64,000 nt of DNA, taken from Flexithrix dorotheae DSM 6795 (lineage in GTDB: Bacteria; Bacteroidota; Bacteroidia; Cytophagales; Flammeovirgaceae). A program made the position numbers and the translations under genes. Positions 1 to 64,000 of this stretch are shown here, piece after piece (the first letter of the stretch is position 1; every line of letters begins with the position of its first letter). The notes beneath the pieces are model-generated. The model did not search any database, was not told the DNA's origin, and was given only the letters and a program-made list of their open reading frames with translations. The DNA lies in NCBI RefSeq assembly GCF_000379765.1, contig NZ_KB903450.1:1-64000 (forward strand). The letters are read 5' to 3'.

Positions 1-228
1 AATCAGGAGCGCATGTATTATGGTTTTTATAAAGATAAAAAATTATTGATAGGCAGTGGTGCCATAGAATCAGCCCATAAAGAGGTCATCCAAAAAAGGC
101 TGAAACTGTCAGGACAAAGATGGTCAAAAAAAGGGGCTCAGGCTATCCTGAAATTAAGAATAACTAAGAAAAGTGCAAAATGGAATCAGGTTATCCAAAT
201 CGCAAAATATGGAAAAATGGCGGCATAA
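1..228 (+). CDS. Transposase, C-terminal fragment (ISKra4-like)
   Basis: The frame is open from the first base, so this is a gene cut by the window edge; the ATG at 13 is internal. The visible 75 residues hold the signature LIGSGAIESAHK, then a basic stretch and GQRWSKKGAQAILKLR. This GSGxxESxxK...RW...A...LR pattern is typical of the C-terminus of ISKra4 and related transposases, around the last acidic catalytic residue (the E of IES). In the element it would catalyse transposition. Whether the full copy is intact cannot be judged. The family name comes from motif memory, not from a database search. Confidence 0.7.
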   Translation, partial: NQERMYYGFYKDKKLLIGSGAIESAHKEVIQKRLKLSGQRWSKKGAQAILKLRITKKSAKWNQVIQIAKYGKMAA

Positions 229-250
229 TTGGGATGTTTTTCGTACACCC
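1..250 (+). mobile_element. Right end of an insertion sequence (ISKra4-like), truncated by the window edge
   Basis: Only the 3' end of the element is present: the C-terminus of its transposase (stop at 226-228), then a short non-coding end finishing in TCGTACACCC at 241-250. I take that as the terminal inverted repeat, because ISKra4-type elements commonly begin with GGGTGTA and the host TPR reading frame resumes right after it. The left end and any target duplication lie outside the window, so the exact boundary is inferred. Confidence 0.6.
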
Positions 251-781
251 TACTACAGTATGGATAGTATGGAGCTTGCCCTTAAGGATTTTAAGGTTGC
301 AACCAGTCTGGATACACTTGACCCAGTAAAATTTGAAAACATGGGCGATGCTTATTATTACTTAACAGATTACAAAGCCTCGGGAAATGCTTATAAAAAG
401 GCACTTACCCTTGATGAAAATAATGCAGGATTGTATAATAATCTGGGTTTAACCTATTTAAAGCAGGATATTTATGACGTGGCAGTTGTCAAGTTTACCA
501 AAGCTATTGAAATTAATAATCAAAATGCGACTTATTACGATAACAGAGCATATGCTAAAACTCAGCTGATGGATTATATGGGGGCTGTGGAAGATTACAG
601 TAATTCGATTGATTTGTATGCTCAGGACCCGGAAGTTTACTATAGAAGGGGACTGCTTAAATTAAGCCTTAAGGATAATTTTGATGCATGCAGGGATTTT
701 AAAAAGGCTCAGGAGATGGGTTCGGAGGAGGCCAAAGCAGCCATTGAGGAACATTGTTTTATGAATAAAAGTGGAAAGTAA
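251..781 (+). CDS. TPR-repeat protein, 5' end removed by the IS
   Basis: The frame encodes about three and a half tetratricopeptide repeats (e.g. AGLYNNLGLTYLKQDIYDVAVVKFTKAIEIN), a protein-protein interaction scaffold. The open frame runs back to 173, but residues before 251 are translated from IS DNA. The host part begins inside helix A of a repeat (YYSMDSMELALKDF), so the true N-terminus, probably with a signal peptide and more repeats, is missing. The first host ATG is at 260. It is probably a pseudogene fragment, although IS-driven expression from ATG 173 or 260 is possible. It ends at a terminator shared with the convergent gene at 830-1792. Client and cell location are unknown. Confidence 0.7.
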   Translation, partial: YYSMDSMELALKDFKVATSLDTLDPVKFENMGDAYYYLTDYKASGNAYKKALTLDENNAGLYNNLGLTYLKQDIYDVAVVKFTKAIEINNQNATYYDNRAYAKTQLMDYMGAVEDYSNSIDLYAQDPEVYYRRGLLKLSLKDNFDACRDFKKAQEMGSEEAKAAIEEHCFMNKSGK

Positions 782-787
782 TTTTAA

Positions 788-819
788 AAAACTCAGCCCT
801 CAAAAGCTGAGTTTTTTTA
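788..819. terminator. Bidirectional hairpin terminator
   Basis: Arms AAAACTCAGC (788-797) and GCTGAGTTTT (806-815) with an 8-base loop and a T run on both strands. It lies between the convergent TPR fragment and the Ig-like protein gene. Confidence 0.85.
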
Positions 820-829
820 TTCACCTTTC

Positions 830-1792
830 TTATTTCTCCACAGGAACAATATTGTATATAGCGAACACATAATCCTGATAATCCCCGTTTTTGGCTTCTT
901 CAAAACAAATCAGATATGCATTTTTAATTACCTTGCCAGCCTCATCTTTTAGTGGATAGGTCCTCACTGCATGGATAGCATGAGTAGGGAAGAGCTTTTC
1001 ATTCCAATAATCCTCAGTGTAGGCAGTATGGGAAGGGCTTGTGGTATATATTCCAAAAATGGTTTTTCCCGGATCAAATGATTGGTTTCCTTTTTCTAAT
1101 CTGGGGTAAAGGATTTGATGCTCATGTCCGTCTTCATCGGCTTTGGCTAAAATCCCGATTTCTTTTAGTTCGGGCATATTTTCTTCATTATTGAGGTAAT
1201 AACCAAAGGGTAAAATAAAATCAGGAGAGTATCGGGCAACAGGTATAATGCTTACTGGTCCTTTTTTAGCTTTTTTAAATTGCTGGGCAGAAATCTCTTC
1301 CCCGATAAGCTCCGGATTGGTATGGTTTCCAAGTGAAGTCCAGCCAATATCTATTTTAAATCCAAGAACTTTGAGAGCATCGGCAAGAGGAGGTTCATTT
1401 TTTCCTTCCAGTCCTTTGGTTCCAAGTCCCATTAAAGTGATTTCAATTGGTTTTTCACCTTGTATTTCGATGGTTAGCCTGGCTTCTTCTATCCCAATTT
1501 TTGAAGGGGTGAACTGCACCGCAATTTTAGCCTTATTATTCCTTGAAAGTATTTTCGTTTCTGGTTCCCTAAGTTTAAATGAAGAAGCATTTGTACCGCT
1601 AATCTGGAAGGAAAGGATTTCAAATTCCTTAGTATTGTTGTTCGAAAGGGTAATTTCCTTAAAATCAGAATGCTTGCCCAATACCGTTGAATACACTAAT
1701 CTTACATCACTTACCAGGATGGAATTCCCTCTTTTGGCGCTAATTGAAAGGAATAAAATAAAAATGAAGAGAAATTTTATACGGTAGTTCAT
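830..1792 (-). CDS. Secreted protein with ASPM/SPD-2/Hydin-like Ig domain
   Basis: The 320-residue product starts with a signal peptide (about 1-24, MNYRIKFLFIFILFLSISA). Residues about 27-125 look like a choice-of-anchor D / ASPM-SPD-2-Hydin Ig-like domain: ITLSNNNTKEFEILSFQISG..FKLREP, AKIAVQFTPSKIGIEEARLTI, ITLMGLGTKG. The C-terminal 190 residues are unfamiliar, mixed alpha/beta, and end in a hydrophobic strand. Such Ig modules usually sit in extracytoplasmic structural or adhesive proteins. No catalytic motif or T9SS tail is visible. It is transcribed alone and ends at the shared terminator. The exact role is unknown. Confidence 0.75.
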   Translation of the reverse strand: MNYRIKFLFIFILFLSISAKRGNSILVSDVRLVYSTVLGKHSDFKEITLSNNNTKEFEILSFQISGTNASSFKLREPETKILSRNNKAKIAVQFTPSKIGIEEARLTIEIQGEKPIEITLMGLGTKGLEGKNEPPLADALKVLGFKIDIGWTSLGNHTNPELIGEEISAQQFKKAKKGPVSIIPVARYSPDFILPFGYYLNNEENMPELKEIGILAKADEDGHEHQILYPRLEKGNQSFDPGKTIFGIYTTSPSHTAYTEDYWNEKLFPTHAIHAVRTYPLKDEAGKVIKNAYLICFEEAKNGDYQDYVFAIYNIVPVEK

Positions 1793-2121
1793 TATAGTGC
1801 TTTTGAAGCTTTAGGTTTTAAATATCAGTAGTTTATTTTTTTAAGGGAAAATTTACCAGTTCCCATATTTTATTTAATTCGTTCAATATTAATCATTTTT
1901 CTATCATTTTCTTCCAGAAAATACATTTCTCCATTCTGTTTCTCCTTTACAAAAAATCCATTTCAGGACGGAAATTAAAATGCTAGTGTTAATCCCTCGT
2001 TTTTAAGGCCAGGTCTATAAACCTGACCAGCTAAAAAATTAATTATAAAAACAATTTAGGATAGGGTTTTATAACTCTATTCCAATTGAAGCCAGTTTAC
2101 AATAACCTAGCACTTATTTCT

Positions 2122-3645
2122 ATGAAAAGATTATTATCAAAAAAAATTCTTTTTCTGTTTTCCCTTCTTTCCGTGATGTCATTATCATTGTTTGGGCAGG
2201 ATGAAGAAACTACGGATTATGCATCCAGCTACTTCTCGGATGATGAAAAGCCAAAGAAAAATAAGGATTCAAATACTCAAAGAGAGGATTTCTCAGGGGA
2301 TGCTTTAAACATGATGGATAGTATGAATGTGTTTAGAGCCAATTTTGGAATTACCCAAATCGGTGACCAAAGATTTGTGGGAACCAGACTGCAGCCTGAA
2401 ATTGCTATTGGGAAAATTGGAGCAGGACTTGATATCCCTGTATTCTTTAATATGGATGATTACTCATTCAGGACGGAAGAATTTAAAAACGGAACGGGAA
2501 TTTTAAGAATGATCCAGTATTTTAGGTACGGAGTAAAAGAAAGAGATCCGGTTTATTTGAGAGCGGGAACTTTAACCAATTCTTACATCGGTTATGGAAT
2601 TTTATTGAACAACTATACTAACAGCACCAGTTACGAAAGAAGGAAAATTGGGGGTAGTTTCGATATCCGTCCATCTAAATTATTTGGTTTAGAAGGTTTG
2701 TATAGTGATTTTGATTTCAGTTCAAGGAATCTTTTGGCACTTCGTCCATACATCCGTCCTTTTGCCAAAATGCCTATTCCAGTACTGAGATCTATGGAAA
2801 TGGGGGGAAGTTATATCACTGATTTCGACCAAACTACTCAGGTTTTATATGAAGAAGGAGACAACAAAATTGAGGGAGGAAATGAATTTATTAAGGATGG
2901 CGTAAAAACCTGGAGTGCAGATATGGGTGTCACTTTTTTGAAAATTCCTTTCATTTCAGTTTTTGGTTCTGTGCAGTATGCCAAATTACTGAAAAATACA
3001 TCTGATTCCCTAACCAATTACCTGGCCTTAAACGGGGATGCTTTCCAGCAAAATTACAAGACAGGAGATGGACTTAGTGTGGGATTAAATGCCAAGGTAA
3101 ATTTCATTGGGCAGGTATTTAACATGGATGCCAGAATTGACAGGCTTTGGTATTCAGATTACTTCATGCCTCAGTTTTTTGATGCCATTTATGAAATCAA
3201 TAAAAATGATAAATTATTAAGTCTTACACAGGCAAGGGCCATGAAGGGAATTTACGGTTCACTTACTGCTACTTTAGTAAATAAAATCAGGTTGAGCGGA
3301 AGTTTGGTATTACCAGATGAACTGGGGGAAGGAAACCCTGCTACTGTGACCTTAAGGGCCCAGGCCGTTGATTTATTTGATAAATTAACCCTGGATGGTT
3401 CTTATATAAAAGGTGATTTAATTAACTTAAATGATGCTTTCACGCTTGACAACAGATCATTGGCAAAAGTGAGAGCAGTTTATAAAGTGAATAAATTTAT
3501 TGCTGCTGGTATTGATTATTACTGGACTTTTTCAAAACAGGAAGATGGCTCTTTTGATGTGGGTAATTATGTAATGCCATATTTTGGTTTGCATTTACCT
3601 TTAAACTTCGGAGGAAACAAAGCTCCAGTGATGCCGGAGGAATAG
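2122..3645 (+). CDS. Outer-membrane beta-barrel protein, function unknown
   Basis: The frame opens at 2086, but ATG 2122 is preferred because it gives a clean signal peptide (MKRLLSKKILFLFSLLSVMSLSLFG, cut before QDEE). An acidic, low-complexity linker (about 20-55) follows, then roughly 430 residues of alternating amphipathic strands rich in Tyr/Phe/Gly, with no TonB plug. It resembles large Bacteroidota porin-like barrels, but I cannot name a family. Two terminators follow it. The next gene, on the opposite strand, is a TonB-type protein, but convergent orientation argues against co-expression. A structural or porin role in the outer membrane is inference. Confidence 0.75.
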   Translation: MKRLLSKKILFLFSLLSVMSLSLFGQDEETTDYASSYFSDDEKPKKNKDSNTQREDFSGDALNMMDSMNVFRANFGITQIGDQRFVGTRLQPEIAIGKIGAGLDIPVFFNMDDYSFRTEEFKNGTGILRMIQYFRYGVKERDPVYLRAGTLTNSYIGYGILLNNYTNSTSYERRKIGGSFDIRPSKLFGLEGLYSDFDFSSRNLLALRPYIRPFAKMPIPVLRSMEMGGSYITDFDQTTQVLYEEGDNKIEGGNEFIKDGVKTWSADMGVTFLKIPFISVFGSVQYAKLLKNTSDSLTNYLALNGDAFQQNYKTGDGLSVGLNAKVNFIGQVFNMDARIDRLWYSDYFMPQFFDAIYEINKNDKLLSLTQARAMKGIYGSLTATLVNKIRLSGSLVLPDELGEGNPATVTLRAQAVDLFDKLTLDGSYIKGDLINLNDAFTLDNRSLAKVRAVYKVNKFIAAGIDYYWTFSKQEDGSFDVGNYVMPYFGLHLPLNFGGNKAPVMPEE

Positions 3646-3666
3646 TCCAATTAGAAAAGTTATTAT

Positions 3667-3716
3667 AACCCCCGGGAATTGCTTCATTTTGAGGTTGATT
3701 CTGGGGGTTGTTTTTT
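3667..3716 (+). terminator. Hairpin terminator
   Basis: AACCCCC (3667-3673) pairs with GGGGGTT (3703-3709), with extra pairing inside the loop, followed by GTTTTTTGG. It follows the outer-membrane protein gene. Confidence 0.7.
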
Positions 3717-3730
3717 GGATAATGTTATAA

Positions 3731-3755
3731 AAAAAGCCCCACCACGGGGCTTTTT
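3731..3755. terminator. Bidirectional hairpin terminator
   Basis: Perfect arms AAAAAGCCCC and GGGGCTTTTT around a 5-base loop, with T runs on both strands. It ends the tonB-like gene from the right and backs up the previous terminator from the left. Confidence 0.9.
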
Positions 3756-3795
3756 GTCCTTAACCATAATTATAAAACACACAATTTATCACCTT

Positions 3796-4629
3796 TTACA
3801 TAGCGATTAATTTAAATACTATTGGAATAACCATCTGTTGTCTCACGGCTCTACCTCTTTGCTTGCCAGGTTTCCATTTAGGTGCTTTGCTCATCACTCT
3901 CAGGGCTTCTTCATCACAGCCAGCACCGATTCCCCTGGCAATTTGCAGGTTGGTTAACGAACCATCTTTGTCCACAACAAACTTGATATAGACTCTACCT
4001 TCCACACTGAGGTCAAGGGCTTTCCTTGGATATTTCAGGTTTTCCCCAACAAAGGCATAAAAAGCTTTATAACCCCCAATAGGTTCAGCAGGATCTTCCA
4101 CAATTTGAAAAATTTCTTCAAACTCCTCCTCTTCATCAACATCTTCCTCTACTAAAATTTCCTGAACTTCTTCTACCACAGCTTCTTCATCCGCTTCTAC
4201 ATCCAGGTCAATTTCAATTTCCTGTTCTATTTCCTCTTCATTAGGTACTTCTACGATTTCCGGGTGCATGATTTTGGGGGGTGGAGGAGGCTTGTGTTCT
4301 GTGGGAGGAATTTCCTGCATTTCATCGTACTCAGCTCTTTCTCCCTGCAATTCTACAAGAGTATCCTCTTCAAAAGTAGGGTATTCGAAAACTGCCAAAA
4401 CAAATGCCAGAGAAAGAATTAAACCAAGTTTAAAAATCAATCCTCTATAATTTTCCAAGTCTACACCAGGATATTTTTTGCTTAAGGTGTTGCTTTCAGG
4501 GTGGTACTTCAGGAGTTGTTTTTCCTGTCTATGAATTAAGTATTTTAACAGGTATATCATCCCAATTACCATTAGTATCAGACCTATGATAACTCCGGGA
4601 AAGCCGAGTGTATTTAAAAAGGTAGTCAT
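3796..4629 (-). CDS. TonB-family energy transducer with an extra N-terminal membrane segment
   Basis: The 277-residue protein has a C-terminal TonB domain (about 185-277: YPRKALDLSVEGRVYIKFVVDKDGSL...KWKPGKQRGRAV..MVIPIVFKL). Before it lies a periplasm-spanning linker with a proline run (HKPPPPPKIMHPEIVEVP) and a very acidic stretch (EEEIEQEIEIDLDVEADEE...). TonB carries energy from the ExbB/ExbD motor to outer-membrane receptors such as the one at 49236-52151. Bacteroidota TonB proteins usually have one N-terminal helix, here at about 65-82 (IFKLGLILSLAFVLAVFEY). This protein has a second one at about 10-31. No exbB/exbD is adjacent, and it is transcribed alone. Confidence 0.9.
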   Translation of the reverse strand: MTTFLNTLGFPGVIIGLILMVIGMIYLLKYLIHRQEKQLLKYHPESNTLSKKYPGVDLENYRGLIFKLGLILSLAFVLAVFEYPTFEEDTLVELQGERAEYDEMQEIPPTEHKPPPPPKIMHPEIVEVPNEEEIEQEIEIDLDVEADEEAVVEEVQEILVEEDVDEEEEFEEIFQIVEDPAEPIGGYKAFYAFVGENLKYPRKALDLSVEGRVYIKFVVDKDGSLTNLQIARGIGAGCDEEALRVMSKAPKWKPGKQRGRAVRQQMVIPIVFKLIAM

Positions 4630-4762
4630 GGTAAATGAATTTTAAGGTTAATATGAAATCCGTTTTATCTTCTGATTTCATACCTTATATTACCCCACTT
4701 TTTATCCAATTTCCATGACCAAACCAGTGGTTTTTAAATGATTTTCATCATCAATATTAACC

Positions 4763-5329
4763 CTAAAACTGAAGGTTTGACTTGAATATTTTAATGGCAA
4801 TGGCCAGCAAAATAATTCCAAATACTTTTCTTAAAATATCTGTTCCTGCTCTACCCAGTTTTTTCTCAATCCAGGTAGAAGTCTTTAACACCAGAAATAC
4901 CAAAAGGAGGTTGATTAATATCCCTATAAGTACATTGAAATGATGATATTCCGACCTTAAGGTGAGGATGGTTGTCATGGTTCCTGCACCGGCAATAAGC
5001 GGAAATGCCAAAGGAACAATAGAGGTGGTTTTAGGATTGGCTTCTGTTTTAAATAAATCCTTTCCTAATACCATTTCCATTCCCAATAAAAAAATAATAA
5101 GAGCTCCTGCAAGGGCAAAAGATTCCACATCCAGCCCGAAGAGATTGAGAATTGATTTTCCCAGATACAGGAAAACCACCATAATCACACCCGCAACAAG
5201 AGTCGCTTTAAAGGACTCAATTTTTCCTGATTTGTTTCTTAAATCAATGATAATTGGTATAGATCCTACTATATCAATCACCGAAAATAAAATTATTGAA
5301 ACGGAAAATATTTCTTTTAAATTAAGCAT
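4763..5329 (-). CDS. MarC-family inner-membrane protein
   Basis: The 188-residue polytopic protein has about six membrane helices in the MarC/UPF0056 pattern. Typical blocks are FSVIDIVGSIPIIIDLR near the N-terminus, ALAGALIIFLLGMEMVLG, and IVPLAFPLIAGAGTMTTILTL in the middle. The family's transported substrate is not established; despite the name, a link to multiple antibiotic resistance has not held up. The length is near the family norm of about 200. Upstream are a promoter-like TACCTTTG (minus strand) and a perfect inverted repeat in the leader, suggesting regulation of its own. Confidence 0.88.
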   Translation of the reverse strand: MLNLKEIFSVSIILFSVIDIVGSIPIIIDLRNKSGKIESFKATLVAGVIMVVFLYLGKSILNLFGLDVESFALAGALIIFLLGMEMVLGKDLFKTEANPKTTSIVPLAFPLIAGAGTMTTILTLRSEYHHFNVLIGILINLLLVFLVLKTSTWIEKKLGRAGTDILRKVFGIILLAIAIKIFKSNLQF

Positions 5330-5370
5330 GTTAATTCACTTGTAATCAGTTGTTTAAATAATTTTGGTTA

Positions 5371-5387
5371 CTCCTTTTGAAAAGGAG
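5371..5387. promoter_or_regulatory. Perfect inverted repeat in the marC-family leader, possible operator
   Basis: CTCCTTTT-G-AAAAGGAG: 8-base arms with a one-base centre, between the marC-family -7 box (5390-5397, minus) and its start codon. There is no T run that would make it a terminator. The operator role is inferred from position and symmetry. Confidence 0.4.
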
Positions 5388-5389
5388 CG

Positions 5390-5397
5390 CAAAGGTA
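5390..5397 (-). promoter_or_regulatory. Bacteroidota-type -7 box for the marC-family gene
   Basis: The minus strand reads TACCTTTG, an exact TAnnTTTG match, about 60 bases before the start codon. No clear TTTG -33 element is present. Confidence 0.45.
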
Positions 5398-5415
5398 TGA
5401 TAATTTCATGAAATT

Positions 5416-5428
5416 AAAGTTAACTTTG
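5416..5428 (+). promoter_or_regulatory. -7 box overlapping a palindrome, upstream of the universal stress genes
   Basis: TAACTTTG (5421-5428) matches TAnnTTTG and lies within the 12-base perfect palindrome AAAGTTAACTTT (5416-5427). A dimeric regulator bound there would cover the promoter. It would give a leader of about 140 bases. No good -33 element is seen. Confidence 0.45.
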
Positions 5429-5573
5429 CACTCAAGAATTTTAATTATTATTAAAGATTAAATTCTTGTTGAATTTTTACAGAAACAATTAAATAACTGT
5501 TTGAAAAGAGTTGACAACACAGGTGGAAACCGACCTCCAGTCTTGAGGCTCTTCTTTACAAAATAAATGCGAT

Positions 5574-6491
5574 ATGGCGAAGCTTAAAAGGATAATGGTT
5601 GGGCTGGACTTTACAGAAATTGATAAAACAGTAATTAAATATACTGAGTTTATCAGCAAGTTGGTGGAACCTGAAAAAATTTATTTCATTCACTTTCAGC
5701 AGAGTCTGGATATTCCGGATGAAGTAAAGCAGGAAATTTACGACAATTCCCAGCCTTTTGATGAAATCCTAAGAGAGGAAATGATTTCTTCCGTGAAAGA
5801 ACATTTCAGTTCTTATGAAAATTTTGAAATAGAATATCTGGTGGCGGAAGGTTCTAGGTTGGGCCAGGCTTTGCATTGGTCTAAAATTAAAGAAACTGAT
5901 CTTTTTATTTTAGGAAGAAAGAAAGAAAAAATAAGTGGGGTGTTTTTAACCAGATTTACCCGAAGGTCGAGATGCTCTGTATTAATTGTGCCACAAAAAG
6001 CAGAATTGAATCTGGAAAATATTTTACTATGTAACGACTACTCTAATAACTCAGAGCTGGCTTTCGAACGTATTTTAAATATGGCCAACCTGGTGCCTGG
6101 TGTAACGATCTACAGCCAGCATATTTATGCTGTTCCTACCGGTTATCATAAATCGGGGAAGTCATTCGATACCATTGCCGGGATAATGAAAAATCATTCC
6201 AAGAAAAGGCATAGTGAATTTCTGGAAAAATTTCCCGATATTAAGGCTCAGGTAATTCCGCTCTACACCCTGGATAAAAATGAGCAGCCTGCAAAATTGA
6301 TAAATAAAACAGCGGAAAGTTTACAGGCTAACCTCATTGTATTAGGGGCCAAAGGAATGTCTTATACTTCATCTCTATTTTTAGGAAGCTTTGCTGAGCG
6401 ATTAATAAGATTGCAAACCGATGCTCCGGTTTTGGTAGTGAAAAGTAAAGATCAGGTATTTGGGGTGTTTGAAGCAATAAAAAATTTGTAA
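5574..6491 (+). CDS. Universal stress protein, two UspA domains
   Basis: The 305-residue cytosolic protein has two UspA folds, at about 1-140 (KRIMVGLDFTEIDKTVIKYTEFI...) and 148-292. The second carries the nucleotide-binding pattern GxxGx9G(S/T) in VLGAKGMSYTSSLFLGSFAERLI and ends with APVLVVKS. The first lacks a clear loop (LGRKKEKISGVFLTRFTRRS), so ATP binding is expected only in the C-terminal half. Such proteins help cells survive starvation, redox or energy stress, by unclear mechanisms. It lies 28 bases before a second two-domain Usp gene, so the two are probably co-transcribed. Confidence 0.9.
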   Translation: MAKLKRIMVGLDFTEIDKTVIKYTEFISKLVEPEKIYFIHFQQSLDIPDEVKQEIYDNSQPFDEILREEMISSVKEHFSSYENFEIEYLVAEGSRLGQALHWSKIKETDLFILGRKKEKISGVFLTRFTRRSRCSVLIVPQKAELNLENILLCNDYSNNSELAFERILNMANLVPGVTIYSQHIYAVPTGYHKSGKSFDTIAGIMKNHSKKRHSEFLEKFPDIKAQVIPLYTLDKNEQPAKLINKTAESLQANLIVLGAKGMSYTSSLFLGSFAERLIRLQTDAPVLVVKSKDQVFGVFEAIKNL

Positions 6492-6519
6492 CTTAGGAAA
6501 GAAATAAAAAGTAAAAGCT

Positions 6520-7377
6520 ATGTTTTCAATTCTTGTTCCCATCGATTTTTCCAAAACATCATTAAATGCAGTAAAATATGCGGTAAATTTTGCTCAGAAA
6601 TTTAATTCTACCATAACACTTTACCATAGCCTTTATGTATCGGTTAGTGAAATGGATTCTGGTATGGCAAATGATATATTGCGGGAAAGGAAATCAGATT
6701 TGCATAGTAAGCTTTCCAGAGTGGCTTTGCAATTTGCCGAATATACCTACGAGCAAACCGGTAAACCAGTGGAAATAAATACTTCGATGGGGGAGGGATT
6801 GCCTTCAGATAGTATTAAAACCCTGAGTGAAGGTGACCAATTCAATTTGATCATTATGGGAACTCAGGGGGAAAGAGGCTCTGATGAACAGAGTTGGGGA
6901 AGTATTACCACCAATGTGACCAGCCAGGTAGAAACCCCGGTGCTGGTGATTCCTTTGGAAAGTACTTTTAAGCCCTACGATAAGGTGGTTTATGCTACAG
7001 TTTTCGATAAAGATGATATTCCGGTAATTGATGAAATGCTGGCTTTTTCCGAGAAAATTGAAGCCTCACTGGTATGTGTACAAATCACCTCTACGGATGC
7101 TACCGAGCAAAAAAGAGCAGGCCAGAATCAAAAACTTCTGGAGAATTATTATTGGTTCAGCACCATTGAACAACTTAATTTTCAGGTTCGTGCTAATGAT
7201 AGCGTTGAGGCGGGAATAAAAGAATTTATTCAGGCTGAAAATGCAGATTTATTAATTGTTCACCCGGATAATCGGGAATTTGTGGGAAATCTGGACGAAA
7301 GTGTAACCAGAAATTTATTACTCCATATAGAAATGCCCACATTGGTGGCTAAAAATATTCGGAAAAAAAGTTCTTGA
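6520..7377 (+). CDS. Universal stress protein, second of the pair
   Basis: The 285-residue product has two UspA-like halves. The N-terminal half is the well-conserved one (FSILVPIDFSKTSLNAVKYAVNFAQ; binding loop MGTQGERGSDEQSWGSITTNV; TPVLVIPLE). The C-terminal half (about 148-280) keeps only the fold outline (DLLIVHPDNREFVGN) and no intact loop. The intact loop is therefore in opposite halves of the two neighbouring proteins. It follows 5574-6491 at 28 bases and ends at a strong terminator, giving a two-gene operon. Confidence 0.9.
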   Translation: MFSILVPIDFSKTSLNAVKYAVNFAQKFNSTITLYHSLYVSVSEMDSGMANDILRERKSDLHSKLSRVALQFAEYTYEQTGKPVEINTSMGEGLPSDSIKTLSEGDQFNLIIMGTQGERGSDEQSWGSITTNVTSQVETPVLVIPLESTFKPYDKVVYATVFDKDDIPVIDEMLAFSEKIEASLVCVQITSTDATEQKRAGQNQKLLENYYWFSTIEQLNFQVRANDSVEAGIKEFIQAENADLLIVHPDNREFVGNLDESVTRNLLLHIEMPTLVAKNIRKKSS

Positions 7378-7395
7378 TTTTTGAAGAAAAAATAT

Positions 7396-7430
7396 AAAAA
7401 AGTCCTGGCAAATATTGCCAGGACTTTTTT
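7396..7430. terminator. Bidirectional hairpin terminator
   Basis: A 16-base perfect stem, AAAAAAGTCCTGGCAA with TTGCCAGGACTTTTTT, and a short loop. It separates the universal stress pair from the convergent T9SS cargo gene. Confidence 0.92.
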
Positions 7431-7461
7431 TGGGTCAGAATAATTTATTTGATTTTGCTAA

Positions 7462-8397
7462 TTATTTCTTGATAAACCTTTTGGTGACAGTTCCGTCTGT
7501 GGAAATGATTTTATAGAAATAAAGACCATTTTCAAGATCACTAATATCTAAATCCTGGGTATATGTTCCGGCCTGTTTTTCTTCATTTATTACTGATTTT
7601 ACAAGCTCTCCCTGCTTGTTATGAATAGTGATTGTGACATTCCCCGCTGTTTCAATTGCATATTCAATTTGAGTATTATCGGTTCCGGGGTTTGGGAAAA
7701 TTAAAATATTCTGGTTTGCCCGGTCTCTATCTCCTCTACCACCAAAAAAATCACTTTCTCCGTCCCACAGCAAAAACATTACATCCGACTTTTCCAGCAT
7801 CATCATTTTATGAGGCATTCCTGCATTCCTGCCACCAAATCTTTTCCCTCCTTTACGGCCTTCTCCACGATGATCACTACCATTTCCTCTCCCGTCTTTT
7901 CTCCTTTCTTCGATTTCATCCATGTCTTCTTTGTATTTTTCCAAAATGGCATGGATATCTTCCTGCCAGGTTTTTCTATTTTGTGCCAGATCAACCATTA
8001 TTTTATCGAAAGTGCCTTCATGATTATCCACAATGACCCAGGCTTTATCCATAAACTTCCGGTGTTCCTTCAGCATTTCTCTCCGTTCTAATAATTCTGC
8101 ATCAGAAAGCTCGTCAGATGATCGTTTTGCTCTCATTTCTCTAATCTTTTCTTTATCCGATTCCATTTGGGAACGGATGTTTTCAATTTGGTCCTTCTCA
8201 GCCGCAGAGAGTTCAACCTCCAATTGTGCCCTTTTTTCTTGGAGTACAGGTTTGATGTTTTCCTCGAAATAGGCTTTCAACTCTTCTTTTAATGCTTTTC
8301 GGTCGAATTGTTTTTGGGCTACTGAAGCGGCTACAGAGATAAGCATAATAAAAAATAAGCCTATTCCGATACTCTTCCTTTTCAATGCATTTTTCAT
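7462..8397 (-). CDS. Secreted coiled-coil protein with T9SS C-terminal sorting domain
   Basis: The 311-residue protein has a signal peptide (about 1-27, ending SVAASVAQ). A long, highly charged helical region follows (about 30-165; KQFDRKALKEELKAYFEENIKPVLQEKRAQLE, SAAEKDQIENIRSQM), recalling Spy/CpxP-like periplasmic helical proteins. Next come a Gly/Arg/His-rich linker (RRKDGRGNGSDHRGEGRKGG) and a C-terminal type A sorting domain (about 232-311) starting ILIFPNPGTDNTQIEY and ending NGLYFYKIISTDGTVTKRFIKK. The sorting domain predicts export across the outer membrane and surface attachment or release. No T9SS machinery genes are in the window. The function of the helical part is unknown. Confidence 0.85.
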   Translation of the reverse strand: MKNALKRKSIGIGLFFIMLISVAASVAQKQFDRKALKEELKAYFEENIKPVLQEKRAQLEVELSAAEKDQIENIRSQMESDKEKIREMRAKRSSDELSDAELLERREMLKEHRKFMDKAWVIVDNHEGTFDKIMVDLAQNRKTWQEDIHAILEKYKEDMDEIEERRKDGRGNGSDHRGEGRKGGKRFGGRNAGMPHKMMMLEKSDVMFLLWDGESDFFGGRGDRDRANQNILIFPNPGTDNTQIEYAIETAGNVTITIHNKQGELVKSVINEEKQAGTYTQDLDISDLENGLYFYKIISTDGTVTKRFIKK

Positions 8398-8572
8398 AAC
8401 TTAAAATATAGTTTTAGTTGTTGATTATTTAATTTCTGATATGGCTAAGGAAAGACGGTATTGGCAGATCGGGAAATATTTTCTACAAACAGGAGTGAAA
8501 TTTCAATGAAGTGAGAACTGACTAAAGTGGGACTTCCTTTTATATCAATTAAATGCAGAAATTTATCAACAA

Positions 8573-8607
8573 AAAAAGCCGGCATTCTGATGAAATGCCG
8601 GCTTTTT
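8573..8607 (-). terminator. Hairpin terminator of the 8624-10090 gene
   Basis: Perfect arms AAAAAGCCGGCATT (8573-8586) and AATGCCGGCTTTTT (8594-8607) around a 7-base loop, with a T run in the minus-strand direction. Confidence 0.9.
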
Positions 8608-8623
8608 GAGGTTTGAAAATGCA

Positions 8624-10090
8624 TTAACCTTTTACCTTGGAGAGTAATAAGGTTGTTTCTTGTAATTTTTTACTGTTGAAAGGATTATCTCCTTTAACCA
8701 CTATATTCAGGAAATAATTGCCATACCAGTAAGTGGCACTTACTAAACCAGTTGGGATGGCAAGGTTGCCATCTTTATCTGTATGTAAATTGTAATTTTC
8801 AAAGTCCAGAGAATGATTATTTAAATTTAACCGGTGAATATTGCCATTCAGGTTATTTAAAAATGCCATCGATTCTCCCTGATTAAAAACATGGTACCTT
8901 TTAAATTTTTTAGAAACCTCTTCGCTTTCTGGGATTAGGCTTTTCTCCCAATTAACTGCTCCATCTTCTGAAATGCTGGTAATGTTTAATTTTTTAATTT
9001 GATAACCCCCAATTTCCATCAGCCTTTCTGTAAAAACATCCATTCGGGTTTGTGTATAACTTAAGTTATTAATGGCCCAAACATTATTAAAACTGTAATT
9101 TGGATCGGAGTAAATCCGGGGAGTTTGAGGTAAGCCTTTCGAATAAACAAAATCATAGTTTTCGGTAATAATCATGATTTTATTCCTGATAGTAAAGACA
9201 CGGTTGATGGAGGTGTAGTTTTTCAATTGTTCTTTATCCTGAAAGGGGTAATATTTTGTTTCGTTTCCATCGAGATGATGATAAAAATAACCAAGTGCTT
9301 TGGTAGAATTCTTTCCGGTATAAGTACCTACAATTATTTTACGATTGTTTTGTAATTCCACAAATTCCGCCTCCAGAAACTTATGCTTGTGTTGGGGAAT
9401 TATCAACTCATCTGCTAAACCCTTACCTTTTGCATCAAAAGAACGTATGGTCATTTCTGTTTTTTTAGGATGTATGTGTGCTAAAGTAGCATGTACCGTA
9501 TGGGTAGATTGATGCACAGCCAGACTTTTTATGATGCTTCCACTTCTACCCAGGTTGGTGTTAAGCAATTTGCTTCCTTTTGTTTCAAGGTCGAGTTGAA
9601 ATAACACAGATTTTCTATATTGGGCACCAACTAAAAATACCTTTCCCTGTAAAACTTCCATATCATAAAACATGACATTTGGCAAAGTGAAAAAAGTAGT
9701 TTGTTTCACTTTGCCATTTCCCGGAGTCACTTTTATGACATCAAACTGTTTTTCCCCAACGGTGGAATAAACCATAAATAATTCCTCTCCATCGAATTTG
9801 TACTGGGCAAGTTCAAATTTCTTATTGATAAAAATGGAAGATGTCCACCGTTTGGCAAAATGCTTATCAAACCGATTGATAATCAGTTCTCTTTCCTTGG
9901 CATTTTTCAGTTCCCTATTTTCCTGAACAATGATGATTCCGAAGCTATCCACAGGCACAGGGATGGTTTGGATATTATTTGGGGCAATGTTTATTTCAAC
10001 TTTACCTTTGTTTTGGGCGGTTAATATTGTACTGGAAAAAGCACAAAATAAAACCATTAAGATTTTAAATGCAGGTTTAAAAAATTTCAT
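8624..10090 (-). CDS. Secreted hypothetical protein, possibly beta-propeller-like
   Basis: The 488-residue product has a signal peptide (about 1-25, ending STILTAQ). The rest is regularly spaced short beta strands with hydrophobic and aromatic positions (FLVGAQYRKSVLFQLDLETKG, KIIVGTYTGKNSTKALGYFYHHLDG), compatible with a propeller-like fold, but no named repeat is recognisable. There is no lipobox, no T9SS tail and no catalytic motif. It is transcribed alone, with its own terminator. Similar secreted proteins of unknown function are frequent in Cytophagales. Confidence 0.7.
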   Translation of the reverse strand: MKFFKPAFKILMVLFCAFSSTILTAQNKGKVEINIAPNNIQTIPVPVDSFGIIIVQENRELKNAKERELIINRFDKHFAKRWTSSIFINKKFELAQYKFDGEELFMVYSTVGEKQFDVIKVTPGNGKVKQTTFFTLPNVMFYDMEVLQGKVFLVGAQYRKSVLFQLDLETKGSKLLNTNLGRSGSIIKSLAVHQSTHTVHATLAHIHPKKTEMTIRSFDAKGKGLADELIIPQHKHKFLEAEFVELQNNRKIIVGTYTGKNSTKALGYFYHHLDGNETKYYPFQDKEQLKNYTSINRVFTIRNKIMIITENYDFVYSKGLPQTPRIYSDPNYSFNNVWAINNLSYTQTRMDVFTERLMEIGGYQIKKLNITSISEDGAVNWEKSLIPESEEVSKKFKRYHVFNQGESMAFLNNLNGNIHRLNLNNHSLDFENYNLHTDKDGNLAIPTGLVSATYWYGNYFLNIVVKGDNPFNSKKLQETTLLLSKVKG

Positions 10091-10261
10091 GAAGTATTTG
10101 TCTGTTTTGTTAGTTTGGTAACTAAAAGCACAAATACTTTAAATCATATGTGAGGAAAATTACTGAGTGGAAATTGTAAAGTAATAAAACCGTAAAAAGT
10201 TAAAAGATAATTCCGGTTAAGCGACATTTTTTTAATGTAAGGAAAAATTAAATGGTGATTT

Positions 10262-10951
10262 TTATTGCTCCAAATCCCCTTTTTTATTTAGCCATTTGAG
10301 CCCTTCTTTCATGCTTAAAGGTTTTAATTCATGGGTTTCAATAAATTGAATCACAGATTCAGGGTCAGTCTTTGAATATTCCCTTAAAGCCCATCCAATA
10401 GCTTTTTTTATGAAGAATTCATTGGAATCAGATTGGATATGGCAATAGGAAAAAAGCTTTTGCTTATCTGTGTTTTTCTTAAATTTTAATTGGAATAAAA
10501 GAGCAGTTCGATTGATCCACATATTTTCATCCTCAATCCAATTGTTCATTTCTGAAGAAATAGCCGGGTGTTTTTTAGCCAATCCACCGACCAGGTGGGA
10601 GGCAATAAAATCTACTGTATCCCACCAGGAATGCGTAGTGATCAAGAATTTGCAAAGAGCCAGGTGTTCAGGTAAAAGATGCTTTTGGTATTTCTCCATA
10701 AATTCGATGGCAAAATAATGGAATTCCCGCTGAGGCTGTTGGTAGGCATTTCTGATGATATCTTTCATTTGATTAAAAGGAGGTAAACCTTCTGCTTTCA
10801 GGTAAATTTTTATTATTGATTTCCTTTCCGGAGCGGTTAATCCATAAAATTCAAACTGATTCTTAAGATATTTTTTTTGAAAAACGGCTTTTTCCGTATT
10901 TGTATGATTTTCGAATAAAACTTGTAACTTTTTTAGAAAGGGATGGAGCAT
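10262..10951 (-). CDS. DNA alkylation repair enzyme, AlkD family
   Basis: The 229-residue all-helical protein has the HEAT-like repeat pattern of AlkD DNA glycosylases, which remove positively charged alkylated bases such as N3- and N7-alkylpurines. The active-site block SWWDTVDFIASHLVG (about 108-122) supplies the Trp and Asp; R148 (MWINRTALL) and W187 (AIGWALREYSK) fall where the family has its DNA-contacting Arg and Trp. All key residues are present, so it should be active. It is a single gene with short gaps on both sides, and no regulatory site is obvious. Confidence 0.9.
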   Translation of the reverse strand: MLHPFLKKLQVLFENHTNTEKAVFQKKYLKNQFEFYGLTAPERKSIIKIYLKAEGLPPFNQMKDIIRNAYQQPQREFHYFAIEFMEKYQKHLLPEHLALCKFLITTHSWWDTVDFIASHLVGGLAKKHPAISSEMNNWIEDENMWINRTALLFQLKFKKNTDKQKLFSYCHIQSDSNEFFIKKAIGWALREYSKTDPESVIQFIETHELKPLSMKEGLKWLNKKGDLEQ

Positions 10952-11096
10952 AAAATTTTAAGGGATTGATATTATTCAAATTAATTTGTTGGATTTAAAA
11001 GGACAATTATTTCAGAAAAAATAATAAAAATCGTAAATTCTTATAAATTTTTCCTTTTACAGCTTTTAAGGGTTTTAAACTATTTTTGAATCAGAA

Positions 11097-12005
11097 TTGA
11101 TTTCTATCACCAGTTTAACTATAAACACATTGAAATTAGCAATAAGCCACACACCTCTCCAGAAAGTCGAAGATCCTGAGATTGCGGATTTTGGAGTAAA
11201 TCTATATGTCAAAAGGGAGGACCTTATCCACCCGACAGTTTCAGGGAATAAGTGGAGAAAGTTAAAATATAACCTGGAACAGGCCAGGAAAGAAGGGTTT
11301 GATCAAATTCTCACTTATGGTGGGGCTTATTCTAATCACATCTATGCAACTGCTTCAGCCGGGAAATTATTCGATATCAAATCCATTGGTGTAATCAGGG
11401 GTGAACCACATGAACCACTTAATGATACTCTTAGTTTTGCCAAATCCTGTGGAATGCGCCTTCACTATATGGACCGGGAGAAATACCGGCAAAAAAATCT
11501 GGCTTCAGTGATTGGAGAATTAAAAGAAAGGTTTGGTAAATTTTATCTCATTCCCGAAGGAGGCTCCAATGCGCTGGCGGTAAAAGGCTGTGCAGAAATT
11601 GTGGCTGATATCGATCAGGATTTCGATTACATTTGTTGCGCCTGTGGCACAGGTGGTACTTTGGCGGGAATAATTGCAGGGCTTCATCATCAGAAAAAAG
11701 CTTTGGGCTTTGCCGCTTTGAAAGGGGCTGGCTTTTTGAAAGACGAGGTAAGTAATTTAATACTTCTGTATAATCAAACTATATACAAGAATTGGGATAT
11801 CAATATGGATTACCATTTTGGTGGTTATGCCAAATCTGGCTCTGATCTACAGGAGTTTATGAAAAAGTTTGAAAAGCATAACAAAATCCCTCTGGAGTTT
11901 ATTTATACCGGGAAAATGATGTTTGGTATTTATGATTTAATAAAGAAAGGATTTTTCAAATCAGGTGAGACTATAATTGCCATTCATACCGGAGGAATTA
12001 GATGA
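11097..12005 (+). CDS. PLP-dependent ACC deaminase / D-cysteine desulfhydrase family enzyme
   Basis: The 302-residue protein is a fold-type II PLP enzyme. Residues about 15-60 give HTPLQKV...VYVKREDL-type N-terminus and SGNKWRKLKYNL, where K52 should bind PLP. TYGGAYSNHIYATA and the phosphate-binding ACGTGGTLAGI match 1-aminocyclopropane-1-carboxylate deaminase and D-cysteine desulfhydrase relatives. Substrate cannot be decided; in Bacteroidota, D-cysteine or related amino acids are more likely than ACC. The only standard start is TTG at 11097: an in-frame stop lies at 11076-11078 and the first in-frame ATG is deep inside the conserved region. Slightly short for the family (about 325-340). 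Confidence 0.88.
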   Translation: MISITSLTINTLKLAISHTPLQKVEDPEIADFGVNLYVKREDLIHPTVSGNKWRKLKYNLEQARKEGFDQILTYGGAYSNHIYATASAGKLFDIKSIGVIRGEPHEPLNDTLSFAKSCGMRLHYMDREKYRQKNLASVIGELKERFGKFYLIPEGGSNALAVKGCAEIVADIDQDFDYICCACGTGGTLAGIIAGLHHQKKALGFAALKGAGFLKDEVSNLILLYNQTIYKNWDINMDYHFGGYAKSGSDLQEFMKKFEKHNKIPLEFIYTGKMMFGIYDLIKKGFFKSGETIIAIHTGGIR

Positions 12006-12135
12006 TAAAAATTTTCCTGGTTAAAACGGATTGCGGTGCATAGTTCCCATGACAAGCAATTTCCAGATGAAAGATCATGCTGAGCCCTATTAATTTGTAT
12101 TATAGGATCACTGCAATTGTTACATTCAGAATTTT

Positions 12136-13938
12136 TCAAACAATTCCCAATCCTTCCATTAATTTGCTTGCACTAAAACTTTGGCAAACACCATCATGAA
12201 GTTTGTGATCAAAAGATAGCTTATTATCCTTTATACTGCAGTTAAAACTCTTATTGATAATTTGTTCCGGATATTCATTTGAAAGTTCACTAAGCGACAA
12301 ATCGTGTGTGGATAAAAGCCCAAAGCAGTTCTGTTCCACCAGTTTTTTGATAATGGTTTTTACCCCATAATGCCTGTCATGAGAATTGGTGCCTTTTAAA
12401 ACTTCATCCATTAAATAGAAGACATTTTCTCCTGTGGCGATTTCCGAGAGTAGCATTTTTATTCGCTTCAGCTCTGCATAAAACCCCGAAGTATGCTCTT
12501 CGAGTGAATCCTGGGTTCTCATGCTGGTAAATACATTAAATAATGATAATTCCAGTTTTTTTGCAGCAACAGGGGCTCCGGCAAATGCCAAAACTGCATT
12601 TACACCCAATGTCCTTAAAAATGTACTTTTCCCCGACATATTTGAGCCGGTAATCATAATGATTTTCCCTTGTCCTGTCAGGCGAAAATCATTGGAAACC
12701 CGCTCTTTTTTGGGAATTAAAGGATGACCAAGGTATTCTGCTTTATAAGCATATTCCTCACTGCTGATAAGCGGCATTACGTATTCAGGATTGGCATAGG
12801 CAAAACCAGCAAGGCTGCTCAGTGCATCAAATTCGGCAATTGCCTCCATCCAGACTTTTAGATTTTCCTGGTTATAGGATCTCCATCTCTCCAGTCTTAT
12901 CGCCCAGAAAAGTTCAAAAAGTAAAACCACATTTACAGTTACATAAAAATAAGCGTTTTCCCTGGCTTCCAGATTGGTTAAAACCCGGCTTAATTTTTTG
13001 ATTAAATCAGATGTTTTATATTTCTCCAGGGAAAGCAAATGCTGTAGGTTTTTTAATTTTCCTGACTTAAATTCATTATCCTCAATTACTTCAATCAGCT
13101 TTACAAAAGTTTTCAGAGTTTTAGCACTTTTCACAGTCTCCTCACAAAGCGCAGAAACTCCCTTTCGGATTTTACCTAAAATAGAGAAGTTGACCAGAAG
13201 TGGACCAATCCATAAGATTTCAGGGGCATCATCCAGTAAAAAGTATAAAGTTATTAAGGCTACCGTAATTACCGGCAAAAAATAGGAGGCTACAACCAGC
13301 AGTTGGTTATTAGAAAAGTGGGGTTTTTCATTCACCCATGCAATTAGTTTCTCCAATTCTTTTCCATCTCTTATGCCAAATACCCCTTTGGCTTGAAAAT
13401 CCTGCCTCAATTCTGGTTGATCCGCAAGTTCTTTAACACTTTCCTGCCTTGCATAAATATCATTTATTTCACTTTTGGATTTTAACCATTTAGCTAATTC
13501 CTCAGTTCCAGGACTGGTGGAAGTCCTGTTAATTAACTGGAAGAGGGAATTATGACCAAAAATATCCAGGTCACCAGAGTAATTGTGTTGTTGATTTTGG
13601 AATTCCGCACCATCATTTTCAATTTTCGAAAAATTTCCTTCAAGCCTGTGGATTTCTTCCTTATTTATCTGCACCAAATTTTGGAAATAATCCCGCTCAA
13701 ACCTTATCTGATTATGTTTTTTAATTAATAAGGCAAAAGAAAACCCTGAAACAACCAGGGTAGTAAATACTAGAAATGCTTCTCTTTCATTGGCAAGGTA
13801 AACTATAAGCACCAAAGCGAGAATAAAGAAAATCGTTCTTATCGTGGAAAAAAGATTAAAGGCAGATTGCTTTTCCTGGGCTGTTTTCTGAAAACTGACA
13901 ATATTTTCCTGAAAAAAAACTAAAGGATTTTTGGGCAT
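12136..13938 (-). CDS. Membrane-anchored MutS-family ATPase
   Basis: The 600-residue protein ends in a MutS domain V ATPase: Walker A GSNMSGKSTFL (about 432-442), the MutS loop TSMRTQDSLEEHTSGFYAELKRI, Walker B FYLMDEVLKGTNSHDR and LLSTHDLS. Before it lies a core/lever region but no mismatch-recognition domain I and no Phe-x-Glu motif. It has hydrophobic helices at about 33-50 and 54-72 and another pair at about 212-250, so it is predicted to be membrane-bound. It is therefore unlikely to be the replication mismatch sensor. Such MutS-like proteins are recurrent in Bacteroidota, without a firm role. Confidence 0.85.
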   Translation of the reverse strand: MPKNPLVFFQENIVSFQKTAQEKQSAFNLFSTIRTIFFILALVLIVYLANEREAFLVFTTLVVSGFSFALLIKKHNQIRFERDYFQNLVQINKEEIHRLEGNFSKIENDGAEFQNQQHNYSGDLDIFGHNSLFQLINRTSTSPGTEELAKWLKSKSEINDIYARQESVKELADQPELRQDFQAKGVFGIRDGKELEKLIAWVNEKPHFSNNQLLVVASYFLPVITVALITLYFLLDDAPEILWIGPLLVNFSILGKIRKGVSALCEETVKSAKTLKTFVKLIEVIEDNEFKSGKLKNLQHLLSLEKYKTSDLIKKLSRVLTNLEARENAYFYVTVNVVLLFELFWAIRLERWRSYNQENLKVWMEAIAEFDALSSLAGFAYANPEYVMPLISSEEYAYKAEYLGHPLIPKKERVSNDFRLTGQGKIIMITGSNMSGKSTFLRTLGVNAVLAFAGAPVAAKKLELSLFNVFTSMRTQDSLEEHTSGFYAELKRIKMLLSEIATGENVFYLMDEVLKGTNSHDRHYGVKTIIKKLVEQNCFGLLSTHDLSLSELSNEYPEQIINKSFNCSIKDNKLSFDHKLHDGVCQSFSASKLMEGLGIV

Positions 13939-13981
13939 TATTTGAAAATGTTGATTAAATGGTTAATTCCTCCTCATCTTT

Positions 13982-13989
13982 CAAAGTTA
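13982..13989 (-). promoter_or_regulatory. -7 box for the MutS-like gene
   Basis: The minus strand reads TAACTTTG, an exact TAnnTTTG match about 45 bases before the start codon. The nearest TTTG upstream is 25 bases away, longer than usual. Confidence 0.4.
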
Positions 13990-14081
13990 ATGATTTTTAA
14001 ACATTAAAATTTAGCAAAATTAAAGGTAGTAAAGTTGAAAAAACACTTATAGAAAACAGATGATTAATTTTTTATCCTTTC

Positions 14082-14993
14082 TTAATTGAGCAGGTCACTA
14101 AGTGCTCCGTTTAAACTTGGATAACCGAAAGTGAACCCAGCTGCTTCAATTTTTTTACTGGAAACTTTACTACCCTTTAGCACAATCTCACTCATTTCCC
14201 CCAACAATATTTTCAGGGCTATTCCGGGAACATTAATTGGAAAAACCGGACGTTTCAGGGTTTTGGCAATTGAGGCTACCATTTCTTCATTGGTAACCGG
14301 GGATGGGGCCACGCCATTATAAACTCCTTCCATACTTTCATCTTCCACTGCCTTTAGAAAAATTTTGCAAAGATCATCGATATGTATCCACGACATATAT
14401 TGCTCCCCTGAACCCAGAGGGCTTCCTACAAAAAATTTAACAGGTGTCATCAGTTCTTTTAAAGCCCCTCCTTTTTCACTCAGTACTACACCAATTCTTA
14501 TGATAGTTGTCCTAATTCCAAGAGATTTGATTTGCAGGCTTTCTTCTTCCCATTTTTCACAAACCTTAGCCAGGAAGTCATTCCCTAATGAAGCACTTTC
14601 ATCAATAAGTTGATCTCCAGTATACCCATAGTAGCCTATTCCGGAGGCAGATATAAACCCTTTTAATTGCTTATCCGAGTTTTTTATACCATCAAAGAGT
14701 AATCTGGCAGTTTCCTGACGGCTTTTTAGAATTACCTTTTTCCTTGAATCCGTCCAGCGGCTATCAGCTACACTTGCTCCTGCTAAATGAATAATATAAT
14801 CAGCGGAATCAATAGCTTCCTGATCGATTTCGCCTTTCGATGGATCCCAATGGTAATAATTTATCGATCCATCTCCCTGCTTTTTAGAGCGGGAAAGGTA
14901 GCTGACCCCATGGCCTTTTTCCAAAAGAAGTTCGGTTAGTCTTGAACCGATGAGGCCGGTTCCTCCTGTTATCAAAATGTTAATTTTTGACAT
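14082..14993 (-). CDS. TIGR01777-family epimerase (NAD-dependent epimerase-like)
   Basis: The 303-residue protein has a Rossmann start ILITGGTGLIGSRLTELLLEKGH (NAD(P) binding), then the family features SADYIIHLAGASVADSRW, SRQETARLL, SASGIGYYG (with the active-site Tyr) and EGVYNGVAPSPVTNEEMVA. The C-terminal block is the DUF1731-like end (LLGEMSEIVLKGSKVSSKKIEAAGF). Length and motifs match the YfcH/TIGR01777 group, whose substrate is generally unknown. It is a single gene on the minus strand, next to but apart from the MutS-like gene. Confidence 0.92.
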   Translation of the reverse strand: MSKINILITGGTGLIGSRLTELLLEKGHGVSYLSRSKKQGDGSINYYHWDPSKGEIDQEAIDSADYIIHLAGASVADSRWTDSRKKVILKSRQETARLLFDGIKNSDKQLKGFISASGIGYYGYTGDQLIDESASLGNDFLAKVCEKWEEESLQIKSLGIRTTIIRIGVVLSEKGGALKELMTPVKFFVGSPLGSGEQYMSWIHIDDLCKIFLKAVEDESMEGVYNGVAPSPVTNEEMVASIAKTLKRPVFPINVPGIALKILLGEMSEIVLKGSKVSSKKIEAAGFTFGYPSLNGALSDLLN

Positions 14994-15231
14994 AGCTTAA
15001 GATTTCATTTGTCATTTGGTAAACCTTTAAAATATCAAAATCGTTTTCATTTTAATATTGAAAGGTCTAATTTAAATTGGTGTAGTGTTTAACTTGTTGA
15101 ATTATAGTGTTTTAAGTTAATTGTTTTTTAGCGCTCATTTTTGGAATCTCCAATTTACAGACTTAATTCTTTTAAGATAGATAATTTTAAAATAACCATT
15201 TGAAAGGTGAATTCATTTCATCTCCAAACGC

Positions 15232-17523
15232 ATGAAACTATTCTTCGCCATTTTGGTGATATTCCAGTTCTTATCATATTTTTCAATAAATGCTCAATCC
15301 CCAAGAAAAACTGTAGGTTTGGTATTAAGTGGAGGTGGCGCAAAAGGAATTGCCCATGTTGGAGTATTGAAATATCTGGAGGAAAATAATATTCAGGTAG
15401 ATTATATTACCGGCACATCTATGGGTGCAATTGTGGGAGGATTTTATGCAGCCGGATATTCAGCGAAAAAGATAGAAGAAATAGTATTGTCAGAAGATTT
15501 CCAAACCTGGTCATCCGGTAAAATTGTAAAAGATGCCTACTTTGTTGATGATAAGGCTTCAGCCGAAATGTTTTCGTTTTTCCTGAACCTGGATTCTAAT
15601 TTTCAGGCCTCTGTAAAATCAAATCTAATTGAGGATAGCCCTTTAAACTTTGCGCTTGCAGAAAGGTTGTACCAGGTTTCCAGAGTTGCCAATTATGATT
15701 TTGATCACTTGCCAATCCCTTTCCGTTGTATTGCTGCTGATATTTTCACACAAAAGTCTATCGTTTTGAAAAAAGGAAATTTGAATGATGCAGTTCGTGC
15801 TTCCATGACAGTTCCTCTATTTTTCAGACCTATTAAAATTGAAGGGAAATATTTATATGATGGAGGAATTTATAACAATTTTCCCGTGGATGTAATGCGG
15901 GAAGAGTTTGATCCCGATATTATTATCGGGGTAAATGTATCTTCAAAAGCTTTTGAGGAATATCCTTTTGAAAATGACGAAGAATTAATCAGCAATTCAT
16001 TAAAATATTTTTTGCTTGATAATACAGATCAATCCTTATTGAATGAGGGAGATGTATTTATTGAACCCCAGCTTGATGAATATTCTCCATTCGATTTTTC
16101 CAAACCTGCCCAAATGATTGAACTGGGTTATTTTGCTACTAAAATCCAACATGGAAAGCTGGTAAAAGCAGTTGTGCAAGGGAAATCCAATTTAGGAGGG
16201 TTCTCAATTGGTGATTTGGAGAATTTTGAGGTAAAAAATATTAATTATATTGATATCGAAGGCCTGAAAAACAGGCAGAAAGGATATGTGCGAAGTGTAT
16301 TGAAACCTAAAAATGAAAAACAAAGTGTTAACCAGTTAAGAAAAGGTTATTACCGATTGATTTCCAATGAATATTTCAGGGAAATTTATCCTGAATTTGT
16401 TTACGATACTTTGGATTCATATAATTTCAACTTAAAAGTAAATCCTAAAAAGCAAGTTAAACTTTCAGTTGGGGGAAACTTGTCTACCCGAAGTATAAGT
16501 GCTATTTATGCTGGTTTAGATTATGATTTTCTTGGCCGTGCATTGTATAATTTTAGTGCCAATGCCTATGCAGGGCGATTCTATACCTCCGGAAGAGCGA
16601 GTATAAAAACGCATTACCCATCTAACTTGCCATTTTATTTGGAACTGGAAGGCATCATTAATAAATGGGAATATACGGATGTAAAAGAGTTGGTGCTAAA
16701 AAACAGAAATGAAAGTGCTTTTATCATTAGAAAAGATAATTACATAGGTGGGAATATTGGATCAACATTTAATAGCAATAATGTAGTAATTGGTGCAGGA
16801 GTGACTAATAATCATGATGAGTACTTTAATGGTGGGGAAATTACCAACTCAGATGAACTGGATGAAACACAATTCCAATCTGTAGTCCTGTCTGCTGTTT
16901 TTAAGAACAATACTTTAAACCGCAAGCAATTTCCTTCAAAGGGTAAAATGTTTGATATTTCATTAAAATATTTTACCGGAATTGAAACCCATGAACCGGG
17001 AACAACTTCATTAAGAGAAGGTTTATCCCAACACGATCGGGAATGGGTGGCTCTGAAAATCAGAAGACAACAATATTTTGGGAATAAATTCAGGTTGGGG
17101 TATCATTTGGAAGGATTAATTTCCAATCAGCCTACTTTTGTAAATTATCAGTCTTCGTTAATTAATGCACCTTCCTTCAATCCATTAATTGATAGTAAAA
17201 CTATTTTCCTGGAAAATTTTAGAGGTTATAACTATGCGGCATCCGGCCTGATTGGTATTATACCCATATTCCGCAATATTGAAATGCGATTGGAAGGTTA
17301 CGGATTTGTAGCCAAAAACATCATGATGGAAGGGGAAAATCAAACTGCCGTTAAAACAGGTAACTGGGATAACTTTCATGGGGCGACTGCAGCATCTTTA
17401 ATTTTCAACAGTATGTTAGGTCCATTAAGTGTAAGTCTTAATTATTATGATGACCCAAATTACCAATTCGGTTTTCTTGTAAATTTTGGATATATATTAT
17501 TCAACAAAAAAGCCATGAATTAA
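15232..17523 (+). CDS. Patatin-like phospholipase fused to a BamA-type barrel (type Vd-like)
   Basis: The 763-residue protein has a signal peptide (about 1-21, ending FSINAQ) and a patatin domain (about 28-320). The latter has oxyanion loop SGGGAKGIAHVG, nucleophile S63 in GTSMG, and the dyad Asp at about 210 in DGGIYNNFP. One POTRA-like segment follows (about 345-405; VKNINYIDIEGLKNRQKGYVRSVL), then a C-terminal barrel (about 410-763). The order matches PlpD-type proteins, in which the barrel may secrete or display the lipase. The catalytic dyad is intact, so lipid hydrolysis is expected. It is a single gene whose terminator overlaps the stop codon. Confidence 0.92.
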   Translation: MKLFFAILVIFQFLSYFSINAQSPRKTVGLVLSGGGAKGIAHVGVLKYLEENNIQVDYITGTSMGAIVGGFYAAGYSAKKIEEIVLSEDFQTWSSGKIVKDAYFVDDKASAEMFSFFLNLDSNFQASVKSNLIEDSPLNFALAERLYQVSRVANYDFDHLPIPFRCIAADIFTQKSIVLKKGNLNDAVRASMTVPLFFRPIKIEGKYLYDGGIYNNFPVDVMREEFDPDIIIGVNVSSKAFEEYPFENDEELISNSLKYFLLDNTDQSLLNEGDVFIEPQLDEYSPFDFSKPAQMIELGYFATKIQHGKLVKAVVQGKSNLGGFSIGDLENFEVKNINYIDIEGLKNRQKGYVRSVLKPKNEKQSVNQLRKGYYRLISNEYFREIYPEFVYDTLDSYNFNLKVNPKKQVKLSVGGNLSTRSISAIYAGLDYDFLGRALYNFSANAYAGRFYTSGRASIKTHYPSNLPFYLELEGIINKWEYTDVKELVLKNRNESAFIIRKDNYIGGNIGSTFNSNNVVIGAGVTNNHDEYFNGGEITNSDELDETQFQSVVLSAVFKNNTLNRKQFPSKGKMFDISLKYFTGIETHEPGTTSLREGLSQHDREWVALKIRRQQYFGNKFRLGYHLEGLISNQPTFVNYQSSLINAPSFNPLIDSKTIFLENFRGYNYAASGLIGIIPIFRNIEMRLEGYGFVAKNIMMEGENQTAVKTGNWDNFHGATAASLIFNSMLGPLSVSLNYYDDPNYQFGFLVNFGYILFNKKAMN

Positions 17524-17541
17524 TTTTTTATTCATGGCTTT
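17509..17541. terminator. Bidirectional terminator overlapping a stop codon
   Basis: Arms AAAGCCATGAAT (17509-17520) and ATTCATGGCTTT (17530-17541). The left arm contains the last codons of the patatin gene. It also serves the convergent DUF5916 gene. Confidence 0.8.
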
Positions 17542-17562
17542 AAAATTTAGTTATCTGTAATT

Positions 17563-20052
17563 CTATCCGTTGAATCTTGCTAGTATAGGACTATTAAAGT
17601 TAGGATTAGATTTCCTAGCCTTTTTCAGCATGGAATAATCTAATAAATACAATACTCTTATGGAAATGCTATCATTTTGCGGGGAATTAAAAGTATTTTG
17701 AAGGTTATTCCCATATCCTTCCATGATAGCCTCTTCATCGTTTAGAATAGCTTTTTTCCAAACTACGCTAATCTCACTTGCAGGGGCAAACGACCAGGTA
17801 TAAACCATATCAATATTGAAAGCATTGAAATTCCTGTCGTGAATTTCGTTATAGTCACTTTCTAATAATTTTCCCTGGTCTCCCAATTCAAAGAAATCTT
17901 TATATTCTGCTGTGGACCAGTAATGCCTCATATTAAAGAAAAGGTCCATTCTGTTGTTAAAAGTATATTTTGTAGTTACTGTATTCGTGAGTGTATTAAT
18001 ATCCCGAAGTCCAAAATTAACCAGATCCTCCTCATCATTTTTGGACACATATCCAACATTATGATATCTGGTATTGGCACTTAATCCAGTCGAAAAGGAA
18101 AGTTTGTTGTTTACCCTAAATCTTGGGGAAAGACCAAATCCCACATAGTATTGGTCCATAAAATCATATTCGTAATAACTCAGGTTTCCGGAAAAGGCTA
18201 CCCTTTTTCTTGAATCCGTGGACATCCAGGATCCTAAACCTTTATGTGTAGGTCTCGTAAAATATTTCCCTTCAACTCTTGGCTCAAAGTAATCATAGGA
18301 TTCTACAGGTAAAACACTTACACTAAATCCTGCGCTCATAAAATTTTTAAAGGTAGCAGAAAGGCTTCCACTTATATTGAAGCTGGTAAACACATTTGGT
18401 TTGTAAAGCTGGGAATAATTTAATCTCAAACTACTTGAGAATCTCTGAAATTTTCCAAACGGTTTATAAATATTATAACTTATTCTTCCTGAGTGCCTTA
18501 CTTCATTATTGGCCCTCATATAGCCCAGGTCATTCGGATCGTAAGTGTCTGATTCTATATAGTTGGTATAGCTGTATCTAAAATTACCGCCCACCTTGGC
18601 CAGGGTGAGGGAGGATTTAAATCCGAGTTCGGATTTTTCAAATTCCTTTCCTCCAAATTTATTGCTTACCGCACCAGTTCCTCCAATTGCAAATGTATTG
18701 GTTTTGTCCACCAGATTAAAATCAGTAGCCGTTACATTGGCGTTATAGGTATTACCACTTCGGGTAACATTGGTATTTACAAGAGACACATAAGAATTGT
18801 TCTTTAAACTCTGGTCAACAGCTATCACATTATAATTCACCAGTGGAGAAGTGATGATTTTTCTTGTTTCTCCACCTTCATTTCTCACTTCAGCATACAT
18901 CTCATTAGTAACTGCATTGAAAATGCCCAAGCCTAATCCTTTAGAAGTTCTGCCTGAAATTTTAGTAGCATTTAATAAGGAACTTTCATTAGGGTTGGAA
19001 ACAATTTCTTCCCCTTCCTGAAGCTGGTCTTCTACATCTCCATTGAAAATTGGGGTTCCTCCCACTCTTCGTGAATAAAAGATACCTCCTTTATTAAATA
19101 ACTCTGTTCCTTCGGTGAAAAACTGCCGGTTTTCACTAAATTTCACCTCAAATGGAGAAAGGTTTAATACCTGATTATCAGATCGTACTTGCCCGAAATC
19201 AGGTATTAAAATCATATCCAGTGTAAAAGCATCAGAAATGCCATATTTTAAATCAAGGCCATAGTTGAAAGATTGCGAATAAGTAGCTGGTTGACCAAGT
19301 TCTCCACTTGTTTTATTCACATAGGTTGAAACGTAGGGAGAAACCTGTAATCTCACAGGGGGTTTCAAATCTGTTACGCCATAAAGAGATCCAAACTGGT
19401 TGACAAATCCGTTTATTTCAGGATCTACTTCATTCCAGAAATGGGTTTCATTCTTTCTGCGGATTGATCGGTAGAAGTTTATTCCCCAATCCTGAATGTC
19501 GGTTTTGGGAAATCTGATGGCTGAAAGTGGAATTTCCATTTCCACGTACCAGTTATTATCATCTATAGATACTGCACTTTTCCATGCGGCATTCCAGTTA
19601 TAACTATTTCTAATTGGGGAAATAGTCGCATCTAATTGAACTCCGGCTGCTGTTACCGTGAACTGAAAAGCTGTCTGGTCATTATTATAGGTGTCCAGGT
19701 AAATTCCAAAAGCGTCTGCATTTCCCCAGCTATCCCTTCTGGTAATCTCTCTTAATATGCTATCTTTTGAAACGTCTTCCAAAATAGCTCCCACATAAAT
19801 GGAAGTATTATCATATAAAATGGTAACTTTTGTATCAAGGGATGCCTTGGCTCCTGGAATTGGTGATTTTTGAACAAATCCTGAAGCCTGAGGAGCCTGG
19901 CTCCATTCCAGTTCATTTAAAATACCATCAATTTTGGGTGAATTATTAATCCTGACAGCCTTAGTAGTTTTTTCCGTTTGTCCAAAAATATTAATTGTTA
20001 AAGCCAGAAGTATGATTGTAATGAAGTGAAACCGGTTAAAAATCGGGTACAT
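17563..20052 (-). CDS. DUF5916 outer-membrane protein with CBM9-like N-terminal domain
   Basis: The 829-residue protein has a signal peptide (about 1-24, ending NIFGQ). The CBM9-like jelly roll (about 30-215) includes IDGILNELEWSQA, VTILYDNTSIYVGAILED, GNADAFGIYLDTYNND and MEIPLSAIRFP. A DUF5916 beta-barrel fills the rest (FGQVRSDNQVLNLSPFEVKFSENRQFFTEG). This architecture is common in Bacteroidota and often lies near peptidases or TonB receptors; no biochemical role is established. It is transcribed alone, and the 315-base gap upstream is shared with the divergent S4 gene. Confidence 0.88.
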   Translation of the reverse strand: MYPIFNRFHFITIILLALTINIFGQTEKTTKAVRINNSPKIDGILNELEWSQAPQASGFVQKSPIPGAKASLDTKVTILYDNTSIYVGAILEDVSKDSILREITRRDSWGNADAFGIYLDTYNNDQTAFQFTVTAAGVQLDATISPIRNSYNWNAAWKSAVSIDDNNWYVEMEIPLSAIRFPKTDIQDWGINFYRSIRRKNETHFWNEVDPEINGFVNQFGSLYGVTDLKPPVRLQVSPYVSTYVNKTSGELGQPATYSQSFNYGLDLKYGISDAFTLDMILIPDFGQVRSDNQVLNLSPFEVKFSENRQFFTEGTELFNKGGIFYSRRVGGTPIFNGDVEDQLQEGEEIVSNPNESSLLNATKISGRTSKGLGLGIFNAVTNEMYAEVRNEGGETRKIITSPLVNYNVIAVDQSLKNNSYVSLVNTNVTRSGNTYNANVTATDFNLVDKTNTFAIGGTGAVSNKFGGKEFEKSELGFKSSLTLAKVGGNFRYSYTNYIESDTYDPNDLGYMRANNEVRHSGRISYNIYKPFGKFQRFSSSLRLNYSQLYKPNVFTSFNISGSLSATFKNFMSAGFSVSVLPVESYDYFEPRVEGKYFTRPTHKGLGSWMSTDSRKRVAFSGNLSYYEYDFMDQYYVGFGLSPRFRVNNKLSFSTGLSANTRYHNVGYVSKNDEEDLVNFGLRDINTLTNTVTTKYTFNNRMDLFFNMRHYWSTAEYKDFFELGDQGKLLESDYNEIHDRNFNAFNIDMVYTWSFAPASEISVVWKKAILNDEEAIMEGYGNNLQNTFNSPQNDSISIRVLYLLDYSMLKKARKSNPNFNSPILARFNG

Positions 20053-20367
20053 GTGTTTTTTTTAACTTTTTGAATTATTTAACAACAGTGTTAATAGTTA
20101 TTGGTAATTTTTAATAAGTTTCAGTAATTAATATTTCGTGAGCAGGCCATAATAATGGTTTGCCTGAAAGCTGATTTGTAGAACTATAAGTTCCCAAGAA
20201 AAGTATTTGCGAATGCTTGAACGATCATTAACAAAGCTTAATCTTAATGTAAAGATTTTAGTTTATTTTTGGAAAAAGAACCTAATTATTCCGGGGTTGG
20301 AATTAACGGGCCTTAATGGAGATTATGTTGTGTTGAGCAGGAGTGAAATATTACAAAATAACCACAG
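20053..20367. other. Intergenic region with a promoter-like site
   Basis: This is the 315-base gap between divergent DUF5916 and S4 genes. It holds no open frame worth calling. TATTTTTG at 20264-20271 (+) matches TAnnTTTG and could serve the S4 gene with a leader of about 95 bases. No convincing minus-strand promoter is seen. Confidence 0.4.
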
Positions 20368-20580
20368 ATGATGGAATTTAAACTGAAAGGAGAATACATT
20401 GAACTCATTAAATTATTGAAAGCCACGAATACCTGTGAAACAGGGGGAGAAGCGAAGATGGTGGTGGATGAAGGACTGGTAAAAGTGAATGGAGAAGTAG
20501 AAAACAGGAAAAGACTAAAGGTTAGAGCTGGAGATTTAGTGGAATTTGAACACATTAAAATTTCAGTTATCCCTGAATAA
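20368..20580 (+). CDS. S4-domain RNA-binding protein (YbcJ-like)
   Basis: The 70-residue protein is almost entirely an S4 RNA-binding fold: FKLKGEYIELIKLLKATNTCETGGEAKMVVDEGLVKVNGEVENRKRLKVRAGD, a typical stand-alone S4 protein of the YbcJ/YaaA type. It probably binds structured RNA, possibly ribosomal; no target is known for this group in Bacteroidota. ATG codons at 20368 and 20371 are both plausible. It is followed after 35 bases by acylphosphatase, so co-transcription is likely. Length and motif match the family well. Confidence 0.9.
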   Translation: MMEFKLKGEYIELIKLLKATNTCETGGEAKMVVDEGLVKVNGEVENRKRLKVRAGDLVEFEHIKISVIPE

Positions 20581-20615
20581 AATTATTTTTAAAACTAATA
20601 ATTGAACTGAAACTT

Positions 20616-20891
20616 ATGGTTATTCACATTGGAATTAAAGTAGAAGGGAAAGTTCAGGGTGTATTTTACAGGGCAACCACTCAGAAAAAAGCAAATGCAC
20701 TTGGAATAAAAGGAACGGTAAAAAATCAGGAGGATGGTTCAGTTTATATTGAAGCCGAAGGAGAGGAAACAATTTTAAATGAATTTGTAGAATGGTGTAA
20801 GAAGGGGCCTCTGCTGGCCAAAGTGGCATCTGTTCAAACGGAAAAGAAAGAATTGCAAAATTACAACAGTTTTGAAATCGTTTATTCATGA
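20616..20891 (+). CDS. acyP: Acylphosphatase
   Basis: The 91-residue enzyme hydrolyses carboxyl-phosphate bonds such as those in acetyl or carbamoyl phosphate. The phosphate-binding loop GKVQGVFYRATTQKKA holds the catalytic Arg, and the catalytic Asn lies in GTVKNQEDGSVYIEAEG. Both are intact. Length is normal (about 90) and the protein should be cytosolic. It lies 35 bases after the S4 gene and 62 bases before the next gene, which has its own repeat element at the start. Confidence 0.95.
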   Translation: MVIHIGIKVEGKVQGVFYRATTQKKANALGIKGTVKNQEDGSVYIEAEGEETILNEFVEWCKKGPLLAKVASVQTEKKELQNYNSFEIVYS

Positions 20892-20925
20892 TTGGTATTT
20901 GGTAAAGAGCTTTAAACCTCTCAAA

Positions 20926-20955
20926 AAAATAGTGCTGACGCTAAATTGTAAATAT
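20926..20955 (+). repeat. 30-base element, copy 1, overlapping a start codon
   Basis: Shares 26 of 30 positions with 21887-21916 (core TGCTNACGCTNAATNGTAAA). This copy runs into the ATG of the barrel protein gene (20954). Its role is unknown; it may be a shared regulatory site or a remnant of local duplication. Confidence 0.5.
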
Positions 20956-21751
20956 GGATTGTAGAAAACTAACCTTGATCATAAGCCTGTTTTATTTTTT
21001 TCAAATTGGAATAAGTGGGAAATCCTATGCCCATGATCCTACAGATACGCTTGGTATTGAGGGATTAAATTTGAAAGATGCTTTTTATTTTAAATTATAT
21101 TCCCATCCAATTTTAAGCTCTTTTTCTTTTAATGCCGGAATTGGAATTGCTGCTTATGGAGGAGAAATAAGTACCCCACCAGATTTTGCCGGACAGAATA
21201 ATCACCTTAATCCCCAATTAAATTTGGGGCTAGAATATAGATTGACCCACTTTGTTAGTATTCGTGCCGAATCCTCATTCTTTTCCCTAAAAGCTACAAA
21301 TTTAAATGATCCTGACAAGGCTTTTAAATCCAATAATATTGAGTTTTATGGGGCAATAGTTCATGATATTATTCCCAAAAAAAGTATTGAAAGTTATTAC
21401 AGACGATTTTCTCCTTATGTTTATGGGGGTATTGGCGGAGTATATTTTGACCCGAAAACCATTGATGGGGATGAATCATTGCTTATAGAAGAGGGTGATA
21501 CTGCAACTATCAGTCATTCTAACACTTCTATTATTTTCCCTATTGGCTTTGGTTTTAAATATTATTTTCACGAAAGCCTTAGTATGAGTATTGAAGGGGG
21601 GACCAGAATCACCAAAACTGATTTTTTTGACGGGTTTGAAAGTAAAAATGATCCGGATCCAAGAAATGATGTTTATTTTATAATTGGGGCCAAAATTAAT
21701 ATTCAGATACAAACCCGGTACAAATACAACAGACATCTCAAAAGAAAGTAA
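20954..21751 (+). CDS. Small outer-membrane beta-barrel protein
   Basis: The 265-residue protein has a signal peptide (about 1-26, ending SGKSYA) and an eight-strand-like barrel: FNAGIGIAAYGGEI, NPQLNLGLEYRLTHFVSIRAESSFF, PYVYGGIGGVYFDP, FPIGFGFKYYFHESLSMSIEGGTRITKTDFFDG, DVYFIIGAKINIQIQ. The pattern, including the GG(V)YF strand and the late TDY/FxxGF motif, resembles DUF6089/OmpW-like Bacteroidota barrels often near motility or secretion genes. It ends in a basic, charged tail. Directly upstream of the triple-TIR gene in the same orientation, and sharing an upstream element with it. Function is unknown. Confidence 0.8.
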   Translation: MDCRKLTLIISLFYFFQIGISGKSYAHDPTDTLGIEGLNLKDAFYFKLYSHPILSSFSFNAGIGIAAYGGEISTPPDFAGQNNHLNPQLNLGLEYRLTHFVSIRAESSFFSLKATNLNDPDKAFKSNNIEFYGAIVHDIIPKKSIESYYRRFSPYVYGGIGGVYFDPKTIDGDESLLIEEGDTATISHSNTSIIFPIGFGFKYYFHESLSMSIEGGTRITKTDFFDGFESKNDPDPRNDVYFIIGAKINIQIQTRYKYNRHLKRK

Positions 21752-21861
21752 ATTTCACTCCGAAAAGCTTCCTGCTACATCTATTTTAGCTAATGTACGC
21801 AACAATTTTCCCAGAAAGTAAAATATCAAAGAATTAAGGCTTAATCATCTGATAGTTAACA

Positions 21862-21875
21862 GACTAATTTTAGTC
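21862..21875. promoter_or_regulatory. Inverted repeat upstream of the triple-TIR gene
   Basis: GACTAA-TT-TTAGTC: 6-base arms with a 2-base centre, about 90 bases before the TIR gene start and just upstream of the shared 30-base element. Operator-like symmetry; function not known. Confidence 0.35.
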
Positions 21876-21886
21876 CTTTGCAGTTA

Positions 21887-21916
21887 AAAATAATGCTAAC
21901 GCTGAATGGTAAATAT
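21887..21916 (+). repeat. 30-base element, copy 2, upstream of the triple-TIR gene
   Basis: 26 of 30 bases match copy 1 (20926-20955). Here it begins 75 bases before the ATG of the TIR gene and carries ATATAAC where copy 1 has the start codon ATATGG. Confidence 0.5.
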
Positions 21917-21961
21917 AACAAGGCATTGTTTGCAGATTTTTAACACCACAATTTTTATTAA

Positions 21962-24793
21962 ATGTCAGAGGCTAAAATTTCTCCACATCAAAAGGATTTT
22001 CAATTTAAAAGCATTGCCCGGGATGAAGTTTTCATTTCCTATTCCAGAAAGGACCTCGAATTTGCAACCAAGTTAGTAAACAGATTAAATCTGGAAAATA
22101 TAGAGGCATGGTTCGATCAAAATGATATTCCGGAAGCAGTTGATTTTATAAGGGAAATTGAAATGGGAATTGCCAGTGCCAATTGCTTTCTTTTCATCAT
22201 TTCAAAGGATTCCGTTCAATCCAAATATTGCCAAAAAGAAATAAATACAGCATTAAAGTTTGGGAAAAGAATTATTCCTCTATTGTTGGATTTTCCAGGT
22301 GATGAATTGACCAATAAATACCTTCCAGAACCTTTAAGAAGGTTGAACTGGCTATATTTTGATGGCGAAAAAAATACCTTCGAGAAAGCATTTTTATCCT
22401 TGAAAAATGCGATCAATAAAGAAAAAGAATATGTAAATCTACATACCAATATTTTGCTGAATGCCCTGAAATGGGTGGAAAAAAAGAAGCATAATAATTA
22501 CCTGTTGGTGGGTGAGGAAAGGCTGGAAGCTGAAGACTGGTTAAGACAAAAGGATTTTGAAGGTCAGGCACCCTGTGAGCCTTCAGATTTACATTGTGAA
22601 TTTATCTGTGAAAGCGAAAAGAATGCTTTCAACCTGATGACTGAGGTGTTTATTTCTTACTCTCATGAAGATGAGGCTTTTATGGAAAAAGTAAAAAAAA
22701 GCCTTATGAGAAACAGCTATACAGTTTGGACCAGTAAGACAGATATTAAAACAGGGGTAAAGTTTAAGCAGGAAATTAATGCCGGGATTGAAGGGGCCAG
22801 TAACATTTTGTATTTGGTTTCCCCCAATTCAGTAAAATCTGAATATTGTCTTCAGGAACTTGAATATGCGGATAACCTTAATAAAAGAATTATTTCGGTA
22901 ATGGTAGAGGAAACGTCCTTGCATGAAATTCCTGATTTTATCAGTAGGATTCAATTCCTTGATTTTTCTGGTACTTCTCAGGATAAGGAATTGTTTCAAA
23001 ATGCAATGGACCAATTGGTTGGGGCACTGGATCAGGATAAGGACTACATTGAAAGGCACAAAATGCTATTGGTGAGGGCTTTGAAGTGGAGAGATCAAAA
23101 TGCCAACCTGAGTATCTTACTAAGAGGACATAATTTGGAAATTGCCAAAAGCTGGCTTAAAGAAAGTGAAAATAAGGGAAATTTTCCCCCCACAAATCTT
23201 CACAGAGATTTTATTGTGGAAAGTGAAAACAAAAGTGTTTCCCTGACTGTAGATGTATTTGTTTCCTATTCCAGAAGTGATTCAGACTTTGCCAGAAAGC
23301 TTAACGAAAAACTTCAGCAAAATGGAAAAACTACCTGGTTCGATCAGGAGTGTATATCAGCAGGGACTGACTTTAAGAAAGAAATCTATAAAGGGATTGA
23401 AGAATCGGAAAATTTCTTATTTGTCATTTCTCCCAAAAGCATTAATTCGCCTTATTGTGCCGAGGAAGTTGCCTATGCTGCCAGTTTAAATAAAAGGATA
23501 ATTACCGTAAAATATGCTTCGGTAAATATCAATGATCTTCCCAATGAGTTATCACAGGTGCAATGGATAGAATTCAGACATGGAGCAAGAGATTTTCAAT
23601 CGAGTTTTAGTGAGTTGCTAAGAACTATTGATACCGACAGGGATTATGTGCATTTGCATACCAAGTATTCTAAGAAGGCTTTTGAGTGGGAATGGCATCA
23701 GAAAAATAGTGAATTCCTTTTGGGGGAAGTTGAGTGTGGTGTGGCTGAAAACTGGCTTTTGCTGGCTGCAAAAGAGGTAAAAGAACCATATCCTACTCCA
23801 TTGCAGGAAAGTTATATTGAAGCCAGTAAAAAATATATTAATAAGCAAAAAGGAAAGGCAAAAAAACAGCAAAATGCTTTTTCTGTCATTGTTTCCATAG
23901 CCTGTTTACTTTCTGTAGGTATTGCCATTGTTTCTTGGCTAGGATATAAAAATATGGTGGATGGAGAGGAAGAAAGATATAAACAGGTATTAGAACTGGT
24001 GGGGAAGTTTAAGAAGGATCAGATTGAAAGAAGTTTTGAGCAGATGGAGACAAACCTGAATTACTTAAAGAGTTCTCCTCTTGTAATTCAGGGTATTCCC
24101 TTTTTTAATAAAGAAAGCCAGCATTATGATCATTACATAAATGTAAGGCCGCATAGTCACGATGCGAAAGCGTATCAGCATCATTATAAGGATTTGCAAC
24201 GGATTTTTTTACCTGTCCAGGAAAGTTACAAATACAAGGAAATTGTATTGGCAGATGAAAATGGAGCTATCATTTTCAACTCAAATGAAAAGGGCAAATA
24301 TTTACCAGGGGAAACCAAATCCAAGTTTGTTTATAAAAGGCCTCATGGTGTGGTGGCTTCCTGCAATTATATTACCTCAAGAAATGATGAAGAGATGTAT
24401 GTTATTTCTCCTCCATTTAAGGGGTCAGATGGACTTCCGGTAAGTGCTATTATTGTGATAAATATTTTAGATTATATTTCAGAGATCACAGAGGATAAGG
24501 GGAACGGACTGGGAAAAACAGGAGAGATTGTGGTATGTGGGAAGGTCAATGGAGATATGAAAATACTTACTCCACTAAAGCAAATGCAATTTGATAGGTA
24601 TCCTGTAAGTCTTAACAACACTCCGGGGTTTAGTTTTCCTGCAGTGAGGAAAGCACTGGATGAATTTCCGGAATATACTGAAAAATTGATGGATTATAAT
24701 CAGAAAGAAACCTTAACCTATTATGCGGGAATACCAAAAGTTAACTGGGGTATTGTGGTAAAAATAGAGGTGGACGAAATTCATGGAAATTAA
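21962..24793 (+). CDS. Triple-TIR membrane receptor-like protein with C-terminal Cache-like sensor
   Basis: The 943-residue protein carries three cytosolic TIR domains: about 21-150 (DEVFISYSRKDLEF), 227-345 (TEVFISYSHEDEAF) and 430-545 (VDVFVSYSRSDSDF). Each keeps the C-x-x-E of NADase TIRs (E93, E299, E502). A helical linker follows each one (HTNILLNALKW..LLVGEERLEAEDWL, then two cognates), of the type seen after TIR in TIR/nSTAND proteins. The TIR-plus-linker unit thus repeats three times at about 200-residue spacing. One membrane helix (about 638-662) precedes an extracytoplasmic domain with Cache/PDC features (IVLADENGAIIFNSNEKG; GLGKTGEIVVCGKVNGD). No kinase, NB-ARC or cyclase domain is present. 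NAD cleavage or nucleotide signalling on ligand sensing is inferred. Confidence 0.88.
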   Translation: MSEAKISPHQKDFQFKSIARDEVFISYSRKDLEFATKLVNRLNLENIEAWFDQNDIPEAVDFIREIEMGIASANCFLFIISKDSVQSKYCQKEINTALKFGKRIIPLLLDFPGDELTNKYLPEPLRRLNWLYFDGEKNTFEKAFLSLKNAINKEKEYVNLHTNILLNALKWVEKKKHNNYLLVGEERLEAEDWLRQKDFEGQAPCEPSDLHCEFICESEKNAFNLMTEVFISYSHEDEAFMEKVKKSLMRNSYTVWTSKTDIKTGVKFKQEINAGIEGASNILYLVSPNSVKSEYCLQELEYADNLNKRIISVMVEETSLHEIPDFISRIQFLDFSGTSQDKELFQNAMDQLVGALDQDKDYIERHKMLLVRALKWRDQNANLSILLRGHNLEIAKSWLKESENKGNFPPTNLHRDFIVESENKSVSLTVDVFVSYSRSDSDFARKLNEKLQQNGKTTWFDQECISAGTDFKKEIYKGIEESENFLFVISPKSINSPYCAEEVAYAASLNKRIITVKYASVNINDLPNELSQVQWIEFRHGARDFQSSFSELLRTIDTDRDYVHLHTKYSKKAFEWEWHQKNSEFLLGEVECGVAENWLLLAAKEVKEPYPTPLQESYIEASKKYINKQKGKAKKQQNAFSVIVSIACLLSVGIAIVSWLGYKNMVDGEEERYKQVLELVGKFKKDQIERSFEQMETNLNYLKSSPLVIQGIPFFNKESQHYDHYINVRPHSHDAKAYQHHYKDLQRIFLPVQESYKYKEIVLADENGAIIFNSNEKGKYLPGETKSKFVYKRPHGVVASCNYITSRNDEEMYVISPPFKGSDGLPVSAIIVINILDYISEITEDKGNGLGKTGEIVVCGKVNGDMKILTPLKQMQFDRYPVSLNNTPGFSFPAVRKALDEFPEYTEKLMDYNQKETLTYYAGIPKVNWGIVVKIEVDEIHGN

Positions 24794-25488
24794 TCTGTTT
24801 TAAATCGATAAGTACAAACAACATTTAATATCTTACATGCGTTTGTAATTTAATTAACAAGCTCCTTGAGCTTTTCTAAACTTTTTCGACTAAACAAACC
24901 AACCTGCTTCTACAACCAATAGGCAAAGTTTTAATTGACCAAAAAACTTGAGATAGTAATTTTTAAGCCGAATGGCTTATTATTCTTCAAATCATTCTTA
25001 CCTAATTTTAGGTACAGATGAAAAAACAGGATTCGATATTTCGTTAATTTACTCCTGGAAATAATACATTCTCTTCTGGTTTTTGTTCTTAAAACTCATC
25101 TGGTTTAATTATTCTTTAAGACTTACATGAATTCAATTTGGCAATTTAATTTTGTTTAGGCCTCAGGTTTTTCCTTCTAAAAGGATTTCTGAATAATACC
25201 TAAATGCTTTATTTATGACGTGAAATAAAAAAAGATAGTAATATAGTGCTCTGAGGACCTTTTTTTATAGTTTTTCAAGCATAAAGAAATATAAGATTAA
25301 CCTTGTTCAAATAAAATAATGAAATTCCGAATCGCTGGTTGAATTTCTTATTTTTAATAAAAACCCGGCTTTTTAAGCTGGGTTTTTTGTTTTAAAATAG
25401 TAATAAACAATAAAAAACAGTAATAAAAATTATTATTAAATACAAAACAGTGTTATATTGCAGTATTCGATAATAAAATGCCTGCTTT
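24794..25488. other. 695-base intergenic region, no protein gene seen
   Basis: Very AT-rich and closed in all frames at any useful length. It contains a small TAAGCC/GGCTTA hairpin at 24964-24979 and a good terminator at 25360-25388 that is 570 bases from the TIR stop codon. Either the TIR transcript has a long 3' end or a small RNA is made here; no matching strong promoter was recognised. Confidence 0.5.
25360..25388 (+). terminator. Hairpin terminator without an adjacent gene
   Basis: AACCCGGC pairs with GCTGGGTT (one G-T pair), 7-base loop, followed by six T. The nearest upstream plus-strand gene ends 567 bases away. Confidence 0.75.
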
Positions 25489-26334
25489 ATGAAAACTGAA
25501 ACTTCAATTAGCATTTTGGATTCTTTGAAGGTTTTTAAAAACCATGAAGACTACTTTCAAACTATTAGTAAGCTTGAAAAACCTGGAAAATGGATATTAG
25601 GACAATTTTTAACTATTAGCCTGTTTATTTTCGTCTATGGATTTGTAATGGGAATTTATCACAGCTTTTTCCAGGGCCTCTCTGCCGGATTAAAGCTGTG
25701 GATATTATTTTTCTCAAGTATTTTAATCTGCTTCCCATCTTTCTATGTAATCCAACTGATATTGGGTTCTCAAATAAAACTCAAACAGGTAATTGTGATT
25801 ATTCTTAGTGGATTTGTAATGACTTCCTCCATCATGCTGTCGTTTTCCCCGATTGCTGTTTTTTTTATGATTACCGGAAATAATTACAGTTTTCTCAAAC
25901 TTTTGCATGTGGGTATCTTTATTTTTTCGGGGGTATTCGGAATGAGAATCATAGTGGAAGCATTGAAATATTCATGCGAAAAAGAAAATATTTATCCAAA
26001 AACAGGTGTGACCATTTTCAGGGTATGGATAGTGGTCCTGGCCTTTGTAGGCATACAATTAGCCTGGAATTTAAGGCCATTTTTAGGAGACCACGACAGG
26101 CCTTTTGAATTTGTAAGAGACCAGGATGGAAATTTTTATACCGCAATTATTCATGCTACAAGAGATTTGGTAATTGGGGAAAAGAAAAGCAGGGGTGACC
26201 ATAATCAGATTCAAAAAAGGATGCCCAATGAATTAAATACGGATTCATCTTTTTATGATCAGCATTTAAACGATTCGATGAGCCCGGTGGTAATAGAAAA
26301 AGGGGATAGTTCAATTCAGAAGAATATCCAATAA
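25489..26334 (+). CDS. Multi-pass membrane protein, function unknown
   Basis: The 281-residue protein has five or six membrane helices (about 35-57, 66-90, 98-125, 133-155, 176-195) and a hydrophilic C-terminal tail of some 85 residues. I recall the block LAWNLRPFLGDHDRPFEFVRDQDGNFYTAI from Bacteroidota proteins often labelled actin-binding WH2-domain, a name with no functional support. No transport or enzyme motif is visible. The gene follows a 0.7 kb gap and is followed by a small HTH gene after 90 bases. A structural or sensory membrane role is only a guess. Confidence 0.75.
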   Translation: MKTETSISILDSLKVFKNHEDYFQTISKLEKPGKWILGQFLTISLFIFVYGFVMGIYHSFFQGLSAGLKLWILFFSSILICFPSFYVIQLILGSQIKLKQVIVIILSGFVMTSSIMLSFSPIAVFFMITGNNYSFLKLLHVGIFIFSGVFGMRIIVEALKYSCEKENIYPKTGVTIFRVWIVVLAFVGIQLAWNLRPFLGDHDRPFEFVRDQDGNFYTAIIHATRDLVIGEKKSRGDHNQIQKRMPNELNTDSSFYDQHLNDSMSPVVIEKGDSSIQKNIQ

Positions 26335-26424
26335 TCAATTTTTTACTGAAAACTTTAATTCTTTTACTATTGCAGATGGATTGAATTCATGAAAGATTCT
26401 GTTTTAAATTAAGGAATAAGACAA

Positions 26425-26640
26425 ATGGATGGTGACATAATGACATTGGAAGAGGTGGCCAATTACCTGAAACTAAAACCTCAAACGATATATACCTGGG
26501 CACAAAATGGTAAAATTCCTGCTGCTAAGTTGGGTAAAGAATGGCGCTTTCGGAGGTCAATTGTGGATGAATGGTTTAACCAACATATTGATGAAAAATT
26601 TAAATCAATTACTGAAGCAGCCCGGAAAAAGGGGAAATAG
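26425..26640 (+). CDS. Small helix-turn-helix protein (excisionase / MerR-like fold)
   Basis: The 71-residue protein consists of a winged-helix HTH of the excisionase (HTH_17) type: MTLEEVANYLKLKPQTIYTWAQNGKIPAAKLGKEWRFRRSIVDEWF, then a basic tail (EAARKKGK). Such proteins bind DNA; in chromosomes without an integrase nearby they are more often small regulators than excisionases. No integrase or attachment site is seen. ATG 26425 is preferred, though 26440 (MTLEEV) would also fit. Its position 90 bases after the multi-pass gene allows co-transcription. Target is unknown. Confidence 0.9.
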   Translation: MDGDIMTLEEVANYLKLKPQTIYTWAQNGKIPAAKLGKEWRFRRSIVDEWFNQHIDEKFKSITEAARKKGK

Positions 26641-26898
26641 CCCTTTAAAAATTACCTGAATGAAAATATTTTCTGCAATTAAATAAGTGTGCTTTTTGAG
26701 AAGAGGGAAAAATTGGCTCCAGCATGAAAATCCCCTGTTTAGGTAGAAATAAAATTATTTTAACAAAAAATATTGTTATTAAAACAAAACAAGAGCTCCT
26801 TGGTTACGTTTTTGTAATATTTTAAGTTCAAATGAAACTTTTTTGAGGATGCTATGATTAAGAAAGTAACTATTGTTAATTATCACGACTAGCTAGCT

Positions 26899-27210
26899 AT
26901 GCGAAATAACAACCCAATACAAAAAAACAAAGAATGGCTTCAAAAGCTGGATTTTATAAGAGAAGAGTATCGGTATTTTATCGATAAACTAACTTATTTG
27001 TCCTCTCAAAGCCTTGATGATCGTCTAAATAAAATTATTTTCCAGTTTAGGAACAGATTAAGTTATAATCTGGAAAAAATTAATGGGATAGAAACTGACA
27101 TTAATAATCAGAATAATCCAAACCAGGTATCCGAGATAATTGTAGAATATCCTGTTTGTAAAAAAGAGTTTAAGACTTTATTGGATGCTTTGCAGGTACA
27201 GGCTGCATAA
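26899..27210 (+). CDS. Small helical protein of unknown function
   Basis: The 103-residue product is predicted mostly helical and charged (EWLQKLDFIREEYRYFIDKLTYLSS...LNKIIFQFRNRLSYNLEKI), with no signal peptide or membrane segment. No family is recognised. A good terminator follows at 27239-27270, which supports a real transcript. The same frame is open upstream from ATG 26854 but is broken by TAG at 26890-26892, nine bases... before this start, giving either a 12-residue leader peptide or a recent N-terminal loss. A cytosolic interaction role is plausible but unproven. Confidence 0.6.
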   Translation: MRNNNPIQKNKEWLQKLDFIREEYRYFIDKLTYLSSQSLDDRLNKIIFQFRNRLSYNLEKINGIETDINNQNNPNQVSEIIVEYPVCKKEFKTLLDALQVQAA

Positions 27211-27238
27211 GGAAACTAATTCCAGAAAAATTTGGTAT

Positions 27239-27276
27239 AAGACCAGACTATATTCAGTTAGTCTGGTCTTTTTTTT
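27239..27276 (+). terminator. Hairpin terminator
   Basis: Perfect 12-base arms AAGACCAGACTA and TAGTCTGGTCTT with an 8-base loop and a T run. It ends the small helical protein gene and reaches the stop codon of the convergent DUF885-like gene. Confidence 0.9.
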
Positions 27277-29083
27277 ATTTGAATGACTGGTATTTATCAA
27301 GAATCCTTAATGGAATATTCCCTTGTTTCAATAAAGCGATTTCAGCTTCTCCGGGATGTTGTTCTCTTTCCCTGTTTTGGAGGCAAAATTCTTGAATTCG
27401 CTTTTTCCCGGGCAGAAAGGCAGGTGCTTTTCCTGGATAGGCCAGACATTTATCAACTTCCGCCTTTACAATGGGTGTGGGCAGCCCGGTAACCTGTTTT
27501 ACAAATCCAATTGCCTGTTCCCTTGTGAATTGATTGGTGTGAATGTCAATATCTATTATGGCTTTAGCTGCATAAAGTAATTTCCATTGAATCAGTCCCA
27601 GTTGTACCATCGGATCCTCTACCAGATCGTTTTTAAGTGCCAAATCCATTGCATAATTTTGCCATCCTTCCTTAAAAGAACTGAATTCCATAAACTTTCT
27701 GAATTTGGGTAAGTCTTCCTGAGCATTGGAAATCGATCTTTGAAAATGATAGCCGGGAAAAATTTCGATTATTCCAATTACAGGCAAAAGGTAACTTGGA
27801 GATTCCCTGAACAATTCCAGATTTAAAAATAAGGTTGCCTTCCGCTTATCAGTTAAACTACCCGGATAATAATAAGAAAGCCCCCAAAACTTTTCGAAAA
27901 TCCTATCCATAAACTCCACTTGACAGCTAATATCAAATTGAGATTCGAATAATTGTTTTTGTTTTTTCTGGAATACCAAATTAAGGTCCTCAAATTTTGA
28001 TAGTATCTCTTTTTTTAGTTTTTCCTTATTTTTTGCTTTGAACTTAAAATTGGCCCCAACTTTTTTCATGATATGGCAAAAGGAGGAATCAGGATGAAAG
28101 GAATATCCCGACTCGGTGATCAGTTGTTTAGCCTCATCCTGAAGGAGATTAATTTCTTCTGTAGCCCAATCCTGAATGATAAAAAGGGGGGTATCGAGCG
28201 TCATATGTTCGCCAGTTTGATTGTAATAATAAGTATCTCCATCGCTATTTTTCCAAACTCCTACGTCCTTATTGGCGTTGTCTTTCAGAACTTCAAGCTT
28301 AATTTTAAGATCGTGGAAGGCACGATAAACATTTTCCTCAATTTCAACTTTTGCTTCATAAAGTAGTTCATTTTTGGCATCTGGAGTTAATGCCTCATTT
28401 TCAGATATTTTATTGGTAAAATCCTTATAAATAAAATTGTTTTGGATGGAATCTGAGAGGAATAAATCTATTTGTGTGATCATACAATCCAGCATAAACT
28501 TGGGAGGAACAGCCTCAAATATTTCTTTGATCATGATATCTTCAATAGTCTGATCAATTTTGGTCCTTATCCCGGCAAGGCGATTGAGGTAATTTTCTGC
28601 GTCCCGCAAATTATTTATTTGATGAGCCTGATGAAGAAACAGAGGCAATTGTACCTGAACCCCATTGATATGGTCAATGGGAAATTCGTAGTGGGGAAAT
28701 TGCTGACTGAATATTCTTTTTTCTAAATAGTAGTCAAGAATATCGGAAGTAAGCAATTGTTGTGGTGTTTGTTTCGATCTTTTGTAACTTCTCAGTAATT
28801 CGAAGGCTTTTTTCACCTCCTCCATGTCTTCAGCAAATTTTGCACTTGAAATATTGTTGAGGGAAGCATTATGAGCATAAAAACCAAAACCTTCCAAAAA
28901 CTGGGTTTCGGTTAAAAACTCCGGATGGCGCAGACTATACTGTACAAACATTTTTTCAAAGAAATGATCAATTGAAAAAGGTTTATACCAAATTAGGTTT
29001 ATCACCCAGCCTATACTTAAGAGACCAAAAGCAAAAATGCTTCTTTTAAAAATTATTGAAGTATTCTTCGGGAGGAAATCCAT
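27275..29083 (-). CDS. DUF885-family protein lacking a key His, membrane-anchored
   Basis: The frame opens at 29158, but ATG 29083 (MDFLPKN...) places a single hydrophobic anchor (about 12-32) at the N-terminus. The C-terminal half matches DUF885 metallo-hydrolase relatives: EGWQNYAMDLAL, DIDIHTNQFTREQAI, AEVDKCLAYPGKAPAFLPGKKRIQEF. The family's metal motif HExxPGHHxQ reads IEIFPGYHFQ here (about 27740-27770), losing the first His and one other His, so hydrolase activity is doubtful. The N-terminal 300 residues are only loosely family-like. It is a single gene, and the 531-base gap upstream is shared with the divergent VWA gene. Confidence 0.8.
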   Translation of the reverse strand: MDFLPKNTSIIFKRSIFAFGLLSIGWVINLIWYKPFSIDHFFEKMFVQYSLRHPEFLTETQFLEGFGFYAHNASLNNISSAKFAEDMEEVKKAFELLRSYKRSKQTPQQLLTSDILDYYLEKRIFSQQFPHYEFPIDHINGVQVQLPLFLHQAHQINNLRDAENYLNRLAGIRTKIDQTIEDIMIKEIFEAVPPKFMLDCMITQIDLFLSDSIQNNFIYKDFTNKISENEALTPDAKNELLYEAKVEIEENVYRAFHDLKIKLEVLKDNANKDVGVWKNSDGDTYYYNQTGEHMTLDTPLFIIQDWATEEINLLQDEAKQLITESGYSFHPDSSFCHIMKKVGANFKFKAKNKEKLKKEILSKFEDLNLVFQKKQKQLFESQFDISCQVEFMDRIFEKFWGLSYYYPGSLTDKRKATLFLNLELFRESPSYLLPVIGIIEIFPGYHFQRSISNAQEDLPKFRKFMEFSSFKEGWQNYAMDLALKNDLVEDPMVQLGLIQWKLLYAAKAIIDIDIHTNQFTREQAIGFVKQVTGLPTPIVKAEVDKCLAYPGKAPAFLPGKKRIQEFCLQNREREQHPGEAEIALLKQGNIPLRILDKYQSFK

Positions 29084-29322
29084 AATTATTAACCTTAAAT
29101 GCCTGCTTGAATTAACTCTAGAGCTGTTAGTTGCGTCTAAAAAATTGATTAGCACCAAGTTGGATTAATCTAATTTTGAACAGCAATTCCTTTAGGCTGA
29201 AAAAATTCTTTTATAAACTCAGAAATAAAAAAGTTTAATCTTGTTCTAATATTGAGTTTTAACGGAGAATATTTAAAATACTTTTTTAATCTTTAAATTA
29301 TTATAACAGGGTTAGCCAGGTA

Positions 29323-29451
29323 ATGGGGCATAATAAAATAGGAGAGAATGGTACGGGTGCATTGAACCTCAGTGGAAAGTGGATTAAGAAAGTGTACTGT
29401 GGTGTGGGATTTGAAGTTTTTCGGTTCTGGTATACCAGATCGGAATTGTAG
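29323..29451 (+). pseudogene. Possible SymE-like toxin remnant (42-residue frame)
   Basis: A short frame from ATG 29323 contains GTGALNLSGKWIKKVYCGVGFEV. SymE-type (AbrB-fold) toxins carry a similar block: a hydrophobic strand, GKW(L/I), then GF and a following strand. The usual N-terminal strand region and C-terminus are absent, and the frame stops early, so it looks decayed if real. The match is short and could be chance. It lies upstream of the good promoter at 29478-29507. Confidence 0.25.
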
Positions 29452-29477
29452 TCAGATAATTCTCCTACAAAATAGGC

Positions 29478-29507
29478 TTTGGACTTAACTTATTTTTAAT
29501 AAATTTG
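29478..29507 (+). promoter_or_regulatory. Bacteroidota promoter (TTTG, 18 bases, TAAATTTG)
   Basis: TTTG at 29478-29481 and TAAATTTG at 29500-29507, close to the ideal spacing of the Bacteroidota primary sigma factor. It would start transcription near 29514 and give the VWA gene a leader of about 175 bases. Confidence 0.6.
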
Positions 29508-29689
29508 TTGTCAGTTGAATGATTTGATCATTGGCAATCCAAAAAACCAAAACAACTGATTGTCAATAATTTTTTGCCGGACAAATAATTGCTTTCCCGG
29601 TTACATACTTGAAAAGAAGATTTATAACAAACTCCTCAAATTTTCATAGTTTTTAGCTTACATTTCGGGAGAAATTTTTTTGCTTTATA

Positions 29690-31786
29690 ATGAACAATAT
29701 CCTTACAGAATATTCTTCCTGGTACATCATAATTTGCCTGATTGTTGGTCTGGGTTATGCTTTTTTACTTTATCAGAAAAAATCTCCTTGGAGTAAAAGA
29801 GTAAACTGGTTTTTGTTTGGTGTGAGGTTTTTCTTTGTGGCATTAATTTGTATCCTCCTACTTGGGCCATATACAAAGCAGGTCATCAATTATTACGAAA
29901 AACCGGCTTTTGTTTTTGCAATGGATAATTCCCAGTCTATTCCCCTTGTTTCAGATTCCACAATCATTGAAGAGAGTTTTAATAAATTGAATAATCTTGC
30001 TTCTAAGTTGAGGGAAAAGGAATATGAAGTGGAGATTTTAACCTTAAATAATACGGAAGAAATAGCACAATTTGGGGAAATTGAATTTAACAGCAGAAAT
30101 ACAGACTTAAGCCGTTTGCTCAAAAATATTCAGACACAATACGAAAATAAAAACCTGGCAGAGGTTATTCTTTTTTCTGATGGAATTTACAATCAGGGGA
30201 TTTCTCCTGAATTCTCTCCCTATAATATGAATATTTCAACTATTGGGATAGGAGATACAATGCCCCAGATAGATGTAAATCTAAAAACTGTTTATTCTAA
30301 TAAAATCGCCTATTTGGGAAACAAATTCCCTTTAATTGCCGAAGTTTTGAATACTGGTTTTGGAGGGAAAAAAGCAGTGGTCATTCTTCAGCAGAAAGGC
30401 AAGGAACTGGAAAGAAAAGTGATTGAGTTTTCCAGCGATAATGGCATTCAAAATGTAGATTTTCTGGTGGAAGCAAAGGAAGAAGGCATGCAACATTATG
30501 TGGTGAGGGTAATTCCATTGGAGGGGGAGTTTACCAATGAAAATAATGTGAAAAATGTCTACATAGATGTGCTGGATAGCAAGGAAAAAATATTGCTTTT
30601 AGCAGCAGCCCCTCATCCGGATATTAAGGCAATCAGAAGTATTGTGGAAAAGAATAAAAATTATGATTTCCAAATATATATTCCGGGATTAACCCCAAAT
30701 ACAGATAATAGTTTTAAAATTGATGAAAAGTATGATCTGGTAATTTTTCATCAGGTTCCTAACCTCAGAAGGGTAGGAAATAATTTGTTGCAGGAATTTA
30801 AAAAACGTAGAGTAGCTACATGGTTTATTGTGGGAAATCAGACTGATATTAACTTTTTTAACAGTAATAATCAGGTGGTGAGTATCATAACTTCAGGCAG
30901 ACAAACCGATAAAGTAACTCCGGATTATAATAATGGGTTTAATAAATTCACTTTTGATAATGAGAAAAAAGCTGTTTTGGCAAAATCACCTCCGGTAACT
31001 GTTCCTTTTGGCAATTTTGAATTATCGGGTACCAGTGAAGTGATTCTTTATCAAAAAGTGGGAAGTATCGTGACCAACAAACCTATGCTTGTGGTGAAGG
31101 AGCAGGAAGGATTAAAAAGTGCCGTTTTGTTGGGGGAAGGTATATGGCAATGGAAGTTACAGGAATTTGCTAATAACAATAATAATGAAGCCTTTGATGA
31201 TATGGTAAGTAAACTCATTCAGTACTTATCAACCAAAGAGGATAAGAGAAAATTCAGAGTTTATCCATCATCAGATGAATTTTTTGATTCGGAGACTGTA
31301 TTTTTTGAAACCGAAGTGTATAATAACATTTATGAAAAAATTTATGGACAAAAGGTTGATCTTCAGATTACTAATGAGGAAGGAGAGACCATGAATTATA
31401 ATTATGTGAATAATAATACAAGCTTTCGATATGCTGTTAATAACCTGAGTCAGGGAATTTATAAATACAGGGCTTCTACAGTGCTTGAGGGTAAAACAGA
31501 AGTTAGTAGCGGAGAATTTACTGTGAAGAAGATGGAAATTGAGGCCATCAATACTACGGCAAATTTCAATCTGCTGAAAAACCTGGCCAGCCAGACCAAT
31601 GGTGATTTTTACAATGCTCAGGAGATCGACCAGCTGGAGGCCAGATTGCTGGAGAAAGAAATCCCTGATATTATTCATACACAGGAAGAATTCAAGGAAA
31701 TTCTTAATGTCAAATGGTTGATCGTGTTACTTTTGGCCTTAGCCACCTTGGAATGGGTCTTAAGAAAAGTGAAAGGAGCGTATTAA
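29690..31786 (+). CDS. VWA-domain inner-membrane protein
   Basis: The 698-residue protein has two N-terminal membrane helices (about 10-28, 40-60) and one at the C-terminus (about 674-692). In between lies a VWA-like domain (about 70-200) with MIDAS motif DNSQS (VFAMDNSQSIPLV) and later acidic site SDGIYNQG, then Ig-like segments. This layout is found in large Bacteroidota envelope proteins related to BatA/BatB. The MIDAS Asp/Ser residues are intact, so metal-dependent ligand binding is likely. No MoxR ATPase is adjacent, so the usual aerotolerance operon is absent. A promoter lies 180 bases upstream. Confidence 0.85.
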   Translation: MNNILTEYSSWYIIICLIVGLGYAFLLYQKKSPWSKRVNWFLFGVRFFFVALICILLLGPYTKQVINYYEKPAFVFAMDNSQSIPLVSDSTIIEESFNKLNNLASKLREKEYEVEILTLNNTEEIAQFGEIEFNSRNTDLSRLLKNIQTQYENKNLAEVILFSDGIYNQGISPEFSPYNMNISTIGIGDTMPQIDVNLKTVYSNKIAYLGNKFPLIAEVLNTGFGGKKAVVILQQKGKELERKVIEFSSDNGIQNVDFLVEAKEEGMQHYVVRVIPLEGEFTNENNVKNVYIDVLDSKEKILLLAAAPHPDIKAIRSIVEKNKNYDFQIYIPGLTPNTDNSFKIDEKYDLVIFHQVPNLRRVGNNLLQEFKKRRVATWFIVGNQTDINFFNSNNQVVSIITSGRQTDKVTPDYNNGFNKFTFDNEKKAVLAKSPPVTVPFGNFELSGTSEVILYQKVGSIVTNKPMLVVKEQEGLKSAVLLGEGIWQWKLQEFANNNNNEAFDDMVSKLIQYLSTKEDKRKFRVYPSSDEFFDSETVFFETEVYNNIYEKIYGQKVDLQITNEEGETMNYNYVNNNTSFRYAVNNLSQGIYKYRASTVLEGKTEVSSGEFTVKKMEIEAINTTANFNLLKNLASQTNGDFYNAQEIDQLEARLLEKEIPDIIHTQEEFKEILNVKWLIVLLLALATLEWVLRKVKGAY

Positions 31787-31814
31787 TTTTTTCTTCACTC
31801 CTTTTGATTTTTAT

Positions 31815-33284
31815 TTATGCTTCTACTGCTATTTCCTGCTGCTCTGTAGGAATTTTTCTGATTTTAATATTGAGATAGGCAAATAAAATAGTCATTAAAG
31901 GACTAATAATACAGAAAAAACAAAATGGGGCATAAACGGCTGTGGCCACCCCTAATACGGATGATTGAGCTGCTCCACAAGTATTCCAGGGCACAAGCAC
32001 GGAAGTCACAGTACCTGAATCTTCAAGAGTTCTGCTTAAATTTTCAGGCATTAACCCTCTATCTTTATACGTTTTGGCAAACATCCGGCCTGGTACTACA
32101 ATAGCGAGGTATTGATCTGAAGCCGTGACATTGAAAAAACCACAAGTGACTGCAGTAGAGGCAATTAAAGAACCTGTGGAGTTTGCCAAAGAAATAATGA
32201 CTTCTGTAATTCTACTCAATAACCCACTTTTTTCCATAATGCCACCAAAAATCATGGCACACATGATTAACCAGATAGTTCCTAACATTCCTGCCATTCC
32301 TCCCGAGGACAATAGATCATTGACTTCTGCACTATCTGTAATGATAGAAATATCTCCATAAATGGAAAGCATTACTCCCTTGTAAATAGCTATCCAATTT
32401 AAACTTTCAGCTTCAGCCACCTGAACTAAAACATCCTGCTGGAAGACGATAGCGAATATGCCACCTAAAATTGTCCCTGCCAATAGCGCAGGAATTGCTG
32501 AAACCTTTTTTATGATGAGAATAAAAACAATTACAGGAACTATAAAAAGAATTGGAGTAATATTAAAAGCACTGTCAATTGCTTCCAGCATCGCTGAAAT
32601 ATCTGTTGGGGCACTGTCATCTGCCACAAAGAAACCAAGAATTAGAAAAATGATTAATGTGACAGAGATAGAAGGAATTGTTGTAAAAGCCATATAACGG
32701 ATGTGGGTAAACAGGTCCGTTCCCGCAACAGCCGGAGCCAGATTAGTGGTATCCGATAATGGGGACATTTTATCCCCAAAATAAGCTCCTGAGATAATTG
32801 CTCCGGCAATCAGGCCATCCTCTATTCCCAAGGCTTTTCCTATCCCAAGCAAAGCAATTCCAATGGTCGCAATGGTCGTCCATGAACTTCCGGAACCCAA
32901 GGAAACAATTGCACAAATAATACAGGCAGCGAATAGAAAAATTGTAGGGTTTAATATTTGAAGCCCATAATAAATTAAAGCGGGTACTATTCCGCTAAGC
33001 AGCCAGGTGCCTGTTAATGAGCCAATTAACAATAAAATAAGCATGGCAGGCATGGCGGATTGAATACTATCTACGGCTCCATTCAATAATTCCTCCCAAG
33101 TGAATCCCAGTCGGGAAGCCACAATAGCCGCTACTGCAGCAGAAAAAAGCAAAATAATTTGATTGGAACCATCTAATCCAGCATCCCCAAAAATAAATTT
33201 GACATTTACAAACAGGAAAATAACCAGAAAAATGATGGGAATTAGAGCTTCAATTAATGTAGGTTTTCTTTTGGCGTGGTTCAT
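31815..33284 (-). CDS. nhaC: Na+/H+ antiporter, NhaC family
   Basis: The open frame starts at 33374, but ATG 33284 (MNHAKRKPTLIEALIPIIFLV) removes a hydrophilic lead that looks unlike the family. The product of about 489 residues has 11-12 membrane helices with NhaC blocks: SLGSGSSWTTIATIGIALLGIG, ISGAYFGDKMSPLSDTTNLAP, SGGMAGMLGTIWLIMCAMIFGGIMEKSG, and VPWNTCGAAQSSVLG. It would exchange Na+ for H+ for pH and salt homeostasis. All conserved blocks are intact. It is a single gene on the minus strand, convergent with the VWA gene. NhaC-type proteins can also move organic substrates, so specificity is not certain. Confidence 0.92.
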   Translation of the reverse strand: MNHAKRKPTLIEALIPIIFLVIFLFVNVKFIFGDAGLDGSNQIILLFSAAVAAIVASRLGFTWEELLNGAVDSIQSAMPAMLILLLIGSLTGTWLLSGIVPALIYYGLQILNPTIFLFAACIICAIVSLGSGSSWTTIATIGIALLGIGKALGIEDGLIAGAIISGAYFGDKMSPLSDTTNLAPAVAGTDLFTHIRYMAFTTIPSISVTLIIFLILGFFVADDSAPTDISAMLEAIDSAFNITPILFIVPVIVFILIIKKVSAIPALLAGTILGGIFAIVFQQDVLVQVAEAESLNWIAIYKGVMLSIYGDISIITDSAEVNDLLSSGGMAGMLGTIWLIMCAMIFGGIMEKSGLLSRITEVIISLANSTGSLIASTAVTCGFFNVTASDQYLAIVVPGRMFAKTYKDRGLMPENLSRTLEDSGTVTSVLVPWNTCGAAQSSVLGVATAVYAPFCFFCIISPLMTILFAYLNIKIRKIPTEQQEIAVEA

Positions 33285-33422
33285 TCTGCGCTTTGTATGG
33301 TTATATTTTTTCTCCAAATTATATAATAAATTGTTTAAGGAAAAAAAATGAACCTTTACTTTTTGCGATTTCAAAAAATGAAACAGCTAAAAATTCCCCA
33401 TTTTAGGAGAAATAGGCCAATA

Positions 33423-34529
33423 TCAACGAAGATTTTTTCTCCGGTTTCTTCTGTAGTCTTCGAATATTAAATTTCCTAAACCCTTCAGGCTACTGTAATA
33501 GGCATTGCCGTTATTTACTTTTGTAAACTCCTTCACAAACTCCTTCAAATAAGGGTCAGATGCAATCATAAATGTAGTAATCGGAATTTTGAGTCTTCTG
33601 CATTGGGCAGCCAGGGTTAGGGTTTTATTCAATATTTTATTATCAAGCCCGAAACTGTTTTTGTAATATTTGATACCCTCTTTAATGCAGGTGGGTTTGC
33701 CATCGGTAATCATGAATATTTGTTTATTCCTGTTTTTCCTTCGCCTTAAAAGATCCATGGCTAATTCTAAACCTGCCACTGTATTGGTATGGTATGGTCC
33801 TACCTGTAAATATGGCAAATCTTTAATTTTTATTTGCCAGGCATCGTTTCCAAAAACAATAATATCAAGCGTGTCTTTTTTATACTTTGTGGTGATTAAT
33901 TCGGCAAGGGCCATGGCCACTTTTTTAGCCGGAGTAATTCTGTCCTCTCCATACAAAATCATAGAATGGCTAATATCAATCATCAACACCGTTGAGGTTT
34001 GAGCCTTATACTCTTTTTCAACTACCTCAAGGTCATTTTCGGTAAGCATAAATTTGCCCATACCATGATTAATTTGCGCATTCCTTATAGAATCAGTAAG
34101 TGAGATTTGGTCCAGGGTATCTCCAAATTGATATTCTCTTAAATCAGCACTTAATTCGTCTCCGCTATTTCCGGAATAAGTGGTGTTATGATCACCTTTG
34201 TTTGCTTTTTTTAATTTACCAAAAATTTCTTCAAGGGCACTTTTTCTGATTTTTTGTTCACTCTTGGCAGATATTATAAATTGCCCTCCTTCATTTTCAT
34301 TTTCCTGTATATATCCTTTATCCTTTAAATCCTCAATAAAATCCCCAATCCCGTATTGCCCATTGGTCAGGTTGTATTGCTTATCCAGGTTGGTTAACCA
34401 ACTCAGAGCTTCCGATACATTTCCTGAAGTAATGGTAAGCAATTGGGTGAAAATATCCAGCAAGTTATCAAATTGACTTTTTTGTTGATCCGACTGTGGG
34501 GTAAAATCTGAAAACCTAAAACCTAGCAT
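33423..34529 (-). CDS. Cytosolic VWA-domain protein
   Basis: The 368-residue protein has no signal or membrane segment. The VWA domain (about 180-360) has MIDAS DISHSM, Thr in HTNTVAG and Asp in ITDGKPT, all intact. The N-terminal half is helical (DNLLDIFTQLLTITSGNVSEALSWL; GFSDF start) and typical of VWA partners of MoxR or Mg-chelatase-like AAA ATPases, which such VWA proteins usually serve as substrate adaptors. No ATPase lies next to it here, so the partner must be elsewhere if it exists. It is transcribed alone. Confidence 0.85.
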   Translation of the reverse strand: MLGFRFSDFTPQSDQQKSQFDNLLDIFTQLLTITSGNVSEALSWLTNLDKQYNLTNGQYGIGDFIEDLKDKGYIQENENEGGQFIISAKSEQKIRKSALEEIFGKLKKANKGDHNTTYSGNSGDELSADLREYQFGDTLDQISLTDSIRNAQINHGMGKFMLTENDLEVVEKEYKAQTSTVLMIDISHSMILYGEDRITPAKKVAMALAELITTKYKKDTLDIIVFGNDAWQIKIKDLPYLQVGPYHTNTVAGLELAMDLLRRRKNRNKQIFMITDGKPTCIKEGIKYYKNSFGLDNKILNKTLTLAAQCRRLKIPITTFMIASDPYLKEFVKEFTKVNNGNAYYSSLKGLGNLIFEDYRRNRRKNLR

Positions 34530-34860
34530 ATATATTTTGTTAATGAAATTTCAAGTAAAAATAAAAGAATTATACTAAATAAAAATTTATTTGAGTTGCG
34601 CAAAATATTGAATATTTAGGTGTGTTTTTGGTTGATAATCAATTGCTTATGATGATTTTTATCTGAATCAAAAAAGAATTTTTCTCAACCTTAGCAACTA
34701 TTTACAACACAACTAATTTATGCATTATAAGGTTCATCCTCTACACAAACTTGTTTTTTTCTGGTAAACATTCAAAATGTAATTCGAAAGAATTGGATTG
34801 GCTGTTAACAATTGAGATATTTTTTGTGAAGGAGCATAGTCAAAACCGTAGATTTTTTTA

Positions 34861-34868
34861 TAAGTTTG
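34861..34868 (+). promoter_or_regulatory. Distal -7 box upstream of HU
   Basis: TAAGTTTG fits TAnnTTTG exactly; no clear -33 element. It would be a second, upstream start for the HU transcript, about 210 bases from its start codon. Confidence 0.35.
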
Positions 34869-34985
34869 CGGGTTGTATTTCATCAATACATGGGAAATTT
34901 GATTTTTAGCTTAATATCCTTTTAAGCTGAAATGGGAAAATCTGAAAATAAAATCAAAATCTCAATTTTTTAATCTCTTTGGGTA

Positions 34986-35017
34986 TTTGCTAATTAATAT
35001 TTATAAATATAAATTTG
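34986..35017 (+). promoter_or_regulatory. Promoter of the HU gene (TTTG, 20 bases, TAAATTTG)
   Basis: TTTG at 34986-34989 and TAAATTTG at 35010-35017 are separated by 20 bases, near the Bacteroidota optimum. Transcription would begin near 35024, giving a leader of about 53 bases. Confidence 0.65.
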
Positions 35018-35076
35018 CAGCCTTCCAAAGGTATTGATAATTAGAGTATTATAAACTTATTTTAAAATTTAAAGAC

Positions 35077-35379
35077 GTGACAAAAGCAGAAGTAATCGCA
35101 GAAATTTCAACGCAAACTGGAATTGATAAAGGGGACGTGACCGCCTCCATAGAAGCTTTTTTTAAAGTAGTGAAAAATAAGATGTCGGAGGGAGAAAATA
35201 TTTACGTGAGGGGTTTTGGAAGTTTTGTAAACAAAAAAAGAGCAAGTAAAGTTGGAAGAAATATATCAAAAAATACTGCTATTGTTATCGGTGAGCATTA
35301 CGTTCCAAGCTTTAAGCCATCTAAATCTTTTGTGGAGAAAATAAAATTAAGCGATAAAGTAAAACTCGCTAATCAGTGA
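35077..35379 (+). CDS. HU-family DNA-binding protein
   Basis: The 100-residue histone-like protein begins at GTG; no in-frame ATG precedes the conserved TKAEVIAEISTQTGIDKGDVTASIEAFFKVVK. It carries the HU arm core IYVRGFGSFVNKKRASKVGRNISKN and the proline tip region (HYVPSFKPSKSFVEKI). HU compacts and bends DNA as a dimer. An HU gene ahead of RNase G is a common Bacteroidota arrangement. It lies 14 bases before a TPR gene and has a strong promoter upstream. Confidence 0.95.
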   Translation: MTKAEVIAEISTQTGIDKGDVTASIEAFFKVVKNKMSEGENIYVRGFGSFVNKKRASKVGRNISKNTAIVIGEHYVPSFKPSKSFVEKIKLSDKVKLANQ

Positions 35380-35392
35380 TAACCTTCATTTA

Positions 35393-36208
35393 ATGTATAA
35401 ATCTCAATATATTGTTATCTCAGTTGCCATTATTTTAATAATTGGTCTGGCACTATTACCCAGAGTAGTGGTAGATAATGATAAAGTTCTTTCAGAGGAA
35501 AAGGTATCGGGGGAGGATCACAGCGGGCATGACCATGAGGAAGGTATTCCTGCTGAAGATTATGAAAGCATATTGCCAACCATAAAAGCATTCCATGGAT
35601 CGGAATCTAAGGCAGATAAAGAGGGCCTGCTTGATGAAATAATTAATGAATTCAAAGCAATTAACCGGTATGATAGTGCTGCTGTATATGCCGAATACTT
35701 TGCAATTGAATTCCCAGAAGATAATAATTTCCAAAAAGCAGGGGAGATTTATTTCGAAGCGTTTACCTTTGCATTTGATTCAGAAAAAAAGGAAAGACTG
35801 GCACTTAAAGCAAGAGAACTTTTTCAGAGAGTCCTGGACAATAATCCAGAACTATTAGACTTAAAAACTAAAATAGGTTTAACCTATATGTCATCTGAAA
35901 GCCCTATGCAGGGAATTATGATGATTAGAGAGGTTTTAGAGCAGGACCCTGATAATGAACTGGCTATCTCCAATATGGGTTTCTTGGCTATGCAATCGGG
36001 TCAGTACGATAAAGCGCTTGCAAGGTTTCAAAAGTTAATTGAGCTAAACCCACAGGATATGCAGGCTAGATTTTATCTAGGAGTTTGCTATAAAGAGTTA
36101 GGCGAAAATGAAAAGGCAAGGGAGGTGTTGAATCTTGTGAAATCTCAGGAGAGTAATCCTGATGTTTTGTCTATGGTAGATAAGGTGTTGTCAGAATTAG
36201 ATCAATAA
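35393..36208 (+). CDS. Membrane-anchored TPR protein
   Basis: The 271-residue protein has an N-terminal membrane helix (about 5-25, YIVISVAIILIIGLALLPRVVV) acting as a signal anchor. A His/Asp/Glu-rich spacer follows (EDHSGHDHEEG), then four or five TPRs over about 60-265 (ELAISNMGFLAMQSGQYDKALARFQKLIELNP, MQARFYLGVCYKELGENEKAREVLN). It would face the periplasm and act as an assembly scaffold. It follows HU by 14 bases, so it shares that transcript. The His-rich spacer could bind metal, but this is speculation. Partner unknown. Confidence 0.88.
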   Translation: MYKSQYIVISVAIILIIGLALLPRVVVDNDKVLSEEKVSGEDHSGHDHEEGIPAEDYESILPTIKAFHGSESKADKEGLLDEIINEFKAINRYDSAAVYAEYFAIEFPEDNNFQKAGEIYFEAFTFAFDSEKKERLALKARELFQRVLDNNPELLDLKTKIGLTYMSSESPMQGIMMIREVLEQDPDNELAISNMGFLAMQSGQYDKALARFQKLIELNPQDMQARFYLGVCYKELGENEKAREVLNLVKSQESNPDVLSMVDKVLSELDQ

Positions 36209-36287
36209 AATCATTTTCGGGTTTTACTCCCGATATACTATATATTATATAAGAAATTAAATATTTTAAACTTAAAAGAATACGATT

Positions 36288-36383
36288 ATGCCGTGCGGAA
36301 AAAAGAGAAAGAGACATAAGATTGCTACTCATAAAAGGAAAAAAAGACTAAGAAAAAACAGACACAAAAAAAAGAATAGCTAG
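36288..36383 (+). CDS. 31-residue basic protein, AURKAIP1/COX24 domain (mS38/bS22-like)
   Basis: A short frame from ATG 36288 encodes MPCGKKRKRHKIATHKRKKR and ends LRKNRHKKKNS. More than half of the residues are Lys, Arg or His. Short proteins with this KRKRHKxxxHKRKKRLRKNRHKK pattern are annotated in Bacteroidota as AURKAIP1/COX24-domain proteins. That domain is shared with mitochondrial ribosomal protein mS38 and with mycobacterial bS22, so a role as a small-subunit ribosomal protein is a reasonable inference. The neighbourhood, between the HU/TPR genes and RNase G, fits RNA metabolism. The frame is shorter than common gene-finding limits. Confidence 0.85.
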   Translation: MPCGKKRKRHKIATHKRKKRLRKNRHKKKNS

Positions 36384-36428
36384 TCTGAATCTTTATTGAT
36401 TGCCTGATTTGGAACCAGGTAATTCTAT

Positions 36429-36467
36429 CTTCGGCTTTTTAAAATATAAAATTTTAAAGAGCCGAAG
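36429..36467. terminator. Hairpin after the small basic protein gene
   Basis: CTTCGGCT (36429-36436) pairs with AGCCGAAG (36460-36467), with an inner AT-rich TTTAAAAT/ATTTTAAA stem. Only a weak T run follows (AATTTTCATT), so it may be a terminator or an RNA-stabilising hairpin ahead of rng. Confidence 0.5.
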
Positions 36468-36640
36468 AATTTTCATTCTGGATGATAGTTATTAAACCCT
36501 GGCTTATACTATTGGAGCATCTGTCACACATTTTATAACCTGATATTTCTTTTTTGTTCCAACAGCATAAAAAAGCTGAAATAGGCCCTGGTGATTAATA
36601 ATTCATCCTTTAATTTAATTTTAGTTATACAAACCTTATA

Positions 36641-38194
36641 ATGAGTAATGAATTAGTAATCAATTCTTCTCAGGATGGTGGCCGTATAGCTTTACTAAAA
36701 AACAAAAGTCTGGTTGAACTTCATTATGAGAATGAAGAAACCAAGTTTTCTGTAGGAGATATTTATCTTGGTACTGTAAAGAAAGTTGTACCTGGCTTAA
36801 ATGCTGCATTCATTGATATTGGATATGAGAAAGATGCATTTTTACATTATCTTGATCTTGGTCCAAATGTAAAATCTTTAATTAAGTTTATCCGATACAT
36901 TCAATCTACGAAAAAGGAGCCAAATCATAAACTAGGAGAGTTTAGGATGGAAGCTGAGATTGATAAACTCGGAAAAATTAATGAGGTATTTAAGCAGAAT
37001 CAAAAAATAATGGTTCAGGTAGTAAAGGAGCCTATTTCTACAAAGGGGCCAAGACTATCTTGTGAGCTTTCAATTGCCGGACGATACTTGGTATTAGTAC
37101 CATTCTCCAGTGCAATTAATGTATCGAAAAAAATTACAGATCAAGCAGAACGCAAACGACTTCTAAGATTAATATCTTCTATTAAACCAGACAATTTTGG
37201 TGTAATAATCCGGACAGTAGCTGAGAAAAAGGAAGTTGCTGAACTGGACAGGGATCTCAGGGACCTGGTAAAAAAATGGGAACTGGGATGCAAAGCCCTT
37301 GCAAAAGCAAAACCAAGACAAAAAGTGATTGGTGAAATGAATAGGGCTGCCTCTATGTTGAGGGATATTCTTAATGAAAGCTTTGATAGTATCACAGTAG
37401 ATGATGCTACTGCTTTTGAGGATATTAAAGGGTATATTAAAACCATTGCACCAGAAAAAGAAAAAATAGTAAAGCATTATAACGGTAATGCCAAAATTTT
37501 TGAGAATTACGGAATTGAAAAACAGCTAAAAACGCTGTTTGGACAAACGGTAAGTTTACCGAATGGAGGTTATCTTGTAATTGAGCATACAGAAGCGCTT
37601 CATGTCATTGACGTAAACAGTGGAAATAAGTCTAACTCTGAAACAGATCAGGAAACCACTGCTTTTAATGTAAATGCGGAGGCTGCAGCTGAAGTGGCAA
37701 GACAACTAAGGTTGAGAGATATGGGTGGAATCATTGTAGTTGATTTCATCGATATGAAAAAAGCAGAAAACCGAAAGAAAATTTATGACCAGATGAAAAC
37801 GGTTATGAAGGACGATCGGTCGAAATATACAATCTTACCACTTACCAAGTTTGGGTTGATGCAAATAACCCGACAAAGAGTAAGGCCTGAATTAAATATT
37901 GTAACTAAGGAGACTTGTCCTACTTGCAAAGGTTCTGGTAAAATTGCTGCTTCTATCACTATTTCAGATCAGTTGCAAAGTGATTTGGAATACATTGTCT
38001 CGAAACAGAATGAGAAAAAAATAACCATTGTTTTGCATCCTTATTTGCATGCATATTTTACTCAAGGGTTATTCTCAAAAAGAATTAACTGGTTGCTCAA
38101 ATATCATCAGTGGGTAAACCTGGTAAAAGATTCTTCTTTAGGAATAAATGAATATATTTTCCTCAATAAGCGAAAAGAAAGGATCGAAATTTAA
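36641..38194 (+). CDS. rng: Ribonuclease G (Rne/Rng family)
   Basis: The 517-residue enzyme has an S1 RNA-binding domain (about 35-120; VGDIYLGTVKKVVPGLNAAFIDIGYEKDAFLHY) and the RNase E/G catalytic core. Metal-binding Asp residues sit at about 324 (VIDVNSG) and 368 (VDFIDM), and the Zn-link CPTCKGSGK (about 425-433) supports dimer formation. It cleaves single-stranded RNA at AU-rich sites for 16S rRNA maturation and mRNA decay. There is no long C-terminal scaffold, so it is RNase G rather than E in length. Single ATG start at 36641; a strong terminator follows. Confidence 0.95.
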   Translation: MSNELVINSSQDGGRIALLKNKSLVELHYENEETKFSVGDIYLGTVKKVVPGLNAAFIDIGYEKDAFLHYLDLGPNVKSLIKFIRYIQSTKKEPNHKLGEFRMEAEIDKLGKINEVFKQNQKIMVQVVKEPISTKGPRLSCELSIAGRYLVLVPFSSAINVSKKITDQAERKRLLRLISSIKPDNFGVIIRTVAEKKEVAELDRDLRDLVKKWELGCKALAKAKPRQKVIGEMNRAASMLRDILNESFDSITVDDATAFEDIKGYIKTIAPEKEKIVKHYNGNAKIFENYGIEKQLKTLFGQTVSLPNGGYLVIEHTEALHVIDVNSGNKSNSETDQETTAFNVNAEAAAEVARQLRLRDMGGIIVVDFIDMKKAENRKKIYDQMKTVMKDDRSKYTILPLTKFGLMQITRQRVRPELNIVTKETCPTCKGSGKIAASITISDQLQSDLEYIVSKQNEKKITIVLHPYLHAYFTQGLFSKRINWLLKYHQWVNLVKDSSLGINEYIFLNKRKERIEI

Positions 38195-38216
38195 TATTAC
38201 TAAACCTTAAGATTAG

Positions 38217-38251
38217 AAAAACGCCTTGAATTAATTTTTCAAGGCGTTTTT
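38217..38251. terminator. Bidirectional hairpin terminator
   Basis: AAAAACGCCTTGAA (38217-38230) pairs perfectly with TTCAAGGCGTTTTT (38238-38251). It serves rng and the convergent hemH, whose stop codon lies in its loop. Confidence 0.92.
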
Positions 38252-39271
38252 TATTTGGGAGCGTTCTTCAACCAAATTTTTCAGGGTGTCAATCCAAAGA
38301 GGGGAATCATTCAGGCTTTCTACCAACTGCACTTTTTCTCCACCGTGTTCTTCAAAAATTTCCTGGTATTCATCTCCTATTTCAATTATGGTTTCAAGGC
38401 AATCAGCGGTAAAAGCCGGGCTGAAAACCAATAATTTTTTATTTCCCTTTTTTGCCTGCTCTTCTACTACAAAATCAGCATAGGGTTCCAGCCAAGGGTC
38501 CTTCCCAAGTCTGGATTGAAAGGCAACGGTATATTTCTCTTCGGGGATGTTCAGTCTGGAAGCCAGGTATCTCGTGGTGGCGTAGCAGGTAGCTTTATAG
38601 CAAAATTTATTTTCATCAGTAATTTCATTTTCACAATCGCGATCTGAGCAGAGTCCTTCTTCATAAACTTTGTCAACCTGTCTTTCAGGTAGCCCGTGAA
38701 AACTGAACATAACATGATCAAAATCCTCATGGTTATACTTTTTCCCTTTTTCTACAAATGCCTCAAGAAAATCCTCATTATCGTAATACTGACTGATAAA
38801 ACTAATTTCAGGAATGACATACCATTTACTTATAATTTCCATGGCCCTTTGGTGTGCTGAACCAGTGGTAGAAGATGCATATTGGGGAAACATGGGGACA
38901 ATAATTATTTGAGAAAAATTCATTTTTCTCATTTTTTCCAACACTGTTTCCATACTTGGATTTTTATACCTCATCGCTAATTCCACATGGTAATTTTCTC
39001 CAAGTTTTTCCTGTAATAATTGCTGGGCTTTTTGGGAATAAAAGAGTAGTGGAGAACCATCTTTAGTCCACAGTTTTTGATAAATTTTGGCTGATTTGGG
39101 TGCTCTAAAGGGAACTATAATGAAGTTGACTAAAAACTTTCTCAAAAGCCAGGGAATGTCAATTACTCTGGGGTCATTTAAAAATTGAGATAGATAACTT
39201 CTTACTTTTCCAGTACTTGGATCGTCAGGTGTACCTAAATTCACCAGTAAAACCCCTATTTTATTACTCAT
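38231..39271 (-). CDS. hemH: Ferrochelatase
   Basis: The frame starts at 39307, but ATG 39271 (MSNKIGVLLVNLGTPDDP) fits the family. The enzyme inserts Fe2+ into porphyrin in the last steps of haem synthesis. Motifs are LVNLGTPD, MRYKNPS, PMFPQYASSTTGSA, the active-site His in FSFHGLPERQ, and SPAFTADCLETIIEIGDEY. A cysteine-containing insert GLCSDRDCENEITDE...CYKATCYATT lies just after the active-site His; related bacterial enzymes also have Cys-rich segments here. About 346 residues is normal. It is a single gene facing rng. Confidence 0.95.
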   Translation of the reverse strand: MSNKIGVLLVNLGTPDDPSTGKVRSYLSQFLNDPRVIDIPWLLRKFLVNFIIVPFRAPKSAKIYQKLWTKDGSPLLFYSQKAQQLLQEKLGENYHVELAMRYKNPSMETVLEKMRKMNFSQIIIVPMFPQYASSTTGSAHQRAMEIISKWYVIPEISFISQYYDNEDFLEAFVEKGKKYNHEDFDHVMFSFHGLPERQVDKVYEEGLCSDRDCENEITDENKFCYKATCYATTRYLASRLNIPEEKYTVAFQSRLGKDPWLEPYADFVVEEQAKKGNKKLLVFSPAFTADCLETIIEIGDEYQEIFEEHGGEKVQLVESLNDSPLWIDTLKNLVEERSQIKNALKN

Positions 39272-39399
39272 TTTATAATAATTAATCACCAGAACTACTT
39301 TTTTCAAATGTTTTCATCCAAAAAACCAATAGTTTTGGCAAAAATGACAGTATTTAATTTTTTTAAACTTAATATTTAAAACATACTATGCAGAAACAA

Positions 39400-39427
39400 A
39401 AAAAGCTTCCCGGAATAGAAGCTTTTT
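39400..39427 (-). terminator. Hairpin terminator of gcvH
   Basis: AAAAAGCTTC pairs with GAAGCTTTTT around an 8-base loop; the minus-strand T run follows the gcvH stop codon (39448) by about 20 bases. Confidence 0.85.
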
Positions 39428-39447
39428 GTAGACAAAAATGTTTTATT

Positions 39448-39825
39448 TTATCCTACTAATTCTGCATATGCCTCGCTACTTAAAAGATCACTAATAGAAG
39501 ATGGATCAGAAATTTTTATTTTTATCATCCATCCCGCTTCATATGGATCAGAGTTTACCAATTCAGGTTCTCCTTCTAGTGCTTCATTAATTTCGATTAC
39601 TTCTCCGGTTATTGGCATAAATAAATCCGAAACCGTTTTTACAGCCTCTACAGAACCAAAAACTTCTCCGGCTTCTACCTCTTCACCTTCAGTAGGAATA
39701 TCTACATAAACAATATCGCCAAGTTCTCCCTGGGCAAACTCTGTAATACCAATTGTGGCGATATCTCCATCAATTTTTACCCATTCGTGGTCTTTTGTAT
39801 ATTTTAACTCTTCAGGAAAATTCAT
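39448..39825 (-). CDS. gcvH: Glycine cleavage system H protein
   Basis: The 125-residue lipoyl carrier shuttles the aminomethyl group among the P, T and L proteins. The fold is complete: YTKDHEWVKIDGDIATIGITEFAQGELGDIVYVDIP and the lipoyl hairpin FGSVEAVKTVSDLFMPITGEV, with K63 as the lipoylated residue. Length is normal. No gcvT or gcvP is in the window, as is common in Bacteroidota where gcv genes are scattered. A -7 box lies about 55 bases upstream. Confidence 0.96.
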   Translation of the reverse strand: MNFPEELKYTKDHEWVKIDGDIATIGITEFAQGELGDIVYVDIPTEGEEVEAGEVFGSVEAVKTVSDLFMPITGEVIEINEALEGEPELVNSDPYEAGWMIKIKISDPSSISDLLSSEAYAELVG

Positions 39826-39879
39826 AAGTTTTAATGATATGATTGTTGAATAAAATCAAGGCTTATTGCTCTGTTGTCC

Positions 39880-39887
39880 CAAATATA
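39880..39887 (-). promoter_or_regulatory. -7 box of gcvH
   Basis: Minus strand TATATTTG, exact TAnnTTTG match, about 55 bases before the gcvH start codon. The -33 region is not conserved. Confidence 0.5.
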
Positions 39888-40117
39888 CAAGCTTTTTCGA
39901 TTTTGGAAAAAATTATCTTCATATCAAAAATTTATGGGTTATCAAGTAACTATATATCAGAAATTTAATACCTTTGGAATAGTTTTAGAAGTATAAATCG
40001 TATGTAAGATTAATACTGAAAAAAACCAATTCCTTACTTACCTTTCCTTATACTCACAAAGCAACATTTATGGGAAATTCCCGTAAATATCCTAGCTGAT
40101 TAATCTTACTTTTTTAC

Positions 40118-40125
40118 TACCTTTG
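40118..40125 (+). promoter_or_regulatory. -7 box of the small membrane protein gene
   Basis: TACCTTTG, exact TAnnTTTG match, placing the transcript start near 40132 and the ATG at 40147 about 15 bases in. It overlaps the alternative upstream start at 40123, which therefore cannot be used from this promoter. Confidence 0.5.
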
Positions 40126-40146
40126 CAACTTTTAAAAACCAGCGCA

Positions 40147-40308
40147 ATGAGATTTTTGAAATATATAGTGTACAAATTTTTATTTTACCTTTCTCCAGTT
40201 TTGTTTTTTTCTATAAATCCTGACCTGACTAAGGAACAAAAAGTGAGGCTTTTGAACAAGGATATTCTAAGCCAGAAGGCAAGATTAAAATCATTGAAGA
40301 AAATTTAA
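40147..40308 (+). CDS. Small single-span membrane protein of unknown function
   Basis: From ATG 40147 the product is 53 residues: a hydrophobic segment (about 5-27, KYIVYKFLFYLSPVLFFSI) followed by a basic amphipathic helix (LTKEQKVRLLNKDILSQKARLKSLKK). The frame also extends to 40123, but that start lies inside the promoter. A well-placed -7 box and a tidy hydrophobic-plus-basic layout support a real gene. No family is known to me. It ends 5 bases before the convergent pabB-like gene. Possibly a small membrane regulator or toxin-like peptide, but no antitoxin is visible. Confidence 0.5.
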   Translation: MRFLKYIVYKFLFYLSPVLFFSINPDLTKEQKVRLLNKDILSQKARLKSLKKI

Positions 40309-40313
40309 ATACT

Positions 40314-41372
40314 TTATGCTCCGGTAAGAATTTGAGTGATTACCGCTGCTTTTAGTTTACATTCCTCGAATTCATTTTCTGCTATTGCATCATAGGTTAT
40401 TGCACTTCCTACCTTATAAGATAAGTATTTTTTTGTCTGGTTATAGAAAATACTTCTTATAATTACGTTGAAATCAAAATTTTGCTTGGGATCAAAATAA
40501 CCAATTGCACCTGAAAATAGCCCTCTTCTTGAGTTTTCATATTTGTCAATTAGTTTCATGGCTTCAATTTTTGGCGCTCCTGTCATGCTACCCATAGGAA
40601 AAGCATTTTTAATGGCCTCCACACAAGTGGCATCCTCCTTTAGCTTGGCCTGGATGGTGGAAATCATCTGATGAACCCTTGGAAAACTATATATTCCAAA
40701 TATCTCCTGAACCTTTACTGTCCCGGTGATTGCACTTTTAGCCAAATCGTTCCTCACAAGGTCTACAATCATCATATTCTCTGCACGCTCTTTTTCGCTT
40801 GAAGATAACTCTTGTTTTAGTTTTTCGTCTTCAAGTTCATTTTGCCCTCGTCTAATGGTCCCTTTTATAGGTTGTGAAATAAGATTTTGATCTGTTTTTT
40901 TTAAAAAGCGTTCTGGAGAAGCACAAAGCAAAAATTTATCGTCCAGCTTTTGAAAAGCTGAAAATGGCATTGGGGAAGTACCATTTAACTTGATGTATGT
41001 TTCCAAAGGGTCAATTTCTATATCATTTCCAAAAAACTCTGTACAATAATTTAATTCGTAGACATCTCCCTCCAGGATATGGTTTTGGATGGCTTTTACA
41101 TTTTCCAGGTAAGTTGCTTTTTCAACTCTGGGATGAAATTTAGAATGGGTAAGTATTTTATGCTGGTTTTTATTAATAATAGAGGTCTGCTGGATATCTT
41201 CAAAAATTGTTTGAGGATCGTTTACAGACAGTATTTCTATTTTGTCATTATTGAATTTGAGTAGGTGTTTTGGAATATAAAAAAATAGTTTGGGGAAATT
41301 CAAATAATCCGGGTTTCGGCTGGTAAGGGCTTCCAGTTCATTTTTAAGATCATAAGTAAAAAAGCCAAACAT
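40314..41372 (-). CDS. pabB: Chorismate-binding enzyme, PabB-like (aminodeoxychorismate synthase component I)
   Basis: The chorismate-binding domain is intact: LEGDVYELNYCTEF, LCASPERFLKK, QPIKGTIRRG, ENMMIVDLVRNDLAK, FPMGSMTGAPKIEAMKLIDKYE, RRGLFSGAIGYF and VGSAITYDAIAENEFEECKLKA. It would make 4-amino-4-deoxychorismate for folate; the anthranilate alternative (TrpE) is less likely from the GTIRRG and SPMPF motifs. The first ATG is at 41372, but the N-terminal domain clearly continues upstream to about 41612 with no ATG, GTG or TTG (see findings). No pabA or pabC is adjacent. Confidence 0.88.
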   Translation of the reverse strand: MFGFFTYDLKNELEALTSRNPDYLNFPKLFFYIPKHLLKFNNDKIEILSVNDPQTIFEDIQQTSIINKNQHKILTHSKFHPRVEKATYLENVKAIQNHILEGDVYELNYCTEFFGNDIEIDPLETYIKLNGTSPMPFSAFQKLDDKFLLCASPERFLKKTDQNLISQPIKGTIRRGQNELEDEKLKQELSSSEKERAENMMIVDLVRNDLAKSAITGTVKVQEIFGIYSFPRVHQMISTIQAKLKEDATCVEAIKNAFPMGSMTGAPKIEAMKLIDKYENSRRGLFSGAIGYFDPKQNFDFNVIIRSIFYNQTKKYLSYKVGSAITYDAIAENEFEECKLKAAVITQILTGA

Positions 41373-41612
41373 CCACTGCTTCTTGTTTTCAAACTGAAAC
41401 TTCTCCAGCTTTTCAAAAGAATTATCTTCATTAATTTCAACCCTACAGCATTTATGAATTCCAACAGCTAACAGGTTTTCAAAAGGATTAAATGGATATT
41501 TATAATCATTATGCTCAAGAAAAGTCAGGCAATTAAAAGATTGAGCCCAAAGATTTGCTTTTAGCTTAAAGGCAAGAGCATCTGCAATATGAAATGTTTT
41601 GGAATTCAGGGT
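41373..41612 (-). other. In-frame N-terminal extension of the pabB-like gene without a standard start
   Basis: The frame stays open for 80 codons to a stop at 41613-41615. It encodes plausible PabB N-terminal sequence: LKANLWAQSFNCLTFLEHND, YPFNPFENLLAVGIHKC, directly joined to MFGFFTYDLKNELE. The only candidate starts are CTG at 41609 and ATT codons such as that at 41588. Either a rare start is used, or an upstream frameshift or sequence error hides the true one. Confidence 0.6.
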
Positions 41613-41650
41613 TTAGTTCGATTGGACTAGTTTAAATGTAGCATGGTAGA

Positions 41651-42301
41651 TTAATGAATTCGGTCTGACCTGGGTTCCAGGGATTCTATAATAATCTTTT
41701 CATCTTTGAGTAATTCTTCCCATCTTTCGTCCACTTCTTTTCGTGGGCGATAGGTCCGTGCAAGGGTAATAAAAGTGGTATAATGTCCTGCTTCGGAGGC
41801 CATTAAGTCATAATAAAACTGACTTAGTTCTTTATCTTCTAATTGTTCCCAAAGGTTTTTAAACCTTTCGCAACTTCTGGCTTCTATCAACGCGCTCATC
41901 AGAAGTTTTTCAACTAATTGGTGTTCTCTGCTGCCCCCCTTCTTTAATTTTTTTGCCAATTGATTTACATACTCATCCTTTCTCATTTTTCCCAGTTTTA
42001 TATTTCTGGCTTTCATTTTTTCTAAAACGGCCTTAAAATGTCCCCATTCTTCGGCTACAATAGGAGTAAGTACCTCCACCAATTCTTCTTTATCCGGGTA
42101 TTGAACGATTAATGAAATACAGGTAGAAGCAGCTTTTTGCTCACAATAAGCGTGATCAATGAGAATTTCTTCGATGTTTTTTTCGGCAATATTGGCCCAT
42201 CTGGGATCAGTAGGTAACTTTAAATGTAACACGTAAATAGATTTTTTGTCAAAAATACATGCTCTCTCTTTCTCAAACAATTTTTTGATTTCTATTGTCA
42301 A
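41651..42301 (-). CDS. miaE: tRNA 2-methylthio-N6-isopentenyladenosine-37 hydroxylase
   Basis: The 216-residue ferritin-like diiron enzyme hydroxylates the ms2i6A base next to the anticodon. The helical iron-ligand pairs are visible: DHAYCEQKAAST, VAEEWGHFKAVLEKM, ALIEARSCERFKNLWEQL and ASEAGHYTTFITLARTY. Length and order match MiaE well. It needs O2, in line with aerobic growth. The gene is divergent from the SDR gene across only 47 bases, so their promoters must overlap. All expected ligands are present. Confidence 0.94.
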   Translation of the reverse strand: MTIEIKKLFEKERACIFDKKSIYVLHLKLPTDPRWANIAEKNIEEILIDHAYCEQKAASTCISLIVQYPDKEELVEVLTPIVAEEWGHFKAVLEKMKARNIKLGKMRKDEYVNQLAKKLKKGGSREHQLVEKLLMSALIEARSCERFKNLWEQLEDKELSQFYYDLMASEAGHYTTFITLARTYRPRKEVDERWEELLKDEKIIIESLEPRSDRIH

Positions 42302-42348
42302 GTAATTAACTTCAACAGCAAAAATCTTTAATCAAATAAACAACAATT

Positions 42349-43224
42349 ATGTATAATAAACCGATGTTGCGGGAAGATGCTTTGGAAGGCAAAACCATTT
42401 TAGTAACAGGAGGAGGTACAGGTCTTGGTAAAGCTATGACCAAATATTTTTTGGAACTTGGAGCCAATGCCATAATAGCCAGTAGAAAACTGGAGGTTTT
42501 GGAAAAAACGGCTAAAGAACTCTCAGAAGCTACAGGAAAGGAGGTGCTTCCGCTGGCCTGCGATGTAAGGAATCATCTGGATGTAGATAAAACCATTCAG
42601 GCAGGGATTGAAAAATTTGGAAAGATAGATATTCTGGTAAATAATGCTGCCGGAAATTTCATTAGTCCAACTGAGCGACTTTCCCCAAAGGCATTCGATA
42701 CGATTATTGGAATCGTATTACAAGGTACCTATAATTTCACTTTGGGATTAGGGAAAAACTGGATTGAAAAAAAGACTGGTGGAACAATTCTAAATATTGT
42801 CACTACTTATTCCTGGACAGGCTCCGGGTATGTAGTGCCCTCCGCAGCTGCTAAAGCCGGGGTGTTGGCAATGACCAGATCTTTGGCTGTTGAATGGGCA
42901 AAATATGGAATCCGATCAAATGCAATTGCTCCCGGACCATTCCCCACAAAAGGTGCCTGGGACAGACTTTTTCCCGAAAACCTGAGGAAGAAGTTTGATG
43001 TAAAAAACAAGGTTCCTGTTGGAAGAGTAGGGGAGCACCAGGAACTGGCTAACCTTGCCGCCTATTTAGTGTCCGATTTTTCAGCTTATGTGAATGGAGA
43101 AGTAATAACCATAGATGGAGGAGAATGGCTGAAGGGGGCTGGTGAGTTTAATCATCTGGAACTCATTCCTAATGAGATGTGGGATACCATAGAACAAATG
43201 GTGAGAGGAGCAAATAAAAAGTAA
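42349..43224 (+). CDS. SDR oxidoreductase, 2,4-dienoyl-CoA reductase-like
   Basis: The 291-residue Rossmann protein has NADP motif VTGGGTGLGKAM, NNAAGNF, and PGP motif AIAPGPFPTKGAWDRL. The usual catalytic YxxxK reads SAAAK (GSGYVVPSAAAKAGVLAMTRSLAVEW), lacking the Tyr at that place. That is the normal state in mitochondrial-type 2,4-dienoyl-CoA reductases, whose sequences around this point are nearly identical, so it does not indicate a dead enzyme. The expected role is reduction of polyunsaturated acyl-CoA during beta-oxidation. It is divergent from miaE. Not the bacterial FadH flavoprotein. Confidence 0.9.
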   Translation: MYNKPMLREDALEGKTILVTGGGTGLGKAMTKYFLELGANAIIASRKLEVLEKTAKELSEATGKEVLPLACDVRNHLDVDKTIQAGIEKFGKIDILVNNAAGNFISPTERLSPKAFDTIIGIVLQGTYNFTLGLGKNWIEKKTGGTILNIVTTYSWTGSGYVVPSAAAKAGVLAMTRSLAVEWAKYGIRSNAIAPGPFPTKGAWDRLFPENLRKKFDVKNKVPVGRVGEHQELANLAAYLVSDFSAYVNGEVITIDGGEWLKGAGEFNHLELIPNEMWDTIEQMVRGANKK

Positions 43225-43339
43225 AACAGTAAGTAGTCTTTATTCCCTGTGCTATACATCTATATGGCTCAGGGAATTTTATGCATGACAGCTATTGTTC
43301 TATGATTACCCTACTACCCCACAAATTCATTGATTTATT

Positions 43340-44374
43340 ATGGCAAATATTAAGATTTCAAAACCCTGGGAAGATAAAAATCTAAAGGTAACAGATGAAA
43401 AAGTATATGCAAACCGTAGGGAAACTATTAAAAAGCTTGGCCTTGTTTCTTCGGGAATAATCATGAGCCCTTTAGGGATAAATAATTCCTGCCAAAATGC
43501 AAAGAATGAAAGTTTGAAGGAGGAAGGCAAATCGATTAAGGCTTTGAAAAATGTAGAAGATAATCATTTCTCATTTGAGGGAATGATGGATTTATACCCT
43601 GCTGCCAGAAATGAAAAATACAAACTGGATCGGGAATTAACCGAAGAATATGATGCCACCCATCACAATAATTTTTATGAATTTATTCATCCCGATGATA
43701 AAAATATTTATAATGTATATAAGTATATAGAGGATTTTGATAATAGAGACTGGACCATTAAAGTTAGCGGGAAGGTAAAAAATAAAGGGAAATATTTACT
43801 GGAAGATATTATTAAAAAAATCGGACTGGAGGAAAGGTTGTATAGATTCAGATGTGTGGAAAGATGGTCAATGGCTGTGCCCTGGACAGGTTTTCCCCTT
43901 TCAAGTCTGATAAAGATTTTTGAACCAGAAAATGATGCCAGGTTTATCCGAATGGTAACTTATGCTAATCCTAATGAAATGCCTGGCGTTAAAAATCAAA
44001 CCTGGTATCCGTGGCCTTATGTGGAGGGATTAAGGATGGATGAGGCAATGAATGAATTAGCCTTCATCGCCACGGGTATTTATGGAAAGCCTTTACCTAA
44101 GCAAAATGGAGCGCCTATGAGGCTGGTGGTTCCATGGAAATATGGATACAAGAATATTAAATCCATTGTGAAAATGGAATTTTTAAAAAATCAACCTGAA
44201 ACGTTTTGGCATAAAATTCAGCCTTCAGAATACCCCTTTATTTCTAATGTTGATCCCGTAGTTCCCCACCCGAGATGGTCACAGGCTTATGAAAAAATGA
44301 TACCTGATGGAGAAACAATTCCTACTTTGAAGTATAATGGATATGGAGCATTTGTGGGAAAATTATACTCCTGA
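43340..44374 (+). CDS. msrP: Protein-methionine-sulfoxide reductase catalytic subunit MsrP (YedY-like)
   Basis: The 344-residue protein is a molybdopterin oxidoreductase of the sulfite-oxidase fold. The Mo-ligand Cys is C172 in YRFRCVERWSMAVPWTGFPL; HHNNFYEF and the conserved GKPLPKQNGAPMRLVVPWKYGYKNIKSI are present. A twin-arginine-like signal RRETIKKLGLVSSGIIMSPL occurs at about 27-46, after an N-terminal extension. It repairs oxidised Met in periplasmic proteins using electrons from the haem membrane protein MsrQ, which is not next to it. A hairpin terminator follows directly. Confidence 0.94.
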   Translation: MANIKISKPWEDKNLKVTDEKVYANRRETIKKLGLVSSGIIMSPLGINNSCQNAKNESLKEEGKSIKALKNVEDNHFSFEGMMDLYPAARNEKYKLDRELTEEYDATHHNNFYEFIHPDDKNIYNVYKYIEDFDNRDWTIKVSGKVKNKGKYLLEDIIKKIGLEERLYRFRCVERWSMAVPWTGFPLSSLIKIFEPENDARFIRMVTYANPNEMPGVKNQTWYPWPYVEGLRMDEAMNELAFIATGIYGKPLPKQNGAPMRLVVPWKYGYKNIKSIVKMEFLKNQPETFWHKIQPSEYPFISNVDPVVPHPRWSQAYEKMIPDGETIPTLKYNGYGAFVGKLYS

Positions 44375-44385
44375 TTGAAAAGCAA

Positions 44386-44422
44386 AAAAAGCCCGGCTAT
44401 TTTTTCATTAGCCCGGCTTTTT
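44386..44422. terminator. Bidirectional hairpin terminator
   Basis: AAAAAGCCCGGCTA pairs with TAGCCCGGCTTTTT, with one C-C mismatch, between msrP and the convergent small secreted protein gene. T runs occur on both strands. Confidence 0.8.
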
Positions 44423-44447
44423 AATTTTTATTGTAATAATCTTTTAT

Positions 44448-44852
44448 TTATTCTGCTCTTGAAAGACCCTCTGCAGCCATTTCCATAGCTTCACTTCTTC
44501 TTTCTATAGGCAATTCAAATTTTTCATTCAGCCTGAAAACACCCTTTTCCTTTGATGTATAGGACGGAACAAGACATCCGAATTCTATCATGTCAGATTC
44601 TTTGTTATACTGTATCAAATAATTGTTTGTATGGCTAAAGTTTAAGACAACATCAGTAACTTCAAAAAATACTTCAGTTACTAACTCCTGCCGAACAAAG
44701 CTTATTCCCAGAATTGAAATATCCTCTGGTGTTACATTTATATTTGATGGAATTTGGTTTATTTCTCCTTTTATGCTTGAATTCTCAATTACCTGAGAAA
44801 ATGCACTGAAACCGAAGAAAATCATTAAAGTTGCAAAAATAACTGATTTCAT
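44448..44852 (-). CDS. Small secreted protein of unknown function
   Basis: The 134-residue product has a clear signal peptide (about 1-20, MKSVIFATLMIFFGFSAFSQ). The mature part of about 114 residues is mixed strand and helix (FVRQELVTEVFFEVTDVVLNFSHTNNYLIQYNKESDMIEFG), without cysteine pairs, lipobox, or T9SS tail. No family is recognised. A -7 box about 70 bases upstream (44923-44930) supports independent transcription, and its terminator is shared with msrP. Function not predictable. Confidence 0.72.
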   Translation of the reverse strand: MKSVIFATLMIFFGFSAFSQVIENSSIKGEINQIPSNINVTPEDISILGISFVRQELVTEVFFEVTDVVLNFSHTNNYLIQYNKESDMIEFGCLVPSYTSKEKGVFRLNEKFELPIERRSEAMEMAAEGLSRAE

Positions 44853-44922
44853 AGTTTCAAAATTTAAGTAATAAAAAAATTTGGTTTGTGGTTAGAAAGC
44901 AATTTTTATTGTTTTATTGGTT

Positions 44923-44930
44923 CAAAAGTA
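44923..44930 (-). promoter_or_regulatory. -7 box of the small secreted protein gene
   Basis: Minus strand TACTTTTG, an exact TAnnTTTG match, about 71 bases before the start codon. Confidence 0.45.
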
Positions 44931-45179
44931 CATGTTTCTTACATGAAAAAACCAACTTTCTTTGTTAATGACTATAAACTTTATGTAAATAAGGGTTAAT
45001 GGTAACCCGGAAAAGCTAATTATTGAACTATTCCAATTTTAAACATAAAGAAATTGAGGCAGGATGTAAGATTTTGGTTTATTTTATTAAATGATTAACG
45101 ATAGCCAGCTGATTAAGTTGTCAATTAATATAAAGTAAAAAAGAAAGAGATAAACTGATTTTTGTCATATTGGGGGGCT

Positions 45180-45187
45180 TAAATTTG
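45180..45187 (+). promoter_or_regulatory. -7 box of the serine hydrolase gene
   Basis: TAAATTTG fits TAnnTTTG exactly; a TTTG lies 15 bases upstream, closer than ideal. Transcription would start near 45194, which places the first usable ATG at 45299 and excludes the TTG at 45194. Confidence 0.5.
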
Positions 45188-45298
45188 GCTTAATTGATAA
45201 ATTCTACTTTTTTATTAATCCGGGATACTTGCTTCAAGCCTTTTATAACAGAAAACCATTACCTTTCCGGCTTCAATAAATATGATAAAAACTTTCCC

Positions 45299-46648
45299 AT
45301 GAAATTTTTTAAAAAAACGATTTACTGGCTTTTTGCGGTTGGCCTTCTCTTTTATATTATGAGTGCCATATATTCCAGGTTGCCTATAATTACTGGCTAT
45401 GCAGCAAAGAATATGTGTTCGTGTGTTTTTGTAGCCGATCGCGAAGCGGCAATGGTGGAGCAGGAAGATTTAAACTTTTTTCTTGTGCAGTATGCAAAGG
45501 TAAATGTAGATGAGAAAAGGAAAACTGCTACTGCAACCGTATTGGGTTTGGCGAAAGAAACTGCAGTTTTCAGAGAGGGGCTGGGTTGTACATTAATTAC
45601 GGATGATACCAATGAAGAGGAACTCAGAAAATCAAGCCTTTTGTTGAGTAAACCGACTAAAAGCCATTTAGATACGATTTCCTGGCCTGTTGGAAATTTG
45701 TTAAATTCTTCCCTGCCAAAATCAATTGATTCTGATAAATTAAATAGAGCTGTTCAGAAAGCGTTTGACTCTCCTGATAAAAAAACAAGGGCAGTGGTAG
45801 TGGTATATAAAGATAAATTGGTAGCAGAAAAATATGCCGAAGGGTTTGATGAAAATACTCCTCAATTAGGATGGTCGATGACCAAGAGTATTATTAATGC
45901 CCTTACCGGGATTATGGTGAAAAATGGAAAGTTAACGCTTGAAGGATCTGTTCCAATAAAAGAATGGAGTAATGACGACCGATCCTTTATTAATTTAAAA
46001 AATCTCCTCCAAATGAGTAGCGGACTGGATTGGGAAGAAAACTACAATGATATTTCCAATGCCACAAGAATGTTGTATTTAGAAGGAGATCAATATAATT
46101 ATGCCATTGGAAACAAATTAATTGGCGGAATCCACCCCGGAGAAGAGTGGTATTATTCTTCGGGAACCACCAATATAATTTCCGGCTTAATCAAAAACCA
46201 ATTTCCAAACACTCAGGCTTATTGGCATTTCCACTACGATTCACTTTTCCATAAAATTGGAATGTATAGTGCTGTAATGGAGCCAGATCCATCAGGAACT
46301 TTTATAGGTTCTTCCTATTGCTATGCTACCCCCCGTGATTGGGCAAAATTTGGAATGTTATACCTAAATGATGGCGTTTGGATGGACGAAAGAATTTTAC
46401 CGGAGGGTTGGGTTGAATTCACAAAATCTCCGGTAAATAATTCAGGAAAGGAATATGGCGCCCAGTTTTGGCTAAATGCAGGCAGTAAATTACCCGATGT
46501 GCCCAAAGATGTTTATTTCTGTGATGGTTTTCAGGGGCAAAGGGTCTTTATTATTCCTTCGCACGAAATGGTAGTGGTGAGATTGGGAATTTCGAACAAT
46601 ATGGACTTTAATGAATTTCTGGTAGAAATCTTGGATGCTTTGAAATAA
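45299..46648 (+). CDS. Serine hydrolase, class C beta-lactamase family
   Basis: From ATG 45299 the product is 449 residues with an N-terminal membrane segment (MKFFKKTIYWLFAVGLLFYIMSAIY) as signal or anchor. The penicillin-binding fold motifs are S193-M-T-K (GWSMTKSIINAL), YSSGT (the Y-S/A-N-like second motif) and a late HEM/VRLG region (IPSHEMVVVRLGIS). This family (Pfam Beta-lactamase) includes carboxypeptidases, esterases and amidases; it does not imply antibiotic resistance. A Cys-bearing N-terminal region (CSCVFVADREAA) before the core is unusual for the fold. Transcribed alone. Confidence 0.88.
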   Translation: MKFFKKTIYWLFAVGLLFYIMSAIYSRLPIITGYAAKNMCSCVFVADREAAMVEQEDLNFFLVQYAKVNVDEKRKTATATVLGLAKETAVFREGLGCTLITDDTNEEELRKSSLLLSKPTKSHLDTISWPVGNLLNSSLPKSIDSDKLNRAVQKAFDSPDKKTRAVVVVYKDKLVAEKYAEGFDENTPQLGWSMTKSIINALTGIMVKNGKLTLEGSVPIKEWSNDDRSFINLKNLLQMSSGLDWEENYNDISNATRMLYLEGDQYNYAIGNKLIGGIHPGEEWYYSSGTTNIISGLIKNQFPNTQAYWHFHYDSLFHKIGMYSAVMEPDPSGTFIGSSYCYATPRDWAKFGMLYLNDGVWMDERILPEGWVEFTKSPVNNSGKEYGAQFWLNAGSKLPDVPKDVYFCDGFQGQRVFIIPSHEMVVVRLGISNNMDFNEFLVEILDALK

Positions 46649-46831
46649 ATCACATTAAATAAGGAAAATCTTTTTCTATTGTTACTCTTACATGTTTAGT
46701 TGAAAGGCCAGGCTCAAAATCTTTATAAGTCCAGTTTCACCAGATGTCCGGCCGGTCTAAACGCCTTATATGGGAATTTCTTAATCACAAACGGGAATAT
46801 TTGAAGTAGTCGTATTTTCGCAAGAAAAGGC

Positions 46832-46868
46832 AAAAATCCTTTTACAGCCACGCTACAGAAGGATTTTT
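46832..46868 (-). terminator. Hairpin terminator of the PfkB-family gene
   Basis: AAAAATCCTT pairs with AAGGATTTTT around a 17-base loop, just after the minus-strand stop codon at 46885. It also forms a T run on the plus strand, 180 bases after the hydrolase gene. Confidence 0.75.
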
Positions 46869-46884
46869 TATGGATTAAAATCAA

Positions 46885-47907
46885 TTAATCAGAGACCTTT
46901 GAATGAATAGTACTTTGGTATAATTCAATAATTTCTTTAGGAGAAGCCGTACCGGTTTGAAATAACTTTTGAACCGAAACAGCCGCAGCTAAATTGGCGA
47001 TTTCAAGGGCGAGTTGAGGGTCTTTTGAAGCGGCATAACATACGGAAAAAACACTTCCTGCAGTATCTCCAGCACCTACTGTATCTAGTTTACTGGAAAG
47101 AGGAATGGCATCTACAGCATATATTTCCCGGTGGGTGAAATACATCATTCCATCCTCCCCTCTGGTTAGTAAAATGGGAGCTTCTACCTTTTTCATTAAA
47201 GCATTTCCATGTGTGATGCAGGCTTCTTTATCGTGACTGGGAAATGGTGCAACATTTAGTCTTCTTGCAAGTTCATCTGTATTTACTTTTAATATGATTC
47301 CTCTCAGGTTATCCCCAAAATGCCGCATGTCAGCAATAAATTCACAATGGGGATTATCTCTTTTTAGTTGGTTAAAAAAAGTAGAATTTCCTGCATGAAG
47401 CAAGGGTTTGGGGAATTGTTGGTTGATAAAAACAACATTTAGATTATTGGCTTTTTCCTTTAATCTAAAATGAATTTTTTCCATTATTTCATCGGATGGT
47501 TTGTTTAACGCTCCAAAATCCAGCCTGAAATCCTCTTCATTCGCCAACATAGGTTTGATGTACGCACAGCTGTCCCAATCTTCCTGGTGTAATAAATTTG
47601 TAGTATCTGTACCTAACTTTTGAAGTAAATATTTTAATTCTCTTCCATAAATATCATTTTTTACTATCCCAAAAACTGAAACTTTTCCTACTCCAAGCGC
47701 TTTTAAATTATTGACCAAATTTCCTGCAGCACCCAAAGAAGTTCTTATGGATGATCCTCGGTGTACGGGTTTTCCTGTTTCAATTGAAATTTCTCCTGTT
47801 TCCTTCGCTAAATTGTAGTAGATGTCTACGGCAAAATCACCAATTACGGCAATATGCATGTCAGATAATCTGGTGAATACTTGTTGATAAGATGAAGTCC
47901 TGTCCAT
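46885..47907 (-). CDS. PfkB-family carbohydrate kinase (HldE/RfaE-like)
   Basis: The 340-residue cytosolic kinase has the PfkB signatures GAAGNLVNNLKALGVGKVSVFGIVKNDIYGREL and DTVGAGDTAGSVFSVCYAASK, the latter with the catalytic Asp and anion hole. The start (HIAVIGDFAVDIYYNLAKETGEISIETGKPVHRGSSIRTSLGAAGN) resembles the kinase half of HldE and D-glycero-beta-D-manno-heptose 7-phosphate kinases. A heptose or other sugar phosphate is therefore a likely substrate, but other sugars cannot be excluded. Residues for ATP binding are complete. It is divergent from the TSUP gene. Confidence 0.85.
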   Translation of the reverse strand: MDRTSSYQQVFTRLSDMHIAVIGDFAVDIYYNLAKETGEISIETGKPVHRGSSIRTSLGAAGNLVNNLKALGVGKVSVFGIVKNDIYGRELKYLLQKLGTDTTNLLHQEDWDSCAYIKPMLANEEDFRLDFGALNKPSDEIMEKIHFRLKEKANNLNVVFINQQFPKPLLHAGNSTFFNQLKRDNPHCEFIADMRHFGDNLRGIILKVNTDELARRLNVAPFPSHDKEACITHGNALMKKVEAPILLTRGEDGMMYFTHREIYAVDAIPLSSKLDTVGAGDTAGSVFSVCYAASKDPQLALEIANLAAAVSVQKLFQTGTASPKEIIELYQSTIHSKVSD

Positions 47908-48065
47908 TATTCGTCTATTATTTTTAGCATTTTATAAATTTATGCTTGTAATTCCTAAAAGTTGGAGGCTTGTTTAAAATTTAAATCTTTAATCTATTTG
48001 CATAAATCCCAACCAGAAAGTACAATCTTTTTCCACAATAAATCATTGGTGGTTAAATTCGCAAC

Positions 48066-48857
48066 ATGGAAATTCAATGGTATCATTACATTTTAATGTT
48101 GTCGGCCGGAGTTTTAGCAGGCATTGTGAATACCCTTGCGGGTAGTGGTTCTGTATTTACCCTTTCAGTTTTTATTTTTCTGGGGCTTCCTGCAAATATG
48201 GCCAATGGCACCAATCGGGTAGGGGTGACCATCCAAAGTTTAATTAGCACCTATACTTTTTATAAAGGAGGCAAACTAAATATTGCCGAAAGCAAAAAGT
48301 TTCTGATTCCTACATTTCTGGGTGCCTTAATTGGGGCCATGGTTGCTGTAGATATGGATGAAGAATTGCTTAGGCTGGTTATAGGCTGGATAATGGTTGT
48401 GCTACTTGTAATTACCATTTTCAAACCTCAAAAAAAACTACTTCAGGAAAATTCCAAGAGCAGGAGAGGAATGGTTTTAAATTTTTTAGTTTTCCTCGCT
48501 ATTGGATTTTATGGAGGTTTTATTCAGGCTGGAATTGGGATTTTTCTTCTGGTAGCCCTTCACCTTGCGGCTGACTTCAATTTAGTTCAGGCTAATGGGG
48601 CGAAATTACTTGCCGTGATGTTGTTTTCATTTCCCGTCCTGTTTATTTTTCTATACAATGGACAGGTAGAATGGGTTTACGGTTTGTGGGTGGCAGTTGG
48701 GCAGGCAATTGGTTCGTATGGAGCCAGCAAATTTGCAGTAAAATCGACTAACGCAAACACCTGGGTTAGGAAAATTCTTATTGCTATGATTCTACTGTCT
48801 ATATTTAAAATGTTCGGCTGGCTTGACTGGATCACTGAAAAAATCATGCTGCTGTAA
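48066..48857 (+). CDS. TSUP-family (TauE/SafE) membrane transporter
   Basis: The 263-residue protein has about eight helices in the inverted-repeat pattern of TauE/SafE exporters: MLSAGVLAGIVNTLAGSGSVFTLSVFIFLGLP in the first half and GFYGGFIQAGIGIFLLVALHLAA in the second. The family moves small anions such as sulfite or sulfoacetate, or acts as uncharacterised transporters. The conserved helix-breaking Gly-rich motifs (AGIVNTLAGSGS, GGFIQAGIG) are present. Substrate is unknown. It has no obvious sulfur metabolism neighbours. Confidence 0.9.
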   Translation: MEIQWYHYILMLSAGVLAGIVNTLAGSGSVFTLSVFIFLGLPANMANGTNRVGVTIQSLISTYTFYKGGKLNIAESKKFLIPTFLGALIGAMVAVDMDEELLRLVIGWIMVVLLVITIFKPQKKLLQENSKSRRGMVLNFLVFLAIGFYGGFIQAGIGIFLLVALHLAADFNLVQANGAKLLAVMLFSFPVLFIFLYNGQVEWVYGLWVAVGQAIGSYGASKFAVKSTNANTWVRKILIAMILLSIFKMFGWLDWITEKIMLL

Positions 48858-48919
48858 AATTTTCAGTTATGGTATTTTCTGGAAAAAGGAAGGTCGGAAC
48901 TTCTTTAATCCTATTGGAA

Positions 48920-49063
48920 TTAGTTGGATGAGCTTTCAATTTTCAACTGATTTCTTTCCTGTCTTTGCTTATTTAAATGCCTGAATTTTCTTCTTTTGGC
49001 TTCCTGCTTTTTCTCCATTTCTTCGAAGAAATGATACATCTCCTTTTTTTGCTTAATGTTCAT
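48920..49063 (-). CDS. 47-residue charged helical protein (small gene)
   Basis: A frame from ATG 49063 encodes MNIKQKKEMYHFFEEMEKKQ then EAKRRKFRHLNKQRQERNQ and ends in IESSSN. It is about half Lys/Arg/Glu/Gln and predicted one long helix, with no signal peptide. A minus-strand TAGTTTTG -7 box (49098-49105) lies about 35 bases upstream, placing the start of the transcript near 49091. The position between the TSUP and TonB-receptor genes gives no functional clue. Real expression is likely but not proven. Confidence 0.45.
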   Translation of the reverse strand: MNIKQKKEMYHFFEEMEKKQEAKRRKFRHLNKQRQERNQLKIESSSN

Positions 49064-49097
49064 AACTTAAAATGTAATATTTTGAATATAATAGTTG

Positions 49098-49105
49098 CAA
49101 AACTA
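49098..49105 (-). promoter_or_regulatory. -7 box for the 47-residue gene
   Basis: Minus strand TAGTTTTG, exact TAnnTTTG match, about 35 bases before the small ATG. The -33 region is T-rich but lacks TTTG. Confidence 0.4.
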
Positions 49106-49183
49106 AGAGAAATAAGCTGAAAAATATAATAAAATTAAGATTCATTAAGCCAAATTTATTTAATATGGCGAGCCCCGGCAATA

Positions 49184-49206
49184 AAAAAAGGGAGCAAAAG
49201 CTCCCC
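49184..49206 (-). terminator. Hairpin terminator of the TonB-dependent receptor gene
   Basis: GGGAGC-AAAA-GCTCCC with a seven-T run in the minus direction, about 30 bases after the stop codon. Confidence 0.85.
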
Positions 49207-49235
49207 TCTAATTTTTGAAATATTGATTGTGGAAT

Positions 49236-52151
49236 TTAATTTAAAAACTGATCAAACACTAATGAAACATAATACATACCTCCTGCGGTGGGGTTACCAA
49301 ATGCCTGTCGGTATCGATTGTTAAACAAATTGGATGCTCCAATTTTTACAATCGATTTAATACTTGATATTTTATAGTTAAGCTGAGCATCTAATGTACT
49401 ATAGGAGGGAACTGTAGTAGAAATATTGGTTCCAAAACTCGCAAATGACGACTCCCAAAGAAACTCATCCTGCCACCTGTAAGTAAGGTTAAATCCTAAG
49501 TTTTCGACCAGATTTCTATTACCAAAACTGATATTATATTTCGTTTCTGGTGTATTGAATTGCACCAGTAATCCCTGGTCTTTAAATTTTTGTGCATCTT
49601 TTAATTTGTTGTAGGAGAAATTTCCTCCAATTGTAAAGCCTTTTGGAAGTGAATAGTCAAGTCCAATAGCCCATCCAAAAGTATAAATATCTTCATCTAC
49701 ATTAACCGGGTAAGAATAAACCTGACGGTCTCCAGCTAATCCGATTAAAGCTAATGGATTAGAAGGGCCCTCAACCGGGGCTGACTGGACTACTGGGTTT
49801 GCGGCAATATAATCCTTATATTGATTGGAATAATAATATGCATCAATCAATAGTTTTTGTCCTATTAATCCCTTGTACCCAAATTCAAATGAATAGACCT
49901 TTTCAGGTTTAAATTCTTTATGATCAACAGGATCTAATTCCCCAACAGAAGCTTCCAGGGAATATTGGATAGTCCTCCTTTGGACTTCTGCCTCTGCATC
50001 TTCCGGGGCAATTGTTCCATCCATTACTTCCTGAGTCACCTCATTAGTGGCTCTAACAGTTGAGGGAAGAAGTGCTCCCTGAAAGGCTGCTCCAAATACT
50101 TCAAGATTTGCTGGGGTATAAACAGGATTATTATACATGTTGTATTTTTGTTTAAACAAATCAAGTCCTCCTACAAGCCTTGCCTGAGGAGTTTCCAGGT
50201 TGATGTATTGGTCCTGGTTGGTGGGGATCCTAAAGCCTGTTTGATAGGAAGCTCTAAAATTGTGATTTTGTGCCAGTGTATAAACTGCAGAAGCCCTGGG
50301 AGTGAATTGTCCTTTGAAATTTTCATTTTTATCGTATCTAATGGAAGCAGAAACTTTCAGTTGCTCATTAAGGAAACGATCGGAAAGCTGTACATAACCG
50401 CCATATTCATTGATATTGTACTCCTCACCGTTTTCATCCAATTCAAATAGTGTTTTTTCAGAGTTTAAGTCATACATTCTGAAATTGGCACCTACAATCA
50501 CTTCCATAAAATCAATCTGATTGCTGAAATTGTACATCCCTTCTGCATGATATAAATTGGTTTTATCTAAAAATTGGGCTCCTGCAGGGATTGGCGTAGA
50601 AATAATTCGGCTTTTTGCAGCTTCGAATTCTGGGGTTCCCGGCTCATAACGCCCCTGGTCGGCAAATGCTCTTGCTGCGTTATGGGCAGCCATGTTCGAT
50701 GCTCCTGCACCAATTGCCTGGAGGTAAGCACCTACATATTCAGGATGCCACTGTTGACTTGGTTTATAAGCTTCATTCATTAATACTCCCAAGGTTCCTG
50801 AAGCATAAGCATCACCCGCTCTTTCCTGCGTGGTGTATCCTCTCACAAAAAAGTTAGAGCCTTTTAGTTCCAGTTTTATTTGGCTTAGGTTAAAGTTGGC
50901 AATAGAATATCGGTCAAGTCCGGTATAAACTGTTGTCCCTGCTCCATAATTGGCTTGTAAAATTCCTTCTAGGTTATCATTGAACCTATAGTGCAGCGCA
51001 CCAGTCAATTTAACACTTTCTGCATCGTAGTTTACCAAATCTGCTTCTTCGTAGCCAGTTCTGGTAACCACCTGGTCTGGAACAAGTGCGTCTGAACCAG
51101 GAGGTAGCACACCTGCATCAATCATTGCCTGGGCTGTTGATTTCATGTTAGATGAAGAAATGGCTTCATCTCCATAAGTATTTACGCCATCATATTCAGG
51201 ATTATTTATTCTCGTTCCTCCATCCTGAGTCCTATCCCTGAAATCCTGTGCGTGCCAGTCTTCCGCAGAGAAATAGGATGCATTTACTTTAAATGCCCAT
51301 TTGTCGTTAAAGGCTTTGGCGTATCGGATACCTGCTTCATAAAAGGGCTTAAACTCTGCTCCGGAACCTTCCTGGGGCTGATTGATTCCAGCCTTTACAC
51401 TGGCACTTAATCCCTGATATTGAAATGGGTTTTTACTGTTCATTAATAATATACCATTAATAGCATTCGGACCATAGAGAGCAGAAGATGCCCCTGGAAG
51501 TAGTTCTACACTTTCCAAATCAAGTTCTGAAATACCTACAATATTTCCTACCGAAAAGTTAAGTCCTGGGGCCTGGTTGTCCATTCCATCAATCAATTGC
51601 ACCATCCTCAAATTACCATTTGAATTAAAACCTCTGGTGGCAATAGATTTAAATGTCATACTTTGAGTACTCATATCCACCCCCTTCAGATTTACTAATG
51701 CATCGTAAAAAGAAGCGGTAGGGGCTTCACGAATAGCAATTATATCTAATTTTTCAATTGATACCGGAGACTCCAGTATGCTTTCTTCCACACGAGAGGC
51801 AGAAACGACTATTTCCTGTCCGAAAACTACTGCTTCTTCCAGGGCTACTTCAAGATTCTGACCATCCTGGGTTACATCAACTTCTTTTGGAGAATAGCCA
51901 ACTACGGAAAAGACGAGGGTAAATGGGGGGGCTACAGAACTTTGTAAATTAAATTGACCATCCAGGTTGGTGGTGGTCCCCACTAATTTTCCTTTTATAA
52001 CGATATTGGCCCCTATCAACGGTTCGCCTGTATTTTCATCCTTTACTGTCCCCGAAATGGTGGATTGGGCCAGGCTGGTAAACCCAAATGCCAATAGAGA
52101 GACCATAAATACAACTATTGCGCAAATAGTAGTTTTTCTCATAATTTTCAT
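49236..52151 (-). CDS. TonB-dependent outer-membrane receptor
   Basis: The 971-residue receptor has a signal peptide (about 1-29, ending TSLAQ), and a carboxypeptidase-regulatory-like domain (about 30-110: ISGTVKDENTGEPLIGANIVIKGKLVGTTTNLDGQF). A plug follows (about 120-240; VEESILESPVSIEKLDIIAIREAPTASFYDALVNLKGVDM, VELLPGASSALYGPNAINGILLM), then a barrel ending in a terminal Phe-containing strand (YYVSLVFDQFLN). Together with ExbBD and a TonB protein it imports a large ligand; the ligand is unknown and no SusD lipoprotein is adjacent, so it is not a typical glycan-locus SusC. It is a single gene with its own terminator. Confidence 0.94.
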   Translation of the reverse strand: MKIMRKTTICAIVVFMVSLLAFGFTSLAQSTISGTVKDENTGEPLIGANIVIKGKLVGTTTNLDGQFNLQSSVAPPFTLVFSVVGYSPKEVDVTQDGQNLEVALEEAVVFGQEIVVSASRVEESILESPVSIEKLDIIAIREAPTASFYDALVNLKGVDMSTQSMTFKSIATRGFNSNGNLRMVQLIDGMDNQAPGLNFSVGNIVGISELDLESVELLPGASSALYGPNAINGILLMNSKNPFQYQGLSASVKAGINQPQEGSGAEFKPFYEAGIRYAKAFNDKWAFKVNASYFSAEDWHAQDFRDRTQDGGTRINNPEYDGVNTYGDEAISSSNMKSTAQAMIDAGVLPPGSDALVPDQVVTRTGYEEADLVNYDAESVKLTGALHYRFNDNLEGILQANYGAGTTVYTGLDRYSIANFNLSQIKLELKGSNFFVRGYTTQERAGDAYASGTLGVLMNEAYKPSQQWHPEYVGAYLQAIGAGASNMAAHNAARAFADQGRYEPGTPEFEAAKSRIISTPIPAGAQFLDKTNLYHAEGMYNFSNQIDFMEVIVGANFRMYDLNSEKTLFELDENGEEYNINEYGGYVQLSDRFLNEQLKVSASIRYDKNENFKGQFTPRASAVYTLAQNHNFRASYQTGFRIPTNQDQYINLETPQARLVGGLDLFKQKYNMYNNPVYTPANLEVFGAAFQGALLPSTVRATNEVTQEVMDGTIAPEDAEAEVQRRTIQYSLEASVGELDPVDHKEFKPEKVYSFEFGYKGLIGQKLLIDAYYYSNQYKDYIAANPVVQSAPVEGPSNPLALIGLAGDRQVYSYPVNVDEDIYTFGWAIGLDYSLPKGFTIGGNFSYNKLKDAQKFKDQGLLVQFNTPETKYNISFGNRNLVENLGFNLTYRWQDEFLWESSFASFGTNISTTVPSYSTLDAQLNYKISSIKSIVKIGASNLFNNRYRQAFGNPTAGGMYYVSLVFDQFLN

Positions 52152-52613
52152 ATTTACCTATTGATTAATCTAAATTTCCAAATGAGAACTTTTTAAAGTG
52201 ATATTCCCATTTACTTTGTTTATGTGTTATTAGCAGAGCAATTTATTCAATTTCTGTAAAATTTCAATTTTTTGCTGATTTTTTTTAATTTAAATTAAAT
52301 TTGAAAAATATCATTTTGTTCAACAAAACCAGTTTTTTATTAGTAAAGTAGCAATAAAATGATATTTTCTATAAAAATATTACAAATAAATATGCTGCAT
52401 GCATAATAAAATTTATTTTGACAAGGCTGCTAAAAAAATGGTGAAAATGAGATAAATACTGGACTTTAGAATGGGATAAAAGCAAACTGTTTTTTTCAGG
52501 ACAAACCACTCTGGAGAGCAATTGAAATGTTTAAAGTTTTGGAGGAGTGGATCGGTTTTCTGCAAGAAGTGTCAGAGAAATGCAGGAATGAATTTAAAGG
52601 AAGAAATGGGATT
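52152..52613. other. 462-base gap upstream of the TonB-dependent receptor gene
   Basis: Very AT-rich, with no frame of note. A 15-base near-perfect inverted repeat, TTTTGTT-C-AACAAAA, at 52314-52328 lies about 165 bases upstream of the receptor start and could be an operator. No exact TAnnTTTG is seen on the minus strand. Confidence 0.4.
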
Positions 52614-54548
52614 TTAAATTTCCAGTCCAAAAACCAATATATCATCTGTTTGTTCCAGATCTCCTTTCCATTTTTCTAAAGCTTCCATAAGGAGCTGAGG
52701 CTTTTTGGAAAAAGGTGCTGAGCTGATGTCATTCAGAATATTCCGAAGATTTTTTTCAGCAAAGGGCTCCTGAGATTTTTCGGAAAGCTGGCTTTGGTAG
52801 CCATCAGTAAAAACCAGAATCTGGTCATGTTTACCAAGGCTCACTGTCTTATTGGCATAGATTCGGTTAGTGGCATAGTTTGAACCTCCAATAGGTACAT
52901 TGTCAGGTGGGATAATTTGTAAACTTTGGTTTTGAATGATATATACAGGCATTCTGGCCCCTGCATAAACCAGTCTTTTAGTGTTGATGTTAATCATTAA
53001 AACCGCCATTTCCACTCCATCATTTACCACACTTTCTTCTCCGGTAGTCATTAAATCAATAAAAGCACGGTTGGCTTTGGTGAGAATATCAGCTGGGGGC
53101 TGATATGGATTTTCATTTATAATCTGGGAAAGTAATGAAGAGGCTATTACGGTATTAAAAGCCCCTGGCACACCAATTCCAAGGCAATCGGCTACTACAA
53201 TTACAATGTTATCTCCTTTATGGTCGAACCAGCAAAAATCACCTCCTACAGGTTCCTTCGGCTTGTTCATCTGAAATTTATTAGAGAAAATATTTAAAAA
53301 CCCCGGAGAACCAGTTAGCAGGGCATCCTGTACTTTTTTGGCATATTCAAATGAATAATCGATAATCTGATTTTTTTCTTCTATCTCTTTATTAGCCAAA
53401 TCCAGTTTCTGTAAACTCAGTTTTTTTACCTGATTCCTTCTAAAAATCAGATAAACCAACACCAATCCAAGAATAACCAGCCCTGAAATTGAAAGTAATT
53501 TAAATTTTTGGAATTCAGCTTCTCTGGTTAATCGGGCCAGGTCAATTTCTTTTTTCTCAAGTTCATACTGCAATTCTATTTCGGCAATTTTCCGTTTAGT
53601 GATTTCATTGATCATGCTATCTTCAGAAGCAATATAAAGGCGATTGTAAAGTAAAGCAGCTTTAAAGTCACTTTCATCTTCGTATACCTCTGCAAGTTCT
53701 CTGTAGCAATTTCTCACCAGAGAAAGTGAGTTCAATTCCTCAGCAAGCTTAAGCCCTTTGCTTATTTGGGTAATTGCATTTTTATAATCTTTTTTCAGGT
53801 GGAATGCGCTACCATATTTTAGGAAACCCACTGCCAGTCCAAATTTGTTATTGGTTTCTTCGCAAATTTTCTGGCTTTCATCAATATAGGCTATGGCCTT
53901 TTCAGGTTCTTTTAGTTTGATAGACAAATCACCCAAATTAACCAGAGGCTTATAGACCTGAGATTTATTGTCAAGAAGGCTTCCTACTTTATACGATTCT
54001 TCCAGGTATTCACGGGCGGTTTCCAGTTTTTCAAGGTTGATATAAATCAGGCCAATCAGATTCAAGGCGTCTCCAAGACCTGCGTTATTTTTTATTTCCC
54101 GCCAGATCAGCAGTTCCTGTTCTGCATAATCCAGTGCTGTGTTGAAATCATTCACCAGTAAATAAGTGACTCCGGTTTTGTGCAAAACATCTGCTTTTAA
54201 AGAAGGGTCATTTAATTCCTCCGAAAGCTTAAGGACTTCATTGAATAATTTTAATGCTTCTTCAGACTGGCCAATATTTCTTCTCACAATTCCAACATTT
54301 AGGTAGGATTGTGCCAGGCGTTTTTTATCATTTTCTTCTTTGGCATATCGTAGGGCTTCATTGGCAAAATGCAGAGCCCTTTCACTATTGGTATTGAAAT
54401 ATAGGGTGGAGATTTGGTTGAGAATATCAATTCTTTCCAGACCTTTTGCCCTTTCGAGTTCAGCCTTTAAGCTATCAAGTTCGAAATTGGCAAGAACAGC
54501 TGTAGTTGAGAAGAAAAAAATTAAAATTAAAAAATGAAATCTGCCCAT
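52614..54548 (-). CDS. TPR / SpoIIE-type serine phosphatase
   Basis: The frame begins at 54605, but ATG 54548 (MGRFHFLILIFFFSTTAVLANFE) gives a clean signal peptide. About seven TPRs follow (about 25-330), a membrane helix (about 355-375, FKLLSISGLVILGLVLVYLIF), a coiled coil, and a PP2C-like SpoIIE domain to the end: GGDFCWFDHKG, VADCLGIGVPGAF, NDGVEMAVL, LVFTDGYQSQ, TDDILVFG. In related Bacteroidota proteins the fourth block usually reads VADCTGHGVPGAF; here Thr and His are Leu and Ile, while the metal-binding Asp residues remain. It probably links periplasmic TPR sensing to dephosphorylation of an anti-sigma antagonist or similar protein. Confidence 0.88.
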   Translation of the reverse strand: MGRFHFLILIFFFSTTAVLANFELDSLKAELERAKGLERIDILNQISTLYFNTNSERALHFANEALRYAKEENDKKRLAQSYLNVGIVRRNIGQSEEALKLFNEVLKLSEELNDPSLKADVLHKTGVTYLLVNDFNTALDYAEQELLIWREIKNNAGLGDALNLIGLIYINLEKLETAREYLEESYKVGSLLDNKSQVYKPLVNLGDLSIKLKEPEKAIAYIDESQKICEETNNKFGLAVGFLKYGSAFHLKKDYKNAITQISKGLKLAEELNSLSLVRNCYRELAEVYEDESDFKAALLYNRLYIASEDSMINEITKRKIAEIELQYELEKKEIDLARLTREAEFQKFKLLSISGLVILGLVLVYLIFRRNQVKKLSLQKLDLANKEIEEKNQIIDYSFEYAKKVQDALLTGSPGFLNIFSNKFQMNKPKEPVGGDFCWFDHKGDNIVIVVADCLGIGVPGAFNTVIASSLLSQIINENPYQPPADILTKANRAFIDLMTTGEESVVNDGVEMAVLMININTKRLVYAGARMPVYIIQNQSLQIIPPDNVPIGGSNYATNRIYANKTVSLGKHDQILVFTDGYQSQLSEKSQEPFAEKNLRNILNDISSAPFSKKPQLLMEALEKWKGDLEQTDDILVFGLEI

Positions 54549-54605
54549 TGATAAATCTTCAACATCCAAGGATAATACAAATATAAATATTAATTGTATT
54601 TTCAA

Positions 54606-54955
54606 ATGAATTAATTGGATTATTGAAGCTTTTCTTTTTGGAGACAGGCAGCCCCTTGAAATTCACTTGATTGAAAGGACAGCAGGAGATTAAAAGATTA
54701 CCCGCTTTCTTGGAAGCTGTCTGTTACTTTAATTCAGATAATAGTATATTTGGGCTTTTTCAGGTATAAACAAGGGGACTAAATTGGTTATGACACCAAC
54801 AAAAAAACTGAGTCACCCAGGTTGGTAACCAGGTTAATGGATAAAAAATAAACCCAACTGCCTGATTAAATATTTTGCGGTAACCGAAATGTTTGGAAAC
54901 CGAAAATTTAAATGAAAAAAGTGACCTTATTCTTTAAAAAATAAATATTTAACAC
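54606..54955. other. Gap upstream of fabH with a promoter and repeated GGTAACC motifs
   Basis: It holds TATATTTG (54745-54752, +), direct repeats CCAGGTT at 54817-54823 and 54829-54835, two odd-centred palindromes TGGTAACCA (54823-54831) and CGGTAACCG (54878-54886), and repeated AACCGAAA at 54882-54889 and 54898-54905. Confidence 0.4.
54745..54752 (+). promoter_or_regulatory. -7 box upstream of fabH
   Basis: TATATTTG, exact TAnnTTTG match; it would give fabH a leader of about 200 bases that carries all the GGTAACC-type repeats. No clear -33 box. Confidence 0.4.
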
Positions 54956-55963
54956 ATGATGATGAAAAATGCGAAAATTGCCGGTATCGGGGTTTATGTG
55001 CCTGATAACGTGGTTACTAATGACGATCTGTCCAAAAAAATGAATACCACAGATGAGTGGATTGTAGAAAGAACGGGAATAAAGGAAAGGCGATATGCCA
55101 ATGTGGAGGTGGATAAAAATTATATAATGGGAGCAAAAGCCAGCCGAAAGGCAATGGAAATGGCTAATACTACCGCTGAAGAAATTGATTTAATTGTATA
55201 TGCGACTTTAAGTGCTGATTATATTTTCCCCGGTTCCGGAGTATTATTGCAAAGAGAATTAGGATGCAAAAATATAGGGGCGATTGATGTAAGAGCCCAG
55301 TGTTCAGGGTTCGTATATGGATTGTCTATTGCTGAGCAATACATTAAAACTGGTACATATAAAAATATTCTGTTGGTAGGCTCGGAAATTCATTCTTCAG
55401 GTTTAGATTATTCTGATCATGGCCGGCATATTTCCGTAATTTTTGGAGATGGTGCCGGGGCGGCTGTCATTCAGCCAGCTGAAGGAGAAGGAAAAGGAGT
55501 GCTTTCTACCCATTTGCATAGTGAAGGGGAACATGCCGAGCAATTGGCTGTAATTGATCCGGGGTTTAGTAAAGTTCCACGATTTCAGCCGGAAATGGTA
55601 AAACCAGGTGGCAGTTTTTATCCGGTAATGAATGGCCAATTTGTATTTAAAAATGCCGTTGTTCGGTTTGAGGAGGTAATTAAGGAAGCATTAGAAACAA
55701 ATAATTATACTGTAGATGATCTGGATATGCTAATTCCTCATCAGGCGAATCTTAGAATATCACAATTCATCCAGAAAAAATTCAGGTTGCCGGAGGAGAA
55801 AATCCATAATACAATCATGAAATATGGCAATACTACGGCCGCTTCTATTCCAATAGGCCTGAGCGAAGCCCTGGAGGCCGGGAAAATTAAGGATGGTGAT
55901 CTGGTATGTCTGGCAGCTTTTGGTAGTGGTTTTACCTGGGCCAGTGCGTTGATCAGGTGGTAA
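54956..55963 (+). CDS. fabH: 3-oxoacyl-ACP synthase III
   Basis: The 335-residue thiolase-fold enzyme condenses acetyl- or branched acyl-CoA with malonyl-ACP to start fatty acid synthesis. The triad is intact: C116 in RAQCSGF, H262 in IPHQAN and N292 in KYGNTTAAS. TDEWIVERTGIKERR and the C-terminal FGSGFTWASALIRW match the family. Two further in-frame ATGs (54956, 54959, 54962) make the start uncertain by two codons. It stands alone rather than in the usual fab/plsX cluster, so it may be a second copy with another primer preference. A hairpin terminator follows. Confidence 0.94.
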   Translation: MMMKNAKIAGIGVYVPDNVVTNDDLSKKMNTTDEWIVERTGIKERRYANVEVDKNYIMGAKASRKAMEMANTTAEEIDLIVYATLSADYIFPGSGVLLQRELGCKNIGAIDVRAQCSGFVYGLSIAEQYIKTGTYKNILLVGSEIHSSGLDYSDHGRHISVIFGDGAGAAVIQPAEGEGKGVLSTHLHSEGEHAEQLAVIDPGFSKVPRFQPEMVKPGGSFYPVMNGQFVFKNAVVRFEEVIKEALETNNYTVDDLDMLIPHQANLRISQFIQKKFRLPEEKIHNTIMKYGNTTAASIPIGLSEALEAGKIKDGDLVCLAAFGSGFTWASALIRW

Positions 55964-55985
55964 ATTAATTTTGAACCAATTATTT

Positions 55986-56020
55986 AAAGGGTTTTGTCAA
56001 ATTTTCTGGCAAAACCTTTT
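55986..56020 (+). terminator. Hairpin terminator after fabH
   Basis: AAAGGGTTTTG pairs with CAAAACCTTT with one bulge, loop of 13 bases, and T-rich tail. Confidence 0.7.
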
Positions 56021-56131
56021 GCTTTTAAGAAGTAATTCAAAATTAATTGTGTATTATTTTGCTATAAAAGACTGATAGAGAGATTATTATTCCTCGAAAA
56101 TAATAGCACGGGTGCTTAATAAGGATTTCTA

Positions 56132-56166
56132 TTTGAGGAGAATATTCCATAAATGAATTAATTTTG
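56132..56166 (+). promoter_or_regulatory. Promoter-like site upstream of the lipoprotein gene
   Basis: TAATTTTG (56159-56166) fits TAnnTTTG and a TTTG lies at 56132-56135, 23 bases away, slightly longer than the usual spacing. The leader would be about 70 bases. Confidence 0.4.
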
Positions 56167-56239
56167 TTTCTTTTTCCGAAACATAACCGTCCAGAAAAGC
56201 CAATTGGGCGGGATTTGTAAAAAATAAATTTCTTATGCT

Positions 56240-56902
56240 ATGAAAATAAAAGTACTAATCATCTATTTAGCTACTTTCCTTTTTGCTACTATATGGCAAA
56301 GTTGTGAAAATGATCCTTGTAATAGTGCGGCCTGTGAATGTGGAGAGTTGGAAGATGAGAAACCTTATTATGAAATAACTGATCAAAGGTCTACTTTAAA
56401 TGGATATTTTGATAGTGATGATGTCTGGCGACCCACCCAGAACGCCAAGGATCCGGTGAAACCAGACAGGTTTGGGATTTATGTGGAAATGGAATACGAT
56501 TTTGTAGCAGCACTGGAAAATAAAGCAGGGAGCTCAGGGCTCAGTTTTTTCCCCAACGCAAATGCCTGTACTTTGTCAGGGCCTGGCTGGAAAGGTACAA
56601 AACAGGAAATTGTAAGTATAAATGTGACCAGCAAAAATGATTTTGACGACTCCAAAACCAAGGGTGCTTTATTGAATGAATTTTTTGATATATATCCTTT
56701 CCAACCTGAAAATCGAAATAATCTGGCATCCAAGGAAAACTTGTCGGATTTCCTTTTAGTAAAGCCAGGAGCCCTTAAGGAGTTTACCCTTTTACTCAAG
56801 CAAACACCTGCTTATCCTGATCAGGAATTTGTGATTACTTATGCATTAAGCAATGGGGATGTTTATGAAATTAATGCTAAACCTATTAGTTTTAGCCTTT
56901 AA
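56240..56902 (+). CDS. Putative lipoprotein of unknown function
   Basis: The 220-residue protein has an N-terminal hydrophobic segment followed by a lipobox-like WQSC (Cys 22) and several further Cys (NDPCNSAACECGEL). The mature part is strand-rich (DRFGIYVEMEYDFVAALENK; EFTLLLKQTPAYPDQEFVITYALSNGDVYEIN). It is likely an outer-membrane lipoprotein, a type common in Bacteroidota, though the lipobox is not canonical. No domain family is recognised. It lies 24 bases before the TRAP-type binding protein gene, so co-transcription is plausible. Confidence 0.7.
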   Translation: MKIKVLIIYLATFLFATIWQSCENDPCNSAACECGELEDEKPYYEITDQRSTLNGYFDSDDVWRPTQNAKDPVKPDRFGIYVEMEYDFVAALENKAGSSGLSFFPNANACTLSGPGWKGTKQEIVSINVTSKNDFDDSKTKGALLNEFFDIYPFQPENRNNLASKENLSDFLLVKPGALKEFTLLLKQTPAYPDQEFVITYALSNGDVYEINAKPISFSL

Positions 56903-56926
56903 TTTCAATTCTTTTCACAAGTCCTT

Positions 56927-58063
56927 ATGGAGAACCAGAAAACTAGCCGAAGAAATTTTTTAAATAAAAGTACCAAAATAATTGGCGGAGCTGTGGCTGC
57001 CGGAGGATTGGCCTCTTGCAGTAAGGAAAAAACAGAAAATGCTAGTGTTGGGGATGCCTTTAATATTAATTCAAATCAAAAATTTGAATGGCGATGTGTT
57101 ACCACCTGGCCTCCCAATTTCCCTGTTTTGGGAGAAGCTGTGGTGAATATGGCAAAGGACCTTGAAGTCATGTCAAGTGGGAGATTGAAAATTAAAGTTT
57201 ATGGTGGTGGAGAATTGGTGCCTGCAATGGAGTGTTTTGATGCAGTTACTCAGGGTGCTGTACAAATGGCTCATGGAGCAGCGTATTATTGGGCCGGAAA
57301 ATTACCCTCAGCAGTGTTTTTTGCCACTATTCCATTTGGAATGACTGCCCAGCAAATAAATGCCTGGTTACTTCATGGAGGCGGAATGGAGCTTTGGCAG
57401 GAGCTTTATCATAAATTTGACCTGGAGCCATTTCCCAGTGGCAATACAGGCGTGCAAATGGGAGGGTGGTTCAATAAGGAAATTAATTCCATAGAGGATA
57501 TAAAAGGACTAAAAATGCGAATTCCGGGAATGGGAGGAGATGTGTTTGCCAAAGCTGGAGGAGCTCCTATATCCATTGCAGGAGGGGAATTATATACCAA
57601 TCTGGAAAGAGGGGTGATTGATGCCACAGAATGGATTGGGCCTTATCACGATTATTTGATGGGCTTCCATAAAATTGCCAAATATTATTATTATCCGGGA
57701 TGGCATGAGCCCGGTTCCAATCTGGAATTGATGGTGAACAAAAAGGCGTATGATGGCCTTCCTCCTGATTTGCAGGAAATGATTAAGGCAGTATCTTTAA
57801 AATATAACCTCTGGGTGCTGACAGAATTTGAAGCTAAAAATAACTTCTATATGCAGAAAATTCTGGCTGAAAGCGATGTGGAGTTGAGGAAATTTCCGGA
57901 TGAGGTTTTAAAAAACCTGAAAAAATTTGCAGATGAAAGAGTAGCTGAAATTACTGCTTCAGATCCATTTGCCCAAAGGGTATATGAAAGTTTCTCCAAA
58001 TTTAAAAAGGATATTATTCAATGGGGAGAAACTTCCGATCAGGCCATTATGCCTTATCTTTAA
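56927..58063 (+). CDS. TRAP-type solute-binding lipoprotein (DctP family) with Tat signal
   Basis: The 378-residue protein begins with a Tat motif (SRRNFLNKS) and then a lipobox (GGLASCSK, Cys 31), so it should be exported folded and lipid-anchored. The rest is a DctP/TTT-like binding fold: FEWRCVTTWPPNFPVLG, SGRLKIKVYGGGELVPAMECFDAVTQGAVQMAHG, ERGVIDATEWIGPYHDY. Ligands of this subgroup are typically carboxylates, including keto acids bound through an Arg. No TRAP permease (DctQ/DctM) is nearby, so the partner is elsewhere or the protein acts alone. Upstream lipoprotein gene 24 bases away. Confidence 0.9.
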   Translation: MENQKTSRRNFLNKSTKIIGGAVAAGGLASCSKEKTENASVGDAFNINSNQKFEWRCVTTWPPNFPVLGEAVVNMAKDLEVMSSGRLKIKVYGGGELVPAMECFDAVTQGAVQMAHGAAYYWAGKLPSAVFFATIPFGMTAQQINAWLLHGGGMELWQELYHKFDLEPFPSGNTGVQMGGWFNKEINSIEDIKGLKMRIPGMGGDVFAKAGGAPISIAGGELYTNLERGVIDATEWIGPYHDYLMGFHKIAKYYYYPGWHEPGSNLELMVNKKAYDGLPPDLQEMIKAVSLKYNLWVLTEFEAKNNFYMQKILAESDVELRKFPDEVLKNLKKFADERVAEITASDPFAQRVYESFSKFKKDIIQWGETSDQAIMPYL

Positions 58064-58216
58064 TTAAAAATTTTAAGGGGCATTTTTTCAATAACTTTTG
58101 GCCTTTTATGGTGTCCTTTCATAAAGGCTCCCTGGCAATTAGTAAGATTTTCGAATTTTAAAATTTCAATTGAGATATATTTATTTTTAACTAAACTGGA
58201 AACGGAAAATTAGATC

Positions 58217-59602
58217 ATGGGAATTAAACAATTTACTTTTACGATTTTAATCCTTGCCATTGCATTTAACGGTTTTGCACAAGATGATGAAGGATGGGAA
58301 CAATTATTTAATGGGAAAGACTTTACCGGATTTAAACAACTGAACGGTGAAGCAGAGTACAAGGTTGAAAATGGAGAAATGGTGGGTATTTCCAAGTTAA
58401 ATACGCCAAACAGCTTTATGGCTACCGAAAAAACCTACTCCGACTTTATTCTGGAAGTGGAAGTAAAAGTGCATCCGCTTTTAAATTCCGGAATTCAGAT
58501 CAGGAGTTTGAGCACCCCTGAATACAGAGATGGAAGGGTACACGGCTACCAGGTGGAAATAGATCCTAGTGAAAGGGCTTATAGTGGTGGAATTTATGAT
58601 GAGGCCAGAAGAGGCTGGTTATACAATCTGGGAAGAAACCAGAAGGGCAGAACCGCTTTTAAACAGGGCGAATGGAATAAATACCATATTGAATGTATCG
58701 GGAACACCATCAGAACATGGATCAATGGCATTCAATGCGCCAATTTGATTGATGATATGACTGCAGAAGGTTTTATTGCATTTCAGGTGCATGGAATTGG
58801 AAGAGAAGAGCAGGCCGGGACTACTGTAAGGTGGAAGAATATTAGAATTAAAACAAAGGATTTAGCAGCATCAAGCTGGGAAAATCAGCCCCATGCAGAG
58901 GTTGTTAATTTGATTCCAAATACCATTTCTCCAGAAGAAAAAAGAGCAGGGTGGAGATTACTTTGGGATGGAAAAACTTCTGATGGATGGAGGTCTGCTA
59001 AATCGGATAAGTTCCCCGAAAAAGGTTGGGAAATGACTGATGGAGTGTTAACTGTTTTGGAATCCGGTGGAGGAGAGTCTGAAAACGGTGGTGACATTGT
59101 AACTATTGATAAATTTTCCAGCTTTGAGCTACAAGTCGATTTCAAAATCACTGAAGGGGCAAATAGCGGAATAAAATATTTTGTTGATCCGGAATTGAAT
59201 AAGGGATCAGGTTCAGCAATCGGGTTGGAGTTCCAGGTGCTGGACGATAAAGAGCATCCTGATGCAAAAATGGGTGTTAATGGCAATAGAACAGTAGGAT
59301 CTCTATATGATTTAATTACTGCAGAAAATTTATCAATTCCCGGAGCAAGAAATAAAGGCTTTGCAGGTGTAGGAAATTGGAACCATGCCAGAATTGTGGT
59401 AAAAGGAAATCATGTAGAGCACTGGCTGAATAACAATCTGGTGGTAACTTTCGATAGAAACAGCCAGATGTTCAGGGCTTTAGTAGCTTATAGTAAGTAT
59501 AAGAAATGGGAAAACTTTGGGCAAATTCCTGAAGGACATATCTTGTTACAAGATCATGGAAATACAGTTCACTTTAGAAGTGTGAAAATCAGGGAGTTCT
59601 AG
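58217..59602 (+). CDS. Secreted protein with two DUF1080 domains (3-keto-disaccharide hydrolase family)
   Basis: The 461-residue product has a signal peptide (about 1-20, ending NGFAQ). Two DUF1080 jelly rolls follow, at about 25-215 ([29 protein letters not shown]...[14 protein letters not shown]) and 240-461 ([37 protein letters not shown]...). Members of this family hydrolyse 3-keto-sugars or bind glycans. The start-of-domain WxxLFNGKDFxGW and GxIxLQDHG end motifs occur in both. It is downstream of the TRAP-type gene but separated by 150 bases, so a separate transcript is possible. Confidence 0.9.
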
Positions 59603-60035
59603 GAAAATTCTATCGATTTACTAATAAAGGGGGAATTTGGTAATCATCATTACCAGATTCCCTTTTTTGTTTTTCAAAAAAATCCAGTTTTAAACATGAG
59701 TAAAGATAAGTAACTGATCATAAGTAAATGTGTATTTGCGAGGAAGCATTTTATTTCAAGGCAGACGGTTCCCTCTTTTGTTGAAAAAGGTCTTGTATAA
59801 GGACACAACAGAAGGTTTTTTTTACAAGAAATCCTGTCTTGCTCAACCGGAAAAAAGGATAGCTCAAACTTCCGTTTTTTATGATAAGTTAATTAAAATG
59901 TTTTAAATTAAAATTGGAAAGGTAAAATTGAAATCATCACTTAGGAAAGAAAGTAAAATTTCCTTTACTTTACTAGCTAATTGAGTTGCTTAACCTATAA
60001 AAACAAATTGTTTAATAGTTAAATATGAAAATTTT
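59603..60035. other. 433-base gap upstream of acs
   Basis: Besides the terminator it holds an inverted repeat AAAGTAAA/TTTACTTT (59950-59971), a palindrome AAACAA-A-TTGTTT (60001-60013) 22 bases before the start, and a 4-codon frame (60025-60039) whose stop overlaps the acs ATG. No recognised gene. Confidence 0.45.
59626..59668 (+). terminator. Hairpin terminator after the DUF1080 gene
   Basis: Long stem of AAAGGG..AAT..TGGTAAT with ATTACCA..ATTCCCTTT, loop CATC, followed by TTTTTTG. Confidence 0.8.
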
Positions 60036-61931
60036 ATGAGTAATAGAATTCACACACTTGGGGGATATATTCATGAATACCAAAAGAGTGTTTTAGAGCC
60101 GGAAAACTTTTGGTCCAGAGTTGCCGATTCCTTTTACTGGAGGAAAAGATGGGATAAAGTTGTGGATTGGAATTTTGATGAACCCAAAGTACAATGGTTC
60201 GTTAATGCCAAATTAAACATCACAGAAAATATTCTTGACCGACATTTATTTACAATGGGCGATAAGCCTGCCATCATTTGGGAGCCCAATGAACCAGATG
60301 AGCCAAATAGAATTCTCACCTATAAAGAATTGCACCGAGAGGTTTGCAAGTTTTCTAATGTGCTGAAGAAAAACGGAATTGAAAAAGGTGACCGGGTAAT
60401 TATTTATATGCCGATGGTGCCTGAAGCAGCCGTGGCCATGTTGGCATGTGCCCGGGTAGGAGCAATTCATTCTGTTGTTTTTGCCGGCTTTTCTGCCCAG
60501 TCCTTAGCTGATAGAATAAATGACTGTCAGGCGAAAATGGTATTGACTTCTGATGGTAATTTTAGAGGAAAGAAAAGTATTCCTGTAAAAGCTGTTGTAG
60601 ACGAAGCGTTGGCGCAAACGGACACTATTCAAAATGTAATTTGCTTCAAGAGAACAGGTACAGATGTGACCATGGAATCAGGAAGAGATTTGTGGTGGCA
60701 TGAAGAAATGCAGGGGATTTCCGAAGAAAATAAGGCGGAGGAAATGGATTCTGAGGATATGCTCTTTATTTTATATACCTCTGGTTCTACCGGAAAACCA
60801 AAGGGAGTAGTGCATACTTGTGGTGGATATATGGTTTATACCCAATACACATTCAACAATGTATTCCAATATAGCTCTGATGATGTGTATTGGTGTACTG
60901 CTGATGTAGGATGGATTACCGGCCATTCTTATATTGTATATGGACCTTTATTGGCCGGTGCTACCACCATTATGTTTGAAGGAGTGCCTACTTATCCCAA
61001 TCCTGGAAGATTTTGGGCAATTGTAGATAAATACAAAGTAAATCAATTCTACACAGCACCAACCGCAATAAGAGCCCTGGAAGCTTTTGGAACTGAGCCA
61101 ATTGAACCTTATAAGCTTGATTCACTGAAAGTATTGGGTACTGTAGGTGAGCCTATAAATGAGGAGGCTTGGCACTGGTACCACGATCATATTGGTAAAG
61201 GAAAATGCCCGATTGTAGATACCTGGTGGCAAACCGAGACCGGAGGAATTTTAATTTCCCCAATTCCTGGAGTTACCCCCACTAAGCCAGCCTATGCCAC
61301 TTTGCCTTTGCCAGGCATTCAGCCTATAATAGTGGATAGTGAAGGCAATGAATTAAAAGGAAATAGTGTGCAGGGAAATCTGTGTATAAAATTTCCATGG
61401 CCGTCTATGTTAAGGACAACTTATGGCGATCATGAAAGGTGTAAAAATACCTATTTCTCGAATTATAAAGGGTTGTATTTTACCGGAGATGGGGTAAAAA
61501 GAGATGAAGATGGTTATTACAGAATTCTGGGTAGGGTAGATGATGTGATCAACGTTTCCGGCCATAGAATGGGAACTGCTGAAGTGGAAAATGCCATAAA
61601 CGAGCATCCAAAAGTAATTGAATCGGCTGTGGTTGGTTATCCGCATGATATAAAGGGACAGGGAATTTATGCCTATGTGATTTGTGATCTGGCGAATCGT
61701 TCTGAGGATAATTTAAAGAATGAAATCAAAGAAACCGTTTCAAAAATTATCGGCCCTATTGCTAAGCCTGAAAAAATCCAAATTGTGCCTGGTTTGCCGA
61801 AAACAAGATCGGGTAAAATTATGAGGAGAATTTTAAGGAAAGTGGCAGAGGGTGATACTTCCAGTTTGGGAGATACTTCCACACTGCTCAATCCGGAAGT
61901 AGTAGATGAAATTATAAAGGGGGCACAATAA
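60036..61931 (+). CDS. acs: Acetyl-CoA synthetase, AMP-forming
   Basis: The 631-residue enzyme turns acetate, ATP and CoA into acetyl-CoA. Adenylation motifs are FILYTSGSTGKPKGVVHT (P-loop-like), DTWWQTETGG and YFTGDGVKRDEDGY, and the C-terminal lysine site is PKTRSGKIMRRIL with K594, usually acetylated for control. It is slightly shorter than E. coli Acs (652) but complete. It allows growth on acetate or recycling of overflow acetate. Its ATG overlaps the stop of a 4-codon upstream frame and two palindromes lie in the leader, so regulation is likely. A terminator follows. Confidence 0.96.
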   Translation: MSNRIHTLGGYIHEYQKSVLEPENFWSRVADSFYWRKRWDKVVDWNFDEPKVQWFVNAKLNITENILDRHLFTMGDKPAIIWEPNEPDEPNRILTYKELHREVCKFSNVLKKNGIEKGDRVIIYMPMVPEAAVAMLACARVGAIHSVVFAGFSAQSLADRINDCQAKMVLTSDGNFRGKKSIPVKAVVDEALAQTDTIQNVICFKRTGTDVTMESGRDLWWHEEMQGISEENKAEEMDSEDMLFILYTSGSTGKPKGVVHTCGGYMVYTQYTFNNVFQYSSDDVYWCTADVGWITGHSYIVYGPLLAGATTIMFEGVPTYPNPGRFWAIVDKYKVNQFYTAPTAIRALEAFGTEPIEPYKLDSLKVLGTVGEPINEEAWHWYHDHIGKGKCPIVDTWWQTETGGILISPIPGVTPTKPAYATLPLPGIQPIIVDSEGNELKGNSVQGNLCIKFPWPSMLRTTYGDHERCKNTYFSNYKGLYFTGDGVKRDEDGYYRILGRVDDVINVSGHRMGTAEVENAINEHPKVIESAVVGYPHDIKGQGIYAYVICDLANRSEDNLKNEIKETVSKIIGPIAKPEKIQIVPGLPKTRSGKIMRRILRKVAEGDTSSLGDTSTLLNPEVVDEIIKGAQ

Positions 61932-61939
61932 TCCTTTTG

Positions 61940-61973
61940 AAAAGCTTTGGAGATTACTTCAAAGCTTTTTTTC
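61940..61973 (+). terminator. Hairpin terminator after acs
   Basis: AAAAGCTTTG pairs with CAAAGCTTTT around a 10-base loop, followed by TTTTT. Confidence 0.88.
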
Positions 61974-62008
61974 TTTACCGGGAAAAATGACTACTTGCTT
62001 TTCCAATC

Positions 62009-63175
62009 ATGAAAAACCCACATTTAAAATTTTTCCTGCTTCTTTTTATTCATTTTAGTTTTTCCATTGCTCTCCCAGCTCAGGAAAAGGGCGAATTGCT
62101 ACACAGGGTATATTTAATAGGAGATACAGGGGAAGATTTATTTGCTGGAAAAACCCTTAAGGGTCTACAAAATGACTTGCTGGCTGATTCAAATAGTACA
62201 GTAATATTTCTTGGGGATAATGTGTATCCAAAAGGAGTGAGGAAGGCTTTGGATATTTACAATCCAATTGATTTGCAGAAACTAACCCTGCAGCTTGACT
62301 TATTGCAGGAATATAAGGGCAATATGTATTTTATTCCAGGCAACCACGACTGGCACAAGGTGGGAAAAAAGGGTTATGAGACGTTATTGAATCAGGCCAT
62401 TTATCTGGAGGAGTATGTAAAAGAAAAAGATTTCAAATTAGCTAATTTGGAAAATGGTGTGTTTCTACCCAAACCATTTGGGACGCCAGGCCCGGTTAAA
62501 GTAGTTTTACCAGGAGATATTTTGTTGATTTTAATAGATACAGAATGGTTGATCCATAAATCAATAGGGATGAAAGTTGGCGTTTCTACAGAGGAAACCA
62601 GTATTGTGGAAGAGGAAAAAAGGTTTTGGAAGGATTTGGAAGAAATGATTTCCGGAGCAAGTCAGCGTGAGATTATGTTTGTAGCGCACCATCCTATGTT
62701 TTCCATTGGTGAACATGGGTCAAAAAGCAATGGTCCGGATGCTGGAAATGCATTAAGTAAAAGGTTGAAATCACAGGAATTATATGGTAGAGGGTATAAT
62801 GATTTCCGTCAGAAAGCCCTCCAAATAATTAACAAATCGGAAAAGTCCATAATTTATGCCGCTGGCCATGAGCACAATCTGCAATATTGGAATAACCAGG
62901 ATGAAAAACATTTTATAGTAAGTGGAGCAGGAAGTAAACACACGGCCTATTATCCAAAAGTTCAATACAAAAGATGGAACCTAAATCTCTCTGAAAACCC
63001 TGATCAGGCCGTTTCTTTAATTTATCCCAAAGTGAAAAAAAAGGTAAAAGGAAAGCATGTGGAAACCGGATATTTCATTATCAATTATTATGAGTCCGGG
63101 GAAAAGGAAATTATTATGAAAGACTCGGGAATGTCAGATTTTAGTGAAGATGGTTTACTCCTTTGGAAAGATTAA
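62009..63175 (+). CDS. Secreted metallophosphoesterase
   Basis: The 388-residue protein has a signal peptide (about 1-26, ending IALPAQ). The calcineurin-type motifs are complete: DTGED (LIGDTGED), GDNVYPKG, GNHDWHK, AHHPMF and GHEHNLQYW, which bind two metal ions. It should cleave phosphomonoesters, phosphodiesters or similar bonds outside the cytoplasm. Specificity cannot be inferred. It is transcribed alone between acs and rlpA. Confidence 0.92.
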   Translation: MKNPHLKFFLLLFIHFSFSIALPAQEKGELLHRVYLIGDTGEDLFAGKTLKGLQNDLLADSNSTVIFLGDNVYPKGVRKALDIYNPIDLQKLTLQLDLLQEYKGNMYFIPGNHDWHKVGKKGYETLLNQAIYLEEYVKEKDFKLANLENGVFLPKPFGTPGPVKVVLPGDILLILIDTEWLIHKSIGMKVGVSTEETSIVEEEKRFWKDLEEMISGASQREIMFVAHHPMFSIGEHGSKSNGPDAGNALSKRLKSQELYGRGYNDFRQKALQIINKSEKSIIYAAGHEHNLQYWNNQDEKHFIVSGAGSKHTAYYPKVQYKRWNLNLSENPDQAVSLIYPKVKKKVKGKHVETGYFIINYYESGEKEIIMKDSGMSDFSEDGLLLWKD

Positions 63176-63233
63176 AAAAGGGAAGAATTATTCCTTTCCT
63201 CCCTTCTCTTTCTTCTATCTTATTTTTTAAAAT

Positions 63234-63692
63234 TTATTGTACCGGTTGCAAACTATCGGCAATGTCTGCAGGCAGAACTGCTTCAATGATTACATCAGCT
63301 AATCCTGCATTGATATAATCCAGCGTTTCCGCTCCTTTTCTGGAAAGGTCAATTATTCTGCCCTTTACAAACGGCCCCCGGTCATTAATTTTTACCTCGA
63401 TAGATTTATTATTCGCCAAATTAGTAACCCTTACCATAGTACCAAAAGGTAGTGTTTTATGGGCAGCAGTTAAGCTGTCCTGACGAAAAATTTCCCCACT
63501 TGCAGTAGTCCTGCCTTCAAATTTATCAGCATAATAAGAAGCAATTCCTGATTCTTCATAATTTTTATCGGGTAGTTCTTCAATCTCTTCTTCCTTTTCA
63601 GTTGGAGTTAGTTCGATCAGTTCACAAGCACCAGTGAAAAGTGTTGCTAATAGAAAGAGATTAAACCTGATTGTTAATTGTTTAAAGCGCAT
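63234..63692 (-). CDS. rlpA: RlpA-like septal ring lytic transglycosylase lipoprotein
   Basis: From ATG 63692 (or 63695) the product is about 152 residues; the frame extends to 63734. A lipobox LFTGAC gives a lipid anchor, then an acidic linker (TPTEKEEEIEELPDK), then a double-psi beta-barrel (about 50-135: GIASYYADKFEGRTTASGEIF, LPFGTMVRVTNLANNKSIEVKINDRGPF, GRIIDLSRKGAETL). RlpA cleaves naked glycan strands at the septum or binds them. The active-site Asp/His residues of the family (NDRGPF; H in AAHKTLP) are present. No SPOR domain is attached. Confidence 0.9.
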   Translation of the reverse strand: MRFKQLTIRFNLFLLATLFTGACELIELTPTEKEEEIEELPDKNYEESGIASYYADKFEGRTTASGEIFRQDSLTAAHKTLPFGTMVRVTNLANNKSIEVKINDRGPFVKGRIIDLSRKGAETLDYINAGLADVIIEAVLPADIADSLQPVQ

Positions 63693-63794
63693 CATTAATT
63701 TATTTGGTTTTATATTTTGAATATCAAATATCAAACCGACTCTTGCTTTAAAATATTATGGTTTTGAGGGACTCCTTAAGGAGCATTAGGAATT

Positions 63795-63820
63795 AAAAAG
63801 GGGTGTGGAAAAACACCCCC
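63795..63820 (-). terminator. Hairpin terminator of the partial right-edge gene
   Basis: GGGGTGT pairs with ACACCCC around a 6-base loop, with five T in the minus direction, about 35 bases after the stop codon at 63854. Confidence 0.8.
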
Positions 63821-63853
63821 AATATTATTGTATAATCACCAATCAGGTCACTT

Positions 63854-64000
63854 TTAGTGTAAGGACATCCCCTTATATACACCTGATTTTTCTAAAGAAA
63901 CTAATCTTCCCTGAAAAGAAATTCTTTCCCCAAAATCTCCTGAAATATAAGCTCTGGCATTTCCATCAGGTTGCACTGTTATAGAAAGGCTTACAGGACC
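63854..64000 (-). CDS. C-terminal end of a gene cut by the right window edge
   Basis: The minus strand is open from the last base to TAA at 63854-63856, encoding 48 residues that begin GPVSLSITVQPDGNARAYIS and end SGVYKGMSLH. The alternating strand pattern (SITVQPDGNARAYISGDFGERISFQGRLVSLEKSGVY) could be the last strands of an extracellular or beta-rich domain. No family can be named from this piece. A terminator follows. Confidence 0.6.
   Translation of the reverse strand, partial: GPVSLSITVQPDGNARAYISGDFGERISFQGRLVSLEKSGVYKGMSLH

What the first reader, a model, noticed from the sequence alone, without database searches (positions are those of the whole stretch)
21962..24793. Three tandem TIR domains on a membrane-tethered protein with a Cache-like outer sensor
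Seen: a TIR-plus-helical-linker unit repeated three times (periodicity about 203-206 residues, each with C-x-x-E at E93, E299, E502), one membrane helix, and a C-terminal extracytoplasmic domain with Cache/PDC features and no second membrane helix. Known: many bacterial TIRs cleave NAD or make signal nucleotides, mostly in soluble defence or STAND proteins. Inference: this looks like a receptor that couples an outside ligand to TIR activity inside, roughly the logic of Toll-like receptors. I know of no described bacterial system with this order. Neighbours carry no usual defence effector, so self-contained action is likely.
Basis: partly seen in the sequence, partly recalled or inferred. Interest (0 to 1): 0.82.

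Follow-up and report, generated by a model that had tools for sequence, protein, structure and literature searches.

The report
Bacterial membrane receptor with three TIRs
The gene encodes a bacterial cell-surface sensor wired to three immune-type TIR domains inside the cell; it belongs to a large, apparently undescribed receptor class of filamentous cyanobacteria and gliding bacteria that resembles animal Toll-like receptors in logic.

Summary
ORF 21962-24793 (943 aa) carries three TIR-plus-linker units, one membrane helix and a C-terminal dCache_1 ectodomain without a second membrane helix. The Cache is homologous to that of an order-wide SpoIIE-type phosphatase, cut just before TM2.

It is not unique. 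The genome has six further TIRx3-TM-X paralogues (X = WD40, WD40/TPR, WG+FGE), and dozens occur in filamentous cyanobacteria and Cytophagales. A second extracytoplasmic sensor, CHASE2, sits at the same place in 18 cyanobacterial proteins. TIR positions 1, 2 and 3 form three pure clades (117 proteins): the triplication is ancient and sensors are swapped. The units are not equivalent: the catalytic-type Glu is kept in all, but the middle unit keeps the BB-loop Asp (SARM1 D594) in only 10 of 117, and not here.

The two other Cache-type orthologues found share an adjacent outer-membrane barrel gene; a congener has a clean empty site. In cyanobacteria, scarce LSDAT (TRPM-SLOG) and SLATT genes cluster with these receptors, suggesting an ADP-ribose-type messenger and pore.

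Most likely: a transmembrane receptor turning an envelope signal into TIR NAD+ cleavage. Anatomy is shown; enzymology, ligand and outcome are inferred.

The parts
21962..24793 (+). TIRx3-TM-dCache receptor gene, 943 aa
22016..22621 (+). TIR-linker unit 1 (residues 19-220), canonical; BB-loop Asp52, catalytic-type Glu93
22634..23230 (+). TIR-linker unit 2 (residues 225-423), degenerate BB loop (Ser258 in place of Asp), Glu299 kept
23243..23833 (+). TIR-linker unit 3 (residues 428-624), canonical; Asp461, Glu502; the most conserved unit
23798..23956 (+). continuous helix 613-665 in the AF2 model, from the linker of unit 3 through the membrane
23876..23932 (+). single predicted membrane helix (residues 639-657), Lys/Arg-rich on the TIR side (positive-inside)
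23972..24760 (+). dCache_1 ectodomain (residues 671-933), no second membrane helix after it
20954..21751 (+). outer-membrane beta-barrel protein (OMP_b-brl), conserved neighbour directly upstream in both Cache-type orthologues
21751..24788 (+). block cleanly absent at the syntenic site of a congener (G001:C94)

Best explanation
A transmembrane receptor. The C-terminal dCache domain in the periplasm senses a small molecule or an envelope state, perhaps with or through the outer-membrane barrel protein encoded just upstream. The change passes back through the stalk helix of Cache, the single membrane helix and the continuous helix of linker 3, and rearranges or clusters the three cytoplasmic TIRs. 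Units 1 and 3 then act as NAD+-cleaving TIRs; unit 2, with its lost BB-loop Asp, serves mainly as a spacer or assembly surface, so that a productive composite active site forms only on clustering. The product is either NAD+ loss or an ADP-ribose-type signal; in cyanobacterial members LSDAT and SLATT proteins are the likely reader and pore. Shown by sequence: order, topology signals, conservation, ancient triplication, swapped sensors, gene linkage. Inferred: ligand, NADase activity, activation by clustering, physiological outcome.
For: Three TIRs with SARM1/SPARTA-type fold. Catalytic-type Glu in 117/117 (unit 1), 112/117 (unit 2) and 112/117 (unit 3) of TIRx3 proteins from two phyla. BB-loop Asp, which I align to SARM1 D594 (D594A lowers NADase activity, PMC8266388), in 117/117 of unit 1, 115/117 of unit 3 and only 10/117 of unit 2. 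A membrane helix within 90 residues of unit 3 in 115/116, positive-inside in 110 against 2. Two sensor types known to be extracytoplasmic at the same place: dCache and CHASE2. Conserved adjacent outer-membrane gene. LSDAT, 1-2 copies per genome, within the ~5 kb flanks of 13 of 79 TIR loci, six of them also with SLATT.
Against: No enzymatic data. AF2 of the Cache part is poor (pLDDT 36 alone; only its distal half reaches about 75 in the full model), and profile searches of solved structures gave no significant Cache hit. The window's own genome has no LSDAT_prok gene, so the cyanobacterial reader cannot be carried over. A dCache normally signals through TM2, which is missing here. The ligand is unknown. 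Many members carry WD40 repeats after the helix, domains better known from the cytoplasm.
Confidence: 0.55

Rival explanations
1. The TIRs are non-enzymatic assembly domains: the receptor is a scaffold or adaptor (as TLR and MyD88 TIRs are) that recruits another TIR protein, not an NADase.
For: Linked repeats of one domain suit scaffolding; unit 2 has a broken BB loop; the genome has further single-TIR proteins that could be partners.
Against: The catalytic-type Glu and the BB-loop Asp are almost invariant in units 1 and 3 across two phyla, which pure scaffolding does not require.
Confidence: 0.25
2. An anti-phage abortive-infection device: Cache or the barrel protein senses phage attack at the envelope and the TIRs kill the cell by NAD+ depletion.
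For: Patchy presence with a clean empty site in a congener, many paralogues with swapped sensors, similarity to defence TIR models, and members mainly in filamentous or social bacteria, where conflict systems concentrate (PMC7159879).
Against: No defence or mobile-element genes recognised around the locus; Cache and CHASE2 normally bind small molecules; defence-model matches are by the TIR part only and far below NCBIfam cut-offs.
Confidence: 0.3
3. An ordinary envelope or nutrient sensor in which TIR chemistry tunes NAD+ metabolism without any suicide or immune role.
For: The Cache is homologous to that of a SpoIIE-type signalling phosphatase found throughout the order; paired with an outer-membrane barrel gene.
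Against: LSDAT/SLATT linkage in the same receptor class points to a messenger-pore pathway; the gene is dispensable in a congener.
Confidence: 0.25

Closest known systems
Toll-like / IL-1 receptor family
   Same: single-pass receptor, outer sensor, inner TIR; ligand-driven TIR clustering is the assumed logic
   Different: reverse order (TIR at the N-terminus), three TIRs, catalytic-type Glu kept, Cache or CHASE2 in place of LRR or Ig; no ancestry claimed
EACC2-caspase proteins with variable C-termini including CHASE2 (PMC8195603)
   Same: constant cytoplasmic effector module plus swapped sensors, sometimes extracytoplasmic CHASE2, in multicellular bacteria
   Different: effector is TIRx3 instead of caspase; no EACC2 or TRADD-N partner was searched for
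Thoeris ThsB and other defence TIRs
   Same: TIR family; an NAD+-derived product is likely
   Different: soluble, activated inside the cell, partner ThsA; none of this seen here
SARM1
   Same: TIR fold, Glu and BB-loop residues; activity depends on TIR clustering
   Different: one TIR, cytosolic ARM-SAM regulation by NMN/NAD+
dCache_1 sensors (chemoreceptors, kinases, SpoIIE-type phosphatases)
   Same: homologous ectodomain and its first membrane helix
   Different: C-terminal, without TM2, output on the N-terminal side
LSDAT/SLATT nucleotide-sensing systems
   Same: genes linked to TIRx3 receptors in cyanobacteria
   Different: not found with the window's own gene; no LSDAT_prok in its genome

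Membership tests
TIR domain superfamily (catalytic type) | TIR fold with profile match | tested here: met
TIR domain superfamily (catalytic type) | catalytic Glu and BB-loop Asp in each unit | tested here: inconclusive
   met in units 1 and 3; unit 2 keeps Glu, lacks Asp
TIR domain superfamily (catalytic type) | NAD+ cleavage | not testable with these tools
   needs an assay
dCache_1 | full-length double-Cache profile match | tested here: met
   near full length but below Pfam's cut-off alone; homologous set 21/21, best 1.1e-15
dCache_1 | extracytoplasmic location | tested here: inconclusive
   supported by prediction only: TM between TIRs and Cache, positive-inside, relatives lie between two TMs
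dCache_1 | predicted structure matches a solved Cache fold | tested here: inconclusive
   low-confidence model
Transmembrane sensor with output after TM2 (usual dCache receptors) | second membrane helix to a C-terminal output | tested here: not met
   protein ends right after the domain
Toll-like receptor | N-terminal LRR ectodomain, C-terminal TIR | tested here: not met
   order reversed, no LRR
Thoeris | ThsA or other Thoeris partner gene nearby | tested here: inconclusive
   none recognised by eye among neighbouring ORFs, not all profile-searched; NCBIfam Thoeris model 93.7 vs cut-off 220 bits
TIRx3-TM-variable-ectodomain class (defined here) | three position-specific TIR clades in order 1-2-3 | tested here: met
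TIRx3-TM-variable-ectodomain class (defined here) | membrane helix just after unit 3 | tested here: met

The most novel reading that the evidence does not exclude
Bacteria have an ancient, widespread class of transmembrane TIR receptors with one fixed TIRx3 signalling module, two catalytic TIRs around a degenerate one, and exchangeable outer sensors; at least in cyanobacteria they signal through an ADP-ribose-type messenger to a TRPM-like LSDAT reader and a SLATT pore.
Probability: 0.3. Interest if true: 0.88.

Novelty: new variant of a known kind. Interest (0 to 1): 0.7.

Why it matters
Bacterial TIRs are known mainly as soluble, inside-triggered defence enzymes. A large class that couples outside sensors (Cache, CHASE2) to a fixed triple TIR would show that Toll-like receptor logic exists in bacteria, and would offer tractable proteins in culturable cyanobacteria. 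The conserved asymmetry (canonical, degenerate, canonical) makes a concrete question testable: why three TIRs, and does a built-in broken BB loop set the activation threshold? The LSDAT linkage offers a route to a bacterial counterpart of ADP-ribose-gated TRPM signalling.

Tried and rejected
Structure of the Cache region alone from 3 sequences: unusable (pLDDT 36), so no fold search was made with it. Profile searches of solved structures with two Cache alignments: no significant hit. Foldseek of the full model: the hits listed are TIR-containing proteins. LSDAT_prok in the window's own genome: absent; its single SLATT/DUF4231 gene lies about 20 kb from one paralogue, not near this gene. The 281-aa membrane protein downstream as a partner: it occurs in the same four genomes but on other contigs than the receptor in the two orthologue genomes. 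Uniqueness of the architecture: rejected. Three equal TIRs: rejected for unit 2. Literature on triple TIR or TIR with Cache: nothing relevant held; TIR with CHASE2: one paper, in which CHASE2 is joined to caspase. Burroughs 2015, from memory the likeliest prior source on LSDAT/SLATT/TIR links, is not held.

Full report
WHAT IS THERE. The ORF at 21962-24793 is intact and 943 aa long. It has three TIR units with a helical linker each (residues 19-220, 225-423, 428-624), C-x-x-E at 93, 299 and 502, one membrane helix (639-657) and a C-terminal dCache_1 match (671-933). The N-side of the helix is rich in Lys/Arg, which places the TIRs inside. AlphaFold2 with 36 sequences gives the TIR units and linkers mostly at pLDDT 80-95 and one continuous helix, 613-665, from linker 3 into and through the membrane. 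The Cache part is poorly modelled.

IS IT A CACHE. On its own the Pfam match is below the curated cut-off. It aligns, from the membrane helix to the end, with the Cache sensor of a roughly 1150-aa protein found across the order, which in the own genome reads Cache-GAF-PAS-PAS-SpoIIE. All 21 members of that alignment match dCache_1, best 1.1e-15. In those proteins the domain lies between two membrane helices; the TIR protein ends just before the position of the second. So the sensor seems to have been fused with TM1 only, and any signal must go back through the N-terminal stalk (inference).

A CLASS, NOT A SINGLETON. The own genome has seven TIRx3 proteins in all, the others with WG+FGE, WD40 or WD40+TPR after the helix, and single-TIR relatives. 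A scan of genome contigs returned 79 loci, nearly all TIRx3, from filamentous cyanobacteria and Cytophagales. Contig lengths identify the congener G001 as Flammeovirgaceae bacterium MAG.050, so the window most likely belongs to that family (inference from the tool's kinship). Some record titles (Thalassobius, Thalassovita) look mislabelled. Among 117 TIRx3 proteins, 115 of 116 with enough sequence have a membrane helix right after unit 3, and its flanks are positive-inside in 110 against 2. Eighteen carry CHASE2, another extracytoplasmic sensor: three were checked with Pfam, the rest found with a profile built from five members. Fifteen of them form a clade and three lie elsewhere; the nearest relatives of the Cache type include WG/FGE-type proteins. 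Hence the sensor has been exchanged more than once.

THREE TIRS, NOT EQUIVALENT. In a tree of 351 units, positions 1, 2 and 3 are pure clades of 117 each, support 1.0, 0.997 and 0.92. The triplication therefore predates the spread over both phyla. The catalytic-type Glu is kept in 117, 112 and 112. The BB-loop Asp is kept in 117 of unit 1 and 115 of unit 3 (the other two have Glu) but only 10 of unit 2; here unit 2 has Ser258. D594A in SARM1, which I align to this Asp, lowers NADase activity (PMC8266388). I infer that units 1 and 3 are the enzymes and unit 2 is structural.

NEIGHBOURHOOD. Both Cache-type orthologues have an outer-membrane barrel gene directly upstream, 50-52% identical to the product of 20954-21751, although the rest of the locus differs. 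In the congener G001 the whole region is syntenic, the barrel protein is 82% identical, and the receptor gene is cleanly missing: window 21750 is joined to about 24788. One loss is the simplest reading, since the pair also exists in the other genus. The orthologue in G008 has an in-frame TAA at TIR unit 1, a pseudogene or an assembly error.

CYANOBACTERIAL CONTEXT. CHASE2-type genes often sit beside a two-partner-secretion transporter (ShlB/POTRA), a CHAT-TPR protein, DUF928 and TPS genes, again envelope-facing. LSDAT_prok (SLOG in TRPM, PF18171) occurs once or twice in each of 15 genomes checked, yet lies within the flanks of 13 of 79 TIR loci, six of them also with a SLATT/DUF4231 gene (representatives checked with Pfam). 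Nine further LSDAT copies, outside the loci already showing the link, were looked at: six lay within 10 kb of a TIR-repeat gene, one about 18 kb from a TIRx3 gene, two with none in the stretch fetched. The four Moorena loci are related, so the counts are not independent. The window's genome lacks LSDAT_prok, so this pathway is a model for the class, not shown for this gene.

MECHANISM. Best account: an envelope signal acting on Cache, possibly with the barrel protein, shifts the membrane helix and clusters the TIRs; units 1 and 3 cleave NAD+. The outcome is either NAD+ loss or a messenger. Rivals are a scaffold, an anti-phage device and an ordinary nutrient or envelope sensor; the last two differ from the best account in outcome rather than in anatomy, so the probabilities overlap.

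PRIOR KNOWLEDGE. The papers held describe TIR effectors and, for caspases, a constant module with variable C-termini including CHASE2 (PMC8195603), but no triple TIR or TIR-Cache; the one paper holding both CHASE2 and TIR joins CHASE2 to caspase. The library holds only openly licensed papers, and domain-architecture databases were not searched, so novelty is provisional.

Noticed in passing
L179 (G001:C94) 7176-8009 against window 21751-25489: Clean empty site: the congener keeps the barrel gene and the neighbours but lacks the receptor gene.
   Followed up: yes
L124 9079-10423; L157 412-2906; L161 8984-11875: LSDAT (TRPM-type SLOG) and SLATT genes beside TIRx3 receptors in cyanobacteria.
   Followed up: partly
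L157 1494-2906: SLATT/DUF4231 domain fused to a phage-lysozyme domain in one protein.
   Followed up: no
L186 1568-6082, L188 1483-5997: Proteins with five TIR-unit matches near LSDAT and SLATT genes.
   Followed up: no
L039 5218-9393: Own-genome paralogue with an extra N-terminal nucleoside 2-deoxyribosyltransferase-like domain before the three TIRs; a short gene of similar look lies just upstream.
   Followed up: no
L126 91-8931 and similar loci: TIRx3-CHASE2 next to two-partner secretion, CHAT-TPR and DUF928 genes.
   Followed up: partly
L090 5471-5487 (same gene as L010): The G008 orthologue has an in-frame TAA at TIR unit 1.
   Followed up: no
L046 2220-5678: SpoIIE-type phosphatase with a homologous Cache sensor, found across the order.
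   Followed up: partly
G000:C1:398516-398833 (L193): The only SLATT/DUF4231 gene of the own genome lies about 20 kb from a TIRx3 paralogue (L042).
   Followed up: no
L074 4888-5637 and 6078-9491: In another genome of the family a SLATT-like gene is divergent from a TIR-repeat protein.
   Followed up: no
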